64,000 nt of DNA from Crocinitomicaceae bacterium (GTDB lineage Bacteria > Bacteroidota > Bacteroidia > Flavobacteriales_D > Crocinitomicaceae): NCBI GenBank assembly GCA_018402525.1, contig JAGYIR010000008.1:117501-181500 (forward strand), given 5' to 3'. The notes beneath the pieces were generated by a model. It made no database searches, had not been told where the DNA came from, and saw only the letters and a list, made by a program, of their open reading frames with translations. Positions 1 to 64,000 of this stretch are shown in pieces (the stretch's first letter is position 1; each line of letters starts with the position of its first letter). Position numbers and translations under genes: made by a program.

Positions 1-1434
<1,434 letters not shown>

Positions 1435-1479
1435 TACCAATTCTACAGAGTTATTACTTCAATCATCCGATATATCATG

Positions 1480-1557
1480 TGACTTTAAGACATTATGACT
1501 TTAAGACATTAAGACTTGATATTGGGAAAAAAGACAACGTCTTAAAATCCTAATATC
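1480..1557 (+). repeat. 23S-5S spacer with tandem 16-bp repeat and nested hairpin
   Basis: The spacer between 23S and 5S has a perfect 16-bp direct tandem repeat (TGACTTTAAGACATTA at 1480-1495 and 1496-1511). A nested inverted repeat follows at 1518-1557, with outer arms GATATT/AATATC and inner arms AAGAC/GTCTT. The same AAGAC/GTCTT words recur up to the 5S start, including a palindrome AAAGTCAATGACTTT at 1576-1590. The likely role is folding for pre-rRNA processing; that is inference. Confidence 0.5.
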
Positions 1558-1589
1558 CGAAAGTCTTACTATCCAAAAGTCAATGACTT

Positions 1590-1702
<113 letters not shown>

Positions 1703-1707
1703 TTAAG

Positions 1708-1739
1708 AGCTCCTCCATTTATTTGGGGGAGCTTTTTTT
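1708..1739 (+). terminator. Intrinsic terminator of the rrn operon
   Basis: The stem AGCTCCTCC / GGGGGAGCT (one G-U pair) has an 8-nt loop and is followed by seven T. It starts six bases after the 5S end, which fits rrn operon termination. Confidence 0.85.
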
Positions 1740-1764
1740 GTGTCCAAGAATCCCTCAGAAGGCC

Positions 1765-1830
1765 TTTTGTACCTCGTAGCTATCGATCTTTCAGATCAGC
1801 TACTCGTCTTCGAATACTTCGTATTCTCTG
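1765..1830 (+). repeat. Palindromic repeat unit A
   Basis: This is the first of four related units at 1765-2161. Its layout is TTTTGTACCTCG, then imperfect palindrome 1 (TAGCT..GATC / GATCAGCTA), then CTCGTCTTC, then hairpin 2 (GAATACTTCGTATTC). The linkers are nearly identical between units, while the hairpin arms differ and keep their pairing. A further TCTTC-hairpin fragment (CAGAA..TTCTG) extends it to about 1862. It contains an open frame on both strands, but there is no sign of translation. Confidence 0.75.
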
Positions 1831-1862
1831 TCCTTTCAGTCTTCAGAAACTACGTTCCTTCT

Positions 1863-1986
1863 GGTACTGCCCTTTTGTACCTCGCATTACCCGATCTTCC
1901 CGATCGGATGCTCGTCTTCAAGAGCTTCGCTCTTTCTGGTGGGAGAGTAAGTCCCTGCCTGTCGACAGACTGGGACGCCACTTTTA
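1863..1986 (+). pseudogene. Broken second copy of the 5S rRNA 3' half, interrupted by palindromic inserts
   Basis: Three blocks identical or nearly identical to the intact 5S occur in the right order: GGTACTGCCCTTTTG (1863-1877), GGTGGGAGAGTAAGTC (1938-1953) and GACGCCACTTTTA (about 1974-1986). In the real 5S these blocks are contiguous. Here repeat unit B sits between blocks one and two, and a short palindrome-containing insert (core CTGTCGACAG at 1960-1969) sits between blocks two and three. The 5' half of 5S is missing. It cannot make a functional 5S and looks like a duplication remnant invaded by small palindromic elements. Confidence 0.75.
1873..1939 (+). repeat. Palindromic repeat unit B
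   Basis: It has the same layout as unit A: TTTTGTACCTCG, palindrome 1 (CAT..CCGATC / GATCGGATG), CTCGTCTTC, hairpin 2 (AAGAGCTTCGCTCTT), TCTGG. It lies inside the 5S remnant, between two segments that are adjacent in the intact gene. Confidence 0.75.
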
Positions 1987-1990
1987 ACAG

Positions 1991-2026
1991 ACCCCAATTA
2001 CTTCGGTAGTTGGGGTTTTGTTTTTT
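1991..2026 (+). terminator. Second intrinsic terminator, after the 5S remnant
   Basis: The stem CCCCAATTAC / GTAGTTGGGG with a TTCG tetraloop is followed by TTTTGTTTTTT. Its spacing after the 5S remnant resembles that of the functional terminator after the true 5S. This suggests that 5S tail and terminator were duplicated together, or that this is the older operon end. Confidence 0.8.
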
Positions 2027-2048
2027 AAGATAGCCTCAAAAAAGCAAG

Positions 2049-2113
2049 TTTTGTACCTCGCATTTACCGATCTTCCCGATCGGATGCTCGTCTTCCAAAG
2101 CTTTGCTTTGTCT
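2049..2113 (+). repeat. Palindromic repeat unit C
   Basis: The unit is TTTTGTACCTCG, palindrome 1 (CAT..ACCGATC / GATCGGATG, close to unit B), CTCGTCTTC, hairpin 2 (CAAAGCTTTGCTTTG). Hairpin 2 differs from B at several positions, yet both arms changed together. Unit D abuts it directly. Confidence 0.75.
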
Positions 2114-2161
2114 CCTCGTAATAACGATCTGTCGATCTATTACTCTAGCGCATTCGCTGGA
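2114..2161 (+). repeat. Palindromic repeat unit D (short variant)
   Basis: The unit is CCTCG, palindrome 1 (TAATA.CGATC / GATC.TATTA), CTC, hairpin 2 (AGCGCATTCGCT). It is shorter than A-C and lacks the TTTTGTA lead and the GTCTTC linker, but keeps the two-hairpin layout. The remaining bases to 2194 show nothing recognisable. Confidence 0.65.
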
Positions 2162-2194
2162 GGGAAAACAATTCAATTAACATTCAAGCTAGCT

Positions 2195-4285
2195 TTACAA
2201 CTTCATTCTCAACTGAACTGTAATATCTGATTTGGTGTTGCCAATAATTTCCTCAGGTCCAGAACCTAAACTCTTGCGATTTGCATAAATATTAATACCA
2301 TATCGAACCCAAAGATCAAACTTTCTGAAGAACGTGTACCGAATCAAGGCATAGGCTCTGCTACCTCGATAGTAATACGCCGGAACGGAAAACACGTACA
2401 ATGCATTACTCTCAAAGGAATAAATACGCGTATCATAACTATCCGTATCAAAAAGTGCATAACGCAAGGCTACGTCTAGAGGAAATGATTTAGGTTTGTA
2501 GATAATATCTTGAGTAAGTATAATTCCATCTTCTGGTGTATTACTTAAGCGATTAATCGTAACGTATTCAATGCGTGACTTAAGTTGAACTCCTTCCATT
2601 ACCTTGTAACTGAAATTAATTCGGTAGTTGCGTTGAATCACATCTTCTAATTCGGTAATAGTTGCATCTGAATTTCGACTATTCCTTTGCCTTCTTTGCT
2701 CTCTGAAACGTGCGTATACTTCTAAGTTTCGACTGGGTTTGTACGTCGGTTGAATCATAAATTCGTTGCCATTAGTAGGACCATCAACTTGATACTTCAT
2801 CCAAGGGAATTTGAACAAATCAAAATACGTATTGACCGACAGCGAACGACTTAAGTTGATTTTCAAACCTGCATATAAACCACTTTCATTTTGTACGCGA
2901 CTTCCTTCCGCAAATCCTGCATTATAAAAGGTCTGATAGTCACGGGCATAATTGCGGTAAACAACACTCATCGAAGCACGCTGGTCGAGTGAAAACAGTA
3001 CGCCATGAATGGTCGCTAGTCCCCCAGAATAGGTCGATGTTGAAACTTCACCAAAGAAATTGAAATTCTTGACCACCCAACTGTAGTCAGCGCTCAGCCC
3101 CATCATGCTTTTCCCCCTAAAATCGAATCGATTGTAAGGCAATGTATCTTTGGCAAACGACTTGTCATAGCCTTGATATACTGCCGCAACACCTAATTGA
3201 AGCGATCTTTTTCGATACCGTAAATTACCGCCGGCAATTATTTCCTGTAATTGATTTTTACGTGCGACTTCCGAATTCGTACGGTGAAATCCTGTTAAAT
3301 TAATACTCGAAACAAATTCTTGTTCTTCGACCAAGGAATCATTAATTATAGTGGCATCAACACCTTTGTAGGATCCAAACGCAGTAAGTTCAAAGTTTTT
3401 ATAGCCAAATTCAATCGCAGCGCCTCTTAAAAATCGTGTTTCATCAACCGAAGTGTATGGTTTGAGTGAATTCGCTGATTTTTTAACGTTCGTCACATCT
3501 GCCGTTTTTCCAAAAGCATATCCCGACCATAAATTTAAACCTTGACCAATTTGAACTTGATAATCTCCCAACGCAACAGAGCGGATGTATTTTCCACCTT
3601 TATAAAAAGCATGTGCCGAGTAAAAATCAAACCCGTATTTTTGATTTCCTCTAAAGAATTGTTCTCCTGGATCTTTTTCTGCTGTGACACCAACACTTAG
3701 ATTTGTTCTATAACTGAAACGCAGACGAGTGTAATACCTATCCTTATTCCCGTAATAATAGGAATTACTGTTTGCTTTAATTGAATCAGGAACATCGGCA
3801 TAACCTTCTTTATTCTCGACGGAAGTTTGATACCGCAGAAACGCTTCAAATTTTCCTTGCTGAAACGCTTCTTTCAAGGAAACATGAAGTTGATCTAATT
3901 TATCATCGACACGCACAAACGGCAATACCATCTCGATAGTTTGCATGTCCCAATATCGTAGGGTTTGAAGTTCATAGATAGTTATAAATTTTCCAAATTG
4001 TTTTCGATGAAGCAAGAGATCATTTATTTGCACATCAGATAACAGGTTTAATAATTGTAAATCTTCAAACGTAGCACCATTTAAATTTAACGGATGATCA
4101 AATAGAAAGTTAAGTTGCTCAAAAACGTCAGTCAAATCAATGCTTTCCGATTCCAATTGTTCGGAAATGAACTCGATGCGCTGCTGAATAATTGTATTTT
4201 TGTCTTCTTCTTGGGCAATGGAAATATCGCTCAATAATAAAAAGAGCAGCACAACGAGGCTATTTCGAAGCAAAGTCAAAGTCAA
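2195..4285 (-). CDS. Helix-hairpin-helix domain outer-membrane barrel protein
   Basis: This is a secreted protein of about 700 residues. The signal peptide (LVVLLFLLLSDISIAQ) is followed by a ComEA-like helix-hairpin-helix stretch (about residues 45-115, LNGATFEDLQLLNLLSD...ITIYELQTLRYWD). A long Tyr/Phe/Arg-rich beta-strand region then ends in Lys-Leu, typical of an outer-membrane barrel. Such HhH-barrel proteins are common and uncharacterised in Bacteroidota. I chose a TTG start at 4285 because TTG-A overlaps the upstream TGA and gives a clean signal peptide. An ATG at 4330 is possible but overlaps the upstream gene by 49 nt. It is the last gene of the 5868-2195 operon. Its function is unknown. 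Confidence 0.8.
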   Translation of the reverse strand: MTLTLLRNSLVVLLFLLLSDISIAQEEDKNTIIQQRIEFISEQLESESIDLTDVFEQLNFLFDHPLNLNGATFEDLQLLNLLSDVQINDLLLHRKQFGKFITIYELQTLRYWDMQTIEMVLPFVRVDDKLDQLHVSLKEAFQQGKFEAFLRYQTSVENKEGYADVPDSIKANSNSYYYGNKDRYYTRLRFSYRTNLSVGVTAEKDPGEQFFRGNQKYGFDFYSAHAFYKGGKYIRSVALGDYQVQIGQGLNLWSGYAFGKTADVTNVKKSANSLKPYTSVDETRFLRGAAIEFGYKNFELTAFGSYKGVDATIINDSLVEEQEFVSSINLTGFHRTNSEVARKNQLQEIIAGGNLRYRKRSLQLGVAAVYQGYDKSFAKDTLPYNRFDFRGKSMMGLSADYSWVVKNFNFFGEVSTSTYSGGLATIHGVLFSLDQRASMSVVYRNYARDYQTFYNAGFAEGSRVQNESGLYAGLKINLSRSLSVNTYFDLFKFPWMKYQVDGPTNGNEFMIQPTYKPSRNLEVYARFREQRRQRNSRNSDATITELEDVIQRNYRINFSYKVMEGVQLKSRIEYVTINRLSNTPEDGIILTQDIIYKPKSFPLDVALRYALFDTDSYDTRIYSFESNALYVFSVPAYYYRGSRAYALIRYTFFRKFDLWVRYGINIYANRKSLGSGPEEIIGNTKSDITVQLRMKL

Positions 4286-5100
4286 TTGGTCGCTTTTGTT
4301 TGAAATACAAAGGAAAAGTGCGGTGACCACCCCAAAATTTGATGGTAAGAACTTCCCAAATCGATATGAACCTGATCAAAATGATACCCTAGTCCGAATG
4401 AAACTTCAATTGGGTGGGTTGTAACACCTCCTCTCACGTAGAAATTTTTAAGCGCTTCATATTCAAGTCCCGTCTTGAATCGAAAATCATAATCCAAATC
4501 CTTTTCCCCCTCGAACGATAACAAAAACTTCTTTGAAAACTTAAACGATGTTCCAAGTCGAAGCACCGTAGAAAATCGGTCATCTTCAAAATCTGATAAT
4601 TTCGCGCGACCTAAATTAAAAACACTTACGCCAATCTTCCATTCGTCCGTGACTTTAGCATAAATCCCAGCACCTGCTGTTAATGTGTTTTTTGATCCAT
4701 AATTCGATGAAAGAGCAAGTCCCTGATAATTCAATTGAACTCCAGCGAAAAAATTATCAGATAACTTCATGCTGTAACCTAATCCAGCACGATATGATCT
4801 ATAATTGCGATATCCGAAAACATCTCCACCTGCTGAAAGAACTCCTACTTTCAAAGGAATGGCAATGGCTATCCCTTGTGTTTGAAGTTCTTTCAGAAGA
4901 AATCTATTTTCATAAGATAGGCCAATGGAAAACTGTTCAACATCACCTAGAGCTCCTGGGTTATTATAAAACGCCCAAACATCATTAAAAGTAGTAGATG
5001 CATTCGCCATAGACATCGAACGAGCGCTGTTGGTCGTCACTCCTTGTCCAAATGCGATGGAGGTGCTTACGACGAGTAATAAGGTCAATATACGTATCAT
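4282..5100 (-). CDS. PorV/PorQ-like outer-membrane beta-barrel protein
   Basis: The product has 272 aa. A signal peptide (MIRILTLLLVVSTSIAFGQ) is followed by ARSMSMANASTTFNDVWAFYNNPGALG, the N-terminal pattern of FadL/PorV/PorQ-type barrels, where a 'naming of alternately aligned Asn-Pro' motif marks the first strands. The rest alternates hydrophobic and polar residues and ends in Phe-rich strands. PorV and PorQ belong to the type IX secretion outer-membrane machinery, but paralogues of unknown role are common and I cannot assign this one. The ATG overlaps the upstream stop as ATGA (5097-5100), so translation is probably coupled. Confidence 0.75.
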   Translation of the reverse strand: MIRILTLLLVVSTSIAFGQGVTTNSARSMSMANASTTFNDVWAFYNNPGALGDVEQFSIGLSYENRFLLKELQTQGIAIAIPLKVGVLSAGGDVFGYRNYRSYRAGLGYSMKLSDNFFAGVQLNYQGLALSSNYGSKNTLTAGAGIYAKVTDEWKIGVSVFNLGRAKLSDFEDDRFSTVLRLGTSFKFSKKFLLSFEGEKDLDYDFRFKTGLEYEALKNFYVRGGVTTHPIEVSFGLGYHFDQVHIDLGSSYHQILGWSPHFSFVFQTKATN

Positions 5101-5555
5101 TCTTTACTTATTAAGCGTTCATTGTTTTTGAAAATGGTAGTGTTGAAGTAGTCATCTTCGTCTGTAAAAAACCAATTTTGACCTTCGTCTTCGGAAATTG
5201 CAATAACTGCGGCTTCGCTGACATGCATATCGTAATCGTAGTCCTCGATTTTTTTGAACTGATATTTAACGTGAATGGTATTGTTGTTCTTTTGTGTGGT
5301 TCGAATCAAACCGTCTTGAAAAAATGGTCTGGTATACTCATTCGATACATCAAACCGGGATTGGAATGCGCTATCCCCTTCATTTTTATAATGACTTACT
5401 ACTTTCGGATGGGTATACGCGACATAGGACATCACCGCACCATTATTTCGAGAATTGATATAGGACGTTAGAGCATTATTCAAAGACACTTCCTGATCTG
5501 CATTTAGCGTGCACGAACCAAGCAGTAGAAATAATGTAAACATCCAAATTTTCAC
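5097..5555 (-). CDS. Putative lipoprotein of unknown function
   Basis: The product has about 152 aa. A GTG at 5555, or an ATG at 5543, gives a short lipoprotein signal (MFTLFLLLGSC, lipobox LGSC). The frame is open back to 5672, but that start would overlap the upstream gene by 68 nt and place 39 residues before the signal. The body is soluble, with many Asp/Asn and Tyr, ending DEDEGQNWFFTDEDDYF-like; it resembles the NTF2-like/SnoaL fold only loosely. It overlaps the downstream barrel gene by four bases. Confidence 0.7.
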   Translation of the reverse strand: MKIWMFTLFLLLGSCTLNADQEVSLNNALTSYINSRNNGAVMSYVAYTHPKVVSHYKNEGDSAFQSRFDVSNEYTRPFFQDGLIRTTQKNNNTIHVKYQFKKIEDYDYDMHVSEAAVIAISEDEGQNWFFTDEDDYFNTTIFKNNERLISKE

Positions 5556-5604
5556 ATGATGAAAATAGGTAATTTTTTCAAACAAATAAAAGCGTTCTAT
5601 AAAA

Positions 5605-5868
5605 TTAATCTCTGATTTCCAGATTGTAATTCGTAAGAATTTGATTGAATTCATCCTCGGTTGACAATTCAAAACCTACGAATGATAATTCTATCAAATC
5701 ATTGATCCTTAGTATTTCTGGATATTGTTTGGCTTCAGTTTTATAGTGCTGTGCGGTTTCACCAATGATCTGAATTTCATGAAAGCAACGCTCGTTTATA
5801 ATTTGATAATAGACCTTATTGTTCGAAAGTTTTCTGTATTGAGGAAATGCGGTAACTTTGTCGTTCAT
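5605..5868 (-). CDS. Small hypothetical protein (87 aa)
   Basis: A soluble 87-residue protein rich in Asn, Tyr and Glu, with no signal peptide or membrane segment. It starts 16 nt from the divergent TPR gene, and a 49-nt gap separates it from the following lipoprotein gene. It is probably the first gene of the minus-strand operon. I do not recognise the family. Confidence 0.6.
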   Translation of the reverse strand: MNDKVTAFPQYRKLSNNKVYYQIINERCFHEIQIIGETAQHYKTEAKQYPEILRINDLIELSFVGFELSTEDEFNQILTNYNLEIRD

Positions 5869-5884
5869 AATACAAAAATAGAGA

Positions 5885-6502
5885 ATGTTTGTAAATAAGA
5901 CACATGAGAAAGCGCATGAAGCCCTTAAAAATGGAGATATTCAGAAGGCGATTCAACTGTACAGTAAAGCGCTAGAAGACTTCCCAAAGGACTGTAATCT
6001 GTTGTCTGATCGTGGAGTTGCCTACCTACATGCAAATGACAAGGTGAAATGCTATGCCGATTTTGATAGTGCGCTTATGATTCAACCCAATTATTCTTAT
6101 CGATATGCTTCCCGCGCATTTGCAAAGAATAACTTTGGTGATATTGATGGCGCCATTGAAGATTATGAAAAGGCAGTTGAATTAGATCCAGACGATGCCA
6201 TTGCTCACAACAATTTGGGATTACTACTCGAGCAGAAGGGGTACAAAAGAGCTTCGGAAGAACGATTTGAAAGAGCAGATAAACTCTCTAAGAATGAAGA
6301 TCATCTTTTAGAAATGATGGATGATTTGGAAAATGACAAATGTGATGAGAACAAGAATGCTTCTGATGCAACACCGATTGATCCAAGTATTGTGAGAGAT
6401 AGGAACCTTTCGACAGCTTCCGAATTGAAAAAGGTTTTTACCTCCAAAAGTCAATTTATGGAGTTTATGAATTTCATAAAAAACGGATTCAAGATCAAAT
6501 GA
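5885..6502 (+). CDS. Tetratricopeptide repeat protein
   Basis: The 205-aa protein has no signal peptide. At least three consecutive TPR units fill residues 5-125, with the usual small residues at positions 8 and 20 (for example GDIDGAIEDYEKAVELDPDDAIAHNNLGLLLEQKG). The C-terminal 80 residues are charged and unassigned. TPRs mediate protein-protein contacts; the partner is unknown. Its stop overlaps the start of the endonuclease III gene as ATGA (6499-6502), so the two are probably co-translated. Confidence 0.85.
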   Translation: MFVNKTHEKAHEALKNGDIQKAIQLYSKALEDFPKDCNLLSDRGVAYLHANDKVKCYADFDSALMIQPNYSYRYASRAFAKNNFGDIDGAIEDYEKAVELDPDDAIAHNNLGLLLEQKGYKRASEERFERADKLSKNEDHLLEMMDDLENDKCDENKNASDATPIDPSIVRDRNLSTASELKKVFTSKSQFMEFMNFIKNGFKIK

Positions 6503-7143
6503 CAAAGAAAGAAAAGGCAAAATACATTGTAGAAGAATTGGAAAAACTATATCCCGAAACGCCAGTGCCATTAGATCACAAGGATGAGTACACACTTTTA
6601 ATTGCGGTCTTACTTTCAGCACAATGCACGGATAAACGAGTAAACTTAATCACGCCTCATTTGTTTTCTCTAGCAGATAATCCTTTCGACATGGTCAAGT
6701 TGACTGTCGATGAAATTAGAGAAATCATTCGACCCTGTGGTTTGTCTCCGCGTAAATCTCAGGCAATATTCACCTTATCGCAAATGCTCATAGATAAATA
6801 CAATGGTGAAGTTCCCCCAGATTTTGAATTGTTAGAAGAATTGCCAGGTGTTGGACATAAAACAGCTTCAGTTGTCATGGCACAGGCATTTGGAGTTCCA
6901 GCCTTTCCAGTTGATACACACATTCATAGGTTGTTGACGCGATGGGGAATTACAAACGGAAAAAACGTAGAACAAACTGAAAAGGATGCGAAGCAGCTAT
7001 TTCCGCATGAACTATGGAACAAATTGCATTTACAGATTATTTTTTACGGTCGAGAATACTCACCGGCGCGCTCACCTAAACGTGAACTAGATTACATAAC
7101 GCGTTCAATTGGCACAGCCAAGGCATTAAAAGAACTCGTTTAA
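6499..7143 (+). CDS. nth: Endonuclease III, DNA glycosylase/AP lyase, without the 4Fe-4S cluster
   Basis: This is a base-excision-repair enzyme for oxidised pyrimidines. The 214-aa protein carries the helix-hairpin-helix LPGVGHKTASVV (115-126) with catalytic Lys121 and the catalytic Asp139 in FPVDTHIHR, matching Lys120/Asp138 of E. coli Nth. The C-terminal cluster loop, which normally has four Cys, reads GREYSPARSPKRELDYITRS here and has no Cys. The fold is complete otherwise, and I recall similar cluster-less Nth proteins in flavobacteria. The ATGA overlap couples it to the TPR gene. Confidence 0.95.
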   Translation: MTKKEKAKYIVEELEKLYPETPVPLDHKDEYTLLIAVLLSAQCTDKRVNLITPHLFSLADNPFDMVKLTVDEIREIIRPCGLSPRKSQAIFTLSQMLIDKYNGEVPPDFELLEELPGVGHKTASVVMAQAFGVPAFPVDTHIHRLLTRWGITNGKNVEQTEKDAKQLFPHELWNKLHLQIIFYGREYSPARSPKRELDYITRSIGTAKALKELV

Positions 7144-7240
7144 TCTGGATTTTTTCAATATATGTAGTAACTTCGTTTTTAACAACAATAGGGATGATTT
7201 TACACTTTACTTAACCTTCCGCTTAACAAAAAACAGACAT

Positions 7241-8014
7241 ATGAAGACAAAACAAGAGATTGTAGACAATTGGTTACCACGTTATACTGGTGAAGCACTA
7301 GAAAATTTTGGCGAATATGTGTTATTGTGTAATTTCCACAACTATGTAACGCTTTTCGCAGAGCAACACGGAGTTCCAGTTGTAGGCAAGGATAAGCCAA
7401 TGCAATGTGCTACAGCGGATGGAGTGACCATTATTAATTTTGGAATGGGAAGTGCTTCTGCTGCTACTTGCATGGACTTATTGTCAGCGATTAAACCAAA
7501 AGCGGTATTGTTTTTAGGGAAATGTGGCGGTTTGAAGAAAAAGAACCAAGTGGGTGATTTGATACTGCCAATTGCTGCCATTCGCGGCGAAGGGACTAGC
7601 AATGATTATTTTCCGCCAGAAGTACCAGCTCTTCCGGCGTTTGCACTGCAAAAGGCAATTTCAACAACTATTCGTGACCATGGGCGCGATTATTGGACGG
7701 GTACCTGCTACACAACCAATCGTCGGGTTTGGGAGCACGATGATCAATTTAAAGAATATTTAGAGCGAATTCGCGTTATGGCGATTGACATGGAAACGGC
7801 AACTATTTTTTCTGTTGGTTTTTCCAATGAAATTCCTACAGGTGCGCTTTTACTGGTTTCCGATCAACCAATGGTTTCTGAAGGAGTTAAGACTAGCGAA
7901 AGTGATTCTAATGTGACTTCAACCTATGTAGCAGAACATCTTCAAATTGGAATTCAATCCTTAAAACAACTCATCAATAACGGAAATACTGTGAAACATC
8001 TCCGCTTTAGCTAG
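7241..8014 (+). CDS. amn: AMP nucleosidase (short, phosphorylase-fold form)
   Basis: The enzyme hydrolyses AMP to adenine and ribose 5-phosphate, helping to control adenylate pools. The 257-aa protein has the PNP/UDP phosphorylase superfamily fold: glycine-rich NFGMGSASAAT (about 66-76), KAVLFLGKCGGL, and the AIDMETATIFSVG motif (about 183-195) that contacts the ribose. It is about half the length of E. coli Amn and matches the short AMP nucleosidases found in Bacteroidota. An A-rich leader precedes the ATG. It stands alone and converges with the channel gene, overlapping it by four bases. Confidence 0.85.
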   Translation: MKTKQEIVDNWLPRYTGEALENFGEYVLLCNFHNYVTLFAEQHGVPVVGKDKPMQCATADGVTIINFGMGSASAATCMDLLSAIKPKAVLFLGKCGGLKKKNQVGDLILPIAAIRGEGTSNDYFPPEVPALPAFALQKAISTTIRDHGRDYWTGTCYTTNRRVWEHDDQFKEYLERIRVMAIDMETATIFSVGFSNEIPTGALLLVSDQPMVSEGVKTSESDSNVTSTYVAEHLQIGIQSLKQLINNGNTVKHLRFS

Positions 8015-9300
8015 TTTTTGGGATTGGAAAGGGATTTAAAATCATGTCCAGAAGGACTTTCAAAGTAGCGCAGTTCAAACATATCAATAACCGCTAAAAG
8101 ATGATCGAAAATATCCGCCATGATCTCTTCGTAGCGCTCCCATTCTTTGGTTTTTGTGAAGCAATACAATTCAATAGGTAAACCTATTTCAGTAGGAGCA
8201 AGCTGACGAACCATGAGCGTCATTTCTTGATTGATTTCGTTGTTTCGTTTCAGGTAATACTCAATGTAACGACGAAACAAGCCGATATTAGTTTGACGTC
8301 TTCCATTTAATACATTTCCTTCATCGTAGCCGTGTTCTCGGTTATAAGCTATTATTTCTTCTTCGCGTTGCTCGATGAATTCTTTTAACAGTTTCACCTT
8401 TTTCAAGCTGTCTAGAAGTTCAGGTGTTGTAAAGTGAACCGAGTCAATCTGCACATTTAATGCACGCTTAATCCTTCTACCATTCGACTCTTGCATTCCT
8501 CTCCAGTTTTTGAAAGAATCAGCAATAAATGAGTAAGTTGGAATAGTTGTGATGGTACGGTCAAAATTCCTCACCTTAACTGTGGTCAAATTAATCTCTT
8601 CCACATCTCCATCAGCTCCAAATTTTTCCATCGTGATCCAATCTCCAATTCGAATCATATCATTGCTCGATAATTGAATTGATCCCACGAAACCAAGAAT
8701 TGTATCTTTAAAAATCAACAAAAGTATAGCAGAAATTGCTCCTAATGATGTCAGGAAGAATACTGGGGTTTTATCGGTAAGTACCGAAAGAAGTAAAATA
8801 ATTAGAATCCCTGAAAATATGATTTTCATTACTTGAATGTACGACTGTATTGGCTTATCACGGTACGTAGGGATGTCCATGATAATATCCTTCAAGGAAT
8901 TTAATAGTCGGTTGAGAACAATAATTCCGACAAAGATGATGAGTACAGTGACTATTTTCGATGTCGTAGTTAGAACCGAAGGATAACCAAAAAATACAAT
9001 GGATAAAAAGTAATCCATAAAAAGCAGTGGCACAACCAATGCAACTCCACGGAAAACACGATTATGGATAAAATGATCATCCCACTTAGCAGTCGTTCGA
9101 TCTAAAAAAGAATGAACAATTCGAACAAAAACGAAGCGCGAAATAAACCAAATGATGAATGAACAGAGTATAAGTGCCCCAAAAAGTCCAATAGTCCAAT
9201 AACCTAGGTCATTTTCAAAAGCCTTAGAATCGAAATAAGTCGAATGCTTTGTGGTAACATTGTAGAAACCTTTAATCCAATTTATAACCGACTCTTTCAT
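8011..9300 (-). CDS. MscS-family mechanosensitive ion channel (YbdG/MscM-like)
   Basis: The 429-aa inner-membrane protein has about five hydrophobic segments in residues 30-200. The MscS beta domain follows (SSNDMIRIGDWITMEKFGADGDVEEINLTTVKVRNFDRTITTIPTYSFI) with the typical 'NxxGxVExIxxRxT'-like pattern, and then a soluble C-terminal domain. Such channels release solutes during hypo-osmotic shock. The extended beta domain and C-terminal region place it nearer E. coli YbdG than MscS itself. It is transcribed divergently from the CPBP protease gene, with a 31-nt gap. Confidence 0.88.
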   Translation of the reverse strand: MKESVINWIKGFYNVTTKHSTYFDSKAFENDLGYWTIGLFGALILCSFIIWFISRFVFVRIVHSFLDRTTAKWDDHFIHNRVFRGVALVVPLLFMDYFLSIVFFGYPSVLTTTSKIVTVLIIFVGIIVLNRLLNSLKDIIMDIPTYRDKPIQSYIQVMKIIFSGILIILLLSVLTDKTPVFFLTSLGAISAILLLIFKDTILGFVGSIQLSSNDMIRIGDWITMEKFGADGDVEEINLTTVKVRNFDRTITTIPTYSFIADSFKNWRGMQESNGRRIKRALNVQIDSVHFTTPELLDSLKKVKLLKEFIEQREEEIIAYNREHGYDEGNVLNGRRQTNIGLFRRYIEYYLKRNNEINQEMTLMVRQLAPTEIGLPIELYCFTKTKEWERYEEIMADIFDHLLAVIDMFELRYFESPSGHDFKSLSNPKN

Positions 9301-9331
9301 TTTATATACTTTAGTGCAAAATTAACAAGAT

Positions 9332-9880
9332 TTGAAGAAAAAATCGCTTTATTTATTGGGATTGATAACACTTCTTGTGTTTCCAATTCCCACTTTCCTA
9401 GTATTCTATTTTGTGGAGGGAATTTATCCACTTGAAATTTTGGAATTAGATAAGTTTTCTTGGTTTGAAATTGTCATTGGACTAGAATTGGGAGTTGCCT
9501 ATGCATTTTTTTCATTGATTTTATTACAATTTCGAGTATTTGATCAAATGCCAAATAGAGTAGAGAAAGTTGTGCGTGACATGAAACTCACCTTGTTTGA
9601 TTGCTTCTTTTTATCTATTTGCGCTGGTTTCGGTGAAGAGTTGCTATTTCGTTCAGGGTTTCAGTTCTATTTGGGACCAATAATAACTTCAGTCTTCTTT
9701 GTTGCAATTCATGGCTACTTGAACCCATTTAATTGGCGAATGTCACTGTATGGTTTGATTGTTCTCCCTTTAATTCTCTTGATCAGTTACGGATTCACAT
9801 ACTACGGTCTTTGGTTTGCGATTTCAGCGCATTTCTCCTATGACCTCGTTCTATTTATCACTATTTCACGTCGGCGCTAG
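9332..9880 (+). CDS. CPBP-family intramembrane metalloprotease
   Basis: The 182-aa polytopic protein carries the CPBP (Abi/CAAX-protease-like) motifs: GEELLFRSGF (EExxxR, about 107-116), then HGYLNPF (His in motif 2) and SAHFSYD (motif 3 His). Relatives cleave prenylated or membrane peptides, or process bacteriocins. The start is a TTG at 9332, 31 nt from the divergent channel gene; no ATG lies nearby that would keep the first transmembrane helix. The C-terminus overlaps the convergent LRR gene by four bases. Confidence 0.8.
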   Translation: MKKKSLYLLGLITLLVFPIPTFLVFYFVEGIYPLEILELDKFSWFEIVIGLELGVAYAFFSLILLQFRVFDQMPNRVEKVVRDMKLTLFDCFFLSICAGFGEELLFRSGFQFYLGPIITSVFFVAIHGYLNPFNWRMSLYGLIVLPLILLISYGFTYYGLWFAISAHFSYDLVLFITISRRR

Positions 9881-10602
9881 CGAAGTATTATACGAAGTCG
9901 TGTTGTTTGCTGGACAAGAAGACAATGAGGAATCAATGTAACATAGTCAGCTTCTAACACCTCGAAGTAGCGCAATTTACATAACGACTCAGGAAGACTA
10001 AGCAAGGGACCAGCGCCCGATACATATAATTCCCGCAACTTTCTCAAATTTCCTATTTCTGGTGGTAGCTCCTCCAAGAAATTTCGATTGAGGTAAATAA
10101 ATTGCAATTGTTCACATTTTCCAATAGAAGATGGAATTTTTTTTAATTCATTAAATTTTAACTGAAGTACTTCCAATTTCTTTAATTGATGAATAGAATC
10201 GGGTAGGTATCGCAGTCTGTTTTGATTTAAAATAAGTTGTTGTAGATTCTCAAGTTCAACAATCGATGTTGGAAGTGTGTCAATCTCGTTGTATTGAGCA
10301 GATAGTAATTTTAAATTCTTCAATTTTCCAATGGAATAGGGGAGCTTTGTTAGTTTGTTCTTTCCTAAGTACAATTTTTCAAGATGCTCCAATTCTCCAA
10401 TCCATTCTGGAATTTCTGTCAAGTTGTTGCCATAAAGACGCAAAACTTTAATGGACTTATTAAGTCGCAATTCATCAGGTAATTCTGTTAATCCTTTGCG
10501 CGATAGATTGACAGTTGTTTTGTCAGCAGCTAGATTTACATCTCTTAATCCTACGCAAGAAAAGAGAAATGGGAGAAGTAAAATTAGGGTGCATGACTTC
10601 AT
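9877..10602 (-). CDS. Leucine-rich-repeat lipoprotein
   Basis: The product has 241 aa from the ATG at 10602, which begins MKSCTLILLLPFLFSC, a lipoprotein signal (LFSC lipobox). The frame is open to 10668, but those extra residues carry no signal. About eight 23-residue repeats of the type LKxLxLxxNxLxxLPxSIxxLxx fill residues 35-225, the pattern shared by animal and bacterial Shoc2/LRR proteins. It is probably an envelope-anchored binding protein; no ligand can be inferred. Confidence 0.85.
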   Translation of the reverse strand: MKSCTLILLLPFLFSCVGLRDVNLAADKTTVNLSRKGLTELPDELRLNKSIKVLRLYGNNLTEIPEWIGELEHLEKLYLGKNKLTKLPYSIGKLKNLKLLSAQYNEIDTLPTSIVELENLQQLILNQNRLRYLPDSIHQLKKLEVLQLKFNELKKIPSSIGKCEQLQFIYLNRNFLEELPPEIGNLRKLRELYVSGAGPLLSLPESLCKLRYFEVLEADYVTLIPHCLLVQQTTRLRIILR

Positions 10603-10733
10603 ATTTAAATTTAGTGAATAAATGACTTCGAAGGTTATAAAACAAGAAAAAACTCTTATTTTTACCATTACTACAATATCATTTTTGGCATGCCTTTTGA
10701 TTTGTAAGTGAAATAAAAATAAAAATTGTAAGT

Positions 10734-11138
10734 ATGAAATTAATTAACACCATCGCACTAAGTGCACTATTGATAGGATCATTCAGTTTAAGTGCTCAAA
10801 CTGATACAGAGCGAAAATCTTTACGCCAAAATAAAGTAGCTTCGGTTCCGGTACGAGATATTACGCCAGAACAAAAGGGAGAAGCTAGAGCAAAGCAATT
10901 ATCGGATAGAGTTGATCTTTCAGATGATCAGTTTGTTAAGGTGAAAGAATTATTTACAAATATTGAATTGAAAAATAAAGGAGTTCAAGATAATGCTAAC
11001 ATCGATGATGAGCAAAAACGTCAGATCATAAAATCAAATAGTGAATATGAGCAGAGTGCATTAAAAGGAATTTTGACGCCAGAGCAGTTGAAAAAACTTG
11101 ACACTACACCTCCAGCAAATACCAACAGCGTTAAGTAA
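10734..11138 (+). CDS. Spy/CpxP-like small periplasmic protein
   Basis: The 134-aa protein has a signal peptide ending SFSLSAQ, followed by a helical, charged body. LSDDQFVKVKELF and LTPEQLKKLDT resemble the LTxxQ repeats of Spy/CpxP-type chaperones and the DUF4890-like proteins of Bacteroidota. Such proteins are often envelope-stress chaperones. Assignment rests on motif pattern and size only. A hairpin terminator follows at 11168. Confidence 0.65.
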   Translation: MKLINTIALSALLIGSFSLSAQTDTERKSLRQNKVASVPVRDITPEQKGEARAKQLSDRVDLSDDQFVKVKELFTNIELKNKGVQDNANIDDEQKRQIIKSNSEYEQSALKGILTPEQLKKLDTTPPANTNSVK

Positions 11139-11167
11139 TTTTTAGACTTAAGGCGAATAGATAATAC

Positions 11168-11205
11168 AAGGGTTTCCTAGGATATTTTTTCGGGAAGCCC
11201 TTTTT
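11168..11205 (+). terminator. Intrinsic terminator
   Basis: The arms AAGGGTTTCC and GGGAAGCCC have one G-U/mismatch and a loop of about 14 nt, followed by TTTTT. It lies 29 nt after the Spy-like gene. Confidence 0.6.
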
Positions 11206-11245
11206 GATTACGAGAAGAATAGTTAAAGAATAAATACCAAAATTC

Positions 11246-11983
11246 ATGAAAAAGAAGTTTTTTTTACCATTAGGGATCGTTACCATGCTAACTGTATCAG
11301 CGTGTGATGTTCTCGAAGAAGCGGCAACGATTGTTACAGATGGTTCAACTACGACTCCTTCCCTTACAAATACAGAAGTAATTGCCGGTTTAAAGGAGGC
11401 ATTGACGGTAGGAATTACCAACTCCGTCAACTTAACCTCTGTGACGGATGGATTTTTGGCTAATAGCGCCATTCGTTTGCCATTCCCCCCAGACGCCCTT
11501 AAAGTAAAAGAAAAGGCGTTAGAATGGGGACTTAGTGGTCAGGTGGAGAAGTTTGAAACGACGTTGAATAGAGCAGCGGAAGAAGCATCTAAAGAAGCCT
11601 TACCAATATTTAAAAATGCGATAATGAATATGAGCATTCAAGACGGTTTCAGTATTTTGAATGGTGGAAATGGAGCAGCTACAAAGTTTCTAAGAGATAA
11701 TACGAATGCAGCATTGATCACAGCATTTTCTCCTAAAGTAGAAGAAGCAATTTCAAAAGTGAAGTTAACGGATTACTGGAACCCTATCATTACAAAGTAT
11801 AATTCGGCAATGACATTTACTGGTGGTGAAAAGTTGAATCCAGATTTGGATAAGTATGTGACAGAATTGGCCATCAAAGGACTTTTCACGATGGTAGAAA
11901 AGGAAGAAAATAAAATTAGACAAGATCCAGCCGCACGTGTGACAGATATTTTACAAAAAGTGTTCAGTAGCGTTGGTAAATAA
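11246..11983 (+). CDS. DUF4197 domain lipoprotein
   Basis: The 245-aa protein has a lipoprotein signal (FFLPLGIVTMLTVSAC, lipobox VSAC at about residue 20). The DUF4197 pattern follows: EVIAGLKEALTVGITNSV, IRLPFPPDALKVKE, LNRAAEEASKEALPIFKNAI, and a C-terminal GLFTMVEKEENKIRQDPAARVTDILQKVF. The family is widespread in Gram-negative bacteria with no known function. It is a single gene with terminators on both sides. Confidence 0.85.
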   Translation: MKKKFFLPLGIVTMLTVSACDVLEEAATIVTDGSTTTPSLTNTEVIAGLKEALTVGITNSVNLTSVTDGFLANSAIRLPFPPDALKVKEKALEWGLSGQVEKFETTLNRAAEEASKEALPIFKNAIMNMSIQDGFSILNGGNGAATKFLRDNTNAALITAFSPKVEEAISKVKLTDYWNPIITKYNSAMTFTGGEKLNPDLDKYVTELAIKGLFTMVEKEENKIRQDPAARVTDILQKVFSSVGK

Positions 11984-12005
11984 AGTTTTCATTGTAATTG
12001 AAAGG

Positions 12006-12034
12006 GCGTCTCTTCGTTAGGGACGCTTTTTTTT
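12006..12034 (+). terminator. Intrinsic terminator
   Basis: The stem GCGTCTC / GGGACGC with a TTCGTTA loop is followed by eight T, 22 nt after the DUF4197 gene. Confidence 0.8.
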
Positions 12035-12065
12035 ATGTTCAATATTTGTACTTTTACCCAAAAGA

Positions 12066-12935
12066 ATGAGTATGCAGTATCCAGCAACAGAATTGGTTTT
12101 AAATAAGTACGGACAAGTTTATCATTTGGGACTGTCACCAGATCAGATTTCGGATAAAATTATTTTGGTGGGTGATCAAGATCGCGTTGATATCGTAGCA
12201 GCTTTTTTCGACGTTGTTGAGGTTGCGTGCCAGCATCGTGAATTTGTAACAAAAACGGGGATGTATCAAGGAAAACGCATTACGGTATTATCCACTGGTA
12301 TTGGAACCGATAACATTGACATCGTAATGAATGAACTGGATGCGCTTGCAAACATTCAATTGGATAAACGCATCGATGCAGATGGTTTTAAATCGTTGAA
12401 GTTAGTGCGAATTGGTACGTGCGGTATTTTGCAACCTGCGATTCCTTTGCACTCGTTTATTCTGTCTTCGCATGCTTGTGGACTTGATAATGTTGCTCAT
12501 TTTTACGATATAGAGTTTTCCAAGGAGGAAATGGAGTTAAATACAGCTATTCAACAGCAAGTTCAATTCCCTGCCAAGATCAAAACGTATGTGTCTAAGG
12601 TTTCAAATCAACTATTTGATCAATTGGCCTCTGACAAGACAGTGACAGGAATTACGATTACAAGTAGTGGTTTCTACGGACCTCAGGGTCGTCAACTGAG
12701 ATTAAAAACCAAGACAGAAAAACTCAACGAACAAATAACCGCGTTTAATTTTGAGAACCACAGGATAGTAAATTTTGAAATGGAAAGTTCAGCGCTGTTT
12801 GCATTAGGAAAGGCAATGGGACATAAATGTGCCACTATTTGTCTTGGTATTGCAAACAGGCCAAACAAGGATTTTTCGAAAGATTATTCAGAAGATATGG
12901 AGAACTTGATTCAGTATGTTTTAGACCGAATCTAA
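12066..12935 (+). CDS. Nucleoside phosphorylase (uridine-phosphorylase-like)
   Basis: The 289-aa PNP/UDP superfamily enzyme contains ILVGDQDRVDIVAAFF (near 30-45, the phosphate-loop motif GDxxRV), VLSTGIGTDNIDIVMNELDAL, a LVRIGTCGILQPAI motif and INFEMESSALFALGKAMGHK (ribose contact, EMExxA). It would cleave a nucleoside with phosphate to give base plus ribose 1-phosphate. Base specificity (uridine, purine or mixed) cannot be read from the motifs. It overlaps convergent cutC by 15 nt. Confidence 0.8.
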   Translation: MSMQYPATELVLNKYGQVYHLGLSPDQISDKIILVGDQDRVDIVAAFFDVVEVACQHREFVTKTGMYQGKRITVLSTGIGTDNIDIVMNELDALANIQLDKRIDADGFKSLKLVRIGTCGILQPAIPLHSFILSSHACGLDNVAHFYDIEFSKEEMELNTAIQQQVQFPAKIKTYVSKVSNQLFDQLASDKTVTGITITSSGFYGPQGRQLRLKTKTEKLNEQITAFNFENHRIVNFEMESSALFALGKAMGHKCATICLGIANRPNKDFSKDYSEDMENLIQYVLDRI

Positions 12936-13637
12936 TTTCACTTCTTCAATTGCCTCAAGTAGACGTTTGACCTTTTCTTCACTCACCTTCAATATTGTTT
13001 CAGAAAACATCGACTCTTCATCCAGCAAATGCTTTTTTGTCCCTGAAAAATGAATGGCATTCGGACGAACATCTGTGACAATCCTCTTGATGTTATTTTG
13101 ATTAATACCACCACCAGGCATTATTTCAATTCGACCGTCTGCGTAGGTCATCATCGCTTTGAGGTTTTCAATACCTAATTCTGCGCTCGAACCAAGACCT
13201 GATGAAAGGATGCGTTTAATTCCCAAGTTCACTAACGTATCAATTGACTTTTCGTAGTTATAGGTGTCATCAAAAGCACGGTGGAATGTGACCTCCATAT
13301 CTCCTGCTTTTTCAACCATAAGTCCAATTGCCTTTTCATCAATCACACCAAATTCATTCAGTGCACCTATAACCACGCCCTTTGCACCGAGCGTCCTACA
13401 TTCAAGGATATCTCGCAGAATTATTTCGATTTCATCCCACGAATATCGAAAACCTCCTGGACGGGGGCGAATAAGTACGTGCGTCTCAATGCCATAGGCG
13501 ATTGCATAATCGATCATTCCTGGTGACGGCGTTATTCCTCCTTGTTCGAGTGTTTGACATAGCTCAATCCGATCAAAATTTAAGTTTTTGGCCAGCTGGA
13601 TTGCTTCGATGGAAGCAGCGCAAAGTTCTAATTTCAT
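12921..13637 (-). CDS. cutC: CutC family protein (PF03932), copper homeostasis or (beta-alpha)8 hydrolase
   Basis: The 238-aa TIM barrel matches CutC throughout: N-terminal LELCAASIEAIQLAK, DRIELCQTLEQGGITPSPGMI, HVLIRPRPGGFRYSWDEIEIILRDI, VTFHRAFDD, LSSGLGSSAELG and IMPGGGINQNN. CutC was named for copper tolerance in E. coli; its biochemical role is still disputed. The ATG overlaps the stop of the upstream hexosaminidase as ATGA, so the two genes share translation. That neighbour makes a role in sugar handling as likely as one in copper. Confidence 0.9.
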   Translation of the reverse strand: MKLELCAASIEAIQLAKNLNFDRIELCQTLEQGGITPSPGMIDYAIAYGIETHVLIRPRPGGFRYSWDEIEIILRDILECRTLGAKGVVIGALNEFGVIDEKAIGLMVEKAGDMEVTFHRAFDDTYNYEKSIDTLVNLGIKRILSSGLGSSAELGIENLKAMMTYADGRIEIMPGGGINQNNIKRIVTDVRPNAIHFSGTKKHLLDEESMFSETILKVSEEKVKRLLEAIEEVKLDSV

Positions 13638-15889
13638 TCTGCAAAATTTAGAATTATTTCATCAATAAATGTCCAAGGTATGTTACCAGCTCCTTCCTCA
13701 CCGCTTGGTATTTTTACTATCGGTAGGGTTATAATTTTAATTCGAGAGGCCTTACCGCTCAATTCAATTTTTTGGTTTTCTTCTTGAATTTCAGTTTTAC
13801 GAATCAACTCCCATTCATTCGGTTTCTTTTCTGCGTAAATTTCTATCGTTTCAGGTAAATAGATCCAAGAACCTTTAGCATCTAAAAATCCAACAGTAAT
13901 ATCCTTCAAAGACTTTTCCTCGCGTAAGTCGACAATGATTTCAACTTTATTTTGATTAAATCCCAACCAATCATCACCTTTCCAAGGACGCTTTCCTTTG
14001 ACACCATCAACAAGTGTTAAACTTCCATTGTGATTGTATTTTGGATGTGGAGGAGTGATTAGTTCAATGTGCAATCCAAGTCCGTTGTGTAGACAAAAAG
14101 TCGTTGCTACATCTTGGTTAAGGGTTGGCGCGCTGATATTTACTTGAATGTGTTGTTGTTTTCCATCTGGAGGTCGCTCAAAGTACAGACTGTCGTTCCA
14201 ACCCATAACGTGTCCGCCTCCCATGCTAAGTCCACCTTTCTCTTTGGTGAAAACGTCATATACCTGTTGTTCGTCAATTCCTTTCACATTAAATTTCACA
14301 CCATCAAGTATTCGTGTAAGGGTAATCGTCGGAAGATAAATTGATTTGGAATAATTTACATTTAATCGCTCTAAGAAGGGTTCATGGTAGCGTCTGAAAA
14401 CCTTTAGAAATTCATCATAGGATGGTTTAGTTTCACTCCAAAGATTTTGACTTAGCCCAATTGCTCTCGGGTAGACCATGTATTCCACGTGCTTGAAGTT
14501 AGAAATGTACTCGGTCCAAACATTTGCTTGACCTCCTAAGATATACTTATGATTCTCCAACGGGAGCTCATTTGGAATTGGAGAAAACTCGTAAACTTTA
14601 CTCAATGGCAGAAAACCACCGATGGCCAGTGGTTCAGTTGAATTACCACTTTGGTAGTAGTCAAAGTAACAATAATTGGTTGGACTCATAACCACGTTAT
14701 GATGCATATTAGCAGCGTCAATTCCTCCTTGCTCTCCTCGCCAGCTCATCACAGCAGCATTGGTGGATAATCCTCCTTCTAAAATCTCATCCCAACCAAT
14801 CAATTTCTTTCCTTTTTGAGATAGAAAATCATCCATGGATTGAATAAAGTAACTTTGAAGAGCGTGCGCATCCTTTAGGTTATTTTTCTTCATCACTTTC
14901 TGGCATTTTATACAATTTTCCCACTTGTTTTTTGGAGCCTCATCACCACCAATGTGAATGTATTGAGAAGGGAAGAGTTCCACGACTTCAGCCAAAACAT
15001 CTTGTAAAAACTCAACAGTCTCTGCTTTGGAGCAATAAATATCCTCAAAAACTCCCCAATACCCAGGAACACCCAGTTGATTTTCTGTACAGGAAAATTC
15101 TGGATACGCTGCCAGCGCAGCGCGACTATGTCCTGGCATTTCAATTTCAGGAATGACCTCAACATTTCGCGACTTAGCAAATGCAACGACCTCTTTTATT
15201 TCTTCTTGAGTGTAGAATCCACCCGTTCGGTTGACATCAAATTTCCATGGTTTGTCGTTGTAATGACCGATTAAGGTGCTATCTCTATATCCACCTACTT
15301 CAGTTAGCAATGGGTATTTTTTAATTTCAATTCTCCAGCCTTGATCATCAGTTAGATGCCAATGAAATTTATTGAATTTATATAGCGACATGAGGTCAAT
15401 GAATCGTTTCACTTCTGCAACGGTGTAGAAATGACGACTCACGTCTAAGTGGAGTCCCCGCCATGCAAATGCGGGTTCATCTTGAATAAAGCATTTTTTT
15501 ATGACAACATCACCATTGTTTTCAGAAAAAAGCTGAATCAACGTGACTACAGCGTAGAATGCACTTTCCGACGAGTTGTAGGTAACGACAATTTCCTTAT
15601 CAATATTCATGGAGTATTCATGTGATGCCCCTTGATTGATCGATACAAAATTGAGTTGTGCAAAATCGCTACTTTCTGTGAATTGAATGGTGTAAAGTGC
15701 GCTTAGTTTATCTAGAAGAAATTGCCGCGCCGAAATGGGAAGTCCTTTCGAATTGATTGAAATGGATTTCCCCAAAATTAATTCTCCTGAAATATCTTGA
15801 TAAACAAGTGGAGTTGGCAACACTGGACATTGCGTAAATCCAATATTGCTCAAAAGTAAAATGATAGTATATAGTGACAGAAGTTTCAC
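13634..15889 (-). CDS. Beta-N-acetylhexosaminidase, glycoside hydrolase family 20
   Basis: The 751-aa exported enzyme removes terminal GlcNAc/GalNAc, for example from chitin fragments or glycans. After the signal peptide (to about residue 20) comes the GH20b N-terminal domain, then the catalytic barrel with GLHLDVSRHFY (145-155), WHLTDDQGWRIEIK (177-190) and the catalytic pair Asp316-Glu317 in HIGGDEAPK. A C-terminal carbohydrate-binding-like region includes LVDGVKG...WLGF (about 630-660), typical of GH20 enzymes in Bacteroidota. It is co-translated with cutC downstream. No SusC/SusD pair is nearby, so it is not a classical PUL. Confidence 0.93.
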   Translation of the reverse strand: MKLLSLYTIILLLSNIGFTQCPVLPTPLVYQDISGELILGKSISINSKGLPISARQFLLDKLSALYTIQFTESSDFAQLNFVSINQGASHEYSMNIDKEIVVTYNSSESAFYAVVTLIQLFSENNGDVVIKKCFIQDEPAFAWRGLHLDVSRHFYTVAEVKRFIDLMSLYKFNKFHWHLTDDQGWRIEIKKYPLLTEVGGYRDSTLIGHYNDKPWKFDVNRTGGFYTQEEIKEVVAFAKSRNVEVIPEIEMPGHSRAALAAYPEFSCTENQLGVPGYWGVFEDIYCSKAETVEFLQDVLAEVVELFPSQYIHIGGDEAPKNKWENCIKCQKVMKKNNLKDAHALQSYFIQSMDDFLSQKGKKLIGWDEILEGGLSTNAAVMSWRGEQGGIDAANMHHNVVMSPTNYCYFDYYQSGNSTEPLAIGGFLPLSKVYEFSPIPNELPLENHKYILGGQANVWTEYISNFKHVEYMVYPRAIGLSQNLWSETKPSYDEFLKVFRRYHEPFLERLNVNYSKSIYLPTITLTRILDGVKFNVKGIDEQQVYDVFTKEKGGLSMGGGHVMGWNDSLYFERPPDGKQQHIQVNISAPTLNQDVATTFCLHNGLGLHIELITPPHPKYNHNGSLTLVDGVKGKRPWKGDDWLGFNQNKVEIIVDLREEKSLKDITVGFLDAKGSWIYLPETIEIYAEKKPNEWELIRKTEIQEENQKIELSGKASRIKIITLPIVKIPSGEEGAGNIPWTFIDEIILNFAE

Positions 15890-15936
15890 ATGTTAATTTT
15901 TCAAGTACAACCCTTCCTCAATTCAAAAAGCTACCA

Positions 15937-18501
15937 TTATTTCAATTCAGTCAGTACATTTTCTATCAATGTTTTCAAATGCAATTTATGCGCTTTTGTC
16001 GAAATATCGCCAGTGGTTGAACTAACCATCTTCTTGGTTTCGTTTAGGAAATACAGTGCGTGCGATTGTGCCACGGGACTATAGCTATCCTTCGATTTAC
16101 CAATTAGGATTTCAATCAACATTTTTGTGTACGTCACTTGTAAGTTTTGGCGCATTGAATTCACATTTCCGCTGATGTCAACCTTAAAAATAGCGTCATT
16201 CAAATCGGTCATAAATTCAGTTAAACCATATTCGTTGCCGTACAATTCAGTATCTACAATGCGTTGCAATGTATTGGCATGCAGTAAGTGCGACAGAGCT
16301 CCCTTTTGAATCATCAACGTTGTTGCATGTATTTTCGGATCTTCCGATTTTGAGAAAAAACCAAAACCTCTTCGCTGCGCTTGAAGATAGGCGTAAAGAT
16401 CATTGGAAAAATCAAAAGCACTGGGTGCAAAAATGTAGGAGGAAAGTCCTGCCATTGCCTCTTTTTGATCCGCTTTGCTAAATGGTGTATACGGTTGCGT
16501 TGCACCTTTTTGACCAACCATCGCACGATTTACACTAACACCACCAATGTAACGTGACATCGTATTGGCAGCATCTCTATATTGACGCATCATTGACATG
16601 TAACCAACGAGATGATCTTCGTGTGAAGCATTCTCTGTGTCATATTTTTGCATGAACTCTTTTGCAATGACTTTCACGAGTTCCATACGTTCAACACTAT
16701 ATTTTACTGCATCACTGGTTAAATCGAAAATATTTACGTGCGGGTCGATTCCCTTTCCTGGAGCACGCATATCGTCCGCGTCATTGCCAAACACGAGTTC
16801 CGGTTCAGTCGATCGGTCAAGCAGCGCTTTTGTCTCCGCTGCTGTTCTCCCATTTTCATAGGCGAATTGAATGGCCCATAAATCGTATGGACCAGGTCGC
16901 ATGGTATAATATTGCCCTTGTTTGGATCGATCCAATGCTGCGTTTACTGATGGGTAATCCATTACAGATCCCATTAATCCTACTTTCTTGGTCAATTCTT
17001 CATTGTGAATAGCGTCAATACCGTGTAATTGGCTCGCTTTCATGTTATGATTTAATCCGAGGGTGTGACCTATTTCATGAAGTACAAGGTAGTGAATGAA
17101 TTCTTGAATAATTTTACTGTCTTCGAGCGGTTGTCCATCGATATATTGCGCAACGAGTCCAGCAAAATTGTTATTAATGGCAGCGACTTGTGACATGGAA
17201 CAACCTTCATGCGAACATGCTGAAAATTCAACCGGAAGTTCTGCTTTCGATGGTTCACTGAAAAATTCTTCATTTCTTAGGTTTCCAAGTACAGAGCGGT
17301 ATTCGAACATGATATCTGCACCTAGAATTTCGCCTGTTCTAGGATTTACGAAACTTGGACCGTATCCGCCGAATGGAGGAGTAGGTGAGGCAGTCCAGCG
17401 CAAGACATTGTATCGAATATCGCCAGCATCCCAATCAGCATCATCTGGTTGTTGCTTAACAACAACAGCATTTTTAAATCCAGCTTTCTCAAATGCAATA
17501 TTCCATTGTTCCGCCGCCGACTTGATTAGTGGTCGTAAATTTTCTGGTGTTGTATTTTCCATCCACCAGACAATCGGTTCAACAGGTTCTGAAATTGCTG
17601 CGTTTGGATCTTTCTTAACCAAGTTCCATTTGTGCACTAAATCTCTATAATTGGCATTTACCTGTGCGGTCATGTCCGTAACGTTGGTTGTGAAGTAACC
17701 TATTCGTGGATCATCGTATACAGGTTGAAAATCATTTTCTGGCATTTGAATCAGACTGTGATAAACGACAATACTGACATTTCGTGCATCTGTTACGGCA
17801 CGTGAACCAGGATTTAATACCGAAGGTTTCGAGTAGACATATTCAATAACCAAATCAGTGTTTTCCGGGTAGTTTTTAATGCGATCAATTTTCGTTTTAT
17901 CTTTGTCAAGATTACCAATAGAAAACGCCATAGGATTTTCTCCTGGGCGAGAAGGAGGTTTTACTTGAGAAAACGTTTCACTCAAGAACAAGTCTCCCGC
18001 ATCAATGAGGTAGGTTGATTTATCTTTTTCTTCCGCTGAAATTTTTACACTGGCGATAATTGCATTCGGCATGTTTGCTTCTGCAGCTTTTGAAATGGCA
18101 TTTTCAGGATCAAAATAGGAGGAAGTATTCTGAGCAACGAACTCGATTCGATTAAAGTACTTTTCAACTTTAAAGACTTTCGAACCACGGTAGTTACCTC
18201 TGAATCCACCAGCCTCAACAATGCCGTTATCTACTTGATTGAAGTAAATATACTCCTTACCAATTTGATCTTCTTTGATGACCATTTTAATTGAACCATC
18301 CGTTGTGTCCTGATAAATCGTAAACAGACCTTCGAATTTCACACAATTCTTTGTTGCATCTTTAATCGTTTTGATGTCTGACTTCTCCTCTTTAGGAGCA
18401 TCATCGCCTTTTTTCTTTTTCTTTTGAGCCACTGCATCTGTGATAGAAAAAGAGAATAGCAGAATGAGAATGGATTTTAAAACAGTTCTTGTTGTGATCA
18501 T
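15937..18501 (-). CDS. Secreted zinc-dependent metalloprotease (DUF5117/DUF4953 type)
   Basis: The 854-aa protein starts at the ATG at 18501, giving MITTRTVLKSILILLFSFSITDAVAQ as signal. The frame is open to 18549, without support. A Lys-rich linker (KKKKKGDDAPKEEK) is followed by the DUF5118/DUF5117 region and a metzincin-like zinc site HEIGHTLGLNH with His475, His479 and His485. The DUF4953 region continues to the end. These large predicted proteases are common in Bacteroidota with unknown substrates. It sits 47 nt upstream of the hexosaminidase gene on the same strand, so the two may be one transcript. Confidence 0.9.
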   Translation of the reverse strand: MITTRTVLKSILILLFSFSITDAVAQKKKKKGDDAPKEEKSDIKTIKDATKNCVKFEGLFTIYQDTTDGSIKMVIKEDQIGKEYIYFNQVDNGIVEAGGFRGNYRGSKVFKVEKYFNRIEFVAQNTSSYFDPENAISKAAEANMPNAIIASVKISAEEKDKSTYLIDAGDLFLSETFSQVKPPSRPGENPMAFSIGNLDKDKTKIDRIKNYPENTDLVIEYVYSKPSVLNPGSRAVTDARNVSIVVYHSLIQMPENDFQPVYDDPRIGYFTTNVTDMTAQVNANYRDLVHKWNLVKKDPNAAISEPVEPIVWWMENTTPENLRPLIKSAAEQWNIAFEKAGFKNAVVVKQQPDDADWDAGDIRYNVLRWTASPTPPFGGYGPSFVNPRTGEILGADIMFEYRSVLGNLRNEEFFSEPSKAELPVEFSACSHEGCSMSQVAAINNNFAGLVAQYIDGQPLEDSKIIQEFIHYLVLHEIGHTLGLNHNMKASQLHGIDAIHNEELTKKVGLMGSVMDYPSVNAALDRSKQGQYYTMRPGPYDLWAIQFAYENGRTAAETKALLDRSTEPELVFGNDADDMRAPGKGIDPHVNIFDLTSDAVKYSVERMELVKVIAKEFMQKYDTENASHEDHLVGYMSMMRQYRDAANTMSRYIGGVSVNRAMVGQKGATQPYTPFSKADQKEAMAGLSSYIFAPSAFDFSNDLYAYLQAQRRGFGFFSKSEDPKIHATTLMIQKGALSHLLHANTLQRIVDTELYGNEYGLTEFMTDLNDAIFKVDISGNVNSMRQNLQVTYTKMLIEILIGKSKDSYSPVAQSHALYFLNETKKMVSSTTGDISTKAHKLHLKTLIENVLTELK

Positions 18502-18568
18502 ATTGGTGTGTTTGGCAAGTGCGCTTCGGTGAAATTCACCGATTAACAATTAATAATGAAGTTACAGA

Positions 18569-19393
18569 TTAATAGGAAGTGACAATATTGCCCGTACTTA
18601 CGGTTAATTCGTCTGCGTTGACTGTAAGTAATGGGAGATGTAGTTCATTTTCTATCATCGACTGAATAAAAGAGTTAGGATTGGTAATTACTCCACCTTG
18701 GAAATACCCTGCTGCCATAATATCCGCATCAACTTCAGCTGCATACTTCATGAGTTCTTTCTCGAAATCTGTGCCGATTGGAATGTTAGCGATGACGCAG
18801 CTCACTCCATTTTCCTCTAGGTGATTCTTGACGATTTTTTGATTGTTTTTCATGTTCTTTTCCAACCATTCATCCTTATCGTGGTAACCAACTAGGTGAA
18901 TAGTGGCATTAAATTGCTTTGCCATTTTTGACGCAAACGTAGCTATTTGAATGGTTTTCTTCTCAAATGAAAAAGGCATTACAATGGTGTTTAGTTTATC
19001 AACATCCTTTTTCCCTTGAGTGATTAAAAAGGGAACCGCTGTTGAACTAATCATGCGCACGGCGTGACTTCCAAAGATCTTTTGAAAACCACGTGCACCG
19101 TGCGTACCCATTACGATTAATGTCGCATCTAATAGTTCACCTGCCTTGGAAATGTCACCGAATAGTTCGCCCACTAGTACCTTGGTCGAAAGTAGCAATT
19201 GTTCGTTTTCGTTCAGTTTATTAACAATAGATTTGAATTTTGCCTTGGCCTCAGATTTTTCAGTATTTCGTTTTACCACGTGCAGAAGAAGCGCCTTTCC
19301 TTTGTTGGCAATCGCTAAATCTAAACCGAGGCGCATCGCACTTTCGGAAACGGGCGTGAAATCAAAGGGTATTAAATAAATAGGTTGTTCCAT
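18569..19393 (-). CDS. Universal stress protein, tandem UspA domains
   Basis: The 274-aa cytoplasmic protein has two Usp domains. The first, residues 1-145, has IPFDFTPVSESAMRLGLDLA and the nucleotide-binding-type GxxGxxGxxx(S) loop as MGTHGARGFQKIFGSHA. The second, 150-265, has a degenerate loop (MAAGYFQGGVITNPNSFIQ). Tandem Usps respond to starvation and stress; whether it binds ATP is uncertain. It is preceded by a poly-A/T leader and is monocistronic. Confidence 0.88.
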   Translation of the reverse strand: MEQPIYLIPFDFTPVSESAMRLGLDLAIANKGKALLLHVVKRNTEKSEAKAKFKSIVNKLNENEQLLLSTKVLVGELFGDISKAGELLDATLIVMGTHGARGFQKIFGSHAVRMISSTAVPFLITQGKKDVDKLNTIVMPFSFEKKTIQIATFASKMAKQFNATIHLVGYHDKDEWLEKNMKNNQKIVKNHLEENGVSCVIANIPIGTDFEKELMKYAAEVDADIMAAGYFQGGVITNPNSFIQSMIENELHLPLLTVNADELTVSTGNIVTSY

Positions 19394-19441
19394 GCTAGTT
19401 TTTTTTTTGATTTGGCTAAATATATTGAAAAAAATGACAAA

Positions 19442-20998
19442 TCACTTTACGACTTCAAAAAGTAAATTGGTATTTGGATCTAATTCAATCGATTGGATTG
19501 TTCGTTTGTCGTTTGATTTATAGCTGAATTCGTTGGAAGTAATTTCAACATTCAGAGTTGTCGACTGTCCATTCGAGTAATTTACCTTCAATTCTAGTGG
19601 GAATTTAAAAAGGATGCCTTCCTGCACCTGTTCAATTGCGAAACGGTTGTTTTTTCCTCTTGTTACTTTTAATTGTGGATGTCCGCTGTTTCTTAACCAT
19701 TGATCAAAGAACTCCGTAAGATCCTGTCCTGATGTTTTAGACATGATGTCCCTAAAGTCATCACTAGTTGCATTTTTAAACTTGAATCTATCGTAATACA
19801 ATTGAATGCCCTTCCAAAAAGCTTCTTCCCCCACTTTGATGCGGAGCATATGTAAGAACCAAGATCCCTTTTCGTAGGCATTTGGATTGAGTAATTGCAT
19901 AAGGTCCGAAGAAACGGTATCGATAACTGGCAGTTGAGCATTTTTTGAAAAGTTGATAACGCGTTCTCTGTCCTTTTTCAACTGTTCATTCATTTTTGCA
20001 CGACCGTATTTGTTTTCCAGGTGTAAAGAGGTGAAATAGGTAGCAAACCCTTCACTCAGCCAGAGGTGAGGCCAATCACTTTCTGTCACGCTATTTCCAA
20101 ACCATTGATGCGCGATTTCATGCGCGATGAGATTTTCCATTTTTCCACTTCCTGTCACCGCTCCCTCATCATAAAAAATACAACCAGCATTTTCCATACC
20201 TCCGAATCGGGTAGTTGACTGAACATTGTGCAGTTTTTCATAGGGGTATGGACCTATGCGGTCAATGAAGAATGCCAGTGGATCTTTTGCTGCCTCCATA
20301 TCGTAAAAACCATTGCTAGCGTCTTCTGGGTAAACCCATGCTTTGAGTTCAATTCCTGATTCGTTTTCTATCTCTTTAGATTCAAAATCAGCTAACCCAA
20401 AAACCATGACTTTGGTAGGTAGAACAATATCAGATCGAAAAGTATACTTTGTTTGACTAGCGTTTAGTTTTGTAACATTTTCAAGTTTCCCGTTGGCAAC
20501 ACAGTCGTAGTGACTCGGTGCAATGATAGAATAATTGATCGATGCTTTGTCAGATGGATGATCCACACAGGCAAACCAGTTGTGCGCACGGTTCGGCCAA
20601 TTGTCCCCAAAGAAAGTGCGGTCATTGAATTTGTTTTTGCTGATGACCAGTCCATCTTTTGGGATACCTGAAAAATGAATGGTGTATTGTATCACGTTGG
20701 ACAGGTTGCCTTTTTCCGTGTGAATAATCAACTGATTTTGTTTTTGCTCAAAGGTAACCTCGTCGCCGTTTTCAATCACGGCGGAAACCAGCATCCCCTT
20801 GCCAGTCTGATCTTTTTGAACCAAATCAAGCGAGAACTCCTTACACGTTTCTGTGAATAACACATGAATGTTTTCACGCACCTCTACCACATCTGTTGTG
20901 TCGTGGACTGTTATATTGAGTTCGTAACGTTGTACATCTATTTGCTGCGCAAAGGAATAAGTGGAAAGTACAATAAAAAGACAAATGATTTTTTTCAT
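19442..20998 (-). CDS. M1-family aminopeptidase, secreted
   Basis: The 518-aa protein starts at the ATG at 20998, which begins the signal peptide MKKIICLFIVLSTYSFAQ. Upstream in-frame codons to 21166 add an unlikely 56 residues. It carries the substrate-recognition GGMEN (266-270) and the zinc site HEIAH (293-297) with the downstream Glu in LWLSEGFATYF. M1 enzymes remove N-terminal residues from peptides. The protein ends soon after the catalytic and helical domain and lacks the long C-terminal domain of E. coli PepN. It probably acts in the periplasm. Confidence 0.92.
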   Translation of the reverse strand: MKKIICLFIVLSTYSFAQQIDVQRYELNITVHDTTDVVEVRENIHVLFTETCKEFSLDLVQKDQTGKGMLVSAVIENGDEVTFEQKQNQLIIHTEKGNLSNVIQYTIHFSGIPKDGLVISKNKFNDRTFFGDNWPNRAHNWFACVDHPSDKASINYSIIAPSHYDCVANGKLENVTKLNASQTKYTFRSDIVLPTKVMVFGLADFESKEIENESGIELKAWVYPEDASNGFYDMEAAKDPLAFFIDRIGPYPYEKLHNVQSTTRFGGMENAGCIFYDEGAVTGSGKMENLIAHEIAHQWFGNSVTESDWPHLWLSEGFATYFTSLHLENKYGRAKMNEQLKKDRERVINFSKNAQLPVIDTVSSDLMQLLNPNAYEKGSWFLHMLRIKVGEEAFWKGIQLYYDRFKFKNATSDDFRDIMSKTSGQDLTEFFDQWLRNSGHPQLKVTRGKNNRFAIEQVQEGILFKFPLELKVNYSNGQSTTLNVEITSNEFSYKSNDKRTIQSIELDPNTNLLFEVVK

Positions 20999-21098
20999 GC
21001 CTAAATTTACGAAAAAATTATTCTCAAAGCGCGAGTCAAGTAGATTCGGTTTGGCTTGATATTTGTTAAATGTCAATGTGAAATTTAAATTCTCGAAT

Positions 21099-21914
21099 AT
21101 GAAACAGTTCCTGCACTTCGCTTTATTTTTTCTTCCATTGTGGACATTTGCGCAAACAGAACACAACGCTCAGTTCGGATTATTTGCGACATCAGAGATA
21201 CCATTTCGTTCAGAAATGCCTCGAATGAGCACTAATATGGGCATCGGTGCACAATTTGCTTACAAGCCGATTTCTACAATACCTGTTTTTCTTGAGTTAA
21301 AAGGAAATTTGGGATTGTACAACACTCAGAATAGGGATGTCACGTATCTTTTCAGTGATGGGTCTGCTACCTATACAGACGTGACCTTCACAAGTCAAAT
21401 GCACAAGCTTCAATTTGGAACAAAAGTTTATTACACCAGTTTCTATCGCCCTGTTCGCGCCTACATTACACCACAAATTGGTTACAATTACATGAAAACG
21501 CGCATGCGCATTGCTGACCCGATGGATGTCGACGATTGTCGACCTTTGGAGAATAGAATACGCCACCGATCTGCAGGTTGGACGTATGGAGCTGAAGTCG
21601 GTGTAGAACTCGATATGAAAAAAATATTTTCTGGAAATGATAGACCAGAACAACGGATGTATATTTCGGCTTCCTACATGGCAAGCATGCGTCCAATGGA
21701 CTACATCAATGTGAAATACATGGAAGAAGATGTACATGGTGTCGCTGATGATCACGCACACGATCATTCTGCAATGGACGAAGATGGACGACCATTGAAT
21801 ACGCAATTCATCAATCTAACTTCTGGTACGACGCACGAGCACAAGATTGCAGAAATTTACAATACGCACTTGCGTTTCATGAGCATTAATGTGGGGTATG
21901 TGTGGTATTTTTAA
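21099..21914 (+). CDS. Outer-membrane beta-barrel protein with His/Asp-rich loop
   Basis: The 271-aa protein starts at the ATG at 21099, giving MKQFLHFALFFLPLWTFAQ as signal. The body has amphipathic strands ending in the C-terminal pattern VGYVWYF, as in OmpA/OprF-like barrels of Bacteroidota. A loop near residues 205-230 is rich in His and Asp (VHGVADDHAHDHSAMDED) and is followed by THEHKIAEIYNTH, which could bind a transition metal. That is inference. It is divergent from the M1 aminopeptidase and convergent with the J-domain gene. Confidence 0.75.
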   Translation: MKQFLHFALFFLPLWTFAQTEHNAQFGLFATSEIPFRSEMPRMSTNMGIGAQFAYKPISTIPVFLELKGNLGLYNTQNRDVTYLFSDGSATYTDVTFTSQMHKLQFGTKVYYTSFYRPVRAYITPQIGYNYMKTRMRIADPMDVDDCRPLENRIRHRSAGWTYGAEVGVELDMKKIFSGNDRPEQRMYISASYMASMRPMDYINVKYMEEDVHGVADDHAHDHSAMDEDGRPLNTQFINLTSGTTHEHKIAEIYNTHLRFMSINVGYVWYF

Positions 21915-21953
21915 ATCTTTCTATAAGCTCTTTTAGTGAGCATTTCAGAAAAT

Positions 21954-22400
21954 TTAATCAATACTTCCTCTCTTCGATTTTCGATATAGATAAGAATTGT
22001 AAATACTGCGCTTAGCAAATCGGACTTGTTTGTCAGATTGAACCAGTTTGACGTATACTGAGCGAGGAACGCCAAAATATTCATACGTTGATCCATCAGT
22101 GAAGGTCATTTCCAATAGCAATCCTTTGTGTTTGAAATCTTCAATGCCAGATTCCATGATCGTTTTCGTGTATTCTTCTAGATTTGCGGCCTTTGTTTCA
22201 GGCGCGATACTCACCAAAAAGTGATACCCATCAATGATCCGCTGTCCCATGATTTCTGCTTCCTCTTTTAACGGATTATCGTCCTGAAACTTATCTGGAT
22301 GCCATTCTTTGACCAATGTTCGGTAAGTTGTTTTCAGTTGCTTTAACTCCAACTCACCATCGATTTGGAATAATTTTTTGTATTCGTTTACGCGTTTCAT
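21954..22400 (-). CDS. J-domain plus KTSC-domain protein
   Basis: The 148-aa cytoplasmic protein is a fusion. Residues 1-70 form a J-domain with the HPD motif (TLVKEWHPDKFQDDNPLKEEAEIM), which would stimulate an Hsp70 ATPase. Residues 85-145 form a KTSC domain (LLEMTFTDGSTYEYFGVPRSVYVKLVQSDKQVRFAKRSIYNSYLYRK), a small fold implicated in nucleic-acid contexts and lysyl-tRNA synthetase relatives. There is no zinc finger or substrate domain of classical DnaJ. Confidence 0.82.
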   Translation of the reverse strand: MKRVNEYKKLFQIDGELELKQLKTTYRTLVKEWHPDKFQDDNPLKEEAEIMGQRIIDGYHFLVSIAPETKAANLEEYTKTIMESGIEDFKHKGLLLEMTFTDGSTYEYFGVPRSVYVKLVQSDKQVRFAKRSIYNSYLYRKSKRGSID

Positions 22401-22525
22401 GAAATCTTAAAAAGGGGAAATTGTATTGCCGTGATTTGTTAATTGCGGTGCAAAGCTAGTCTATTTACTTTCAATTGTGCTAGAATTGATTGATTTTATG
22501 TTATTTGGCTGAACAGAGCAGCGAA

Positions 22526-22987
22526 TTACAGCACATCAATCAGCTCTACTTCAAAAATAAGCACTGTATTTCCCGGAATGGATGAGTTTCCCTCTGGTCC
22601 GTAACCAAGCGCTGAAGGAATGAGTAGAATACCATTTCCACCTTCCTTGAAATAGGGAATACCTTCGGTCCAACCTTTAATAACGCCTTGTAAATTGAAT
22701 TCAATTCCTGAAGTGGAGCTCTGATCAAATACAGAACCACTTGTGTAATATCCTTTGTAGGCGACACGGACGTTGGAATTGCTCGTACAAGCGAGTCCTG
22801 TTCCTGGATTTTCGATTACCACATGCAGTCCAGAACCTGTTGCAATGGCATTTAGTCCATGATCGCTGATGTACTGCTGAATAATTTCTTCGTCTTTATC
22901 TGCTTGTTTTTCCGTGTCTTTCTTCTTGCAGGCAGAAAAGGTTAATGCGATAATGAAAAGTGGCAAAATATATTTTAGTGTATTCAT
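22526..22987 (-). CDS. FKBP-type peptidyl-prolyl isomerase, lipoprotein
   Basis: The 153-aa lipoprotein (lipobox FSAC at about residue 20, then KKKDTEKQADKDEE) has a single FKBP domain in residues 45-153: VRVAYKGYYTSGSVFDQSS, GVIKGWTEGIPYFKEGGNGILLIPSALGYG and IPGNTVLIFEVELIDVL. It would accelerate proline isomerisation in periplasmic or outer-membrane proteins. The gene lies 35 nt downstream of the sensor kinase gene on the same strand. Confidence 0.92.
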   Translation of the reverse strand: MNTLKYILPLFIIALTFSACKKKDTEKQADKDEEIIQQYISDHGLNAIATGSGLHVVIENPGTGLACTSNSNVRVAYKGYYTSGSVFDQSSTSGIEFNLQGVIKGWTEGIPYFKEGGNGILLIPSALGYGPEGNSSIPGNTVLIFEVELIDVL

Positions 22988-23022
22988 ATCGTTTCTCTTT
23001 AATTGTACGACAAAAATAGCCT

Positions 23023-24243
23023 TTATTTTTCTTCCTGAATTGGAAAATCAATGCGAAAAAGCGATTCGTTGCGCTTAAACTTACCATCCAGTTGTTCGGT
23101 AAGCAGACTAAGTAATTCCAGCCCAAATCCATTTTTGCTTGGTTCTTTCCATCTTCCCGAATCCGAATAATCGAGGACTACGATGTTATCTGGAGTCTTC
23201 GTAAATGCAATCGTTATAGTGCCTTGTTCATTTTCTGAAAAGGCGTGCTTGATTGAGTTGGTGATAAGTTCATTGATGATTAAACCAAGTGGAACCACCG
23301 TTTTTAAATCTAATTCCTCAAGATTTGAGGTGAGATCAATCTTTATGTTCGAGTTATTGGTGTGCAAACTTTTGATGTCCTCAATGAGCGCACTGATGTA
23401 CTTGTTGAATTCGAGTCGCGACAGTTCTCCCGTTTGATACAATTTTCTGTGAATCATGGAAATCGTCATAATTCGATTGATCGCTTCGTTGAAGTGCAGT
23501 TTTGTTTCTTCCGAATTTATATCTGCATTTTGCATGCGTAACAAACTGATGACTATCTGGAGATTATTTTTTACGCGATGATGGACCTCTTTTAGTAAGG
23601 TAATGTTTTCCTTGTTCTTCTGAGCCAGCAATTGATTTACTTGTGTTAGCTCCACACCAACATGACTTTGGTACCGAATATTCTCAAAAATTAAATAGGA
23701 CATAATAAAGAACGCAAAGACCATTTCAATTGTGACTACCGTAAGTTCAATTGATGTGAGTGGTTTAACAAGCTCTAGATGTGTATTTAACCCGACTAGG
23801 ATAAAGTAGATCAACCCAAGGACATTAACAACGATAAAAAATAGCGCAGCACGTTTGGTTAATCCGATAAACGCAAAAAGTATGACACAAATCATCCACA
23901 AAATATCACTATAATGCATGGTGTGCAAAATGGTGTTCATTGAAAAAATAATCAGCGTGGTGGCGCCCACTGTAAAAATCCAAAACACTGCTTTCGAGTG
24001 TTTGGTTCTGTGTAAATAGAAAAGCGAACCCAACGAAAGAAAAAAAACGGAGAGATAAATGAAAAATCCTGTTTTCTCAATATTGAAAAAGAGAGTCGCT
24101 AGAATTCCAAAAATAAAAGTGAAGGCAACCGACAATCTCCACGCAAGTTTGTATCTCCCAGACACATAGAAGTCGTCAGTAAATGATGTATTTGGATTCA
24201 GCCAATTCACAAGGCGTAAATATAGGAAAATAGGTACCTGCAT
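23023..24243 (-). CDS. Membrane sensor histidine kinase (HisKA_2 family)
   Basis: The 406-aa protein has six hydrophobic segments in residues 35-190 and then a HisKA_2 dimerisation domain with LLKEVHHRVKNNLQIVISLLRMQ (phospho-acceptor His221 or His222). A HATPase_c domain follows: N-box VVPLGLIINELITNSIKHAF, G1 YSDSGRW and GFGLELLSLLTEQL. HisKA_2 kinases often act on LytTR- or PhyR-type partners. No response regulator is adjacent, so its partner is elsewhere. The FKBP gene follows. Confidence 0.88.
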   Translation of the reverse strand: MQVPIFLYLRLVNWLNPNTSFTDDFYVSGRYKLAWRLSVAFTFIFGILATLFFNIEKTGFFIYLSVFFLSLGSLFYLHRTKHSKAVFWIFTVGATTLIIFSMNTILHTMHYSDILWMICVILFAFIGLTKRAALFFIVVNVLGLIYFILVGLNTHLELVKPLTSIELTVVTIEMVFAFFIMSYLIFENIRYQSHVGVELTQVNQLLAQKNKENITLLKEVHHRVKNNLQIVISLLRMQNADINSEETKLHFNEAINRIMTISMIHRKLYQTGELSRLEFNKYISALIEDIKSLHTNNSNIKIDLTSNLEELDLKTVVPLGLIINELITNSIKHAFSENEQGTITIAFTKTPDNIVVLDYSDSGRWKEPSKNGFGLELLSLLTEQLDGKFKRNESLFRIDFPIQEEK

Positions 24244-24373
24244 CTGGTTGCCTCAGAAAATTATTTTCTGCAAGTTACAAGTTGTTTTCGTTCATCATTT
24301 ATTTCAACCATTCATCAATTCGCTGTCATCCATTTGGAGAAAATGAGATAATTTGGGGATCTAAAATTACATC

Positions 24374-25696
24374 ATGAAAAAACTACTTCTACTAATTTGT
24401 ATTGTAACGGGAGCAACACCCTTTGTGAAAGGTCAAACCATCGAACGATGCTTAAGTCATCGGGCTATCGAATATCAAGAATCATTAACTCCTGGATATG
24501 CTGCACAGGTAAATGCTGTTTTTGAGCATGCCAAAGCGTACAGCGCAGCCAATGCTTTTGAAAAGAACAATGAATTATATACGATTCCCGTTGTAGTTCA
24601 CGTGGTATATCACACGCCAGAGCAAAATTTGCCGGACAGTGTCATTATTGATCAAATTCGAATTCTATCCGAAGATTTCGGTCGAATGAATCCGGATACA
24701 GTGAACATGCGTTCAGATTTCGATCCAGTGGCTGGCAATCCTAGAATCAAATTTAAATTGGCTCAAATTGATGAAAATGGACTTCCAACGAATGGAATCA
24801 CACGCACGGAGACTCCGAACACTTCTTTTGGTTCAATTGCAGCTGCTCTTGGAGATTTCTCGGATCTGGAGAATGTTAAAAGCACAGCAAATGGCGGTCA
24901 CGATGCTTGGGATCCTTCTCGTTACCTGAATATTTGGGTGTGCAATATGTCAATTGAGTTTGCTGGAAACGAAATTACGGCCCTGCTGGGGTATGCGACA
25001 CCACCAGATGGATTGCCACATTGGCCTGCAGGGACAACAACAGGGTTAACGGATGGCGTGGTTTTACAATTTCAAACGGTAGGAAGCAACAATCCAAACA
25101 CCCTAGATATGGGAAATGGCCCCATGCAAATGATGGGTAGAACCGCTTGCCACGAAGTGGGACATTACCTAGGCTTAAGACATATTTGGGGAGATGGGGA
25201 TTGCACAGCTCAAGACGGGGTGGACGACACACCCAATGCAACGGCACAGTCTGATTTTGATTGCGATGCTTCCAAAAACACATGTGTGGATAACATACTT
25301 GGGCTCGATTTACCAGACATGATTGAAAACTACATGGATTATTCAGCGGAAGATTGTCAGAATTCATTTACACAAGGACAGGTTGATATCATGCACGGTG
25401 TTTTGGATAATGAGCGCTACGATTTAGTTCATGGCAATCCAGCATCTGTTTCGGTACTTGAAGAAATTTCTTTCACGATCTTTCCAAATCCCGCAAACGA
25501 CGTTATTACTTTTCAGCACAATGGAGAATTGGTGAACGTTTATTTATCCACGATGTACGGAACGGAGTTAAAAAGAGATATTCAACTGCTTTCAGCTAGT
25601 TCTATTGCTATTGAAGATTTGCCAGCAGGTGTATATTTTATAAATTTCGAAACGACTCAAGGAGTAAAAGGAAGCAAGCGTTTTGTAAAACAGTAA
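24374..25696 (+). CDS. Secreted M43 (pappalysin-like) zinc metalloprotease with T9SS sorting domain
   Basis: The 440-aa protein has a signal peptide of about 20 residues and a mature domain with IPVVVHVVYH (71-80) and the metzincin zinc site HEVGHYLGLRH (260-270), followed by Trp-Gly-Asp-Gly-Asp-Cys. This is the pappalysin/M43 arrangement, including paired Cys and a Met-turn region (ENYMDYS). The last 75 residues (ISFTIFPNPANDVITF...GVYFINFETTQGVKGSKRFVKQ) are a type A Por secretion C-terminal domain. It is therefore predicted to be exported by T9SS and held at the surface or released. Confidence 0.92.
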   Translation: MKKLLLLICIVTGATPFVKGQTIERCLSHRAIEYQESLTPGYAAQVNAVFEHAKAYSAANAFEKNNELYTIPVVVHVVYHTPEQNLPDSVIIDQIRILSEDFGRMNPDTVNMRSDFDPVAGNPRIKFKLAQIDENGLPTNGITRTETPNTSFGSIAAALGDFSDLENVKSTANGGHDAWDPSRYLNIWVCNMSIEFAGNEITALLGYATPPDGLPHWPAGTTTGLTDGVVLQFQTVGSNNPNTLDMGNGPMQMMGRTACHEVGHYLGLRHIWGDGDCTAQDGVDDTPNATAQSDFDCDASKNTCVDNILGLDLPDMIENYMDYSAEDCQNSFTQGQVDIMHGVLDNERYDLVHGNPASVSVLEEISFTIFPNPANDVITFQHNGELVNVYLSTMYGTELKRDIQLLSASSIAIEDLPAGVYFINFETTQGVKGSKRFVKQ

Positions 25697-25745
25697 ATTC
25701 TCACTGCGATTAAAGCGGGATGTTTATTTTTGCAGAAAAAAGAAC

Positions 25746-27575
25746 GTGACTTCCCATCCACATATTGAACATCTCCTAGCATGCATTGACCTTGAAATTC
25801 AAGAGCAAGAAAAGCGCTATAAATTAGATGAGCAGGTTGGGTTAAAGCAACTACGTGCCCTTGGGGCCGTATTACACCCTTTGATTATTACCCGTAAATC
25901 TTTTGGCTATGCTGATTATCCTGAGATTTCATTTCGTCTTCCTTTTGTTGTCGATACTTCTGTTTTTCGGGACAACAGTGCTATTGAATGTTTTGTTGAT
26001 GGAGAGGAACCCGTGAAAGGCGTGATGATGGGCATGGAAGGTCAAAAGGGAACTTTTCGATTATTTGCGCCTGATTTTCCCGACTGGATAGAGGACAAAG
26101 GGGTTGGAATCAAACTTGCTCCAGATCAATACACCAATGAGATGATGATCAGTGCGGTGAAGCAGATAGAGGATCGTCCTGAAATGAACAAGTTGTTTCA
26201 TCAAATCCATGGCGAAAGAGATTTTGGTAAAGTAGTGGAATTGGGAAGTACTGTTTCCTTTAACAATCCATCGTTGAATGAAAGTCAGAAGGGGGCGGTA
26301 AAATTGGTGCTTGAACAAGATGAATTGCTAGTCGTTCATGGACCTCCAGGCACAGGAAAAACAACCACGCTGATTGAAAGTATTTATCAACTTGTGAAGC
26401 AAGGAAAAAGCGTGCTTGTCACAGCGCCAAGCAACACAGCAGTTGATAATGTTGCCAAGGGGTTGCTCGATAGTGATGTGTCTATTTTGCGGGTTGGAAA
26501 TTCTCTCAAGGTAGACAATGCTATTTTTCCGCATACGCCAGAGGGGAAAATGCAAGAGGCGAAGGAACAAAAGGAGATCAAGAAACTAAAAATACGCGCT
26601 GAAGAACTGCGTAAGATGTCTTACCAGTATAAGCGACATTTTGGAAAGGCAGAACGTGAACAACGTAAGCTTTTGATGCGTGAGGTGAAACGAATTCGAC
26701 AAGAAATCAAGGACATTCGTACTTACTTCGATGAGAAATTATACAATTCAGCAGAAGTTGTATTGAGCACTCCAATTGGATTGAAGCATTTTCTTCCAGA
26801 GGAGGCTTTGTTCGATGTGTTAATTATGGATGAAGCTGGTCAGATGATCGAGCCATTGGCGTGGGTCGTCTTTCCATTTGCTAAATCTTGGGTATTGGCA
26901 GGAGATCCTTTTCAGTTGCCACCGACCGTTTTGTCCGATCGCGCTGTTCAAAAGGGGTTTAATGTATCCATTTTGGAGCAAGCGTTTAATCATTGTCAGA
27001 ACAGTTGTTTTTTGGATACCCAATACCGGATGCGTCAATCCATTTCTGATTTTTCAAATCAATATTTTTATAAGGGTCAATTAAAGACTCCTCATTTGCA
27101 AACCAACAGTGGAGAGCATGTCTTTTTTTACGACACCGCTGGGACGGGTTTCGAAGAACAAGCAGGCAATGACGGCGTAAGTTTGATGAACGAAGGTGAA
27201 CTTTCGATTGTTCCGCAATTATTGGCAGAGCATGAAATTAGTAGCAAGGAAGTAGCTTTTTTATCGCCATACGCAGGACAAATTCAGTTGGCGAAAGAAA
27301 CATTAGCGAAAGACATCATCATCAGTACCATAGATAGCTTTCAAGGACAAGAGCATGAGGTTATTGTTTTGTCTCTGGTACGGTCAAATCCAGAGGCAGT
27401 AATCGGTTTTCTGAAAGATTATAGACGAATGAACGTTGCAATGACAAGAGCGAAAGAACGCTTGTTTGTTATTGGTGACAGTTCAACCATTGGCCAAGAT
27501 CCATTTTATGCACAGTTTTTAGAATTTATAGAATCGGTGAACGGTTATCGAAGCGCTTGGGAACTTATGAGTTAA
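25746..27575 (+). CDS. Superfamily 1 helicase, IGHMBP2/SMUBP2-like AAA protein
   Basis: The 609-aa SF1B helicase has the Q-motif region LNESQKGAVKL, Walker A GPPGTGKTTT (199-208), motif Ia TAPSNTAVDNV, Walker B DEAGQ (about 361-365), motif III GDPFQLPPTV, motif V STIDSFQGQEHEVIVLSLVR and motif VI NVAMTRAKERLFVIGD. Relatives unwind DNA or RNA 5' to 3'. The start is a GTG at 25746 (gaacGTGact), 49 nt after the protease gene; no in-frame ATG lies close by. Confidence 0.9.
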   Translation: MTSHPHIEHLLACIDLEIQEQEKRYKLDEQVGLKQLRALGAVLHPLIITRKSFGYADYPEISFRLPFVVDTSVFRDNSAIECFVDGEEPVKGVMMGMEGQKGTFRLFAPDFPDWIEDKGVGIKLAPDQYTNEMMISAVKQIEDRPEMNKLFHQIHGERDFGKVVELGSTVSFNNPSLNESQKGAVKLVLEQDELLVVHGPPGTGKTTTLIESIYQLVKQGKSVLVTAPSNTAVDNVAKGLLDSDVSILRVGNSLKVDNAIFPHTPEGKMQEAKEQKEIKKLKIRAEELRKMSYQYKRHFGKAEREQRKLLMREVKRIRQEIKDIRTYFDEKLYNSAEVVLSTPIGLKHFLPEEALFDVLIMDEAGQMIEPLAWVVFPFAKSWVLAGDPFQLPPTVLSDRAVQKGFNVSILEQAFNHCQNSCFLDTQYRMRQSISDFSNQYFYKGQLKTPHLQTNSGEHVFFYDTAGTGFEEQAGNDGVSLMNEGELSIVPQLLAEHEISSKEVAFLSPYAGQIQLAKETLAKDIIISTIDSFQGQEHEVIVLSLVRSNPEAVIGFLKDYRRMNVAMTRAKERLFVIGDSSTIGQDPFYAQFLEFIESVNGYRSAWELMS

Positions 27576-27608
27576 TTTTATACATTTGATTTCCACTGAA
27601 CTTAAATC

Positions 27609-27818
27609 ATGAAATACTACCTATTTCTTTTGCTACTGCTCTTTAGCGTTAAATTGTTTTAACAAATCGCAAAAGGATTGAATTACCATTAGATTGCTGT
27701 AAATTTAATTATCAGTCGCGCCACTGTGCGGAAGCATATCGAAAATGTGTATAAAAAATTACAAGTCCACAATAAAGTCGAAGCGGTGCAAAAAGCCATT
27801 AAAAACAATTTGCTTTAG
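27609..27818 (+). pseudogene. Remnant of a LuxR-type (HTH) regulator gene
   Basis: Two gene ends survive. 27609-27662 encodes a signal-peptide-like start (MKYYLFLLLLLFSVKLF) that ends at a stop. 27702-27818 is open for 38 codons to a stop and reads ISRATVRKHIENVYKKLQVHNK..., which is the recognition-helix half of a LuxR/FixJ/NarL HTH (compare SPRTVETHKTSIMNKFGV in the intact regulator at 49726). Signal peptide plus C-terminal LuxR HTH fits the Bacteroidota 'TPR-transmembrane-LuxR' regulators, so an internal deletion of a large gene is likely. That joining is inference. Confidence 0.7.
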
Positions 27819-27831
27819 TGGAGCAAAAAAT

Positions 27832-27879
27832 ATACGTCAAATAGCGTATTTCACCCACAATCAATCATATTTACTTTTG
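27832..27879 (+). promoter_or_regulatory. Candidate operator and -7 box, copy 1
   Basis: An imperfect palindrome ATACGTCAAATAGCGTAT (27832-27849) is followed 22 nt later by TACTTTTG (27872-27879), which fits the Bacteroidota -7 consensus TAnnTTTG. No TTG -33 element is present, so the palindrome may be an activator site in its place. No intact gene follows. The arrangement is repeated at 30689-30736. Confidence 0.45.
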
Positions 27880-28160
27880 GGATGCCTTGGATGAGGTGTT
27901 TTAGGAAATTTCAGTTCAATTTTTATGGTTTTCCTAACCAGAAATCTGAATGTGGGGGCATTCAGGATCAATGCAGCTCAGACGTATGTTTGGGCTGTTT
28001 GATTTTGATATGTATTTTAGTTCTCAACTAAGAGGACCAGTACATGTTATATTTTCCTTCCTTTTGACAAAATGTGTCCATAAATCTTCAACATTTTTTT
28101 CATTTAAATTTAAGCTGTATATTTAGAAAAGGTCAATAAAACGCTTACCAAAACAATGTT

Positions 28161-28541
28161 ATGACATTCAGATATGCTCGACATACCGACAATTTAGAAT
28201 CGCTTAAGTGGTTCTATATAGAAGTGTTGCGTTTGGAGCTGCTAGGAAGTTTTGAAGGCCACGAAGGTTTTGATGGAATTTTTATAGGTCGTGGCTTTAC
28301 AGATTGGCATCTGGAGTTTACTTCTACCAATGGAACGGTTGAAAAGCATTACGACGAGAACAATCCGCTCGTTTTCTATGTGACTTCTCAACTAGAGTTA
28401 GAAGATATAGTTAAAACAATTAAGATGAACAATATTCCCATTTTGGAACATCCTAATCCTTATTGGTCAAAAAACAAGGCGGTTTTTGTTCGAGATCCCG
28501 ATGGTTTTCCTGTTATCATTTTGTTTAAATTAGCTAAATAA
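28161..28541 (+). CDS. VOC (glyoxalase/bleomycin-resistance fold) protein
   Basis: The 126-aa protein has the N-terminal FRYARHTDNLESLKWFYIEVLRLELLGSFEGHEGFDGIFI, a metal-site-like DWHLEFT and C-terminal FVRDPDGFPVIILFK (DPDG signature). It has one betaalphabetabetabeta pair of vicinal-oxygen-chelate modules. Metal-binding residues are partly present (His9, Glu/His in HLEF). Substrate unknown. It starts 57 nt before the methyltransferase gene on the same strand. Confidence 0.82.
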   Translation: MTFRYARHTDNLESLKWFYIEVLRLELLGSFEGHEGFDGIFIGRGFTDWHLEFTSTNGTVEKHYDENNPLVFYVTSQLELEDIVKTIKMNNIPILEHPNPYWSKNKAVFVRDPDGFPVIILFKLAK

Positions 28542-28598
28542 CTCGTATTTATTGCAATAAAAGGACTAATTTTAGTTCCCAAATTAACTCCTGTTGGA

Positions 28599-29282
28599 AT
28601 GAAGCCAGAATTGGTGAAAGATATTATTGATTGGGACATCGTCAATTGGTCGAAGGCGTTGCATTTCTGGGAGAGTAAACACGTATTTGATTCAACGGCA
28701 CAAGAATGTTTGGAGCTCGGCGGACGAAGAGGTGGACTATCACTATGGATGGCGTTGAAAGGGAATCGTGTACTTTGCTCAGATTATGAGTTCGATGAAA
28801 CTGAGGCTCGGAAACTCCATGAAAAATACAATTGTCACGAGCGAATTAGTTATCAAGATATTGACGCAACTGCCATTCCTTATAAAAACCATTTTGATGT
28901 TATCGCTTTTAAGTCAATTTTGGGTGGAATTTGCAGAAATGATAACGATGCGCTGAAATCAAAAACCATAGAAGAAATTTATGCAGCGCTTAAACCAGGA
29001 GGCAAACTCGTTTTTGCGGAGAATTTGACATCTTCCTTTGTTCACCGATTTATGCGCAAACGGTTTACCAATTGGGGAGCAGCATGGAATTACCTCGATT
29101 ATCATGAAATTGATGCAGTGTTTAGCTCATTTAAAAAAGTAGAGCTTGTGACAATTGGTTTTTTTGGTGCATTCGGTCGCACAGAAGGTCAACGAAATTT
29201 TCTTGGAAAAATAGATAATATCATAGCTCCACTTGTTCCAAAAAGCAAACGCTATATTGTGGCTGGCGTGGCAGAAAAGTAA
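28599..29282 (+). CDS. Class I SAM-dependent methyltransferase
   Basis: The 227-aa protein has the SAM-binding LELGGRRGGLSLWMALKG (motif I, about 38-55), acidic residue in CSDYEFDE, DVIAFKSILGGI (motif for post-I/II) and LKPGGKLVFAENL (motif III). Target substrate cannot be told. It is followed 7 nt later by a MOSC gene, which suggests one transcript. Confidence 0.82.
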   Translation: MKPELVKDIIDWDIVNWSKALHFWESKHVFDSTAQECLELGGRRGGLSLWMALKGNRVLCSDYEFDETEARKLHEKYNCHERISYQDIDATAIPYKNHFDVIAFKSILGGICRNDNDALKSKTIEEIYAALKPGGKLVFAENLTSSFVHRFMRKRFTNWGAAWNYLDYHEIDAVFSSFKKVELVTIGFFGAFGRTEGQRNFLGKIDNIIAPLVPKSKRYIVAGVAEK

Positions 29283-29289
29283 TCATAGA

Positions 29290-29742
29290 ATGCGTCGTAT
29301 GGGTAGAATAATTGGAATAGCAACACGAAAAAAAACGAAAGCAGCGATGGATGAACATACCTCTGTTGCCGTCACTTTTGAAAGTGGTGTGGCTCAAGAC
29401 AGCCGTGGAAAAAAGCGAAACAATCGCCAAGTAACGATCTTATCAAGTGAAAGTTGGCACGTTACTTGTCAAGAGATGCAGCAGGAAATTCCTTGGACGA
29501 CTCGAAGAGCCAACTTTTTTGTGAAAGGAATAGAATTAGAACATAAAACTGGAGCACTTTTGAAAATTGGAACGGCCATATTGGAAATTACAGGAGAACT
29601 TGAACCTTGCAATCGTATGGATGAGCAGGTACAAGGTTTAACAAAAGCGCTGGATACCAATTGGCGAGGAGGTGTTACTTGTAAAATCATTGAAGAAGGC
29701 ACAGTTGAATTAAATGATACTGTTACTTTTGTTGGCAATTAA
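29290..29742 (+). CDS. MOSC domain protein
   Basis: The 150-aa protein (ATG at 29290, or 29299) matches the MOSC fold found at the C-terminus of molybdenum-cofactor sulfurases and in YiiM: TSVAVTFESGVAQDSRGKKRNNRQVTIL, then IPWTTRRANFFVKGIEL, IGTAILEITGELEPCNRMDEQVQGL (conserved Cys) and GGVTCKIIEEG. MOSC proteins handle sulfur or hydroxylamine-type substrates with Mo cofactor. Upstream in-frame codons to 29233 lie inside the methyltransferase gene and are unlikely. Confidence 0.85.
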   Translation: MRRMGRIIGIATRKKTKAAMDEHTSVAVTFESGVAQDSRGKKRNNRQVTILSSESWHVTCQEMQQEIPWTTRRANFFVKGIELEHKTGALLKIGTAILEITGELEPCNRMDEQVQGLTKALDTNWRGGVTCKIIEEGTVELNDTVTFVGN

Positions 29743-29782
29743 TTAAAAATCAATAATATATTAACCATAAAATAAAAATCAC

Positions 29783-30622
29783 ATGAAAAAAAGCAGATTC
29801 AATTTATTCCTTTTAGTGGGATTGACATTGTTCACGTTCAATATTTCAGCGCAAGAAGTCGAAGGCTTTGCGAAAGTAGTGTACTACGCTCCAGCGGATA
29901 TGGAGGTGGAGGGTATCAATGTATCAGTAAAAAATGCCGTAGCACAAGCCGATCACTCTAAACTTGCGGTAACCGTTGAGAATGGCTCTACTGATTTATT
30001 GATGTATGTGCCTGATGAATCGGTGTTTACATTTGCATTTGGAGAGGATAAACCTTCCATGAAGTCGTTTATTTTGAAACCTACTGACAAAAAAACGAAG
30101 ACCTTTATCGCAAAAGGAAGCGGTAATTATTTACAAAAGGAATATCAGTTAAAGGTCAGCGGTTTGTACAAAGTTCCAGTGAATGGAAAAGTAACTGAAG
30201 CTGAGCAATTTCCCCTTCCTGCGGCTAAAAACAGTTTCACAGCAGGAGATTTCAAAGTTCAATTGAAAAAGTATTCGGCATCGACGAAAGAAGCGAAGGC
30301 TATTTTTGAAGTTACATACTTGGGAGATGATATCGCTTTGATTGATCCAACTAGCCTTTCTGTGACTGCAAAGAGAAATAAATCAACAGACGAAGTGACA
30401 TACGCAAACGATGATAAGAAGTCGGAAATTGAAGTTTTACGTAAAAATGAAACCGTTGAATTTGCAGCAGTTTTTCATATTCCAGGTAAAATTGTAGATA
30501 TGCAATTTGCAACATTGAATGTAAATTGGAACGAAACATTTGTTGAAACGACAGCAGTTGCCATTGAAGGTCCAGTTTTTAAATTGGAAATGGACGATGC
30601 TTCTACAAGAGCAGCCAACTAA
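29783..30622 (+). CDS. Secreted protein of unknown function
   Basis: The 279-aa protein has a signal peptide (FLLVGLTLFTFNISAQ). The rest is predicted all-beta: two Ig-like halves with similar alternating pattern (residues 20-140 and 145-265), no Cys, and a Lys/Asp-rich surface. I do not recognise a family. A strong terminator follows. Confidence 0.6.
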   Translation: MKKSRFNLFLLVGLTLFTFNISAQEVEGFAKVVYYAPADMEVEGINVSVKNAVAQADHSKLAVTVENGSTDLLMYVPDESVFTFAFGEDKPSMKSFILKPTDKKTKTFIAKGSGNYLQKEYQLKVSGLYKVPVNGKVTEAEQFPLPAAKNSFTAGDFKVQLKKYSASTKEAKAIFEVTYLGDDIALIDPTSLSVTAKRNKSTDEVTYANDDKKSEIEVLRKNETVEFAAVFHIPGKIVDMQFATLNVNWNETFVETTAVAIEGPVFKLEMDDASTRAAN

Positions 30623-30645
30623 AAATATCTTTATGAAAAGTAGGG

Positions 30646-30674
30646 AAGGACGGAAATATTCCGTCCTTTTTTTT
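30646..30674 (+). terminator. Intrinsic terminator
   Basis: A perfect 10-bp stem AAGGACGGAA / TTCCGTCCTT with a 3-nt loop is followed by a T run, 23 nt after the secreted-protein gene. Confidence 0.9.
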
Positions 30675-30688
30675 GCTTAAAAAACAAT

Positions 30689-30736
30689 ATACGTCAAATG
30701 ACGTATTGCCTATATTTCCAATTAATACGACCTTTG
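30689..30736 (+). promoter_or_regulatory. Perfect palindromic operator and -7-like box, copy 2
   Basis: ATACGTCAAATGACGTAT (30689-30706) is a perfect 8-bp-arm palindrome with an AA centre. GACCTTTG (30729-30736), one base from TAnnTTTG, follows after exactly 22 nt, the same spacing as at 27832-27879. The lipoprotein gene starts at 30759. This is a plausible activator-dependent promoter. Confidence 0.55.
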
Positions 30737-30758
30737 TCTAAATTAAATCGTATATATT

Positions 30759-31565
30759 ATGACTGTTAAAAGAATTCTATTTATCAACGCAATCGCACTT
30801 ATTTCAATCGGTGCATTTTCATCTTGTAAAAAAGAGGGGTGTACTGATTCAACCGCTACGAATTACAATCCATCTGCTACAAGCGACGATGGTTCTTGTA
30901 TCACTGAAGACCCGACTCCATCAGCAAGTACACCGTCGGGATATACACCGTCATTCAGTGGAACGTTTGCCACGTTAGTGGGAATTAAGGCACTTTCTAC
31001 GACTTCCACACCAATTGGACCAGTAGACACTGAGATTGGAACAGCCGTTGCTGTTTTCAGCGAGGACGCTGGCGCTAATTTTATTAGTGCAGGAACTGTT
31101 TCAGTGGATGGCACAAATTTGGTAGCGCAATCGAACAATTCTTATGTGTATACACCAGGAGCAGCAAATCCAACGGGAATTAGCTTTGGTGGGACGCAAA
31201 GTTGGGCAGGTTCTGGCGCAGCATGGCCTGCATTTAACGCAAGTACGTCAGTTGGATTTCCAAATGTTGCTGTTATTTCATCTGGAAACGTAACTATGGC
31301 TTCGGATTACACCTTGAACTGTGGGTCTCCTGTGACGGCAGATTCAATTTACTTCGCGGTGTACGGACCAAACGGTACAGCTATGAAAGTAGTTGCTGGA
31401 GGAGCCAGCTCATATACGTTTACATCTGCTGAATTAAGTGGAGTTGGAGCAGGATCAGGGTTTGTACAAATCGTTGGAATCAATTATGATCTTCAAGGAA
31501 TTGGCGGTAGAGATTATTACCTGCTTAACGAAACAGCACGCACAAAATCTGTCACAATTAACTAA
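30759..31565 (+). CDS. Putative lipoprotein with Cys-bounded calcium-loop-like motif
   Basis: The 268-aa protein has a lipoprotein signal (LISIGAFSSC, Cys at residue 23). It continues with the segment GCTDSTATNYNPSATSDDGSC, a Cys-bounded Asn/Asp motif that recurs in many secreted proteins of Bacteroidota. The rest is Ser/Thr/Gly-rich, beta-type, with no catalytic motif. The upstream palindrome may control it. Confidence 0.65.
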   Translation: MTVKRILFINAIALISIGAFSSCKKEGCTDSTATNYNPSATSDDGSCITEDPTPSASTPSGYTPSFSGTFATLVGIKALSTTSTPIGPVDTEIGTAVAVFSEDAGANFISAGTVSVDGTNLVAQSNNSYVYTPGAANPTGISFGGTQSWAGSGAAWPAFNASTSVGFPNVAVISSGNVTMASDYTLNCGSPVTADSIYFAVYGPNGTAMKVVAGGASSYTFTSAELSGVGAGSGFVQIVGINYDLQGIGGRDYYLLNETARTKSVTIN

Positions 31566-31613
31566 TAAAATTTCTAACCAAAATTCACTGACCTTAATTG
31601 TCGGCTGACAGAA

Positions 31614-31646
31614 AAAAAGCGGTAGTTCATTGAACTACCGCTTTTT
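31614..31646. terminator. Bidirectional intrinsic terminator
   Basis: A perfect 16-bp inverted repeat AAAAAGCGGTAGTTCA / TGAACTACCGCTTTTT with one loop base lies between two convergent genes. T runs on both strands would serve both transcripts. Confidence 0.9.
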
Positions 31647-31668
31647 ATGTTTATAAAAATTGATGTTT

Positions 31669-32898
31669 TTAAGCGCTCATAACCTTGGAGCTCTCAACAG
31701 TTCTTCCAGGATAAACTTTCAACGCTTCTTCCAAGCATTTTACTGCTTTTTTTAGCGAATCCTGATTTAAAACATAGGCAATTCGTACCTCTTGCTCTCC
31801 TAATCCTTTGGTTGAGTAAAATCCATTCGCTGGAGCCATCATAACGGTTGCTCCTTCGAATTCAAAATCTTCTAACAACCATTGACAAAAACGTTCCGCA
31901 TTATCCACTGGGAATTTTGCTACACAATAAAATGCACCGCTTGGTTTTGGACAGAAAACGCCAGGAATGCTATTCAATCCATCCACCATAATATTTCTGC
32001 GTTCTACGTACTCAGACACAACATCATCAAAATAGGACGCTGGAGTGTCCAATGCCGCTTCGGCAGCAATTTGGTCAACGGTTGGTGGTGAAAGTCGGGC
32101 TTGTCCAAACTTTAACGCTGAAGACATGACTTCTTTATTTCTTGAAATTAAACACCCAATTCGTGCTCCGCACATTGAATAACGCTTAGAAACGGAATCA
32201 ATTAAAATGACGTTTTGATCTATACCTTCCAAATTCATGACAGAAAAGGGTTGTGCACCATCGTAGCAAAACTCACGGTAAACCTCATCTGCAAATAAGA
32301 ACAAATCATGCTTTTTAACAATGTCTCGTAGTTTTTCCAACTCTTCTTTTGAATACAAATATCCAGTAGGATTTCCCGGATTGCAAATGACAATCGCCTT
32401 TGTTTTAGATGTGATTTTCTTCTCAAACTCTTCCACTGGAGGCAATGCAAATCCATCTTCGATATTTGCTGTTACAGGAACCACATTCAATCCCGCTGCA
32501 ACTGCAAAACCATTGTAGTTGGCATAAAATGGTTCGGGAATAATTACTTCATCGTCTGGGTTACACGTTGTTAAAAATCCAAATGTCAATGCTTCAGAAC
32601 CACCTGTTGTGATGATAATGTCCTCTGCTTCAACATCAATGTGAATCGATTTGTAATACGCCGCAAGTTTTTTTCTGTAGGATTCAAATCCTGCTGAGTG
32701 ACTGTATTCTATCACTTTTCGGTCCATATTCCTGATCGCATTTAACGCAACCTCTGGCGTTTCAATGTCAGGTTGACCAATGTTCAGGTGGTAAACAACT
32801 TTTCCACTTGCTTTTGCTTTTTCAGCATAAGGAACCAATTTTCTAATTGGCGACTCCGGCATGTTGACCGCTTTATTTGATAAAATAGGCATATTCAA
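31669..32898 (-). CDS. Class I/II pyridoxal-phosphate aminotransferase
   Basis: The 409-aa cytoplasmic enzyme of the aspartate-aminotransferase fold has GQPDIETP (41-48), TTGGSEAL (97-104), ICNPGNPTGY (171-180), FADEVYREF (202-210) and the PLP Schiff-base Lys238 in SVSKRYSMCGARIG, with C-terminal Arg-containing EQEVRIAY. It transaminates an amino acid with 2-oxoglutarate; donor specificity (Asp, aromatic or Ala) is open. Start at 32898 or the nearby Met codon at 32892. Confidence 0.92.
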   Translation of the reverse strand: MNMPILSNKAVNMPESPIRKLVPYAEKAKASGKVVYHLNIGQPDIETPEVALNAIRNMDRKVIEYSHSAGFESYRKKLAAYYKSIHIDVEAEDIIITTGGSEALTFGFLTTCNPDDEVIIPEPFYANYNGFAVAAGLNVVPVTANIEDGFALPPVEEFEKKITSKTKAIVICNPGNPTGYLYSKEELEKLRDIVKKHDLFLFADEVYREFCYDGAQPFSVMNLEGIDQNVILIDSVSKRYSMCGARIGCLISRNKEVMSSALKFGQARLSPPTVDQIAAEAALDTPASYFDDVVSEYVERRNIMVDGLNSIPGVFCPKPSGAFYCVAKFPVDNAERFCQWLLEDFEFEGATVMMAPANGFYSTKGLGEQEVRIAYVLNQDSLKKAVKCLEEALKVYPGRTVESSKVMSA

Positions 32899-33063
32899 AA
32901 TTTTGCGTCAAATTTAGGTAGAAACTTCAAGAAAGGAGCTGTAAAATTTAAAAATTCAAAGATTTGCTTTTCGTCTGCATCCAGCGGTCAAAAATTCAAG
33001 CAATGGAAAGTTGAAGAGGTTACAGTTCAAGAACTTCTAATAATTTTTTCGTTATTTTGACCT

Positions 33064-33900
33064 GTGAAATGGGTCGTATTTTTTTCGTTGTTCCTAGTCG
33101 CTTGTCAGACAGGAACTAAAACAGAGGTTGAACGGGAGCATGAAGTTACCTCTACATCTGACGTGTTTGTCAATTCTCACCTTGTTGATTCCATAGATCA
33201 GGTGTTTAATTTAATTGACTTGGTCGATATTACAACTGTCAATTCGGCTATAAAAACCGATTTAAAGTACGCTACGGATGATAATTTCATGGGTATCACC
33301 TTGTACGATACATTGACAAAGGTATACTTGCAACGCGAAGTTGCGGAACGCTTGTCAAAATGTCAAGATTATCTGGATTCGCTCCGACCGGGTTATGCGC
33401 TCCTTGTTTTTGATGGTGTTCGTCCGCAACAAGTCCAACGCGAAATGTGGGATGCCTTAGATTCTGTTCCAGTCTACCGAAGAGGGAAATTTGTTTCGAA
33501 TCCGAGTAGGGGAAGCGTTCATAATTTTGGTGCAGCGGTTGATTTGAGCATTGTAGATGCGAAAGGGAATTTACTAGATATGGGAGCTGGATACGATGAT
33601 TTTAGAAAGATTGCTTTTCCACAACATGAAGCTGAGTTTCTTGCATCAGGTGAATTATCACAACAGCAGGTTAACAATCGTAAGTTGTTACGTCGTGTGA
33701 TGGCTTCTCAAAAATTTCAAAACATTCCAAGCGAATGGTGGCATTTCAACGCATATTCACGCATAACGGCGTCACATCGTTATAAAATGTTGGTCACCGA
33801 ATCTGGTGACACGAAATGGTTTAGAATTCAAGTCAAGAAAGATACTACAGGGATTGAGGAGCTTAATCCAGCGTGTAACGAACACCTAAAAAACCTCTGA
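33064..33900 (+). CDS. D-alanyl-D-alanine dipeptidase (VanX/DdpX type), lipoprotein
   Basis: The 278-aa M15D peptidase begins with a lipoprotein signal (MKWVVFFSLFLVAC, from a GTG at 33064). The zinc and catalytic residues are present: Arg120 in FDGVRPQQVQ, SVHNFGAAVD with His153 and Asp160, and EWWHFN with Glu224 and His227. It would hydrolyse D-Ala-D-Ala released from peptidoglycan precursors; a van cluster is absent, so a recycling role is more likely than resistance. It overlaps the convergent TonB receptor by 38 nt. Confidence 0.88.
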   Translation: MKWVVFFSLFLVACQTGTKTEVEREHEVTSTSDVFVNSHLVDSIDQVFNLIDLVDITTVNSAIKTDLKYATDDNFMGITLYDTLTKVYLQREVAERLSKCQDYLDSLRPGYALLVFDGVRPQQVQREMWDALDSVPVYRRGKFVSNPSRGSVHNFGAAVDLSIVDAKGNLLDMGAGYDDFRKIAFPQHEAEFLASGELSQQQVNNRKLLRRVMASQKFQNIPSEWWHFNAYSRITASHRYKMLVTESGDTKWFRIQVKKDTTGIEELNPACNEHLKNL

Positions 33901-36165
33901 TTCCCTGATTTGGAGCATAAACATAGGAAGGATCGAACGTAAGTCCGTATGGATTGTTTGGTGTTTGTAGTGCATTTCCGTTTGCATCAAACGAGACTTC
34001 TTTGTCAAATGGATCATGACTTCTTGCAATTAGAAAGTCCGTATTTTTGTTAGGAGTCCAGTTCAATAGATTCTTAACACCTCCGTAGATTTCAAAGGAT
34101 TTAATTCCTTTAAACGTTAGCTGAATATTTTGTATGCTCCACCAAGGAGCGTATTGCGCACGTGGATCGAATTCGTTGAGCAAAGGTAAACGCATTGGAC
34201 TGTAAAGGTTTCCGGTGTAATCAATGCTTAGATTAAGTTTAGGGATGGTATAGCTCGCACTCCAGTTCGCAGAAAAGTTTTCGGTGAGAATTTGCTGTTG
34301 CTTTTGACCGTTTTCTATGGATGAAATGTCCATCAACGTTCCTCCAGCTTCCAGTCGTAAATTGCGAATAAACTCAGCTTCGATTTTTAAACTTATCCCT
34401 TGACTGATCGCATAACCGTCTAGATTTTCATAATAGATGTGATTGGCATCAGTTTCATAATCAGCAATGATTCTGTTGGTGAAGTAGGTGTAAAACGCTG
34501 TGGCATCGATCACGAAGTACTTATTCTTTTTGGTAATGATCGTTTTATTGAAGTTCAAATTGGCGTTGTACGATTGTTCCGGTGCGATATCATTCGCGAT
34601 GACAACCTCTCTCGCTCCAGTCAGTGCTGCGTGATCTTCCGTAAAAATATTTACTACCCGATAGCCCGTTCCAGTGTTTAAACGAAGAATATTGTTTTCA
34701 TTCATCGACCATTTGTAGCCTAATCGTGGCGTAAAGATTGACCCGTGCAATGAATTATAATCATAACGGAGTCCAGCCAATAATTTGTGCTTTTTTCCAA
34801 TGCCGTATTCATCTTGCACAAATACACCAGGCAACCATGTTTGCGATGGTTTATTTTTTTGGTTGAGTGAATCTGCGGATTTTGTCGCTGGCGTGTCATC
34901 GTCGTAATTAACGTAACGCAGGGATGTACCAACAAGAAGATCGTGTTTACCTATTTTTTTATCCCAGTGTAATTGTCCGAATCCAATAAACTGATTTGCC
35001 ATAAAGGAAGTGTTTCCGTAATAACTGTTTTGGTAATGTTGATTGAAAGAAGTTGAGAAGATCACTTTTTCCTTCATCGGCAACTGGTACTTTCCGATGA
35101 CTTCCCAGCGCGATGTGTAGATACTTTCACCATATATGCTATCACCTCCTCTGTGTGTTGGATCCCAGTCCATTTCTCCACCCCAGCGGTCTTCGTAGAC
35201 GTATCGTCCTGCGATCGAAAATAAACGGTAGTCCTTTCGTTGAAAGTTCCATTTTTGAAAAACTGAGAATCGATCTTGGAGTGTAACGTCGGTAAATCCA
35301 TCGTTGTTATTGTCCTGTTTGAAGTCGTAGTTGAAATAATTAATTCCAGTCAGTAAATCCACCTTCTTTCCGACCTTCGCTTTAAGTGCGATGTCAACAT
35401 TGGTTTCCAACCAACTTGTGGTGAAAACATCAACAGATGCGATCGGAGCACTGATTGCTTTTTTGTGATTAAGTTGATTACTCCACCGATCGCCTCTGAT
35501 CCGTACAATGTTGACGCTGGACCTTTCACAATTTCAATCCGTTCGATCAATGAATTGGGAATTCCACTCAATCCATAAACAGTCGAAAGACTACTAACAA
35601 TGGGCATTCCATCAATTAAAATCATGGTATAGGGACCTTCCAAACCATTGATGTGAATGTCGCCCGTGTTGCAAATATTGCAGTTGAGTTGCGGTCGAAC
35701 ACCATTTACGTTTTGCAGTGATTCATACACGGAGGGTGTCGGATTTTTTTTAAAGAATTTGGAGGAAAAGACCTCAACATTAACGGTGCTTTCTTTCTTG
35801 GAGACTTCTTTCAATGTCCCACTTACGGTCATTTCGTCTAAAACCTGTTCACTTTTTTTCAATGTAATGAGCTGATGAGCGGTGGGAATGGCTATCGTTT
35901 GTTTGAGGATTTCATACCCGAACGCACTAAATTCGATGGTGTACATTCCTTTCGGAAGATTTGTCAAAATGAAGTTCCCCTCAAAATCAGTCAGCACGTT
36001 TGCTTTTAATTCTTGACCGTTGAGAGCAGAAGTAGAGCTAATTTTAACTTTTACGTAGGGGATAGGTTCGTTTCCATCCGTAATTTTTCCTGAAAGCGTT
36101 TCCTGCGCCACAGTAAGTTGTGCACAAAAGGTAATTATTAATAAAGAAAAAAATCTAAGACTCAT
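33863..36165 (-). pseudogene. TonB-dependent receptor, interrupted by a single frameshift
   Basis: The 5' part (36165 to about 35350) encodes a signal peptide, a carboxypeptidase-like beta-sandwich (GKITDGNEPIPYVKVKIS) and the plug domain with NCNICNTGDIHINGLEG, LIDGMPIV, IERIEIVKGPASTLYGSEAIGGVINLITKK. The 3' part (to 33863) encodes the barrel, ending GFLGVRYTLD. The frames meet at a run of six T (35459-35464; A6 on the coding strand). One extra base there gives ITKKAISAPIASVDVF and a 767-aa receptor. A sequencing or assembly error, real decay, or phase variation are all possible. A DtxR-type operator lies in its promoter, so iron or manganese uptake is likely. Confidence 0.85.
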
Positions 36166-36187
36166 CCTACGATTAGTAATTTATTTG

Positions 36188-36218
36188 CAAAACTAATAAA
36201 GTTAGACTAATCTAACAA
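36188..36218 (-). promoter_or_regulatory. TonB receptor promoter with embedded DtxR/MntR-type operator
   Basis: On the minus strand a TTG (CAA at 36216-36218) is followed after 20 nt by TAGTTTTG (36188-36195), a match to the Bacteroidota -33/-7 promoter. The palindrome GTTAGACTAATCTAAC (36201-36216) fills the spacer and touches the -33 box. It lies 36 nt upstream of the receptor start and 38 nt upstream of the divergent DtxR-family gene, so repression of the receptor (and autoregulation) by metal-loaded repressor is a natural reading. Confidence 0.65.
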
Positions 36219-36254
36219 TATTTTTAATTAAAATTTTAGTAGTAGTTTTGATAC

Positions 36255-36968
36255 ATGTTATCTTTTACAGAGGAAAATTATTTAAAAGCCCTTGTGCAAC
36301 TCACTTTTTTTGAGAACTCCCGCCAACATGAAGGTCAGGGAAAATCGGAAGTTGGAGTGAATCGTTTGGCTGCCTATTTGGATGTAAAACCTGCTACGGT
36401 AAGTGACATGGCGCGTAAACTGAAAGTAAAAGAGCTTGTAGATTACGAGAAGTATGGTAAAATTTCCTTGACTGAATTAGGAAAGAAAGAGGGGATGATG
36501 GTCATCAGACGACACCGTTTGTGGGAGACCTTTTTGTACCAGAAGTTGGACTTTAACTGGGATGAAATTCACGAATTGGCTGAAGAGCTGGAACATATTC
36601 ATTCAATTAAATTGATGAATCGGCTCGATCAGTTTCTTGATTTTCCTTCTTTTGATCCACATGGAGATGCAATTCCAGATGAGAACGGAGAAATCACTAT
36701 CCCGTTTCGACGAACGCTATCCGAAGTCAAAGAAGGCAAGAAATGCAAGATGATTGCAGTCAACGATAACTCAATCGAATTCTTAAAGTACGTTGATAAG
36801 ATTGGTCTGAAAATAGAAGACGAAATCGAAGTGTTAAAAAAGGAAGACTTTGACGCGCTTACTACGATTCAATTCAAGCAGAAACAATTGGTGGTTTCAC
36901 CGAAGTTTACGGACAATATTTTTGTCCTATGCGCAACGTGTCTCAATGCAAAAGAATGTGATTGCTAG
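36255..36968 (+). CDS. DtxR/MntR-family metal-dependent repressor
   Basis: The 237-aa protein has an N-terminal winged helix (NYLKALVQLTFFEN...VGVNRLAAYLDVKPATVSDMARKLKVKELVDYEKYGKISLTELG), the metal-binding dimerisation domain with RRHRLWETFLYQKL...HELAEELEHIHS and a C-terminal FeoA/SH3-like domain (VKEGKKCKMIAV...). Metal site residues (His/Glu in EELEHI) fit the family. It senses Fe2+ or Mn2+. It is divergent from the frameshifted TonB receptor; a palindromic operator sits between them. Confidence 0.88.
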   Translation: MLSFTEENYLKALVQLTFFENSRQHEGQGKSEVGVNRLAAYLDVKPATVSDMARKLKVKELVDYEKYGKISLTELGKKEGMMVIRRHRLWETFLYQKLDFNWDEIHELAEELEHIHSIKLMNRLDQFLDFPSFDPHGDAIPDENGEITIPFRRTLSEVKEGKKCKMIAVNDNSIEFLKYVDKIGLKIEDEIEVLKKEDFDALTTIQFKQKQLVVSPKFTDNIFVLCATCLNAKECDC

Positions 36969-36980
36969 CTAAATTAAAGC

Positions 36981-37418
36981 CTAGCGGACTTTTGTTTTAT
37001 CCAGGATGTTTATGAAATGGAATCCACGGGGAGCATACCCTTGATTGTAAAAGAATTTATGTGCCTTGAAATTTGAGGTATACGAATCAAGTGCCAACAT
37101 AGTACAATTTTCGTCTTTTGCTTTCTGTTCCATGTAATCGAACAGTAGTTGACCAATACCTTGTGAACGGCATTTTTCAGAAATCACCACATTATCGAGT
37201 TCGAGATAACGACCACACCAGAGTTTAGAGCCAAGCCAATATCCAGTTAATCCCAAGCATTCACCGTTTTTAAACACACCAACTTGCCCGTAATTATGTG
37301 GAATCATCGCATCTAACTCTTGGGAGTATTCGTCCATAGTTAGGCTTGGGTAAACCTCTAGCAGCAAATTATAATTAGCAAGCATTTCCACTTTTGTGGT
37401 AAGTTCCTTTATTTCCAT
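36981..37418 (-). CDS. GNAT-family N-acetyltransferase
   Basis: The 145-aa protein has the GNAT fold: strand 4 LELDNVVISEKCRSQGIGQLLFDYMEQKAKDEN with the acetyl-CoA P-loop RSQGIGQLL, then ALDSYTSNFKAHKFFYNQGYAPRGFHF (motif B). It would transfer acetyl from acetyl-CoA to a small amine or protein; the substrate is unknown. It converges with the DtxR gene, 12 nt apart. Confidence 0.85.
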   Translation of the reverse strand: MEIKELTTKVEMLANYNLLLEVYPSLTMDEYSQELDAMIPHNYGQVGVFKNGECLGLTGYWLGSKLWCGRYLELDNVVISEKCRSQGIGQLLFDYMEQKAKDENCTMLALDSYTSNFKAHKFFYNQGYAPRGFHFINILDKTKVR

Positions 37419-37470
37419 TCAATGTAAAATTGTTTTGCGAAATTAATTCAATTTTCACAAATAATGGGGT

Positions 37471-37501
37471 AAAAAAAACTCTTGATTTATTCAAGAGTTT
37501 T
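37471..37501 (-). terminator. Intrinsic terminator-like hairpin between minus-strand genes
   Basis: The inverted repeat AAAACTCTTGA / TCAAGAGTTTT has a 5-nt loop, and on the minus strand it is followed by eight T. It lies 20 nt after the esterase gene end and before the acetyltransferase gene. Confidence 0.8.
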
Positions 37502-37521
37502 CAATGGATTGTATGTATAGA

Positions 37522-38805
37522 CTATAGAAAAACGACGTTGTTCGTTGTTGAACTTCCATCTATCAAGGTTGTTTTTAAAATGTAAGAACCTTGGTCTAAG
37601 TTTCCTTTTGAAATTGTGATTGCATTACTCGTAGCGCCATAGGTTTGTTGAACTCTTCCAGACAAGTCAATCAACTGAATTGTTTGAACAGCTTCAAAAT
37701 TCTCAAGTTCAACCGTCATTTTATCAGAAGACGGGTTTGGGTAAATTCCCTTGACAGCAGTCGTAGCTAGAGAATTCACACTCAAACCACAATACATTAA
37801 ATTGTAAAAGTCAACGGTTTCCAACGGTGAGTTTTCAGGTTGTAAGATAGGATTCGTACATCCCATATTGTCAATTAAAAAATCACGTATAAAATTCACT
37901 GTTGTGTCCATTGTGTTTACGTTCGAAACGTGCGGTACGTGACCTGCCCCATAGTGCGAGTAAAAGTTATTTGAGACACCCACGATGTCCGCTTGACCAT
38001 GCATCGCTCTTGAACCATCTAATTCAATAATTCCAATACCTGCAACGCTCGCCATTCCACGATTGTATGGAACAACATCGTCTGCAGTCCCATGTGTAGC
38101 ACAAAACGGTACATCACCTGTTTCGATCCAGCCATAACTTGCTAATGCACCGCCCATTCCTATGGCTCCAGCTATAGTAGTAGAATAACCAGGGTTCCCA
38201 CTTGTGCCCTCTAAACCACCTAAGGCTGTAAGGGTAGTCGGAGTCATATATCCTTCCAATTCACATTCTTTGTCTAAATAGGCAAGATGAAAGGCTGTAA
38301 TTGCTCCAGCGGATGTCCCTGCAACATAAATTTGCGTTGTGTCAATTTTGTAAGTGTCTGTTGTCGCTCTGTCCTGATAGAACCATCGAATTGAAGCTTT
38401 CATATCTTGTACAGCACGCAACACTGCTTTTGTGGCTTCCGCTGCAGTAATTGGCCACATACCAACGCGGTAATTTATTGATGCGCAAACAAATCCTTTC
38501 TGGGCAAAGCGATTGCAAAGTGTTACTATATCAGAATCTGTTTTTGTTCCACCAATAAAACTTCCGCCATGTGCAAAAATTATCAGAGGACGCGCTGTTG
38601 AAGTATCTCCATTCGGCTCATAGAAATCTAGATCCAATGAGGTCGTTGCACCACTGAATGAAGTGTTCGATCCATATACGATGTTACTGGTGACATCAAC
38701 AGTGCCATAGACATCTGAAGCATATCGACCTTCATCACATGGTGTTTGACTGTAAGCAATACCAGATGTTAAGGACAATAGTGCAAATAAGTACGTTTTT
38801 TTCAT
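37522..38805 (-). CDS. Secreted alpha/beta-hydrolase (carboxylesterase-like) with T9SS sorting domain
   Basis: The 427-aa protein has a signal peptide ending GIAYSQ. The esterase domain has the oxyanion HGGSFIGG (about 80-87), nucleophile GTSAGA (about 167-172; Ser in G-x-S-x-G), an acid/His region FCATHGTADDVVP and a C-terminal His (GAGHVPHV). The final 80 residues (GIYPNPSSDKMTVELENFEAVQTIQLIDLSG...) are a type A T9SS sorting domain. The natural ester is unknown. Confidence 0.88.
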   Translation of the reverse strand: MKKTYLFALLSLTSGIAYSQTPCDEGRYASDVYGTVDVTSNIVYGSNTSFSGATTSLDLDFYEPNGDTSTARPLIIFAHGGSFIGGTKTDSDIVTLCNRFAQKGFVCASINYRVGMWPITAAEATKAVLRAVQDMKASIRWFYQDRATTDTYKIDTTQIYVAGTSAGAITAFHLAYLDKECELEGYMTPTTLTALGGLEGTSGNPGYSTTIAGAIGMGGALASYGWIETGDVPFCATHGTADDVVPYNRGMASVAGIGIIELDGSRAMHGQADIVGVSNNFYSHYGAGHVPHVSNVNTMDTTVNFIRDFLIDNMGCTNPILQPENSPLETVDFYNLMYCGLSVNSLATTAVKGIYPNPSSDKMTVELENFEAVQTIQLIDLSGRVQQTYGATSNAITISKGNLDQGSYILKTTLIDGSSTTNNVVFL

Positions 38806-38831
38806 AATATAGAATTTAGTTGATTTTAAAA

Positions 38832-40169
38832 TTAAGGGAAAATTATTCCAGAATAGGCATTTACATTGGCAAAGGGAATTCTAGCTCGATAGGACGTATT
38901 AATGGCTTCAATAAACAAATTAGCCAATAGCGCTTGGCCGTTGGGATTAAGCTGTATCCCGTCCAGTGAAAAAGCACCTCCTGAAACAAACGTTGAACTC
39001 ATGGAAACACCATTGTATACAATGCCATTATTTAAACCTGCGAGCAGGGCTTTTACATTGGCAAATCCTAAACCATAGGTTTGAGAAGTTGTCAACAAGA
39101 CCGCATTGTATTCATCCGTTTTCGTTTGAAGCTCAGCAATTTCATCTAAGGTGAGCACAAACTCATCCCGCAACGGGAAGGCTGATCCCATTCCAAAACA
39201 TTTCACAGAATCCAGTGGTACACTCAGAAGGACCAACTCTCCCTCAACCATTTTACGCACACCGAACGGTTCGCTTGGATCATCAATGGTAAAAGCATTT
39301 TCACCGACCACGAAAGAAATTCCAAGGGGATTGTAAATCGCATTCAACGTCTCTGCTTTATCTGCATCCAATGTAAGTCCATTGTAAGGAATTGTAGTGA
39401 AATAAGGATACTTGGTCACATCTGGAATGTTGGCAATAACACCACGAGCTCCGTTTCCTGTCAATGCGCTGATCGCAGCATTGATGCTGCCATCAAATCC
39501 TACACCTTCACTCCCTGAAGCAGGAGGAATAGGTCCCGAAGTGCCTCCACTTTTAGCATAAGTCAATATGTCAAAATCACCCACCATAAATGTGAAAAAT
39601 GTTGGGTTTTGCGCGAGAGCATCACTTAATACCGAAGCAGTTGCCTCATTAGAAGCAAATCGACTAAAGTAAGCATTGTAATTTCCTGCACCATTCGCCG
39701 AATTACCATATCCTGCTGTGTTTAAGTCTAAAGCACTGAGTTCTGGAACCCCCAAGTTATTGAAAGGACCTTGTCCAGCGACTGAATTGAACTGTGTTAG
39801 GTCACCAGAAGCGCCGATTCGAATAGGTGATAGTGAAGTCACGCCTTTGCAATCGGTTTTGTAGCCCAATTTTAAAGCGGATTGACCATTGGTGTTTACG
39901 CCGACAGAACCAGAAGCAACGAGTGGTTGCTTGAATCCAATCTCTGTCACCATGCTAAATTGCGTTGCTAGAATCGCTGCATAGTTATATTGTTGACCAG
40001 TGTAATTCAACGCGTCGTTCGAGTACCCACCGGTGTTATTTGTTCCAATAGCAATAAACTTAGCAGCATTGACATCACCCATGGATGCTTCAGGTACTTC
40101 AATTTTAGGCTTGCAACCGAAAAGTGCGCCGATCGTTGTTAGAATAATTAGTAACGAAACTCCTTTCAT
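38832..40169 (-). CDS. Degenerate SGNH/GDSL-hydrolase-like lipoprotein
   Basis: The 445-aa protein starts at the ATG at 40169 (MKGVSLLIILTTIGALFGC, lipobox LFGC). It has the layout of the Bacteroidota lipoproteins of the SGNH class: an N-terminal AIG....T.GY..DAL block, a long Asn/Gly-rich middle (NTFFTFMVGDFDILTYAKSGG), and C-terminal LDGIQLNPNGQALLANLFIEAIN. The usual nucleophile (GNSLTAG) is replaced by GTNNTGG (residue 44 Asn) and the usual His of DGxHxTPxG by Gln406, so it is probably not catalytic. It lies 4 nt after a FadL gene. Confidence 0.7.
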   Translation of the reverse strand: MKGVSLLIILTTIGALFGCKPKIEVPEASMGDVNAAKFIAIGTNNTGGYSNDALNYTGQQYNYAAILATQFSMVTEIGFKQPLVASGSVGVNTNGQSALKLGYKTDCKGVTSLSPIRIGASGDLTQFNSVAGQGPFNNLGVPELSALDLNTAGYGNSANGAGNYNAYFSRFASNEATASVLSDALAQNPTFFTFMVGDFDILTYAKSGGTSGPIPPASGSEGVGFDGSINAAISALTGNGARGVIANIPDVTKYPYFTTIPYNGLTLDADKAETLNAIYNPLGISFVVGENAFTIDDPSEPFGVRKMVEGELVLLSVPLDSVKCFGMGSAFPLRDEFVLTLDEIAELQTKTDEYNAVLLTTSQTYGLGFANVKALLAGLNNGIVYNGVSMSSTFVSGGAFSLDGIQLNPNGQALLANLFIEAINTSYRARIPFANVNAYSGIIFP

Positions 40170-40173
40170 GGCA

Positions 40174-41391
40174 TTAAAGTTTATATGTAATAGCGAAACC
40201 TGGGGCAAAGACGTGGGTCTTGAATTGGCCACTCAATCCAGTTTCTAAATTTGTATCTTTTCGTTTGACCTGCGTGAATAGGAACGAAGCGTTGAATACT
40301 AATTTGTCATTCAATTTATACCCTACACCAGTCGTGTAATTAAATCGATTGTTATCAGGTGTTTCTGGCGTTACATATCCGTTCTGAACGGGTGAAATTG
40401 CATAAGCGAATCCGAGTCGAGCTGTTATTTTTTCTGTGAATTTGTATTCTCCACCCAGTCGAGCCGAGATACTACTGACGTAATTTCGAGCAGATTTAGT
40501 GTCTTCCAAGGAACTGGTATTGTTCTCATAATCAAACGCCAATGTGTCGTACGAGTTCCAATCTACATAGTTTCCATCAAACGCTATGGTAAGTTTGTCA
40601 TTTGGTTTAACCGCAATGGCTAATGTGAAGACCGAGGGCAGCGGAATGGACGATGTAAAAGCTCCATCTGGAAAATTATCTTCAAGCGATGAAGGAACTG
40701 TAAAATCAGCATTCCCTTCCTGCAGTTTCATATTCACTTGAGAACGGTAGGTTACGCCAACATTGACATGCTCAGTTGGTTGTGCATAGAGTCCGAGATT
40801 AAAACCAAATCCGTTTCCTGTCCCCGATAATTCAGCTGAACCGTAATTCCCTTCAGCATCTTGTAGTGGTAAATCCTTTTGTAAGTTCACTTTTCCATAA
40901 CTGTAAACGAATCCAGCACCCAATCCAATTTTATCCGTTATGCGCACACTTACCGTTGGTTGAAAGAAAATGGAGAGAAGTTGTAAGCGCGTAATTGCAA
41001 ATCGACCTACCCAATCATCCTCCCATTGTACGGTACTGCCAAATGGGGTGTAGATGGCCATGCCAAGTTTTAAGCGACTTTCTTCCTTAATTTCAAACAG
41101 ACCATACGCAGTAAAAGGAGTTCCCATAGGAGAGTTCGTGTTCGCGGAAATATTGGTGTTATCTTCCAAAAAAGTGATTTTCGAAAAAGTGGGGGTAAGA
41201 CCCACACTGATTTCATTTCCATGCTGAAATGCGGCACCTCCAGGATTGAAAAATAAGATGGCTGCATCTTGGGCGTATGCGCTTCCTGCTCCACCCATTC
41301 CTTGTTGTGTTTGGCCTTGAAAATTTACTTGAAAACCCTGACTAAAGCCGATTGTAGGCAACAGGAGAAGAGAAAATATAAGTTTTTTCAT
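40174..41391 (-). CDS. FadL/OmpP1/TodX-family outer-membrane transporter
   Basis: The 405-aa protein has a signal peptide (SLLLLPTIGFSQ), then FQVNFQGQTQQGMGGAGSAYAQDAAILFFNPGG, the hallmark N-terminal hatch of FadL proteins. A long barrel with many Gly/Asn turns ends FAPGFAITYKL. FadL proteins take hydrophobic compounds such as long-chain fatty acids across the outer membrane. The SGNH-like lipoprotein is 4 nt downstream, so a shared function in lipid handling is likely. Confidence 0.9.
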   Translation of the reverse strand: MKKLIFSLLLLPTIGFSQGFQVNFQGQTQQGMGGAGSAYAQDAAILFFNPGGAAFQHGNEISVGLTPTFSKITFLEDNTNISANTNSPMGTPFTAYGLFEIKEESRLKLGMAIYTPFGSTVQWEDDWVGRFAITRLQLLSIFFQPTVSVRITDKIGLGAGFVYSYGKVNLQKDLPLQDAEGNYGSAELSGTGNGFGFNLGLYAQPTEHVNVGVTYRSQVNMKLQEGNADFTVPSSLEDNFPDGAFTSSIPLPSVFTLAIAVKPNDKLTIAFDGNYVDWNSYDTLAFDYENNTSSLEDTKSARNYVSSISARLGGEYKFTEKITARLGFAYAISPVQNGYVTPETPDNNRFNYTTGVGYKLNDKLVFNASFLFTQVKRKDTNLETGLSGQFKTHVFAPGFAITYKL

Positions 41392-41541
41392 ACGTGCGTT
41401 CGTCGCAATTGTGCTAATTCAGTAGTAACTTTGTTTTGTTGTGAAATTAACTTAAAATTAATAACAAAACAACTTGTCTCGTGTTTTTATTCTAACGAGC
41501 GTTGTTTGATATGAAAAGTGAACTATTTTTCTTCTTTTGAG

Positions 41542-41570
41542 TTGATTTATAAAAGAATGTTGTACATTTG
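41542..41570 (+). promoter_or_regulatory. Bacteroidota-type promoter upstream of rpsP
   Basis: TTG (41542-41544) and TACATTTG (41563-41570, a match to TAnnTTTG) are separated by 18 nt. They lie about 73 nt upstream of rpsP, leaving room for a leader. Confidence 0.5.
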
Positions 41571-41642
41571 CACCCCTGTCTCGGGAAGGCAGAATTAAAT
41601 AATTTATAAATCGAGGTTTTGTACCTCAAACTGTAAAAACAT

Positions 41643-42344
41643 ATGGCAACTAGAATTAGATTGCAAAGACATGGTAAAAAATCAAAAGCATTTTACCACA
41701 TCGTAGCTGCGGATAGCAGAGCAAAAAGAGATGGTCGTTTCATCGAGAAATTTGGAACGTACAATCCAAATACAAATCCAGCGACTGTAGAATTAGACTT
41801 TGACCGTGCGTTGCACTGGCTTCAAGTTGGAGCAGAAATGTCAGAAACTGCAAGAGCACTTCTTTCTTACAAAGGTGTATTGTACAAAAACCACCTAATC
41901 AATGGAATTAAGAAGGGAGCAATAACTGAAGCGCAAGTTGAAGAGAAATTTGCGAAGTGGTTAGAGGAAAAAGAAGGAAAAATCACTGCGAAGTCTTCTG
42001 GTCTTGAAAAAGAGGCAGAAAAAGCAAAAGCTGCTCGATTAAAAGCTGAAACTGAATCTGCTGCTAACAAAGCAAAAGAGATTGAAGCGAAAAACACACC
42101 AGTTGAAGAAGTAGCAGAAGAAGCACCAGTTGCAGAAGAAGCTTCATCTGAGGATGCACCGGCTGCTGAAGTTGCAACGGAAGAAGTAGTAGCTGAAGAG
42201 GCTCCTGCTGCTGAAGAAGTGAAAGAGGAAGTTGTTGCTGAGGAAGCTCCTGCTGCAGAAGAGGTAAAAGAAGAAGTTGTTGCTGAAGAGGCACCAGCTG
42301 CTGAAGAGACTTCAACTGAAGAAACAGAAGAGCCAAAAGCTTAA
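41643..42344 (+). CDS. rpsP: Ribosomal protein S16 with long Glu/Ala-rich C-terminal tail
   Basis: The S16 core covers residues 1-82: [42 protein letters not shown] is diagnostic. S16 binds 16S rRNA in the 30S body. Bacterial S16 is usually 80-90 aa; here it is 233 aa, with a helical charged linker (83-155) and a tail of roughly 78 residues composed almost only of Glu, Ala, Val and Pro. The tail is made of near-repeats of [15 protein letters not shown]. Extended S16 tails are known in Bacteroidota. rimM and trmN6 follow directly. Confidence 0.95.
42182..42309 (+). repeat. Coding tandem repeat in the S16 tail
   Basis: Three imperfect copies of a 45-nt unit encode [15 protein letters not shown]-type peptides. 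The third position varies between copies (GAA/GAG, GCT/GCA), which shows selection on the peptide and not recent DNA slippage alone. The opposite strand is open, but only as a Leu/Gln-rich shadow. Confidence 0.7.
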
Positions 42345-42358
42345 TAAAATTAACATAC

Positions 42359-42886
42359 GTGAATAAAGCAGATTGCTTTCATTTAGGATATGTAGCGAAA
42401 CTTCACGGATTTAAAGGTGAAGTTTCGCTGTTTTTAGACGTTACCAATCCAAATGATTACGCATCACTCGATGCCGTTTTTATTGACATCAACGATCACC
42501 TTACCCCATTCTTTATTGAATCTTTCAAACTGAAGAACAACGGTTTTGCTGCTGTGCGATTCGAAGGAGTGGATGATGAAAGTCACGCAAAACGCATCGT
42601 ACGAAAGAACGTTTACCTCCCCGCACAAATTTTACCAGAACTCACAGGGGTTCATTTTTATGATCACGAAGTCGTAGGATTTACTGTGATCGACAAAGCA
42701 TTTGGAGAAGTTGGAATTCTTGAGCAGGTCATCGATTTGAAAGTAAACCCATTGTTACAAGTCATGCATGGCGACAAAGAAGTACTCATTCCCTTCATTG
42801 AGGGTTTGGTACAGAAAGTAGATCGTGAAAAGAAGGAGTTGCACGTGGCGGCACCTGCGGGACTGATCGAAATTTATTTGGAGTAA
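42359..42886 (+). CDS. rimM: Ribosome maturation factor RimM
   Basis: The 175-aa protein has the RimM N-terminal domain (CFHLGYVAKLHGFKGEVSLFLDV...) and a C-terminal PRC-barrel (VIDKAFGEVGILEQVIDLKVNPLLQVMHGDKEVLIPFIEGLVQKVDREKKELHVAAPAGLIEIYLE). RimM binds S19 and aids 30S maturation. The start is a GTG at 42359, 14 nt after rpsP. This is the conserved rpsP-rimM pair; trmD is not here, and trmN6 follows instead. Confidence 0.93.
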   Translation: MNKADCFHLGYVAKLHGFKGEVSLFLDVTNPNDYASLDAVFIDINDHLTPFFIESFKLKNNGFAAVRFEGVDDESHAKRIVRKNVYLPAQILPELTGVHFYDHEVVGFTVIDKAFGEVGILEQVIDLKVNPLLQVMHGDKEVLIPFIEGLVQKVDREKKELHVAAPAGLIEIYLE

Positions 42887-43590
42887 TGTCCATTTTTCAA
42901 TTCAAGCATTTTTCTGTACTACAAGCTGATTCCGCCATGAAGGTAGGGACAGACGCGATGATCCTCGGCGCTTTTGTTGAAATCGAAGGCAAGAAGAATG
43001 CCTTGGATGTCGGAACGGGGACAGGTGTTCTCGGGTTAATGCTGGCGCAGAAGAATAGCGAATTAGCGATCACTGGAATTGAAATTGATGAAGCATCAGC
43101 GCAAGAAGCAACCTTCAACTTTCAGCAGTCTCCATGGTCGGAGCGCATGAACGTGGAACACATAGATTTTCTCGATTTTGAATCTTCACTACGGTTTGAT
43201 TTGATCGTTTCCAATCCGCCTTACTTCAGCACGACCAATGAAAATGAAGATCCACGAAAAGCGCAAGCACGACACGTTTCGAGTCTGGATATCGCTCCAT
43301 TTCTAAAAAAGGTAAAGACAATCCTCCGTCCTGACGGTTGTTTTTGGCTAATCATTCCCGCTATTGATTACACCAAATGGTACATCTGTGCCGAGAAAAG
43401 CGGATTACGTATTGCACGTAAGATCGAGATTGTCGGTAAGGAAGGGAATGACCCAATTCGCTGTGTGTTGAAAATGAATCAAAGTGCGGTCTTACCCAAA
43501 CGAGAAACGTTTTGTATTCGAAAGGCAGATAACTCGTACACGGAAGAATACATTGAGCTCACCAAAGAGTTTCATGGCGTTGCGCTGTAG
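42886..43590 (+). CDS. trmN6: tRNA1(Val) (adenine(37)-N6)-methyltransferase
   Basis: The 234-aa SAM enzyme has KVGTDAMILGAFVE, the motif I LDVGTGTGVLGLMLAQK (about 37-53) and the target-base motif SNPPYF (NPPY, near 105-110), which identify N6-adenine methyltransferases of the TrmN6/YfiC type. It methylates A37 of tRNA1(Val). The ATG overlaps the rimM stop as TAATG, so expression follows rimM. Confidence 0.92.
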   Translation: MSIFQFKHFSVLQADSAMKVGTDAMILGAFVEIEGKKNALDVGTGTGVLGLMLAQKNSELAITGIEIDEASAQEATFNFQQSPWSERMNVEHIDFLDFESSLRFDLIVSNPPYFSTTNENEDPRKAQARHVSSLDIAPFLKKVKTILRPDGCFWLIIPAIDYTKWYICAEKSGLRIARKIEIVGKEGNDPIRCVLKMNQSAVLPKRETFCIRKADNSYTEEYIELTKEFHGVAL

Positions 43591-43680
43591 AATTTCTAGA
43601 TTTTAACTATTTTAGAAGTTAAATTGATGCGGTAACTGCGATGCTGCCTGATATCATAACGCATTAAAAACTATACGATT

Positions 43681-44196
43681 ATGAAAAGAACTGCATTCAT
43701 CACTTTGGGCGTAGCTGCCATATTTGGCGCTGGATTCACTGTTAGTAACGTTTTTTCTAATCACACTGTTGAAAAGGGAAACATAGAACAGACAAAGAAT
43801 AATAAATCAAAAAAAGAAATCAGCATGAAGTTAGGAGCATTTTCAGTCAGTTTAAGTGTCAAAGACCTTAACGTATCAAAGGAGTTTTACGAAAATCTAG
43901 GGTTTAAGGAGTTTGGTGGAGGTATGGAGCAAAACTACCTCATTATGAAAAATGGAAATGCACTGATAGGTTTGTTTCAAGGAATGTTTGAGGGGAATAT
44001 TCTCACGTTTAACCCAGGATGGGATGAAAACGCGAAGAATCTTGATGAATTTGACGATGTTCGTAAAATCCAACAGCACTTGAAAAATCAAGGAGTTCAA
44101 ATGATTTCCGAAGCGGATGAAACTACAGCAGGTCCAGCTAGCTTTATGATCACTGATCCAGATGGAAATGTGCTGTTAGTAGATCAACACCGTTAG
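43681..44196 (+). CDS. VOC-family protein with N-terminal signal anchor
   Basis: The 171-aa protein has a hydrophobic start (MKRTAFITLGVAAIFGAGFTVSNVF) then a Lys/Asn linker. The VOC module starts at MKLGAFSVSLSVKDLNVSKEFYENLGFKEFGG and ends GPASFMITDPDGNVLLVDQHR (DPDGN motif). The module alone would start with a clean Met at 43825; the signal is unusual for a VOC protein and may place it in the periplasm. A second VOC protein lies at 28161. Confidence 0.82.
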   Translation: MKRTAFITLGVAAIFGAGFTVSNVFSNHTVEKGNIEQTKNNKSKKEISMKLGAFSVSLSVKDLNVSKEFYENLGFKEFGGGMEQNYLIMKNGNALIGLFQGMFEGNILTFNPGWDENAKNLDEFDDVRKIQQHLKNQGVQMISEADETTAGPASFMITDPDGNVLLVDQHR

Positions 44197-44217
44197 AGAA
44201 TTAATTTTTAAAATGAC

Positions 44218-44779
44218 ATGGCTAACTTAAAATTATCCCATGAACAAAAAGAAGCGTTGTTGTCAATTTTGAAACAGCGCTTCGAAAAGAACATGCACCG
44301 CCACAAGGAATTGGAATGGTCAAAAATACAAGCCAAGTTGGAAGGAAATCCGGCAAAGTTGTGGTCACTTGACCAAATGGAAGAAACAGAAGGTGAGCCT
44401 GACGTAATCGGTTATGATACAGACTACAGACGAATACATCTTCTGCGATTGCAGCAAAGAAAGTCCCAACGGTCGACGAAGCGTTTGCTGCGACCACGAA
44501 GCGCTGGAAGCTAGAAAAAAGTTCAAGCCAGAGAACAGCGCTGTGAATATGGCAGATGACATGGGCATCGAATTGTTGACAGAAGAAGATTATCAAGCTT
44601 TACAAAAACTAGGAACTGTCGATACAAAAACTTCCAGTTGGCTCGCAACACCAAAAGAAGTGCGTTCCCTTGGTGGGGCCATTTTTGGTGATTGGCGTTT
44701 TGGTCGCGTGTTTATTTACCACAACGGCGCTGATTCGTATTATGGAGTACGAGGGTTCAGGGGGAAGTTGAGGTTGTAG
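44218..44779 (+). pseudogene. DUF4256 family gene, frameshifted
   Basis: Two frames give one family member: the 5' frame (44218) has LSHEQKEALLSILKQRFEKNMHRHKELEW...LWSLDQMEETEGEPDVIGYD, and the second frame resumes with DEYIFCDCSKESPNGRRSVCCDHEALEARKKFKPENSAVNMADDMGIELLTEEDYQALQKLGTVDTKTSSWLATP and ends RGFRGKLRL. The break lies at a direct 7-bp tandem duplication TACAGAC (44418-44424, 44425-44431). Removing one copy, or one base, restores the frame. DUF4256 function is unknown. It is either a real disruption or an assembly error. Confidence 0.82.
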
Positions 44780-44815
44780 TTTAATGAAAGTTTGACAGGA
44801 ATTACCTAGAGTGAA

Positions 44816-45328
44816 ATGAAGGAGCTAATTGAACTATCCGAAAAGACGATAACATTAAAAAGAAATGAATTCTTGAAAGTTCAAGGGAGTATAGATACGA
44901 ACATCTATTATGTTGAAGAGGGTTCGCTACGTATTTTTGTCGTGGATGCGGATGAGGAGCGCACGATTCGTTTCGGTTACAAAGAAAATTTGATTACTTC
45001 GTTGGATTCTTTCCTGACAAATAAACCTTCCGATTACTATATCCAAGCAATTAAGAAAACAGTTGTTCGCGTAATCACCAAAGCTCACGTTGAGGACTTC
45101 CTCAAAATTGATAAAAACCAGCGGTTATGGTCAGGTATTTTGGAGAATGTAATTGTACAGCAACTCGAACGTGAAATAGATATTTTGACGAGTTCACCAA
45201 AAAAGAGGTTTCAAAGAGTACTTGAAAGAAGTCCTCAGCTTTTTCAAGAAATTCCGAGCAAACATATTGCTAATTACTTGCGAATGACTCCAGAAACATT
45301 GTCGCGCTTAAGAAAAACCTTGATTTAA
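44816..45328 (+). CDS. Crp/Fnr-family transcriptional regulator
   Basis: The 170-aa protein has the cyclic-nucleotide-binding-like beta roll (TITLKRNEFLKVQGSIDTNIYYVEEGSLRIFVVDADEERTIRFGYKENLITSLDSFLT) and a short C-terminal HTH (SPKKRFQRVLERSPQLFQEIPSKHIANYLRMTPETLSRLRKTLI). The HTH has the usual Glu/Arg-Arg helix. Effector-binding residues are not conserved enough to name cAMP. It may act on the membrane protein gene that starts 60 nt later. Confidence 0.88.
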   Translation: MKELIELSEKTITLKRNEFLKVQGSIDTNIYYVEEGSLRIFVVDADEERTIRFGYKENLITSLDSFLTNKPSDYYIQAIKKTVVRVITKAHVEDFLKIDKNQRLWSGILENVIVQQLEREIDILTSSPKKRFQRVLERSPQLFQEIPSKHIANYLRMTPETLSRLRKTLI

Positions 45329-45388
45329 ATCAAGATTTAGCCTGAGAAAACTACAGACCTTTGCTTCATCAATAACTAAAAATCATTC

Positions 45389-45805
45389 ATGATGAACGCA
45401 AACAAAACAACAAGAATTGTAAGTAAGATTTATATTGGCTTCTCGATATTCAGTCTCGGATACGTAAGTATTCTTTCTATGTACAGCCCACAAGCCACTA
45501 TGGATTTAGTCCAAACTACATTACCTAATAATGATGCTATCAGTTCCATTAGAGGTATTTATGGTGGGGTAGGATTGGTGATAACCATCACACTCGTGTA
45601 CCTCTTACTTAGAGATATTAAAAAGGGTCTTCTATTTCTTGCACTTTTTTGGTCTGCCTACGCTATTTCTCGATTGGTCACAATTTCAGTAGATGGTGCA
45701 TTGGGAGATTTCGGTACACAGTGGATTGTAATTGAATCGACACTAGGGATTTTGGCAGTTTTGCTGTTTCTACTTCAGAATAAACAAAGCACTATTGAGG
45801 AGTAG
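45389..45805 (+). CDS. DUF4345 family membrane protein
   Basis: The 138-aa protein has four hydrophobic helices, with SSIRGIYGGVGLVITITLVYLL and FWSAYAISRLVTISVDGALGDFG as the family core. DUF4345 proteins are small inner-membrane proteins of unknown function. It is the next gene after a Crp/Fnr-type regulator. Confidence 0.72.
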   Translation: MMNANKTTRIVSKIYIGFSIFSLGYVSILSMYSPQATMDLVQTTLPNNDAISSIRGIYGGVGLVITITLVYLLLRDIKKGLLFLALFWSAYAISRLVTISVDGALGDFGTQWIVIESTLGILAVLLFLLQNKQSTIEE

Positions 45806-45845
45806 GGAATTTATTCAATAAATAGTTTCTAGATCAGTGCTAATA

Positions 45846-45887
45846 AATCCAGTGAATCACCTAAGGTTATAGATGATTCACTGGATT
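45846..45887. terminator. Hairpin between convergent genes (terminator-like)
   Basis: A perfect 14-bp inverted repeat AATCCAGTGAATCA / TGATTCACTGGATT with a 14-nt loop lies 40 nt after the DUF4345 gene and 17 nt from the end of the convergent gene. There is only a short T-rich tail (GGTTTT). Confidence 0.6.
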
Positions 45888-45903
45888 GGTTTTAAAGATG
45901 AGT

Positions 45904-46902
45904 TTACTTCTTCTCTTTATTAATCACCCAATTGCACGTTTTCTTGCTCATGGCCGCTAGAATGTTCGCAAATCCATTCACGTTTGTTTGCATGCTTTTA
46001 TTGTCGTGAAAAACAGCACTTGCTCCACTGAAATAAACCCGTGTTCCACAGTAGAATTGACCTCTGTTTTTGTCATCAGCACCTTCCGAAACAGGGTTTG
46101 GACCGAACATGAACATGTTTACAGCATTAACGCCATAATCCTCTTTGTTCTTTTTTAGTTTACGCGTTACGACATAGCATACAATCACGGCATCAACACC
46201 CAATCCTTTGCACAATTCATAACCTAAACTGGAAGTCATTTTGCGATTGGCGCTGAACATTCCTCCAGTGCTCAAAATAAGTGGTTCAGATTCATTTGGA
46301 CTTTCATTCGCAACAAAGAATTCACGGTATCCTTTTCCTTTTGGACATACTTTCAACGTACTTACAGTAGATGAGGCGATGGTAGAGAGTCCGGTTCCTG
46401 CGTTTTTGGATACCGTAACTGACGTTTTTTCTGCTTTGGCAGTTTCTTGACTAAATCCGTAGTAAAAAGTGCTTTTTTCATCCGTGTCCAAGAATTCGTC
46501 AGGAGTCAACAAGTCGATTCCATACTCTTTAAAAGATGATTTCATGGCATCAATTCCTTCTTGGTAAAAGGCATCGACATGTGCTTGTCCCGTTGCGTCT
46601 GCAGTTCTCCATACCGCAGTGCTTGCGGAGCCAATATAGGCGCCACCGTTCGCTTCTCCTTTTGCAGGGTCGTACAAGTAGAAACTAACCAAGGCTACTT
46701 TTTTTGGTTTTGGATTCAACAGTTCGACATTCGCACTGTAGCCGCTGCCGTTTTTTGAGTTCCTTCCTTCTCCAGGAAAGTCCAATTTTACTTTGATTTT
46801 GTCTGCATTCGCTGTCGCTTTGTTAAACGCGTTTTGTGCATTGCAAATCGTTGGAAAAGCAATCAGCAATGTTATGGCTAGTGTGGTTTTCATTTTTTTC
46901 AT
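45904..46902 (-). CDS. Secreted protein of unknown function (332 aa)
   Basis: It has a signal peptide ending PTICNAQ. The mature part has NGSGYSANVELLNPKPKKVALVSFYLYDPAKGEANGGAYIGSASTAVWRTADATGQAHVDAFYQEGIDAM, later GYELCKGLGVDAVIVCYVVTRKLKKNKEDYGVNAVNMFMFGPNP and several Cys. The domain has a Rossmann-like alternating pattern. I do not recognise the family. It is 18 nt after another secreted protein gene and near a two-component system. Confidence 0.7.
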   Translation of the reverse strand: MKKMKTTLAITLLIAFPTICNAQNAFNKATANADKIKVKLDFPGEGRNSKNGSGYSANVELLNPKPKKVALVSFYLYDPAKGEANGGAYIGSASTAVWRTADATGQAHVDAFYQEGIDAMKSSFKEYGIDLLTPDEFLDTDEKSTFYYGFSQETAKAEKTSVTVSKNAGTGLSTIASSTVSTLKVCPKGKGYREFFVANESPNESEPLILSTGGMFSANRKMTSSLGYELCKGLGVDAVIVCYVVTRKLKKNKEDYGVNAVNMFMFGPNPVSEGADDKNRGQFYCGTRVYFSGASAVFHDNKSMQTNVNGFANILAAMSKKTCNWVINKEKK

Positions 46903-46920
46903 GACTATTATGATTTAGAT

Positions 46921-47919
46921 TTATTTAATTGAGATTAATTCAGTTTTCGTCAAAACGGCACCGTTGTGGTCGTAATTAAGTTGTTTAACAACGCCAAGCT
47001 CTGGAACATACCATTTCTGAACAAGCATTTGCAAATACCCGTCACTGTTTGTCCCCATTGCACGGTTCATTAATTTTTCAGTGCGCTCGTTGTTCTTGAT
47101 TTGTTGCTTTTGGATTTTAGCATCAGTAGATTCCAGTTCGATGTTTGCTCCGAACTTTGACCATGTCATGGATTCTAGAACATATGCTTGATAGGTCTTC
47201 CCATTAAATTCAACTTCTTCCATTCGAGCCAAGTACCCGTCAACGTTGTGAATTGCATGCATGTAGGGCGATTCTTTTTTTCGCACATCCGCCGTAATTG
47301 TCTTGTAGCGATTCGTAACAGTTTGGCACGTTCGACCTAAATAATCCAAGTAGGGTGTACCATAAGTTGTACTCACATGTTGCTTTCGTTCGGCAGTGTA
47401 GGTCGAATAGTGGGGAGTGCTGACACCGTAATCATGGTGAGGTCGAAGGATGGTATTCTCGTCTAAATTTAATGGAATCTGCTCCACACCTAACATGGAA
47501 ACCGCAGTGATGTTATCCTCTGCATCTTTAACGATGTAAGGTGCGTTTAGTCGTGTGAAATACAGCGTATCGTTAAAGATTGCAACTTCACTGGTGTAAG
47601 TCACTCCGTTGACATCGGTTTGAAGTTCTGCTTTTTGCAGTCCTTCTTCGATGACGACATTCTCAATGGTGTAAACGACTTTTTTACTACTTCCTTTGGC
47701 TTTCCCGCTAAAGACTTTTTGATTGTGCTCTGTTGCAGCTTTGGATCGTTCACCGGGTTTTAATGAAATAAATTTGTTGTTGTTTGTCACATCCTTACCG
47801 TAGTCGACAACTTCTAAGGTTATAGTTTGACCTTCGGAATAAGGAATTCGACTAATCTGTGCAGTTGAAAAATCAATGCTAATCAGGCTTAATGCGATTA
47901 ATAAAAGTGGTTTTCTCAT
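46921..47919 (-). CDS. Secreted beta-rich protein of unknown function (332 aa)
   Basis: The signal peptide ends SIDFSTAQ. The body is beta-rich with many Tyr/Thr, including PYLDYLGRTCQTVTNRYKTITADVRKKESPYMHAIHNVDGYLARMEEVEFNGKTYQAYVLESMTW; one Cys, no membrane segment beyond the signal. No family recognised. It forms an operon with the following secreted gene and lies 102 nt downstream of the histidine kinase gene, perhaps under its control. Confidence 0.7.
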   Translation of the reverse strand: MRKPLLLIALSLISIDFSTAQISRIPYSEGQTITLEVVDYGKDVTNNNKFISLKPGERSKAATEHNQKVFSGKAKGSSKKVVYTIENVVIEEGLQKAELQTDVNGVTYTSEVAIFNDTLYFTRLNAPYIVKDAEDNITAVSMLGVEQIPLNLDENTILRPHHDYGVSTPHYSTYTAERKQHVSTTYGTPYLDYLGRTCQTVTNRYKTITADVRKKESPYMHAIHNVDGYLARMEEVEFNGKTYQAYVLESMTWSKFGANIELESTDAKIQKQQIKNNERTEKLMNRAMGTNSDGYLQMLVQKWYVPELGVVKQLNYDHNGAVLTKTELISIK

Positions 47920-48021
47920 GTTGTTTGGCGTTTAGATAACTAATTCTTAGACAAATGTACAAGAAGCCAAACGCGCAGAGTTCAGTAAATTTTCTGAATT
48001 TATCTACGTAAATTTTCGTAA

Positions 48022-49719
48022 TTAGAGAGGGATGCGAATGAATGCTGTCGTTCCTTTCGTTATTTCGGAGGAATCAAATTCTAACGAACCTTTTATCCAT
48101 GCAATGCGACTAGTAAGACTATCAAGACCAATTCCTTTTTTTACATTTTCAACATCGAAGCCAACCCCATCGTCTTCAAACGTTAATTGAAGCATGTTTT
48201 GGTGAAGTTGAACAAGCAAGGAAACACTCGTCGCGCTGCTGTGCTTTAACGTGTTATTGATAAGTTCTTGGCAAATACGGTAGACGGTGACTTCAATTTT
48301 TTCTGGTAAACGTTCATCGCTAAATCCAAGTGCATTGAATTCAAAATCAATCTTGTTGTGATTCAAATTGCGGTTCATCATTTCTTCCAGCGCTTTTAGA
48401 AGCCCCAGTTCTTTCAATGTAATTGGCATCATTTGATAGGAAAGCTCTCGGACTTCACTGGAAATTTTGTCTATTTCTTCGTTAAGCTGTGATAAAGAAG
48501 GATGAAGTTTTGTTGGCGCCTCAGCCTGAATGGCATTCAACATAAATTTTAAAGAAGTAATGTCCTGAACAATTCCATCATGCAAGTCTTTGGCAATTCT
48601 ATTTCTTTCCTTTTCTTCCGTGTTGATGATTTCCGTCAGGATGGCTTCCGTGTGCTCTTTTTCGAGACGTACCATTCTGTTTTTTTGAATGTAACGATAC
48701 ATGAAAAAAGTCGTCAACAGTAGGAAAAGCAGAATTCCTGAGATGATTAAAATGAGGTTTTTAGAGTGCTCTTCTTCTTTTAAGAGTTTGTTTTGAAGAC
48801 TAATCCGTTGTTCTTTTTTCTCGGTTTCGTATTTAACGCCAAGTTCTGAAATTTGCTGATGCTTTTCAAGATTTTCGACGCTGTCTTTGTATTTTTCATA
48901 GAGTTTGTAACTGACCAGTGCCTGTTCGTGATTGTTTTTTTTCTGATAATATTGATGTAGTACGTAGTAGTAATCATCTATCATTTGGTGAGCAGAGATC
49001 CTTGGAAGTAGCATCTTACAACTGTCAATATAGTCTTTTCCCTTTTCTAAATTTCCCTGATAAACGTGCGCTTCTGCAACAGTAAGGTAAGCGGAAAACC
49101 ATTCAAGATTGTCATCTACGCTCTTTAGATAGGATAAACTACCTTCCATGTAATCGATTCCCTTTAACGTATCTCCCATTTCAAAATACAACGCTCCAAG
49201 ATTTTTATATTGAATGAAAAGACCAAGAGAGTCGTTCATTATTTTTCGGTAGTGAATGGCCTTCTTGTAGAAATGTAGACTGAGCGAATCTTCCATTTTC
49301 ATGTAGTGAATATTACCTAGCGTATTGTAGGCATTAGCCAAATGCTCCTTGTCATTTAGTTTTTTAGATAGGTTTAGGCTCTTTTTTGCGTAAAATTCAG
49401 CCTTTTCGTATTTCTCGGTGTTTAAATAGACGATGGATAAATTGTTGTAGGATACAGCACAATTGTGTTCATCGCCGATCTTTTCAGCTATTTTTAATGA
49501 TTCAAGAAAGTGTTCATGAGAAGAAACAAAATCTCCTTTTCTGTAGTATTCAGTTCCTATGTCGCTATGGAGTTTTATAAGTTCGACTGGCTTTTTTTCT
49601 GTTGCGACCTTTTTTTTAAGCTGTTCAATCGTCTGCGCAAAATCTGCCAAGGGGAGTAGAACGATAAGACAAGTTATCACCAAGTGAATCCAGTTGTTTA
49701 TGCTTTTCGTCCCAGTCAT
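48022..49719 (-). CDS. TPR-containing sensor histidine kinase (NarX/DegS type)
   Basis: The 565-aa protein has an N-terminal signal/anchor (to about residue 28), six or seven TPR-like repeats in the periplasm (residues 45-270), a coiled coil, one transmembrane helix (about 321-341, LILIISGILLFLLLTTFFMY), then HisKA_3 with ERNRIAKDLHDGIVQDITSLKFML (His380) and HATPase_c (ELINNTLKHSSATSVSLLVQL, DDGVGFD, GLDSLTSRIAWIKGSL). The response regulator gene is 6 nt upstream. Confidence 0.92.
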   Translation of the reverse strand: MTGTKSINNWIHLVITCLIVLLPLADFAQTIEQLKKKVATEKKPVELIKLHSDIGTEYYRKGDFVSSHEHFLESLKIAEKIGDEHNCAVSYNNLSIVYLNTEKYEKAEFYAKKSLNLSKKLNDKEHLANAYNTLGNIHYMKMEDSLSLHFYKKAIHYRKIMNDSLGLFIQYKNLGALYFEMGDTLKGIDYMEGSLSYLKSVDDNLEWFSAYLTVAEAHVYQGNLEKGKDYIDSCKMLLPRISAHQMIDDYYYVLHQYYQKKNNHEQALVSYKLYEKYKDSVENLEKHQQISELGVKYETEKKEQRISLQNKLLKEEEHSKNLILIISGILLFLLLTTFFMYRYIQKNRMVRLEKEHTEAILTEIINTEEKERNRIAKDLHDGIVQDITSLKFMLNAIQAEAPTKLHPSLSQLNEEIDKISSEVRELSYQMMPITLKELGLLKALEEMMNRNLNHNKIDFEFNALGFSDERLPEKIEVTVYRICQELINNTLKHSSATSVSLLVQLHQNMLQLTFEDDGVGFDVENVKKGIGLDSLTSRIAWIKGSLEFDSSEITKGTTAFIRIPL

Positions 49720-49725
49720 TCCAAT

Positions 49726-50364
49726 TTAAACGATTTTATTCTTGTAAGCCACACTGATCAATTTACCAACCGAGTTAACGCCGAACTTATTCATTATACT
49801 AGTTTTGTGTGTTTCTACCGTGCGTGGACTCAAGTGTATCTTAGAGGCGATTTCTTTGGGTGTCATCCCTTCGCAAAGGAGTTTCAGCACTTCAAATTCA
49901 CGTTCTGTTAAGGATGTAGGATCGATGAGCTCATCTTTTTGCGAAGATTGACTGTATCCACTCAAGTGTTTCAATACCCCTTTGGAAAAGTAGATGTCAT
50001 TGGAAGATTCAAATGCTTCTTTTAGTTCCTCTAGCGTACAATCTTTGTTCAGATAGCCAGCAGCTCCTTTTTTGATGCAATCGTCGATAAGTTCTTTTTC
50101 GTTGTACATGGAGAGGACTAAACAGCGCAATTCTGGAAAAAGTGCTTTCAGTTCGACCAACGTTTTTCTCCCGTCCCAATTGGGCATTTCGATGTCTAAA
50201 CAAACGATGTCGGGTAAATTCTCCTGGCAAGCGTCAAAGAGTTGTTTTCCATCGTGAAAAATTTTCAGTTCCTCCACCTCGGGCAATTGTTGAATCAGTC
50301 CACCTAAGGCTTGTGCCAAAATCTTGTGGTCATCAGCAATATAAATCGTTAGTGGTTGGTTCAT
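49726..50364 (-). CDS. LuxR/NarL-family response regulator
   Basis: The 212-aa protein has a receiver domain (DDHKILAQALGGLIQ, phospho-acceptor Asp57 in VCLDIEMPNWDG, Lys in KKGAAGYLNKDC) and a LuxR HTH (LTEREFEVLKLLCEGMTPKEIASKIHLSPRTVETHKTSIMNKFGV). It pairs with the TPR kinase 6 nt downstream; the pair reads from 50364 to 48022. Targets may include the two secreted-protein genes that follow. Confidence 0.93.
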   Translation of the reverse strand: MNQPLTIYIADDHKILAQALGGLIQQLPEVEELKIFHDGKQLFDACQENLPDIVCLDIEMPNWDGRKTLVELKALFPELRCLVLSMYNEKELIDDCIKKGAAGYLNKDCTLEELKEAFESSNDIYFSKGVLKHLSGYSQSSQKDELIDPTSLTEREFEVLKLLCEGMTPKEIASKIHLSPRTVETHKTSIMNKFGVNSVGKLISVAYKNKIV

Positions 50365-50597
50365 TACCCGCAGTTTAATTCTTACGAATTCAATATACGA
50401 ATTTACTTAAAGTAACTGATTAACAAGCGTAAGATGTTAGAAAATCATTTAAACTAAAGTGATTGTAACCTGATGGACAAATGGGTAAAAATGGGATTTA
50501 TCGGTTTGGTCGAATGCGAATAATCATATTTTGACTACATTAGAAGGCGAAATAGATAATGTGTATAAACCTAATTGCGTTTAGCGATTGGTTATAC

Positions 50598-51182
50598 TTA
50601 ATTAAAAAGCTCCATCAACTCTTCCTGAATTGAAACACACTTATCCTTACTGTACCACGTTTGAATACGCTTATGTTTTTCTAGAATCGGCAAATCCTCT
50701 TTCATGAAATCGAGCATAATTTGCTGGCATGCTGCTGGACGAGGTCCCCAAATAAATAGATCTTCACCTTGCTCATTGCGAACAATCAATTTCGGAATGG
50801 ATTTTCCTCCGTTGGTGAGGTAATCGTCAATCATGTTCTTTCCGTTGTCGCGCAGTTCGATGTTGAAATCAATGAGTGGATTCTTCTCACTCAATAGCGC
50901 AAGGACAGGAACGCTGTGCGCAGCATCACCACACCAAGGCTCGGTAATCACAATCCACTGTTGAGGTGTTTGAATAGCTTCAATTTTTTTTACCAATGCC
51001 TCGTTAAGAATATCAGCTTTCAACCAACGATTCGTCCGTGAAAGATTCATTTTTGTATAATTGATGTATTCAGCGTCATCGTATGGATATTCGGTATGTT
51101 TTCCTTCAAGAATGGCATCAAAAAGCGCCATGTATTCGTTCCAAGTCATTTTTTCGTTTATTGATGAGACGAAGCTATTCAT
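50598..51182 (-). CDS. Thioredoxin-like protein with an incomplete CxxC motif
   Basis: The 194-aa protein belongs to the Bacteroidota thioredoxin family with WCGDxA: the active-site window reads EPWCGDAAHSVPVLALL (Cys84, then Ala87 where the resolving Cys would be). Conserved Pro is present in KSIPKLIVR. With one Cys it cannot form the usual intramolecular disulfide, so a monothiol or redox-inactive role is likely. No signal peptide is seen. It follows the convergent-type terminator of the upstream genes. Confidence 0.82.
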   Translation of the reverse strand: MNSFVSSINEKMTWNEYMALFDAILEGKHTEYPYDDAEYINYTKMNLSRTNRWLKADILNEALVKKIEAIQTPQQWIVITEPWCGDAAHSVPVLALLSEKNPLIDFNIELRDNGKNMIDDYLTNGGKSIPKLIVRNEQGEDLFIWGPRPAACQQIMLDFMKEDLPILEKHKRIQTWYSKDKCVSIQEELMELFN

Positions 51183-51196
51183 TTGTTGTTACAAAA

Positions 51197-51225
51197 AAAA
51201 GCACCAACGTTACATTGGTGCTTTT
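51197..51225 (-). terminator. Intrinsic terminator
   Basis: The stem AAAAGCACCAA / TTGGTGCTTTT with a 7-nt loop has an adjacent eight-A run on the plus strand (T run on the minus). It ends the metal-type cluster before the thioredoxin-like gene. Confidence 0.85.
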
Positions 51226-51246
51226 CATCTTTCAAATAAAGGTTCA

Positions 51247-51666
51247 TTATGGCAAACAAACGATGTGCATTACCTTTGTTACTTTTCCACCATCGTGATC
51301 TTTAATAGCGTCTAAAGTGAACATCACCGTACTCGTATCTGCTACGTTGTTTGTCCAGTGTTCATGAAAATTGTAAGACGTTGCATGATTGTGTACGTTT
51401 ACTGAAAAAACATCCTGCATTGTAGCGTGATTGTGTAACACGATGCTATAGCCATGCATTTCTGTGGTTGAAGCGATTGTTCCATTCATATGTAATTCTG
51501 CACCACTTGGTAGAGTATCGCCATCGTTGAATGAAGTAACCGTGATGACTGGCGTTCCAACTTGGTCGTGATCATCGTGATGGTCTGGTTCTTTTTCTTT
51601 TTTACAAGAGATCACAGCTAAAGCGATGATTGAAATAAATGCGAGTTTTAAACTTATTGTTTTCAT
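51247..51666 (-). CDS. His-rich lipoprotein of unknown function
   Basis: The 139-aa protein has a lipoprotein signal (LAVISC, Cys at residue 21) followed by KKEKEPDHHDDHDQ, and later HNHATMQDVF, NVHNHATSYNFHEHW and KDHDGG. Twelve or more His suggest metal binding (copper, zinc or nickel); the fold is a beta-sandwich by pattern. The ATG overlaps the upstream barrel stop as ATGA. A role as metal-binding partner is inference. Confidence 0.7.
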   Translation of the reverse strand: MKTISLKLAFISIIALAVISCKKEKEPDHHDDHDQVGTPVITVTSFNDGDTLPSGAELHMNGTIASTTEMHGYSIVLHNHATMQDVFSVNVHNHATSYNFHEHWTNNVADTSTVMFTLDAIKDHDGGKVTKVMHIVCLP

Positions 51667-52571
51667 AATGATATTGTTTTAAATGTGTAAAAAATTGAAA
51701 AGGATAATTGTCCATTGTTTTTGGTGTATCCTTTTGATAAATATTGTGTCAAGGGTTGGAAATAGCGCACCGAAATAAAAACACGGTTAAATTCAACGTT
51801 CATCCCTGGAAGCGCAGTAAGTATATGTCCTCCGTTAAATGTGTTTTTACTGGAGCCGTTTATGGTCGCTAGAAAGAGGTAATCGAACTGCATGCCGATA
51901 CCCGGAGATATACGCATATCTCCATACTTTAGCGTGCGACCTGCGTAGGCAACCGATTGAAGTCCATTCCCAAACTTAAAACGAGCCACGTTCTCTGTGG
52001 TCATGTTGAACGTGTTTTCAAATTGTACGTTCCATTTTTCGGTTTGGAAAAAGAGATTGGCCATCAATGGGAAATCCCAAGAACCAGTTCCTGGATACAT
52101 GTTTGTTGTCGCATGTGCATCGCGCGAAAATGCTCCAATTGGTGCTTTCACTCCAGCTCCAATCTGAATACCAAACGTACGTTTCCGTATGGAATCGACT
52201 GTTGCGTATGCTAAAAAACGTGTGCTGAGCGTTACATCGCCAAGCCCTTGCGCAATTGATGTTTTTCCTTCCTTTCGTTGTTGATTGTAGACCATCGGTA
52301 CATTGGCGTACAACTGGAATCGTTTTGAAAGTTGGAATTTCGCAAGTAAATTGACTTGCATGAAAAACTCCGATGAATTTTCAACGTTTCCGTGCCCAAA
52401 AATATCCGGATGTGTACTGTTGAATGAGCGTCCAACGCAACTAAATCCTATCAGGTGATTATTGGAAGAACCAATTATTCCGATAGATCCAGCGGCGGAT
52501 GAACCGCAAACCTCACAACCAACGGAATGAAAAGAAAACGCAACAATTGCTATTGTTACTAGTATTTTCAT
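51663..52571 (-). CDS. Outer-membrane channel-like barrel with Cys-rich N-terminus
   Basis: The 302-aa protein has a signal peptide, then CEVCGSSAAGSIGIIGSSNNHLIGFSC. Beta-barrel strands with Tyr/Phe girdle and Asn/Ser turns follow, ending SIFYTFKTISL. It resembles the 'transporter' barrels of the phenol-degradation MetA-like superfamily. The CxxC at the start is unusual for a barrel. It sits between the 129-aa Cys protein (39 nt upstream) and the His-rich lipoprotein (overlap). Confidence 0.72.
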   Translation of the reverse strand: MKILVTIAIVAFSFHSVGCEVCGSSAAGSIGIIGSSNNHLIGFSCVGRSFNSTHPDIFGHGNVENSSEFFMQVNLLAKFQLSKRFQLYANVPMVYNQQRKEGKTSIAQGLGDVTLSTRFLAYATVDSIRKRTFGIQIGAGVKAPIGAFSRDAHATTNMYPGTGSWDFPLMANLFFQTEKWNVQFENTFNMTTENVARFKFGNGLQSVAYAGRTLKYGDMRISPGIGMQFDYLFLATINGSSKNTFNGGHILTALPGMNVEFNRVFISVRYFQPLTQYLSKGYTKNNGQLSFSIFYTFKTISL

Positions 52572-52610
52572 TGTGTTAATTTTATTAAATGCTACGTAGC
52601 GGAAATAAAA

Positions 52611-53000
52611 TCAACTTTGAGGTGGGTGGTCAATGGAATGAATAAATAGTGCCCCTAGCTGTGTAAGGATCGGCTTGAAGTTTGAAGCATTTTTATCTTC
52701 GTGAACGACTTCGACATGTGGTTGGATGGAATGTGATTGCGCAATTTTTACGTTGTCCTTCACAACAGGACGGTTGTTTTTGTGCTTATTTTCCAAGTCT
52801 TTTAGCGCTGTCTCAGCTTTTTCCAGTTGTTTCGTCAAATAACACTTACCATTACAGTCGAGCATTGGTATGTCTTGATTTTCACAAAGTACTTGTGCAG
52901 CGTATTCTTTGTTTACCATATACCAAACATCCCAACTCGCCTGGTAGATATCTTTTCCAAGTATGGAAGCAATAGTTAATATGACAACGAGGTACTTCAA
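52611..53000 (-). CDS. Small anchored protein with CNGKCYL motif
   Basis: The 129-aa protein has a hydrophobic N-terminus and YMVNKEYAAQVLCENQDIPMLDCNGKCYLTKQLEKA (Cys39, Cys49, Cys53), a motif I recall from uncharacterised Bacteroidota proteins often found near copper genes. A charged coiled-coil stretch follows. It lies 5 nt after the E1 dehydrogenase gene and 39 nt before the barrel gene. Metal handling is inferred from Cys content and neighbours. Confidence 0.7.
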   Translation of the reverse strand: MKYLVVILTIASILGKDIYQASWDVWYMVNKEYAAQVLCENQDIPMLDCNGKCYLTKQLEKAETALKDLENKHKNNRPVVKDNVKIAQSHSIQPHVEVVHEDKNASNFKPILTQLGALFIHSIDHPPQS

Positions 53001-53005
53001 TTATT

Positions 53006-55450
53006 CTAGTAAATCGACGGATAATTACTTGGATCTGCTTCGTGCATAATTCCGTATGCCTTTTCGACAATGTCCTCAATGTTTGGCTTCGAAAAGTAAT
53101 CTCCATCAGAACCATACGCAGGTCGATGATCTTTCGAACTCAATGTTTCTGGAGCAGAATCTAAATGGTAGTATCCTTTTTGTTCCACTAAAACTTTATC
53201 GAGTATAAACGCCGTTGCACCACTGCTCACATCTTCATCAACGATCAACAAACGATTTGTTTTTTCGAGTGAATCGGCAATCATGTGATTGATATCAAAT
53301 GGCAACAAGGTCTGCACATCGATCAATTCAACTGAAATTCCTAATTCCAATAACTGCTGTGCCGCTACTTCACATAAATTGAACGTTGAACCGTATGAAA
53401 CAAGCGTAATATCCGTTCCTGCTTTCACAATTTCTGGAATTCCAAGCGGTTCTCTGAACTCGCCAATGTTGGTAGGCATGCGTTCTTTTGTTCTGTATCC
53501 GTTCAATGGTTCAATGACCAATGCTGGTTCTTCTGCAGCCATCAGCGTATTGTAGAAACCAGCAGCTTTCGTCATGTTTCTTGGTACACAAACATGGATT
53601 CCTCGAATGGAATTGACAATCATTCCCATCGGAGAACCACTGTGCCAAATTCCTTCCAAACGGTGACCACGTGTACTAATAATCAATGGTGCTTTTTGTC
53701 CACCTTTTGTTCTGTACTGCACGGTTGCTAAATCATCAGACATGACTTGGATCGCATAGAGCAAGTAATCCAAATATTGAATTTCAGCGATTGGTCGTAA
53801 ACCACGCATCGCCATTCCAATTCCTTGTCCGATAATGGTGCACTCACGAATTCCTGTATCGTGAACTCTTTCCACGCCGTAAATTTCTTGCACACCTTCG
53901 AGTGTCTGATTCACACCACCAATTTTACCTGCGTCTTCACCAAAAACGAGCGCTTGCGGATAATCCGCCAATAATTTCACGTAGTTTTCACGTAAAATCA
54001 AACGCCCATCTTCCATGCGAACTTCATCATCGTAGGTAGGGGCTACCGGTGTAACGTTCAAGGCTGAGGTCTCTGTTTCGTCGTAGAGATATGAACTGTA
54101 TCGATCGTAATTTACCTGGATTTGTTCCTTGATCCACGCAGAAAGTTGTTGCTTGGAAGCAATCGTTTCATTTCGTGCAAAACGCAATGCTTTTCTAGCC
54201 GAACTTAAAATATCTTTTCGAATTGGATCCATTGCTTTTTCCAATTCTTCTGCAATCTTTTTAATGAAGGCACCGTTTGAACTCTCGCTCGCTAACGCAT
54301 TAATCAACTGCACAGATTTCGCATGATCGGCCTTTAAATCATTTAAGAATGCTGTCCAAGCCGCATTTTTTTGCTCACGAACAGATGCTTTTGATGCTTT
54401 TTCGATTTCTTCCAATTCCCCCGCTGTTGCAAGCGTCAATCCATCGGCATCAAAATTTAGAATCCACTCCTTAAACTTTGCAATACAGTCGAATTCAACC
54501 TCCCACTTTAAGCGTTCTTCGTCTTTGTAACGTTCGTGAGAACCACTTGTTGAGTGACCTTGTGGTTGATTCACTTCCTTCACGTGAACCAAAACAGGCA
54601 CATGTTCTTCTCGCGCCAATTTCACTGCTTTTTCGTAGGTCTCACACAAATGTGCGTAATCCCACCCTTTGGTTATGAAAATTTCATACCCAGGTTTATC
54701 TTTTGTGCGCTGCATTCCTGCTAACGCCTCTGAAATACTGTCTTTAGTTGTTTGGTACTCACGTGGAACAGAGATACCGTATCCGTCGTCCCAAACTGAC
54801 ATCACCATTGGGACTTGTAAAACACCAGCAGCGTTAATGGTCTCCCAAAAAGGGCCTTCTGAAGTTGATGCATCTCCAATAGTTCCAAAAGCGACCTCAT
54901 TTCCACCGTTCGTGAATTTTTGAAACTCCTTTAACGTTGCAAGCTCAGGATTTTGACGGTAGACTTTGGATGCATTTGCAAGACCTAATAAACGTGGCAT
55001 TTGTCCCGCTGTGGGTGAAATATCTGCTGAGCTATTTTTCTGCTCCATCAAGTTTTTCCAGTGACCGTTTTCGTCCAAATTTCGCGTCGAATAATGTCCC
55101 CCCATTTGTCGACCAGCGGATTGCGGTTCTTGTGCAACATCAGTGTGAGCATATAATCCAGCGAAATATTGTTGAACAGTTAGTTCACCAATCGCCATCA
55201 TAATCGTTTGGTCACGGTAATATCCTGAGCGAAAATCTCCGTTTTGAAATTGTTTTGCCAAAGCGATTTGCGCCAATTCTTTTCCGTCTCCAAAAATTCC
55301 GAATTTAGCTTTACCAGTCAAAACCTCACGTCGACCCAATAACGATGCTTCTCGAGACAATGTAGCGAGTTTATAATCCTCGATTACCTGCGCTTTGAAA
55401 GATTCGAAATCAACACTATTTTGAGTTTCTACGACTGATTCTTTTGCCAT
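53006..55450 (-). CDS. Fused alpha/beta E1 component of a 2-oxo-acid dehydrogenase (branched-chain type)
   Basis: The 814-aa cytoplasmic enzyme fuses the E1 alpha domain (residues about 30-420: SAGRQMGGHYS, the TPP/Mg site GDASTSEGPFWETINAAG, WDDGYGISVPREYQTTKD) with the E1 beta domain (about 480-814: VFGEDAGKIGGVNQTLEGVQEIYG...RVHDTGIRECTIIGQGIGMAMRGLRPIAEIQY; SSGATAFILDKV). It decarboxylates 2-oxo acids with TPP and reductively acylates lipoate. The branched-chain (BCKDH) assignment is family-based. No E2/E3 genes are nearby. Confidence 0.92.
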   Translation of the reverse strand: MAKESVVETQNSVDFESFKAQVIEDYKLATLSREASLLGRREVLTGKAKFGIFGDGKELAQIALAKQFQNGDFRSGYYRDQTIMMAIGELTVQQYFAGLYAHTDVAQEPQSAGRQMGGHYSTRNLDENGHWKNLMEQKNSSADISPTAGQMPRLLGLANASKVYRQNPELATLKEFQKFTNGGNEVAFGTIGDASTSEGPFWETINAAGVLQVPMVMSVWDDGYGISVPREYQTTKDSISEALAGMQRTKDKPGYEIFITKGWDYAHLCETYEKAVKLAREEHVPVLVHVKEVNQPQGHSTSGSHERYKDEERLKWEVEFDCIAKFKEWILNFDADGLTLATAGELEEIEKASKASVREQKNAAWTAFLNDLKADHAKSVQLINALASESSNGAFIKKIAEELEKAMDPIRKDILSSARKALRFARNETIASKQQLSAWIKEQIQVNYDRYSSYLYDETETSALNVTPVAPTYDDEVRMEDGRLILRENYVKLLADYPQALVFGEDAGKIGGVNQTLEGVQEIYGVERVHDTGIRECTIIGQGIGMAMRGLRPIAEIQYLDYLLYAIQVMSDDLATVQYRTKGGQKAPLIISTRGHRLEGIWHSGSPMGMIVNSIRGIHVCVPRNMTKAAGFYNTLMAAEEPALVIEPLNGYRTKERMPTNIGEFREPLGIPEIVKAGTDITLVSYGSTFNLCEVAAQQLLELGISVELIDVQTLLPFDINHMIADSLEKTNRLLIVDEDVSSGATAFILDKVLVEQKGYYHLDSAPETLSSKDHRPAYGSDGDYFSKPNIEDIVEKAYGIMHEADPSNYPSIY

Positions 55451-55557
55451 TTTTCTTGTTTTTTTGGAAGTGCGAATATAGCGAATTTTAGCTCCATTCG
55501 AAAGTTATTTGTAATCAAAAATGAGTTACACCATATAGTTTCATTATATTTGATATA

Positions 55558-55665
55558 ATGGGAATGAAACAAGCCTATAAAAAGTATGCACCTTATTTCG
55601 TAGATGTTTGGCAATACATTGTGATCATCTTGGTTTTTATTTTAGCTGCAATTTTTATTCTTTGA
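55558..55665 (+). CDS. Small putative membrane peptide (35 aa)
   Basis: This ORF encodes a Lys/Tyr-rich start (MGMKQAYKKYAPYFVDVWQY) and one strongly hydrophobic helix (IVIILVFILAAIFIL). It lies between divergent E1 and the choice-of-anchor B gene, just after a TATATTTG box (55545-55552). Positive-inside charge and clean termination suggest a real peptide, but such short frames occur by chance. Confidence 0.4.
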   Translation: MGMKQAYKKYAPYFVDVWQYIVIILVFILAAIFIL

Positions 55666-55707
55666 TTTTCGTTATTAGTTAATTACATATTTAAAGAAGC
55701 GTATTTT

Positions 55708-58041
55708 ATGAAATTATTTTTTACTGCACTCACGATCGTTTTTACCTTTGGAGCGATCGCTCAACTTAACCTAGATTCCATCAGTCACGTGAATTATTTC
55801 ACCCTTCACACGACAATGATTAATGATGTGTGGGGATACGAGGACGAAATGGGCAATGAATACGCCCTAGTTGGAACAGAGAATGGGACAAGTGTCGTTG
55901 ATATTTCGACTCCTTCCAATCCTGTCGAGGTGTTTTGGGAGCCAGGTATGAACTCAGTTTGGAGGGATTTAAAAACGTATGGAGATTACGCCTATGTGAC
56001 AACTGAAGCTGAAAATGGTTTATTGATTATTGACTTGTCACCACTTCCAGCCTCCACGGCATTAAGTACGACGTATTACACAGGTCCAATTGGAGATCAA
56101 TGGGCATCAGCCCACAACTTATACATTGATGAATTTGGGTACGCATATATTTTTGGAGCCAATCGTGACAATGGGGGAGTTATTATTCTCGATGTTGCAA
56201 CAGATCCTCTAAATCCAATTGAAGTTGGAACTTTCGATACTTGGTACGTTCACGATGGCTTTGTTCAAAATAACATCATGTATTTGGGGCATATTTTGGA
56301 CGGGTTTATAAGTATTGTTGATATTTCAGATAAGTCAAACCCAGTGCTTCTTGGCACGAAAGCAACCCCTTCCACGTTTAGTCACAACATCTGGGCCTCT
56401 GCTGACGGTCAATATGTGTATACTACGGACGAAGTTTCAGGAGCCTATTTGGCATCTTACGATGTTTCTGATCCAACCGACATTATTGAGATGGATCGTA
56501 TCCAGAGTTCTCCTGGCGCTGGTGTTATTCCACACAATACACACGTGATTGGAAATCATATTGTAACGAGTTATTATTCTGACGGCGTTGTCGTGCACGA
56601 TGTCACGCATCCTTATAACATGATTGAAGTTGGGAATTACGACACTTATCCTGGGCAAACGACAAGCTACGACGGATGCTGGGGAGCTTATCCTTATTTT
56701 ACTTCTGGAATTGTGCTAGCGACGGATAGGTCAGAAGGATTATTCATTTTGAATCCCACTTATGTGCAAGGTGCTTATTTAGAAGGAACTGTAACCAATT
56801 CGGTAACAACCAACCCTTTGGATCAAGTAACCATCGAGATTGTAGGGGGTAATCAATTGGGAGGTACCGATAACACAGGGTTTTATGCAACGGGAACTGT
56901 GGCAGGAGGAACATACGATGTTACTTATTCAAAAGTGGGTTACTTTCCACAGACGTTTTCCTTGCCTTTGGTGAATGGGGTCATTACGACACAGGATGTT
57001 CAACTGGTTCCAATCCAACCGTATTCGATTGATGTCATTGTACTTGAAGAAGGGACTGGAACTCCAATTTCCAATGCCAATGTTCGACTTCAACATTCAC
57101 TTTTACCGGCTGAAGGAATGACAAACGGTATTGGAGAAGAGAGTTTAACACTTTATTATGAGGATGCTTACCAAGTGCAAGTCGGAAAGTGGGGATATTA
57201 CACACATTGCTCGACTCAAAATATAGACAACACTACTGGTAGCATCACTGTCACTTTAACTCCAGCGATATACGATGATTTCACATTTGATTTTGGATGG
57301 GCAACTTCAGGCACCGCATTGACAGGAATGTGGGAGCGAGGTGTTCCCAATGGAACAAGTTCAGGATCTGCACCTGCAATTGATGTGGATGACGACTGTA
57401 GCGATTATGCCTATGTAACTGGTAATTCCGAAAACCAAAGTCCAAATACAGACGACGTCGATTTGGGGATCGTAACACTCATTTCTCCAGTAATGGATTT
57501 GACCGGTTACACGGAGCCGTATGTAAATTATTCACGTTGGTTTTATAACGAGCACGGACCAGGTTTAATAGATGACACCCTAAGGGTGAGTGTATCCAAT
57601 GGAATTCAAACGGTTGAAATTGACAAAATCGGGAAGGATCCAGCTACGTTTTTTCAATGGATTCCTGTCAGTATTCGCTTAAGCGATCACATTGCAATTA
57701 CTAGTAATATGCAGTTTTTCTTTCAAACGTCGGACGAAGAACCTAATGGAAACATTACCGAAGCCGGTTTAGATAAATTCTATATTCTTGAAGAAGCTGA
57801 ATTGGCTATCAATGAGCAAGAGTTGAACTATGCAGTGTATCCGAATCCTTTTGATCATCAATTGGTAATTGAAGGAGTACAGTCAGAAGTAGCGTATCGT
57901 ATTTTCTCTGCTGAAGGGCAATTGGTAGATCATGGGAAGCTTTCGGCAACGCAACATGCAATTGCGACTTCAACATTTAAGACTGGGATATATTTCATCC
58001 ACTTGAACGAGAAGGTATTCAAAGTAATAAAAATGGATTAA
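55708..58041 (+). CDS. Choice-of-anchor B family secreted protein with T9SS sorting domain
   Basis: The 777-aa protein has a signal peptide (TIVFTFGAIAQ). The choice-of-anchor B domain (residues 20-355) has LVGTENGTSVVDISTPSNPVEVF and repeats of similar beta-propeller-like blades (VWRDLKTYGDYAYVTTEAENGLLIIDLS). Two carboxypeptidase-regulatory-like modules (TNSVTTNPLDQVTIEIVGG; LEEGTGTPISNANVRLQHS) and an adhesin-like region follow. It ends in a type A T9SS domain (YAVYPNPFDHQLVIEG...). It is a predicted surface protein. Confidence 0.88.
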   Translation: MKLFFTALTIVFTFGAIAQLNLDSISHVNYFTLHTTMINDVWGYEDEMGNEYALVGTENGTSVVDISTPSNPVEVFWEPGMNSVWRDLKTYGDYAYVTTEAENGLLIIDLSPLPASTALSTTYYTGPIGDQWASAHNLYIDEFGYAYIFGANRDNGGVIILDVATDPLNPIEVGTFDTWYVHDGFVQNNIMYLGHILDGFISIVDISDKSNPVLLGTKATPSTFSHNIWASADGQYVYTTDEVSGAYLASYDVSDPTDIIEMDRIQSSPGAGVIPHNTHVIGNHIVTSYYSDGVVVHDVTHPYNMIEVGNYDTYPGQTTSYDGCWGAYPYFTSGIVLATDRSEGLFILNPTYVQGAYLEGTVTNSVTTNPLDQVTIEIVGGNQLGGTDNTGFYATGTVAGGTYDVTYSKVGYFPQTFSLPLVNGVITTQDVQLVPIQPYSIDVIVLEEGTGTPISNANVRLQHSLLPAEGMTNGIGEESLTLYYEDAYQVQVGKWGYYTHCSTQNIDNTTGSITVTLTPAIYDDFTFDFGWATSGTALTGMWERGVPNGTSSGSAPAIDVDDDCSDYAYVTGNSENQSPNTDDVDLGIVTLISPVMDLTGYTEPYVNYSRWFYNEHGPGLIDDTLRVSVSNGIQTVEIDKIGKDPATFFQWIPVSIRLSDHIAITSNMQFFFQTSDEEPNGNITEAGLDKFYILEEAELAINEQELNYAVYPNPFDHQLVIEGVQSEVAYRIFSAEGQLVDHGKLSATQHAIATSTFKTGIYFIHLNEKVFKVIKMD

Positions 58042-58101
58042 TCAAGTTGGGTCAATGTTAACTCTAACGGATTCTTTATATTTGCTCAAACAAAATTAAT
58101 T

Positions 58102-59061
58102 TTGGAGATCAAGTACGATATATCACTAGTAATTCCACTTTTTAATGAGGTCGAATCTCTTCCTGAACTGCACGATTGGATAGTGAAGGTGATGACAGAA
58201 AACAACTATTCGTACGAAATTCTTTTTGTCGATGACGGAAGTAAAGATGGTTCTTGGAATGTCATTGAATCGTTGAATCAACAAGACGCCAATGTGAAAG
58301 GAATTAAATTCCAACGCAATTATGGAAAGTCAGCGGCGTTGCAAAAAGGGTTTGAAGCGGCTGCTGGTGCTGTGGTGGTGACTATGGACGCGGACTTGCA
58401 AGATTCCCCCGAAGAAATTCCTGAAATGTACCGCATGATCATGGAAAATGATTACGATTTGGTTTCTGGCTGGAAAAAGAAGAGGTACGACCCGATTACA
58501 AAGACGCTTCCAACGAAATTATATAACTGGGCAGCGAGAAGAATTACTGGAATATATCTGCATGACTTCAACTGTGGTTTAAAAGCATACAAAGTTGCTG
58601 TTGTCAAAAGTATAGAGGTGTATGGTGATATGCACCGTTACATTCCGGCTTTGGCAAAATACGCTGGTTTTTCAAAGATAGGTGAGAAGGTAGTTCAGCA
58701 TCAATCGCGTAAATACGGCACGACAAAATTCGGATTGAATCGCTTCGTAAATGGACCACTTGATTTACTTTCAGTTGCGTTTATGGGGAAGTTCGGGAAA
58801 AAGCCCATGCACTTTTTTGGCGCTATTGGACTAGTAATGTTTATTGTTGGTTTTGGATTTGCTTTCTATCTAGGAATAGACAAATTATTTATTGAAAAAA
58901 CTGGACGTTTGATTGCAGATAGAACTGAGTTTTACATCGCAATTGCAGCAATGATTATGGGCGTTCAATTCTTTTTGGCAGGGTTTATTGCGGAATTGAT
59001 AGGACGTTCTTCTTCTCAACGCAATGTCTACCTTGTTGAAAAGACAATCGATGTCAATTAA
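58102..59061 (+). CDS. Glycosyltransferase family 2 (DPM1/GtrB-like)
   Basis: The 319-aa inverting glycosyltransferase has LVIPLFNEVESLPELH, the nucleotide-sugar DDGSKDGSW and the DxD-type MDADLQDSPEEIPEM (about 95-109), and two C-terminal transmembrane helices (FGAIGLVMFIVGFGFAFYLGI; IAIAAMIMGVQFFLAGFIAELIG). It resembles polyprenyl-phosphate glycosyltransferases such as GtrB. The start is a TTG at 58102 (gaaTTG before EIKYDIS); no in-frame ATG is near. Confidence 0.88.
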   Translation: MEIKYDISLVIPLFNEVESLPELHDWIVKVMTENNYSYEILFVDDGSKDGSWNVIESLNQQDANVKGIKFQRNYGKSAALQKGFEAAAGAVVVTMDADLQDSPEEIPEMYRMIMENDYDLVSGWKKKRYDPITKTLPTKLYNWAARRITGIYLHDFNCGLKAYKVAVVKSIEVYGDMHRYIPALAKYAGFSKIGEKVVQHQSRKYGTTKFGLNRFVNGPLDLLSVAFMGKFGKKPMHFFGAIGLVMFIVGFGFAFYLGIDKLFIEKTGRLIADRTEFYIAIAAMIMGVQFFLAGFIAELIGRSSSQRNVYLVEKTIDVN

Positions 59062-59611
59062 CCACTGGAACATAGATCAAACGTGGACGCTATTTCTAGA
59101 TAGGGATGGTGTAATCAATGTCCGTAAGTTCGGTGGTTACATCACAAAGGTGAGTGAGTTCGAGTTTTTATCAAATGCGAAGGAAGCAATTGTTTCGCTC
59201 TCCAATTTTTTTCAACTGACAATTGTTGTAACCAATCAGCAAGGGATTGCGAAAGGAATAATGACAGACCGTAACGTTTTGGAAATTCATACTTATATGT
59301 GTGATCAAATTCAACAGGCAGGTGGTAAAATTGACAAATGCTATTTTGCACCAAACCGAAAAGGAGCTGAGAACGATATGAGAAAACCAACACCCGTCAT
59401 GGCTGAACTTGCAAAGATGCACTATCCACAAATAAATTTTAAGCGATGTGTAATGGTTGGTGATACAGATACAGATATTGAATTTGGCAGGAATCTTGGT
59501 ATGAAGACGGTACGAATTAAAACGGAAGAACCGATCGGATTGGAAGCTGATTTAACGGTGTCAAGTTTAAGTGAATTTGCGAACCTTATTGAGCGAGAAA
59601 CAAATCATTGA
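59051..59611 (+). CDS. HAD-IIIA family phosphatase (GmhB-like)
   Basis: The 186-aa protein from the ATG at 59051 has FLDRDGVINVRKFGGY (nucleophile Asp in DRDG), VTNQQGIAKG, KP in ENDMRKPTPVM and VMVGDTDTDIEFGRNLGMKTV, the four HAD motifs. D,D-heptose 1,7-bisphosphate phosphatase (GmhB) is the closest known function, but the zinc-binding Cys cluster of GmhB is missing (CYFAPNRKGAENDMRKP). It overlaps the GT2 gene by 11 nt. Confidence 0.85.
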   Translation: MSINHWNIDQTWTLFLDRDGVINVRKFGGYITKVSEFEFLSNAKEAIVSLSNFFQLTIVVTNQQGIAKGIMTDRNVLEIHTYMCDQIQQAGGKIDKCYFAPNRKGAENDMRKPTPVMAELAKMHYPQINFKRCVMVGDTDTDIEFGRNLGMKTVRIKTEEPIGLEADLTVSSLSEFANLIERETNH

Positions 59612-59628
59612 ATAAAAACAATTTACAC

Positions 59629-60384
59629 ATGAAATTTTTGAGTACGGCATTTATTTTATTGTTTATGTTACCTGCGGTTGCGCAATTAAACCAAGTTGAT
59701 AGCAAGGGGAGAAAGCAGGGAGAATGGGCAAAAACGTACGAGGGAACGCGTGTGTATGAATTTAAAGGACAATTCAAGGATGATAAGCCAGTCGGAAAAT
59801 TTACTTATTTCTATAAATCGTCTAAGGTGAAAGCAGTTATCAACCATGACGAGAACAGCAATCGCTCGGAAGCCTATTTTTACCATGAAAATGGTGCATT
59901 GATGAGTTATGGCATTTATCGAAATCAAATAAAGGATAGCGTTTGGGTAAATTTTGGCCCATCACAGCGTTTGAGCAATACAGAGACCTATGTGAATGGA
60001 AAATTGAATGGTAAGAAGGTAATTTATTACATTTCAGAAGATCTCAGTAATAAATCACAGTTGCCATCGGTCGTTTCGTATTACAAGAATGATTCGCTGC
60101 ATGGCGATTACACTGAATACTTTGAAGATCAGCGCGTTAAAATAAAAGGGCAGTACCACATGAACACGAAAGATGGATTGTGGACACATTATCATGTCAC
60201 AGGTAAGCCGATGATGGTCATTCGCTACAAAAAGGGTGTGAAACATGGCTGGGCTACTGGTCACGATGATACTGGAAAAGAAATAGGAAAGAAATATTTT
60301 TATTACGGTCGGCATTTAGAAGGCAAACAATTGACGGAAAAAATGCGTCAATTGAAGGAATTAGGTATCAATCCGAATGAATAA
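59629..60384 (+). CDS. Secreted MORN/YwqK-repeat protein
   Basis: The 251-aa protein has a signal peptide (STAFILLFMLPAVAQ, from the ATG at 59629; a TTG at 59608 overlaps the phosphatase stop). Six repeats of the YwqK/MORN kind (GKFTYFYKSSKVKAVINHDENSNRSEAYFYHENGALMSYGIY..., GDYTEYFEDQRVKIKGQYHMNTKDGLWTHYHVTGKPMMVIRYKKGVKHG) fill it. YwqK was named as an antitoxin in Bacillus, but no toxin gene is here; most Bacteroidota copies are of unknown role. Confidence 0.85.
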   Translation: MKFLSTAFILLFMLPAVAQLNQVDSKGRKQGEWAKTYEGTRVYEFKGQFKDDKPVGKFTYFYKSSKVKAVINHDENSNRSEAYFYHENGALMSYGIYRNQIKDSVWVNFGPSQRLSNTETYVNGKLNGKKVIYYISEDLSNKSQLPSVVSYYKNDSLHGDYTEYFEDQRVKIKGQYHMNTKDGLWTHYHVTGKPMMVIRYKKGVKHGWATGHDDTGKEIGKKYFYYGRHLEGKQLTEKMRQLKELGINPNE

Positions 60385-60417
60385 TTCGGTATCGCATAAA
60401 TAGGTTATCAAGCATAG

Positions 60418-60465
60418 GACATTGAGCTGACTCTGCTGAGCCCGTCGAAGTATGTCGAAATGTCG
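60418..60465 (+). repeat. GTCGAA-type intergenic repeat
   Basis: GACATTGAGCTGACTC...CCCGTCGAAGTATGTCGAAATGTC contains GACATT/AATGTC ends and repeated GTCGAA, like the small GTCGA-rich repeats I recall as common between genes of Bacteroidota. It is not part of an ORF. One copy is seen here; a GTCGAC-containing insert also lies in the 5S remnant at 1957-1972. Confidence 0.4.
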
Positions 60466-60504
60466 ATATAAACCTTTTATTTCGTATTTTCGTCATTATA
60501 ATAA

Positions 60505-61188
60505 ATGATGAAGCAACTGTTTAGACATACTATTTTCACTAGTTCAATCCTACTTGTACTTTTCGCATGTAAAAAGTCCGAGCCAACTCCTTCTTTTCAT
60601 TATGAGTATTTCGGAATGCAAGAGGGGCGCTACGTAATTTACGACGTTGTTGAAATTGACCACGAAGACCAATTCGATATTCACGACACAACGTATTATC
60701 AGCTAAAAACTGTTTGGGATCAACCTTACATTGATAATGAAGGACGAAGAGCAAGTGAGTTTCATCGGTTTGTGCGCAGCAGCCCAGCTGATGAATGGAC
60801 GATGGTAGATGTCTGGACGGGTATTATTGTTGATGCTCGTCGAGCTGAAATGATTGAAGAAAATCAACGAAAAGTAAAACTGGTGTTCGCTCCTACTTCT
60901 CAAAAAATATGGGATGCCAATGCCTACAATATGTTGGGTGAACAAGAATGCTATTATGAGGACATTCATAAAAGTGCAAACGTTGGTGGGAATCAGTTTG
61001 ATTCAACTTTAATTGTGGAATATGCCGATCAAAGCAATCTAGTGGATGATATCCGAATTTACGAAAGATACGCCAAAGGTGTAGGTATGATCGAGTGGTT
61101 TTATAAGAAAAACAATTATCAAGGAGCACCAGAAGTGGATTTCGGTAAAGAAATCTATTATACCTTTGTAAGCACGGGAATAGAATAA
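60505..61188 (+). CDS. Putative lipoprotein of unknown function
   Basis: The 227-aa protein has a lipoprotein signal (SSILLVLFAC, Cys near residue 22) and a globular domain rich in Tyr, Asp and Arg (YFGMQEGRYVIYDVVEIDHEDQFDIHDTTYYQLKTVWDQPY...). No motif recognised. It stands between the MORN protein and the GT4 gene. Confidence 0.6.
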   Translation: MMKQLFRHTIFTSSILLVLFACKKSEPTPSFHYEYFGMQEGRYVIYDVVEIDHEDQFDIHDTTYYQLKTVWDQPYIDNEGRRASEFHRFVRSSPADEWTMVDVWTGIIVDARRAEMIEENQRKVKLVFAPTSQKIWDANAYNMLGEQECYYEDIHKSANVGGNQFDSTLIVEYADQSNLVDDIRIYERYAKGVGMIEWFYKKNNYQGAPEVDFGKEIYYTFVSTGIE

Positions 61189-61228
61189 TTACTTCCTGAT
61201 TTTTAATGTTACAATACACGCGTTTATT

Positions 61229-62347
61229 ATGAAGATTGCCATACTGTCCACGTTTTATCCGTTTCGAGGTGGAATCGCGCAATTCAATGGGCTTGTTTTT
61301 CGTGAACTAGAAAAAGAACACGAGGTAAAAGCATTCAATTTTAAACGACAGTACCCCAACTTTTTGTTTCCAGGAGAAACACAATACGTTACAGCCGAGG
61401 ATAAAGCCGATGCAATTCCTACGGTCGATTGCTTAGATTCCGTCAACCCCTTGTCCTATCTTTCAACAGCCAAGAAAATAAAGAAGTTCAATCCTGATAT
61501 TCTGATTACGCGCTATTGGATGACTTTTTTCGCACCTTCGCTTGGGGCGGTGACCAAACGAATGCCCAAGCATACAAAGCGCATCAGTATTTTGGACAAC
61601 GTTATCCCACACGAAAAGCGTTTTTTTGATACGCCAGCCAATCGTTTTTTTCTCAAGCACAACGATGGTTTTGTCGTTATGAGCGATACTGTACTTGCAG
61701 ATTTACTTTCTATTCGACCAGATGCAAAGTATTTACGCATTAATCATCCTGTATACGACCAATTTGGTGAAATAATGCAACGTGCAGATGCCTTGAAGGA
61801 ATTGAACCTGGATCCATCAAAGAAATATCTGTTGTTTTTTGGTTTCATACGCGATTACAAAGGATTGGACTTGTTGATTGAAGCGTTAACATATTTGGAT
61901 GAAAGTTATCACCTAATTGTTGCTGGCGAGGTTTATGGTTCCTTTGAGAAATATGAAAAGCAAATCAGTCAGCTCGAGTTGAAAGAACGAATTCATTTGT
62001 TTAATCAATACATCTCAGACGATAAGGTAAGTGCGTTTTTCTCAGCTTCTGATGTATGCGTATTACCTTACAAAGGTGCTACCCAGAGTGGAATTACTGC
62101 TATATCACATCATTTTGAATTACCGATAATTGCTACGGATGTCGGTGGGTTGAAAGAGACTACGCGTCATGGTGAAACAGGTTTGATCGTTGAAAAGCCT
62201 GATAGTAAATTAATCGCAGCGAGTATTTCGACGTATTATGAAAATAATTACAAAGAATCGTTCAGTCAAAAGATCGCCGAAGAGAAACTAGAAAACTCAT
62301 GGGAGAACTTTGCGAAAAAACTTATTGAATTCGCCCAAACAATTTAA
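61229..62347 (+). CDS. Glycosyltransferase family 4 (GT-B fold)
   Basis: The 372-aa protein has an N-terminal STFYPFRGGIAQFNGLVF (GGxA acceptor loop), RITRYWMTFFAPSLGAV, the retaining GT-B motif in LLFFGFIRDYKGLDLLIEALTYL (about 205-227) and the E-x7-E region VCVLPYKGATQSGITAISHHFELPIIATDVGGLKE (about 276-310). GT4 enzymes build surface glycans from UDP/GDP sugars. The precise donor is unknown. Confidence 0.87.
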   Translation: MKIAILSTFYPFRGGIAQFNGLVFRELEKEHEVKAFNFKRQYPNFLFPGETQYVTAEDKADAIPTVDCLDSVNPLSYLSTAKKIKKFNPDILITRYWMTFFAPSLGAVTKRMPKHTKRISILDNVIPHEKRFFDTPANRFFLKHNDGFVVMSDTVLADLLSIRPDAKYLRINHPVYDQFGEIMQRADALKELNLDPSKKYLLFFGFIRDYKGLDLLIEALTYLDESYHLIVAGEVYGSFEKYEKQISQLELKERIHLFNQYISDDKVSAFFSASDVCVLPYKGATQSGITAISHHFELPIIATDVGGLKETTRHGETGLIVEKPDSKLIAASISTYYENNYKESFSQKIAEEKLENSWENFAKKLIEFAQTI

Positions 62348-62452
62348 TCCATGAACTCCAGTCTGAAGAGGGTTTTGAGTTGATTTAAATTAGTGTGTAT
62401 CAACTGTTAATAGAGTCAATTTCAATTTCTAAACAAATACAACACTTTATAA

Positions 62453-62483
62453 TTGACTTTAATGAAGGTAAAACCTATATTTG
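62453..62483 (+). promoter_or_regulatory. Bacteroidota-type promoter upstream of secDF
   Basis: TTG (62453-62455) and TATATTTG (62476-62483, TAnnTTTG) are separated by 20 nt, the spacing typical of the phylum. The start codon is 35 nt downstream. Confidence 0.6.
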
Positions 62484-62517
62484 CAGGCTTAAATATTTAA
62501 CAAACTAATTTACGAAA

Positions 62518-64000
62518 ATGCGTAATAAAGGATTTTTTTGGTTTATAACGATTTTGTTGGCCGTTATTTGTGTGTATCAACTGTCGTTTACATGGGTTTC
62601 TAACAATGTTGAAAAAAAGGCTGAAAAGGAAGCTGACATACTTGTTGCTGATTTAAAAGCTGAGGCGTTAAAAACAGACAGCATTGGTTATTTACCTAAC
62701 GGTACTACAGTCAATTTTGGTGATGCGGAAGCGGAAGAACTTGCAAAAGCAGCGTTTATCAACCAACTTTTAAAGGAGAAAGCTGAAACTCCTGTATATC
62801 CAGTATTCGGTTCAACATTTAAAGATGTTAAGAAACGAAGTTTGGCGTTTGGTTTGGATCTCGTTGGTGGTATGAGTGTTAACCTGGAAGTTTCTGTTCC
62901 AGAATTGGTCAAGAATTACATTAGAAATCCTAGAGATTTACAGTTTAAAAAGGCATTCGAAGCGGCTCAAAAAGAGTACGGAACAACTGGTGGTGATTTT
63001 ATAGAGATTTTCGCAGCGAAGCATAAAGCGTTGAACAAAGGGACTGATTTGGTGCGTTTGTTTGCAATTTCGGAGATTGATGAGTTAGGAACTAACTCTA
63101 GCGATGCAGATGTAATTGCTTTCCTAAAAGATAAGGAGGCTTCATCTATGGATGGAGTAGAAGAGATTATGAGCCGTCGTATTAACCAATTTGGTGTGGC
63201 GCAACCGAATATTCAGAAAGATCCAATTAACAATAGATTGTATATCGAATTACCTGGTGTTCAAGATGAGGCTACGGTAGCAGATAAATTACAATCGACT
63301 GCGAATCTTCAGTTCTTTGAAACGTACGACATGCAAATGATCGGTGCGCAATGGCAACAGGCAACTGTATTGTCACGCTCTGAACCAATTGATGTGGATG
63401 AACTTGATAGTGAAGAGGAAGCAGATACAACGAATGTAGCAACAGATGTGGCGGATACGAATGAGGTGGAAGAAGATGATTCTGAGTCATTGACAGACCT
63501 TGCTTCGCTGGATGGTGGTTCAAATCAAGGTTTGGGTGAGATGATGAAAAGTGCGGGAATGTTTGCAGTTGGATATTGTGCTCCAGAAAACGTTGGTGCA
63601 GTTGACAAGTTGATTAACCGTGCCGATATTCTTGCATTATTCCCAGAAGACTTAAAATTCATGTGGGGTTCAGATTTGGAAACAGTGAACCTGGATTCAA
63701 AAGAATTGGGGATGTTCCTTTATGCTGTGCGCATTCCTGAGACTGGAAAAGCAAGAGTAGGAGGGAAAGACATTAAATCCGCTTCAACAGGTTACGATTC
63801 TCAAGACGGAAAGATTACGGTCGATCTTCAAATGACAGAGGAGGGAAGTGATAAGTGGGCACAAATGACCCAAGATAACATCGATCGTGTTGTTGCAATT
63901 ACTATGGACGATGTGGTATACAGTGCCCCTCGTGTGAATGGAGCAATTACTGGCGGAAGAACTCAAATTTCTGGAAGTTTCACAATCAATGAAGCGAAAG
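62518..64000 (+). CDS. secDF: Protein translocase subunit SecDF, N-terminal part (truncated by window end)
   Basis: The frame from the ATG at 62518 is open to the window edge (494 codons). It has the first transmembrane helix (RNKGFFWFITILLAVICVYQLS), the SecD motif GLDLVGGMSVNLEV (usually GLDLKGGM), RRINQFGVAQPNIQKDPINNRLYIELPGV and the SecD P1 domain region. In Bacteroidota SecD and SecF are usually fused as one polypeptide; the SecF half would lie beyond the window. A Glu/Asp-rich insert (DVDELDSEEEADTT...) sits near residues 295-325. SecDF uses proton flow to finish preprotein export. Confidence 0.9.
   Translation, partial: MRNKGFFWFITILLAVICVYQLSFTWVSNNVEKKAEKEADILVADLKAEALKTDSIGYLPNGTTVNFGDAEAEELAKAAFINQLLKEKAETPVYPVFGSTFKDVKKRSLAFGLDLVGGMSVNLEVSVPELVKNYIRNPRDLQFKKAFEAAQKEYGTTGGDFIEIFAAKHKALNKGTDLVRLFAISEIDELGTNSSDADVIAFLKDKEASSMDGVEEIMSRRINQFGVAQPNIQKDPINNRLYIELPGVQDEATVADKLQSTANLQFFETYDMQMIGAQWQQATVLSRSEPIDVDELDSEEEADTTNVATDVADTNEVEEDDSESLTDLASLDGGSNQGLGEMMKSAGMFAVGYCAPENVGAVDKLINRADILALFPEDLKFMWGSDLETVNLDSKELGMFLYAVRIPETGKARVGGKDIKSASTGYDSQDGKITVDLQMTEEGSDKWAQMTQDNIDRVVAITMDDVVYSAPRVNGAITGGRTQISGSFTINEAK

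Follow-up and report, generated by a model that had tools for sequence, protein, structure and literature searches.

A probable TLR-type module carrying a 5S rRNA remnant at the end of the rRNA operon of a Crocinitomicaceae bacterium

We analysed a 64,000-nucleotide stretch of the genome of a Crocinitomicaceae bacterium of the Flavobacteriales, Bacteroidota (hereafter the window) and identified, downstream of its 5S rRNA gene, a broken second copy of the 5S 3′ end that is interrupted by two inserts and surrounded by further hairpin units. This feature is likely to be a module of the tRNA-linked repeat (TLR) type, or 5S remnant, ending the rRNA operon, because the TLRs at tyrV and rrnB of E. 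coli are similarly organised and 5S remnants with inserts are known at the ends of rrn operons. Within the literature searched, it is best filed as a TLR-like 5S remnant that is new for Bacteroidota and whose hairpin core is a dispersed repeat.

The broken 5S copy and its surroundings

The whole 3.16-Mb, 19-contig assembly contains a single 5S rRNA gene (by Rfam) and a single 23S rRNA gene. Direct reading of the tail of the intact 5S gene gives TGGTACTGCCCTTTTG (1659-1674), AG (1675-1676), GGTGGGAGAGTAAGTC (1677-1692) and GACGCCACTTTTA (1693-1705). The features from this gene onward are as follows, R1 being a covariance model of the two-hairpin unit and G000 the window's genome.

1589-1705, forward strand: intact 5S rRNA gene, the reference for the copy (Rfam RF00001, 73.7 bits at 1589-1702)
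1706-1740, forward strand: first terminator, AGAGCTCCTCCATTTATTTGGGGGAGCTTTTTTT, from the sequence
1752-1769, forward strand: degenerate inverted 5S segment and unit start, CCCTCAGAAGGCCTTTTG, weak in the window and clear in relatives
1765-1830, forward strand: two-hairpin unit B1 (cmsearch with R1, 81.0 bits, E 2e-16; G000:C4:119265-119330)
1831-1861, forward strand: partial unit TCCTTTCAGTCTTC-AGAAACTACGTTCCT-TCT, from sequence comparison with locus L006
1862-1877, forward strand: 5S block 1 of the broken copy, TGGTACTGCCCTTTTG, helix IV 5′ strand and loop, identical to 1659-1674
1878-1937, forward strand: unit B2, a 60-nt insert (TACCTC...TCT) that interrupts the helix IV loop of the broken copy (cmsearch with R1, 86.1 bits, E 1e-17; model match 1873-1938)
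1938-1953, forward strand: 5S block 2 of the broken copy, GGTGGGAGAGTAAGTC, identical to 1677-1692
1954-1973, forward strand: 20-nt palindromic insert CCTGCCTGTCGACAGACTGG inside GTC^GAC, an inverted repeat
1974-1986, forward strand: 5S block 3 of the broken copy, GACGCCACTTTTA, the 5S 3′ end, identical to 1693-1705
1991-2026, forward strand: second terminator, ACCCCAATTACTTCGGTAGTTGGGGTTTTG / ACCCCAATTACTTCGGTAGTTGGGG..., from the sequence and comparison with relatives
2049-2114, forward strand: two-hairpin unit B3, preceded by CCTCAAAA (inverted 5S loop) (cmsearch with R1, 85.7 bits)
2113-2163, forward strand: diverged fourth unit CCTCG-TAATA..TATTA-CTCT-AGCGCATTCGCT-GGAGG, from fold and sequence only

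The broken copy comprises the last ~47 nt of 5S, distributed over 1862-1986, and 2 nt (AG) are gone at the 60-nt insert. The original prediction described a second copy of the 5S 3′ half with its blocks in order, a hairpin unit between the first two and a GTCGAC palindrome between the last two, followed by a separate terminator at 1991; all of these positions were confirmed to the letter, including the terminator, ACCCCAATTACTTCGGTAGTTGGGGTTTTG. It also took the blocks to be contiguous in the intact gene, which is correct for the last two, whereas the first two are separated there by the AG (1675-1676) that the copy lacks. The feature is wider than the extent that it gave, 1863-1986, with extra units at 1765-1830 and 2049-2114, the partial unit at 1831-1861 and the diverged one at 2113-2163. 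Altogether, the region 1741-2170 holds three full units of ~65 nt (at 1765, 1873 and 2049), one partial and one diverged unit.

A repeat search recovered the blocks as well, and the 16-mer GGTGGGAGAGTAAGTC was found at two places only in the 64 kb, even with three mismatches allowed. The copy lacks the 5′ half of 5S and is therefore unable to make 5S rRNA, and Rfam recognises a single 5S in the region. We accordingly rejected an expanded functional 5S rRNA, for which a complete core including the 5′ half is required. No Rfam family was identified at 1741-2170, where SSRC34_2 (E 0.89) remained far below its threshold. The 20-nt palindrome differs in kind from the 60-nt insert, and an insert related to the palindrome, CCTGTCTGGCGACAGGCAGG, was found within GGTTC^GAGCCC of a tRNA-His copy (L035).

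Several parts of the region have counterparts in relatives. The first-terminator type is located directly 3′ of 5S in unit-free relatives (e.g. L008 and L007), the second-terminator type is located directly 3′ of 5S in genomes G015 and G029, and the partial unit at 1831-1861 is nearly identical to the sequence at the equivalent place in G024 (L006). The inverted 5S segment has an exact match of 6 nt in the window (shuffle P 0.56) and of 7-11 nt at most other loci. Between the 23S and 5S genes, at 1480-1583 of the window, we observed tandem 16-nt repeats (TGACTTTAAGACATTA) together with matching inverted repeats, which probably form a processing stem for 5S.

Architecture and spread of the two-hairpin unit

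The unit consensus, based on 10 copies from the window's genome and relatives, consists of TACCTC, hairpin 1, the linker TCGTCTTC, hairpin 2 and TCT; hairpin 1 has 4 bp, a bulge of ~3 nt and another 5-6 bp, and hairpin 2 has 6 bp and a 3-nt loop. Across the 15 base pairs of the unit, 96.7% of the cells are paired, with 42 double changes and no one-sided change; the covariation score was reached by none of 500 shuffles, and pairing drops to 25-43% when the register is slid. G-U pairs are no more frequent than A-C mismatches (35 versus 55 in A4 and A5 combined). Among distinct hairpin 2 stems the counts are 4 G-U and 17 A-C, and most of the A-C cases are located at the basal pair, so the G-U signal was set aside as evidence for the strand. 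Pairing with no G-U preference is what one expects of palindromes that are kept at the DNA level or repaired as palindromes, although it is no proof of this. The post-5S module is common to G000 and G024, with conserved flanks and quite different hairpin letters; thus, the hairpins turn over while staying paired.

The window's genome contains 13-19 R1 copies, depending on the threshold. Copies were detected in 24 of the 34 genomes of its Crocinitomicaceae genus; at the scale of the family, 30 genomes out of 120, belonging to 9 of 24 genera, carry them. When named genomes were scanned for the pattern, matches were obtained in contigs labelled Fluviicola, Crocinitomix and Crocinitomicaceae, and the matches in actinobacteria and others look like chance. 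With blastn the unit appeared to be local, but the covariance model shows a dispersed family, and we rejected the unit as a local tandem repeat only.

Genome G154 carries six dispersed copies of equal score (61.9 bits). The two of them that were compared, at L135 (1458-1598) and L227 (762-902), are similar over ~142 bp, more than the length of the unit, which suggests recent spread of a larger repeat. In G028, three loci (L102, L103 and L104; C3:524000-542000, C18:57000-70000 and C14:990000-1003000) contain small unrelated genes arrayed on one strand with attC-like modules between them (TAACAGC...CGTTAT, with long imperfect hairpins), and many of these modules hold one to four tandem two-hairpin units. 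These arrays are integron-like and lack an integrase above the TIGR02249 cut-off. We also considered integron attC as the identity of the unit and rejected it, given that no TIGR02249 match above the cut-off was obtained in the 34 genomes and that the best matches lack model positions ~180-238.

Modules beside tRNA and 5S genes

We compared 168 unit copies, at loci fetched regardless of context, with the positions of tRNA and 5S genes. A total of 56 copies follow a tRNA or 5S gene of the same strand at a distance of at most 600 nt, a share that may be inflated because R1 was built mostly from RNA-linked copies, and many copies do not adjoin RNA genes. The linked copies follow 5S (16) and the tRNA genes for His (11), Gln (7), Lys (6), Arg (5), Pro (4) and Ser (3), with one copy each for Asn, Leu, Val and Met. 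For 33 of the 56 (25 of 34 loci), the unit is directly followed by at least 8 nt of the upstream gene's own 3′ part; in a swapped-gene control of 200 trials, the corresponding number was 2.7 on average and 6 at most, and for copies unlinked to RNA genes the same measure gave a mean of 0.8 and a maximum of 4.

The left flank of the unit is often the gene piece located just upstream of the junction, with ~2 nt lost in between (AG in 5S, CT in Gln and CA in Met). Furthermore, 11 of 15 chosen loci have a stretch of the same gene in inverted orientation ahead of the unit (shuffle P ≤0.02), for example, GGATTCAAACC for Arg, CCGGCGACCCT for His and CCTCAAAAGGG for 5S. The module order, namely, inverted gene segment, short left gene block, unit, gene 3′ part and terminator, recurs after several tRNA genes and 5S genes of the genus. 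Tandem modules are mostly spaced by 139-222 bp (~20 loci), and the right-hand junctions vary in position from gene to gene, lying 2-46 nt short of the gene end. The succession of 5S, terminator, unit, 5S 3′ part and second terminator was also found in the independently assembled genomes G020, G023, G028 and G004; many genomes of the same genus have no post-5S module. In no group are the flanks more complementary to each other than shuffled ones, which speaks against general insertion into palindrome centres.

Two loci show more complex arrangements. In the tRNA-Lys 3′ copy of G010 (C3, L111 1449-1815), a forward unit is located near the T-arm and a reverse unit in the acceptor part, and the whole is tandemly duplicated. 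In G004 (C31, L113 1583-10663), a 9-kb gene stretch is located between identical modules of tRNA-His 3′ end, terminator and unit, which shows that the modules can bound larger insertions.

The locus does record the ends of the elements, as expected: the unit takes a recurrent position at many tRNA and 5S loci, and its junctions can therefore be read off against the intact gene. Target-site duplications, by contrast, were not seen; several junctions instead lack about 2 nt. Nor could an empty site be demonstrated in a sister genome, where the orthologues of the downstream gene for a 711-aa protein are located elsewhere and thus provide no exact syntenic empty site. The view of the inserts as invading elements agrees with their recurring ends (TACCTC...TCT) and targets, but searches of the 34 genus genomes with PF01797 and TIGR02249 found no transposase or integrase partner of the unit, and mobilisation by RAYT is unsupported. 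The unit is indeed a dispersed hairpin repeat; yet, rather than elements having struck a broken 5S, the unit, the gene 3′ part, the terminator and, often, the inverted segment travel as one module.

Known systems, competing explanations and meaning

In E. coli, 22 TLRs are present in ten loci, 3′ of tRNA or rRNA genes, and the 3′ end of each TLR matches the last 18-19 bp of the upstream gene exactly (PMC8144298). At rrnB, the 18-bp sequence occurs again after 150 bp, between two terminators, and the RrA/B/F RNAs are read-through transcripts that bind Hfq and CsrA (PMC8144298). Direct reading of the MG1655 sequence showed, at tyrV, an inverted T-arm segment (GGGGAAGGAT), a left block (AAGGTTCGA), hairpins and the 3′ end (AATCCTTCCCCCACCACCA), repeated, and, at rrnB, GAGTAGG, hairpins and AACTGCCAGGCAT; no inverted gene segment was detected at rrnB. 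The modules described here resemble TLRs in their location downstream of tRNA or 5S genes (5S in the window), in the string of hairpins and, at many loci, in a copy of the gene 3′ part, and the two terminators correspond to those at the E. coli rrn operons (rrA, rrB and rrF of rrnA, rrnB and rrnD). Both are tandem, with three full units in the window, one to five TLRs per locus and an E. coli spacing of 150-178 bp (RtT/tyrT repeats and others), and tyrV shares the inverted gene segment and the left gene block ahead of the hairpins. However, the sequences are unrelated and come from different phyla, the core here is a two-hairpin unit with the TCGTCTTC linker that also occurs away from RNA genes, and the 3′-end match varies from about 8 to 25 nt. 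In the window, this match consists of 16 nt and 13 nt split by the 20-nt insert, as against an uninterrupted 18-19 bp in E. coli. R1 had no match at the E. coli rrnB and tyrT loci (E up to 1) and, therefore, lends no support to common descent.

Truncated 5S sequences with large structured insertions, located downstream of the normal 5S and each after a terminator, have been reported in Peptococcaceae and Pseudoalteromonas (Stepanov and Fox 2021, PMC7812874), in a study whose main text makes no mention of Bacteroidetes or Flavobacteria. These remnants share with the window the truncated 5S, the structured inserts, the preceding terminator and, sometimes, occurrence as several per operon, and an insertion in helix IV is among them. 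Unlike in these cases, the insert here is a dispersed repeat that is also present at tRNA loci.

The REP superfamilies CGTC and GTAG (Di Nocera 2013, PMC3733652) are likewise short dispersed hairpin repeats. Many unit copies have an unpaired CGTC before hairpin 2, and CGTC REPs, too, occur without a dedicated transposase (PMC3733652). Nevertheless, a CGTC REP has one hairpin with a stem of 8-9 bp right after the tag, a 4-5 nt loop and a CCA-like tail (PMC3733652), whereas the unit has two hairpins, TTC between tag and stem, a 6-bp stem, a 3-nt loop and a TCT tail, and many copies have CAGTC. We rejected the identity as CGTC-tagged REP on the basis of the two hairpins, the stem length, the spacer and the tail.

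It is nonetheless conceivable, if unlikely, that the units are REPs mobilised by a Y1 (RAYT/TnpA-REP) transposase and that they landed by chance in a 5S copy that was already there. The repeats are short, palindromic and dispersed, with recurring ends and with both orientations in the tRNA-Lys copy (L111), some known REPs sit inside palindromes (PMC3733652), and one PF01797 gene, for a Y1 transposase-like protein in G029 (C7, L253 1733-1779), has a partial unit directly beside it. However, this is the sole credible unit near any of the 17 PF01797 loci, the unit flanks overall are not palindromic, and PF01797 is present in only 12 of the 34 genomes and missing from the unit-rich G010, G021, G023, G024, G026, G004 and G019. 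A RAYT-driven REP was thus rejected as unsupported, with no dedicated Y1 transposase flanked by the repeat and with PF01797 absent from most unit-bearing genomes. Site-specific integration has a low but real probability. In this case the unit would belong to the attachment site of small elements that enter tRNA or 5S genes at their 3′ part by means of a tyrosine recombinase, so that the gene is rebuilt and its former 3′ end is displaced downstream. A duplicated gene 3′ part with its terminator is just what integration into RNA genes leaves behind, all genomes examined contain tyrosine recombinases, and the 9-kb stretch of G004 (L113) is enclosed by identical tRNA-His/unit modules. Yet that stretch has no integrase among its listed ORFs, the modules span only ~150-220 bp and are gene-free, the right junctions are scattered (2-46 nt before the gene end) rather than confined to a single core site, and an inverted gene segment is not expected from integration.

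A functional small RNA gene between the two rrn terminators, its hairpins conserved for a role of the RNA, appears rather unlikely to us. The covariation is strong, G024 (L006) has retained both a unit and the partial unit behind it at the equivalent place after 5S, and the E. coli RrA/B/F RNAs arise by read-through transcription and have Hfq and CsrA as binding partners (PMC8144298); against this reading, G-U is not favoured over A-C, unlike under typical constraint at the RNA level, and many genomes of the same genus have no module after 5S. An assembly artefact joining the ends of two rrn operons might be suspected since only one rrn operon was assembled and each terminator is like one of the two types that G015 has after separate operons, but the same form occurs after tRNAs, and the comparable arrangements in independently assembled relatives (G020, G023, G028 and G004) argue against it; we consider an artefact highly improbable.

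For the TLR-type module that we favour, the 3′ part of a structural RNA gene may have been duplicated together with, or around, the two-hairpin unit. Such modules would then expand by tandem duplication, with a typical spacing of 140-220 bp, and decay, and their hairpins would be kept as palindromes while the letters change fast. More weakly, the unit might be a non-autonomous element that acts on folded DNA by way of a putative enzyme. As with E. coli RrA/B/F, whatever is transcribed from the module would amount to a minor read-through RNA lying between the two terminators and not to a working 5S. Speculatively, and with a chance of being correct that is well below even, enterobacterial TLRs and the Bacteroidota modules could be independent footprints of one unrecognised process, in which a tiny hairpin element duplicates or captures 3′ sequence of structural RNA genes (tRNA T-arm, 5S helix IV) and leaves an inverted segment, a left block, hairpins and the gene 3′ end; the unit family, with its free dispersed copies, would be the first visible mobile form of this element.

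As a caution, pieces of 5S and tRNA genes in the vicinity of rrn operons can be mistaken for pseudogenes or for errors of assembly. The TLRs of E. coli have been in the literature since 1978 and still have no established function (PMC8144298); their origin is an old question, and the Bacteroidota modules provide a second, richer system for asking it. In this second lineage, many independent TLR-like loci and a free core unit make the junctions comparable across genes and species.
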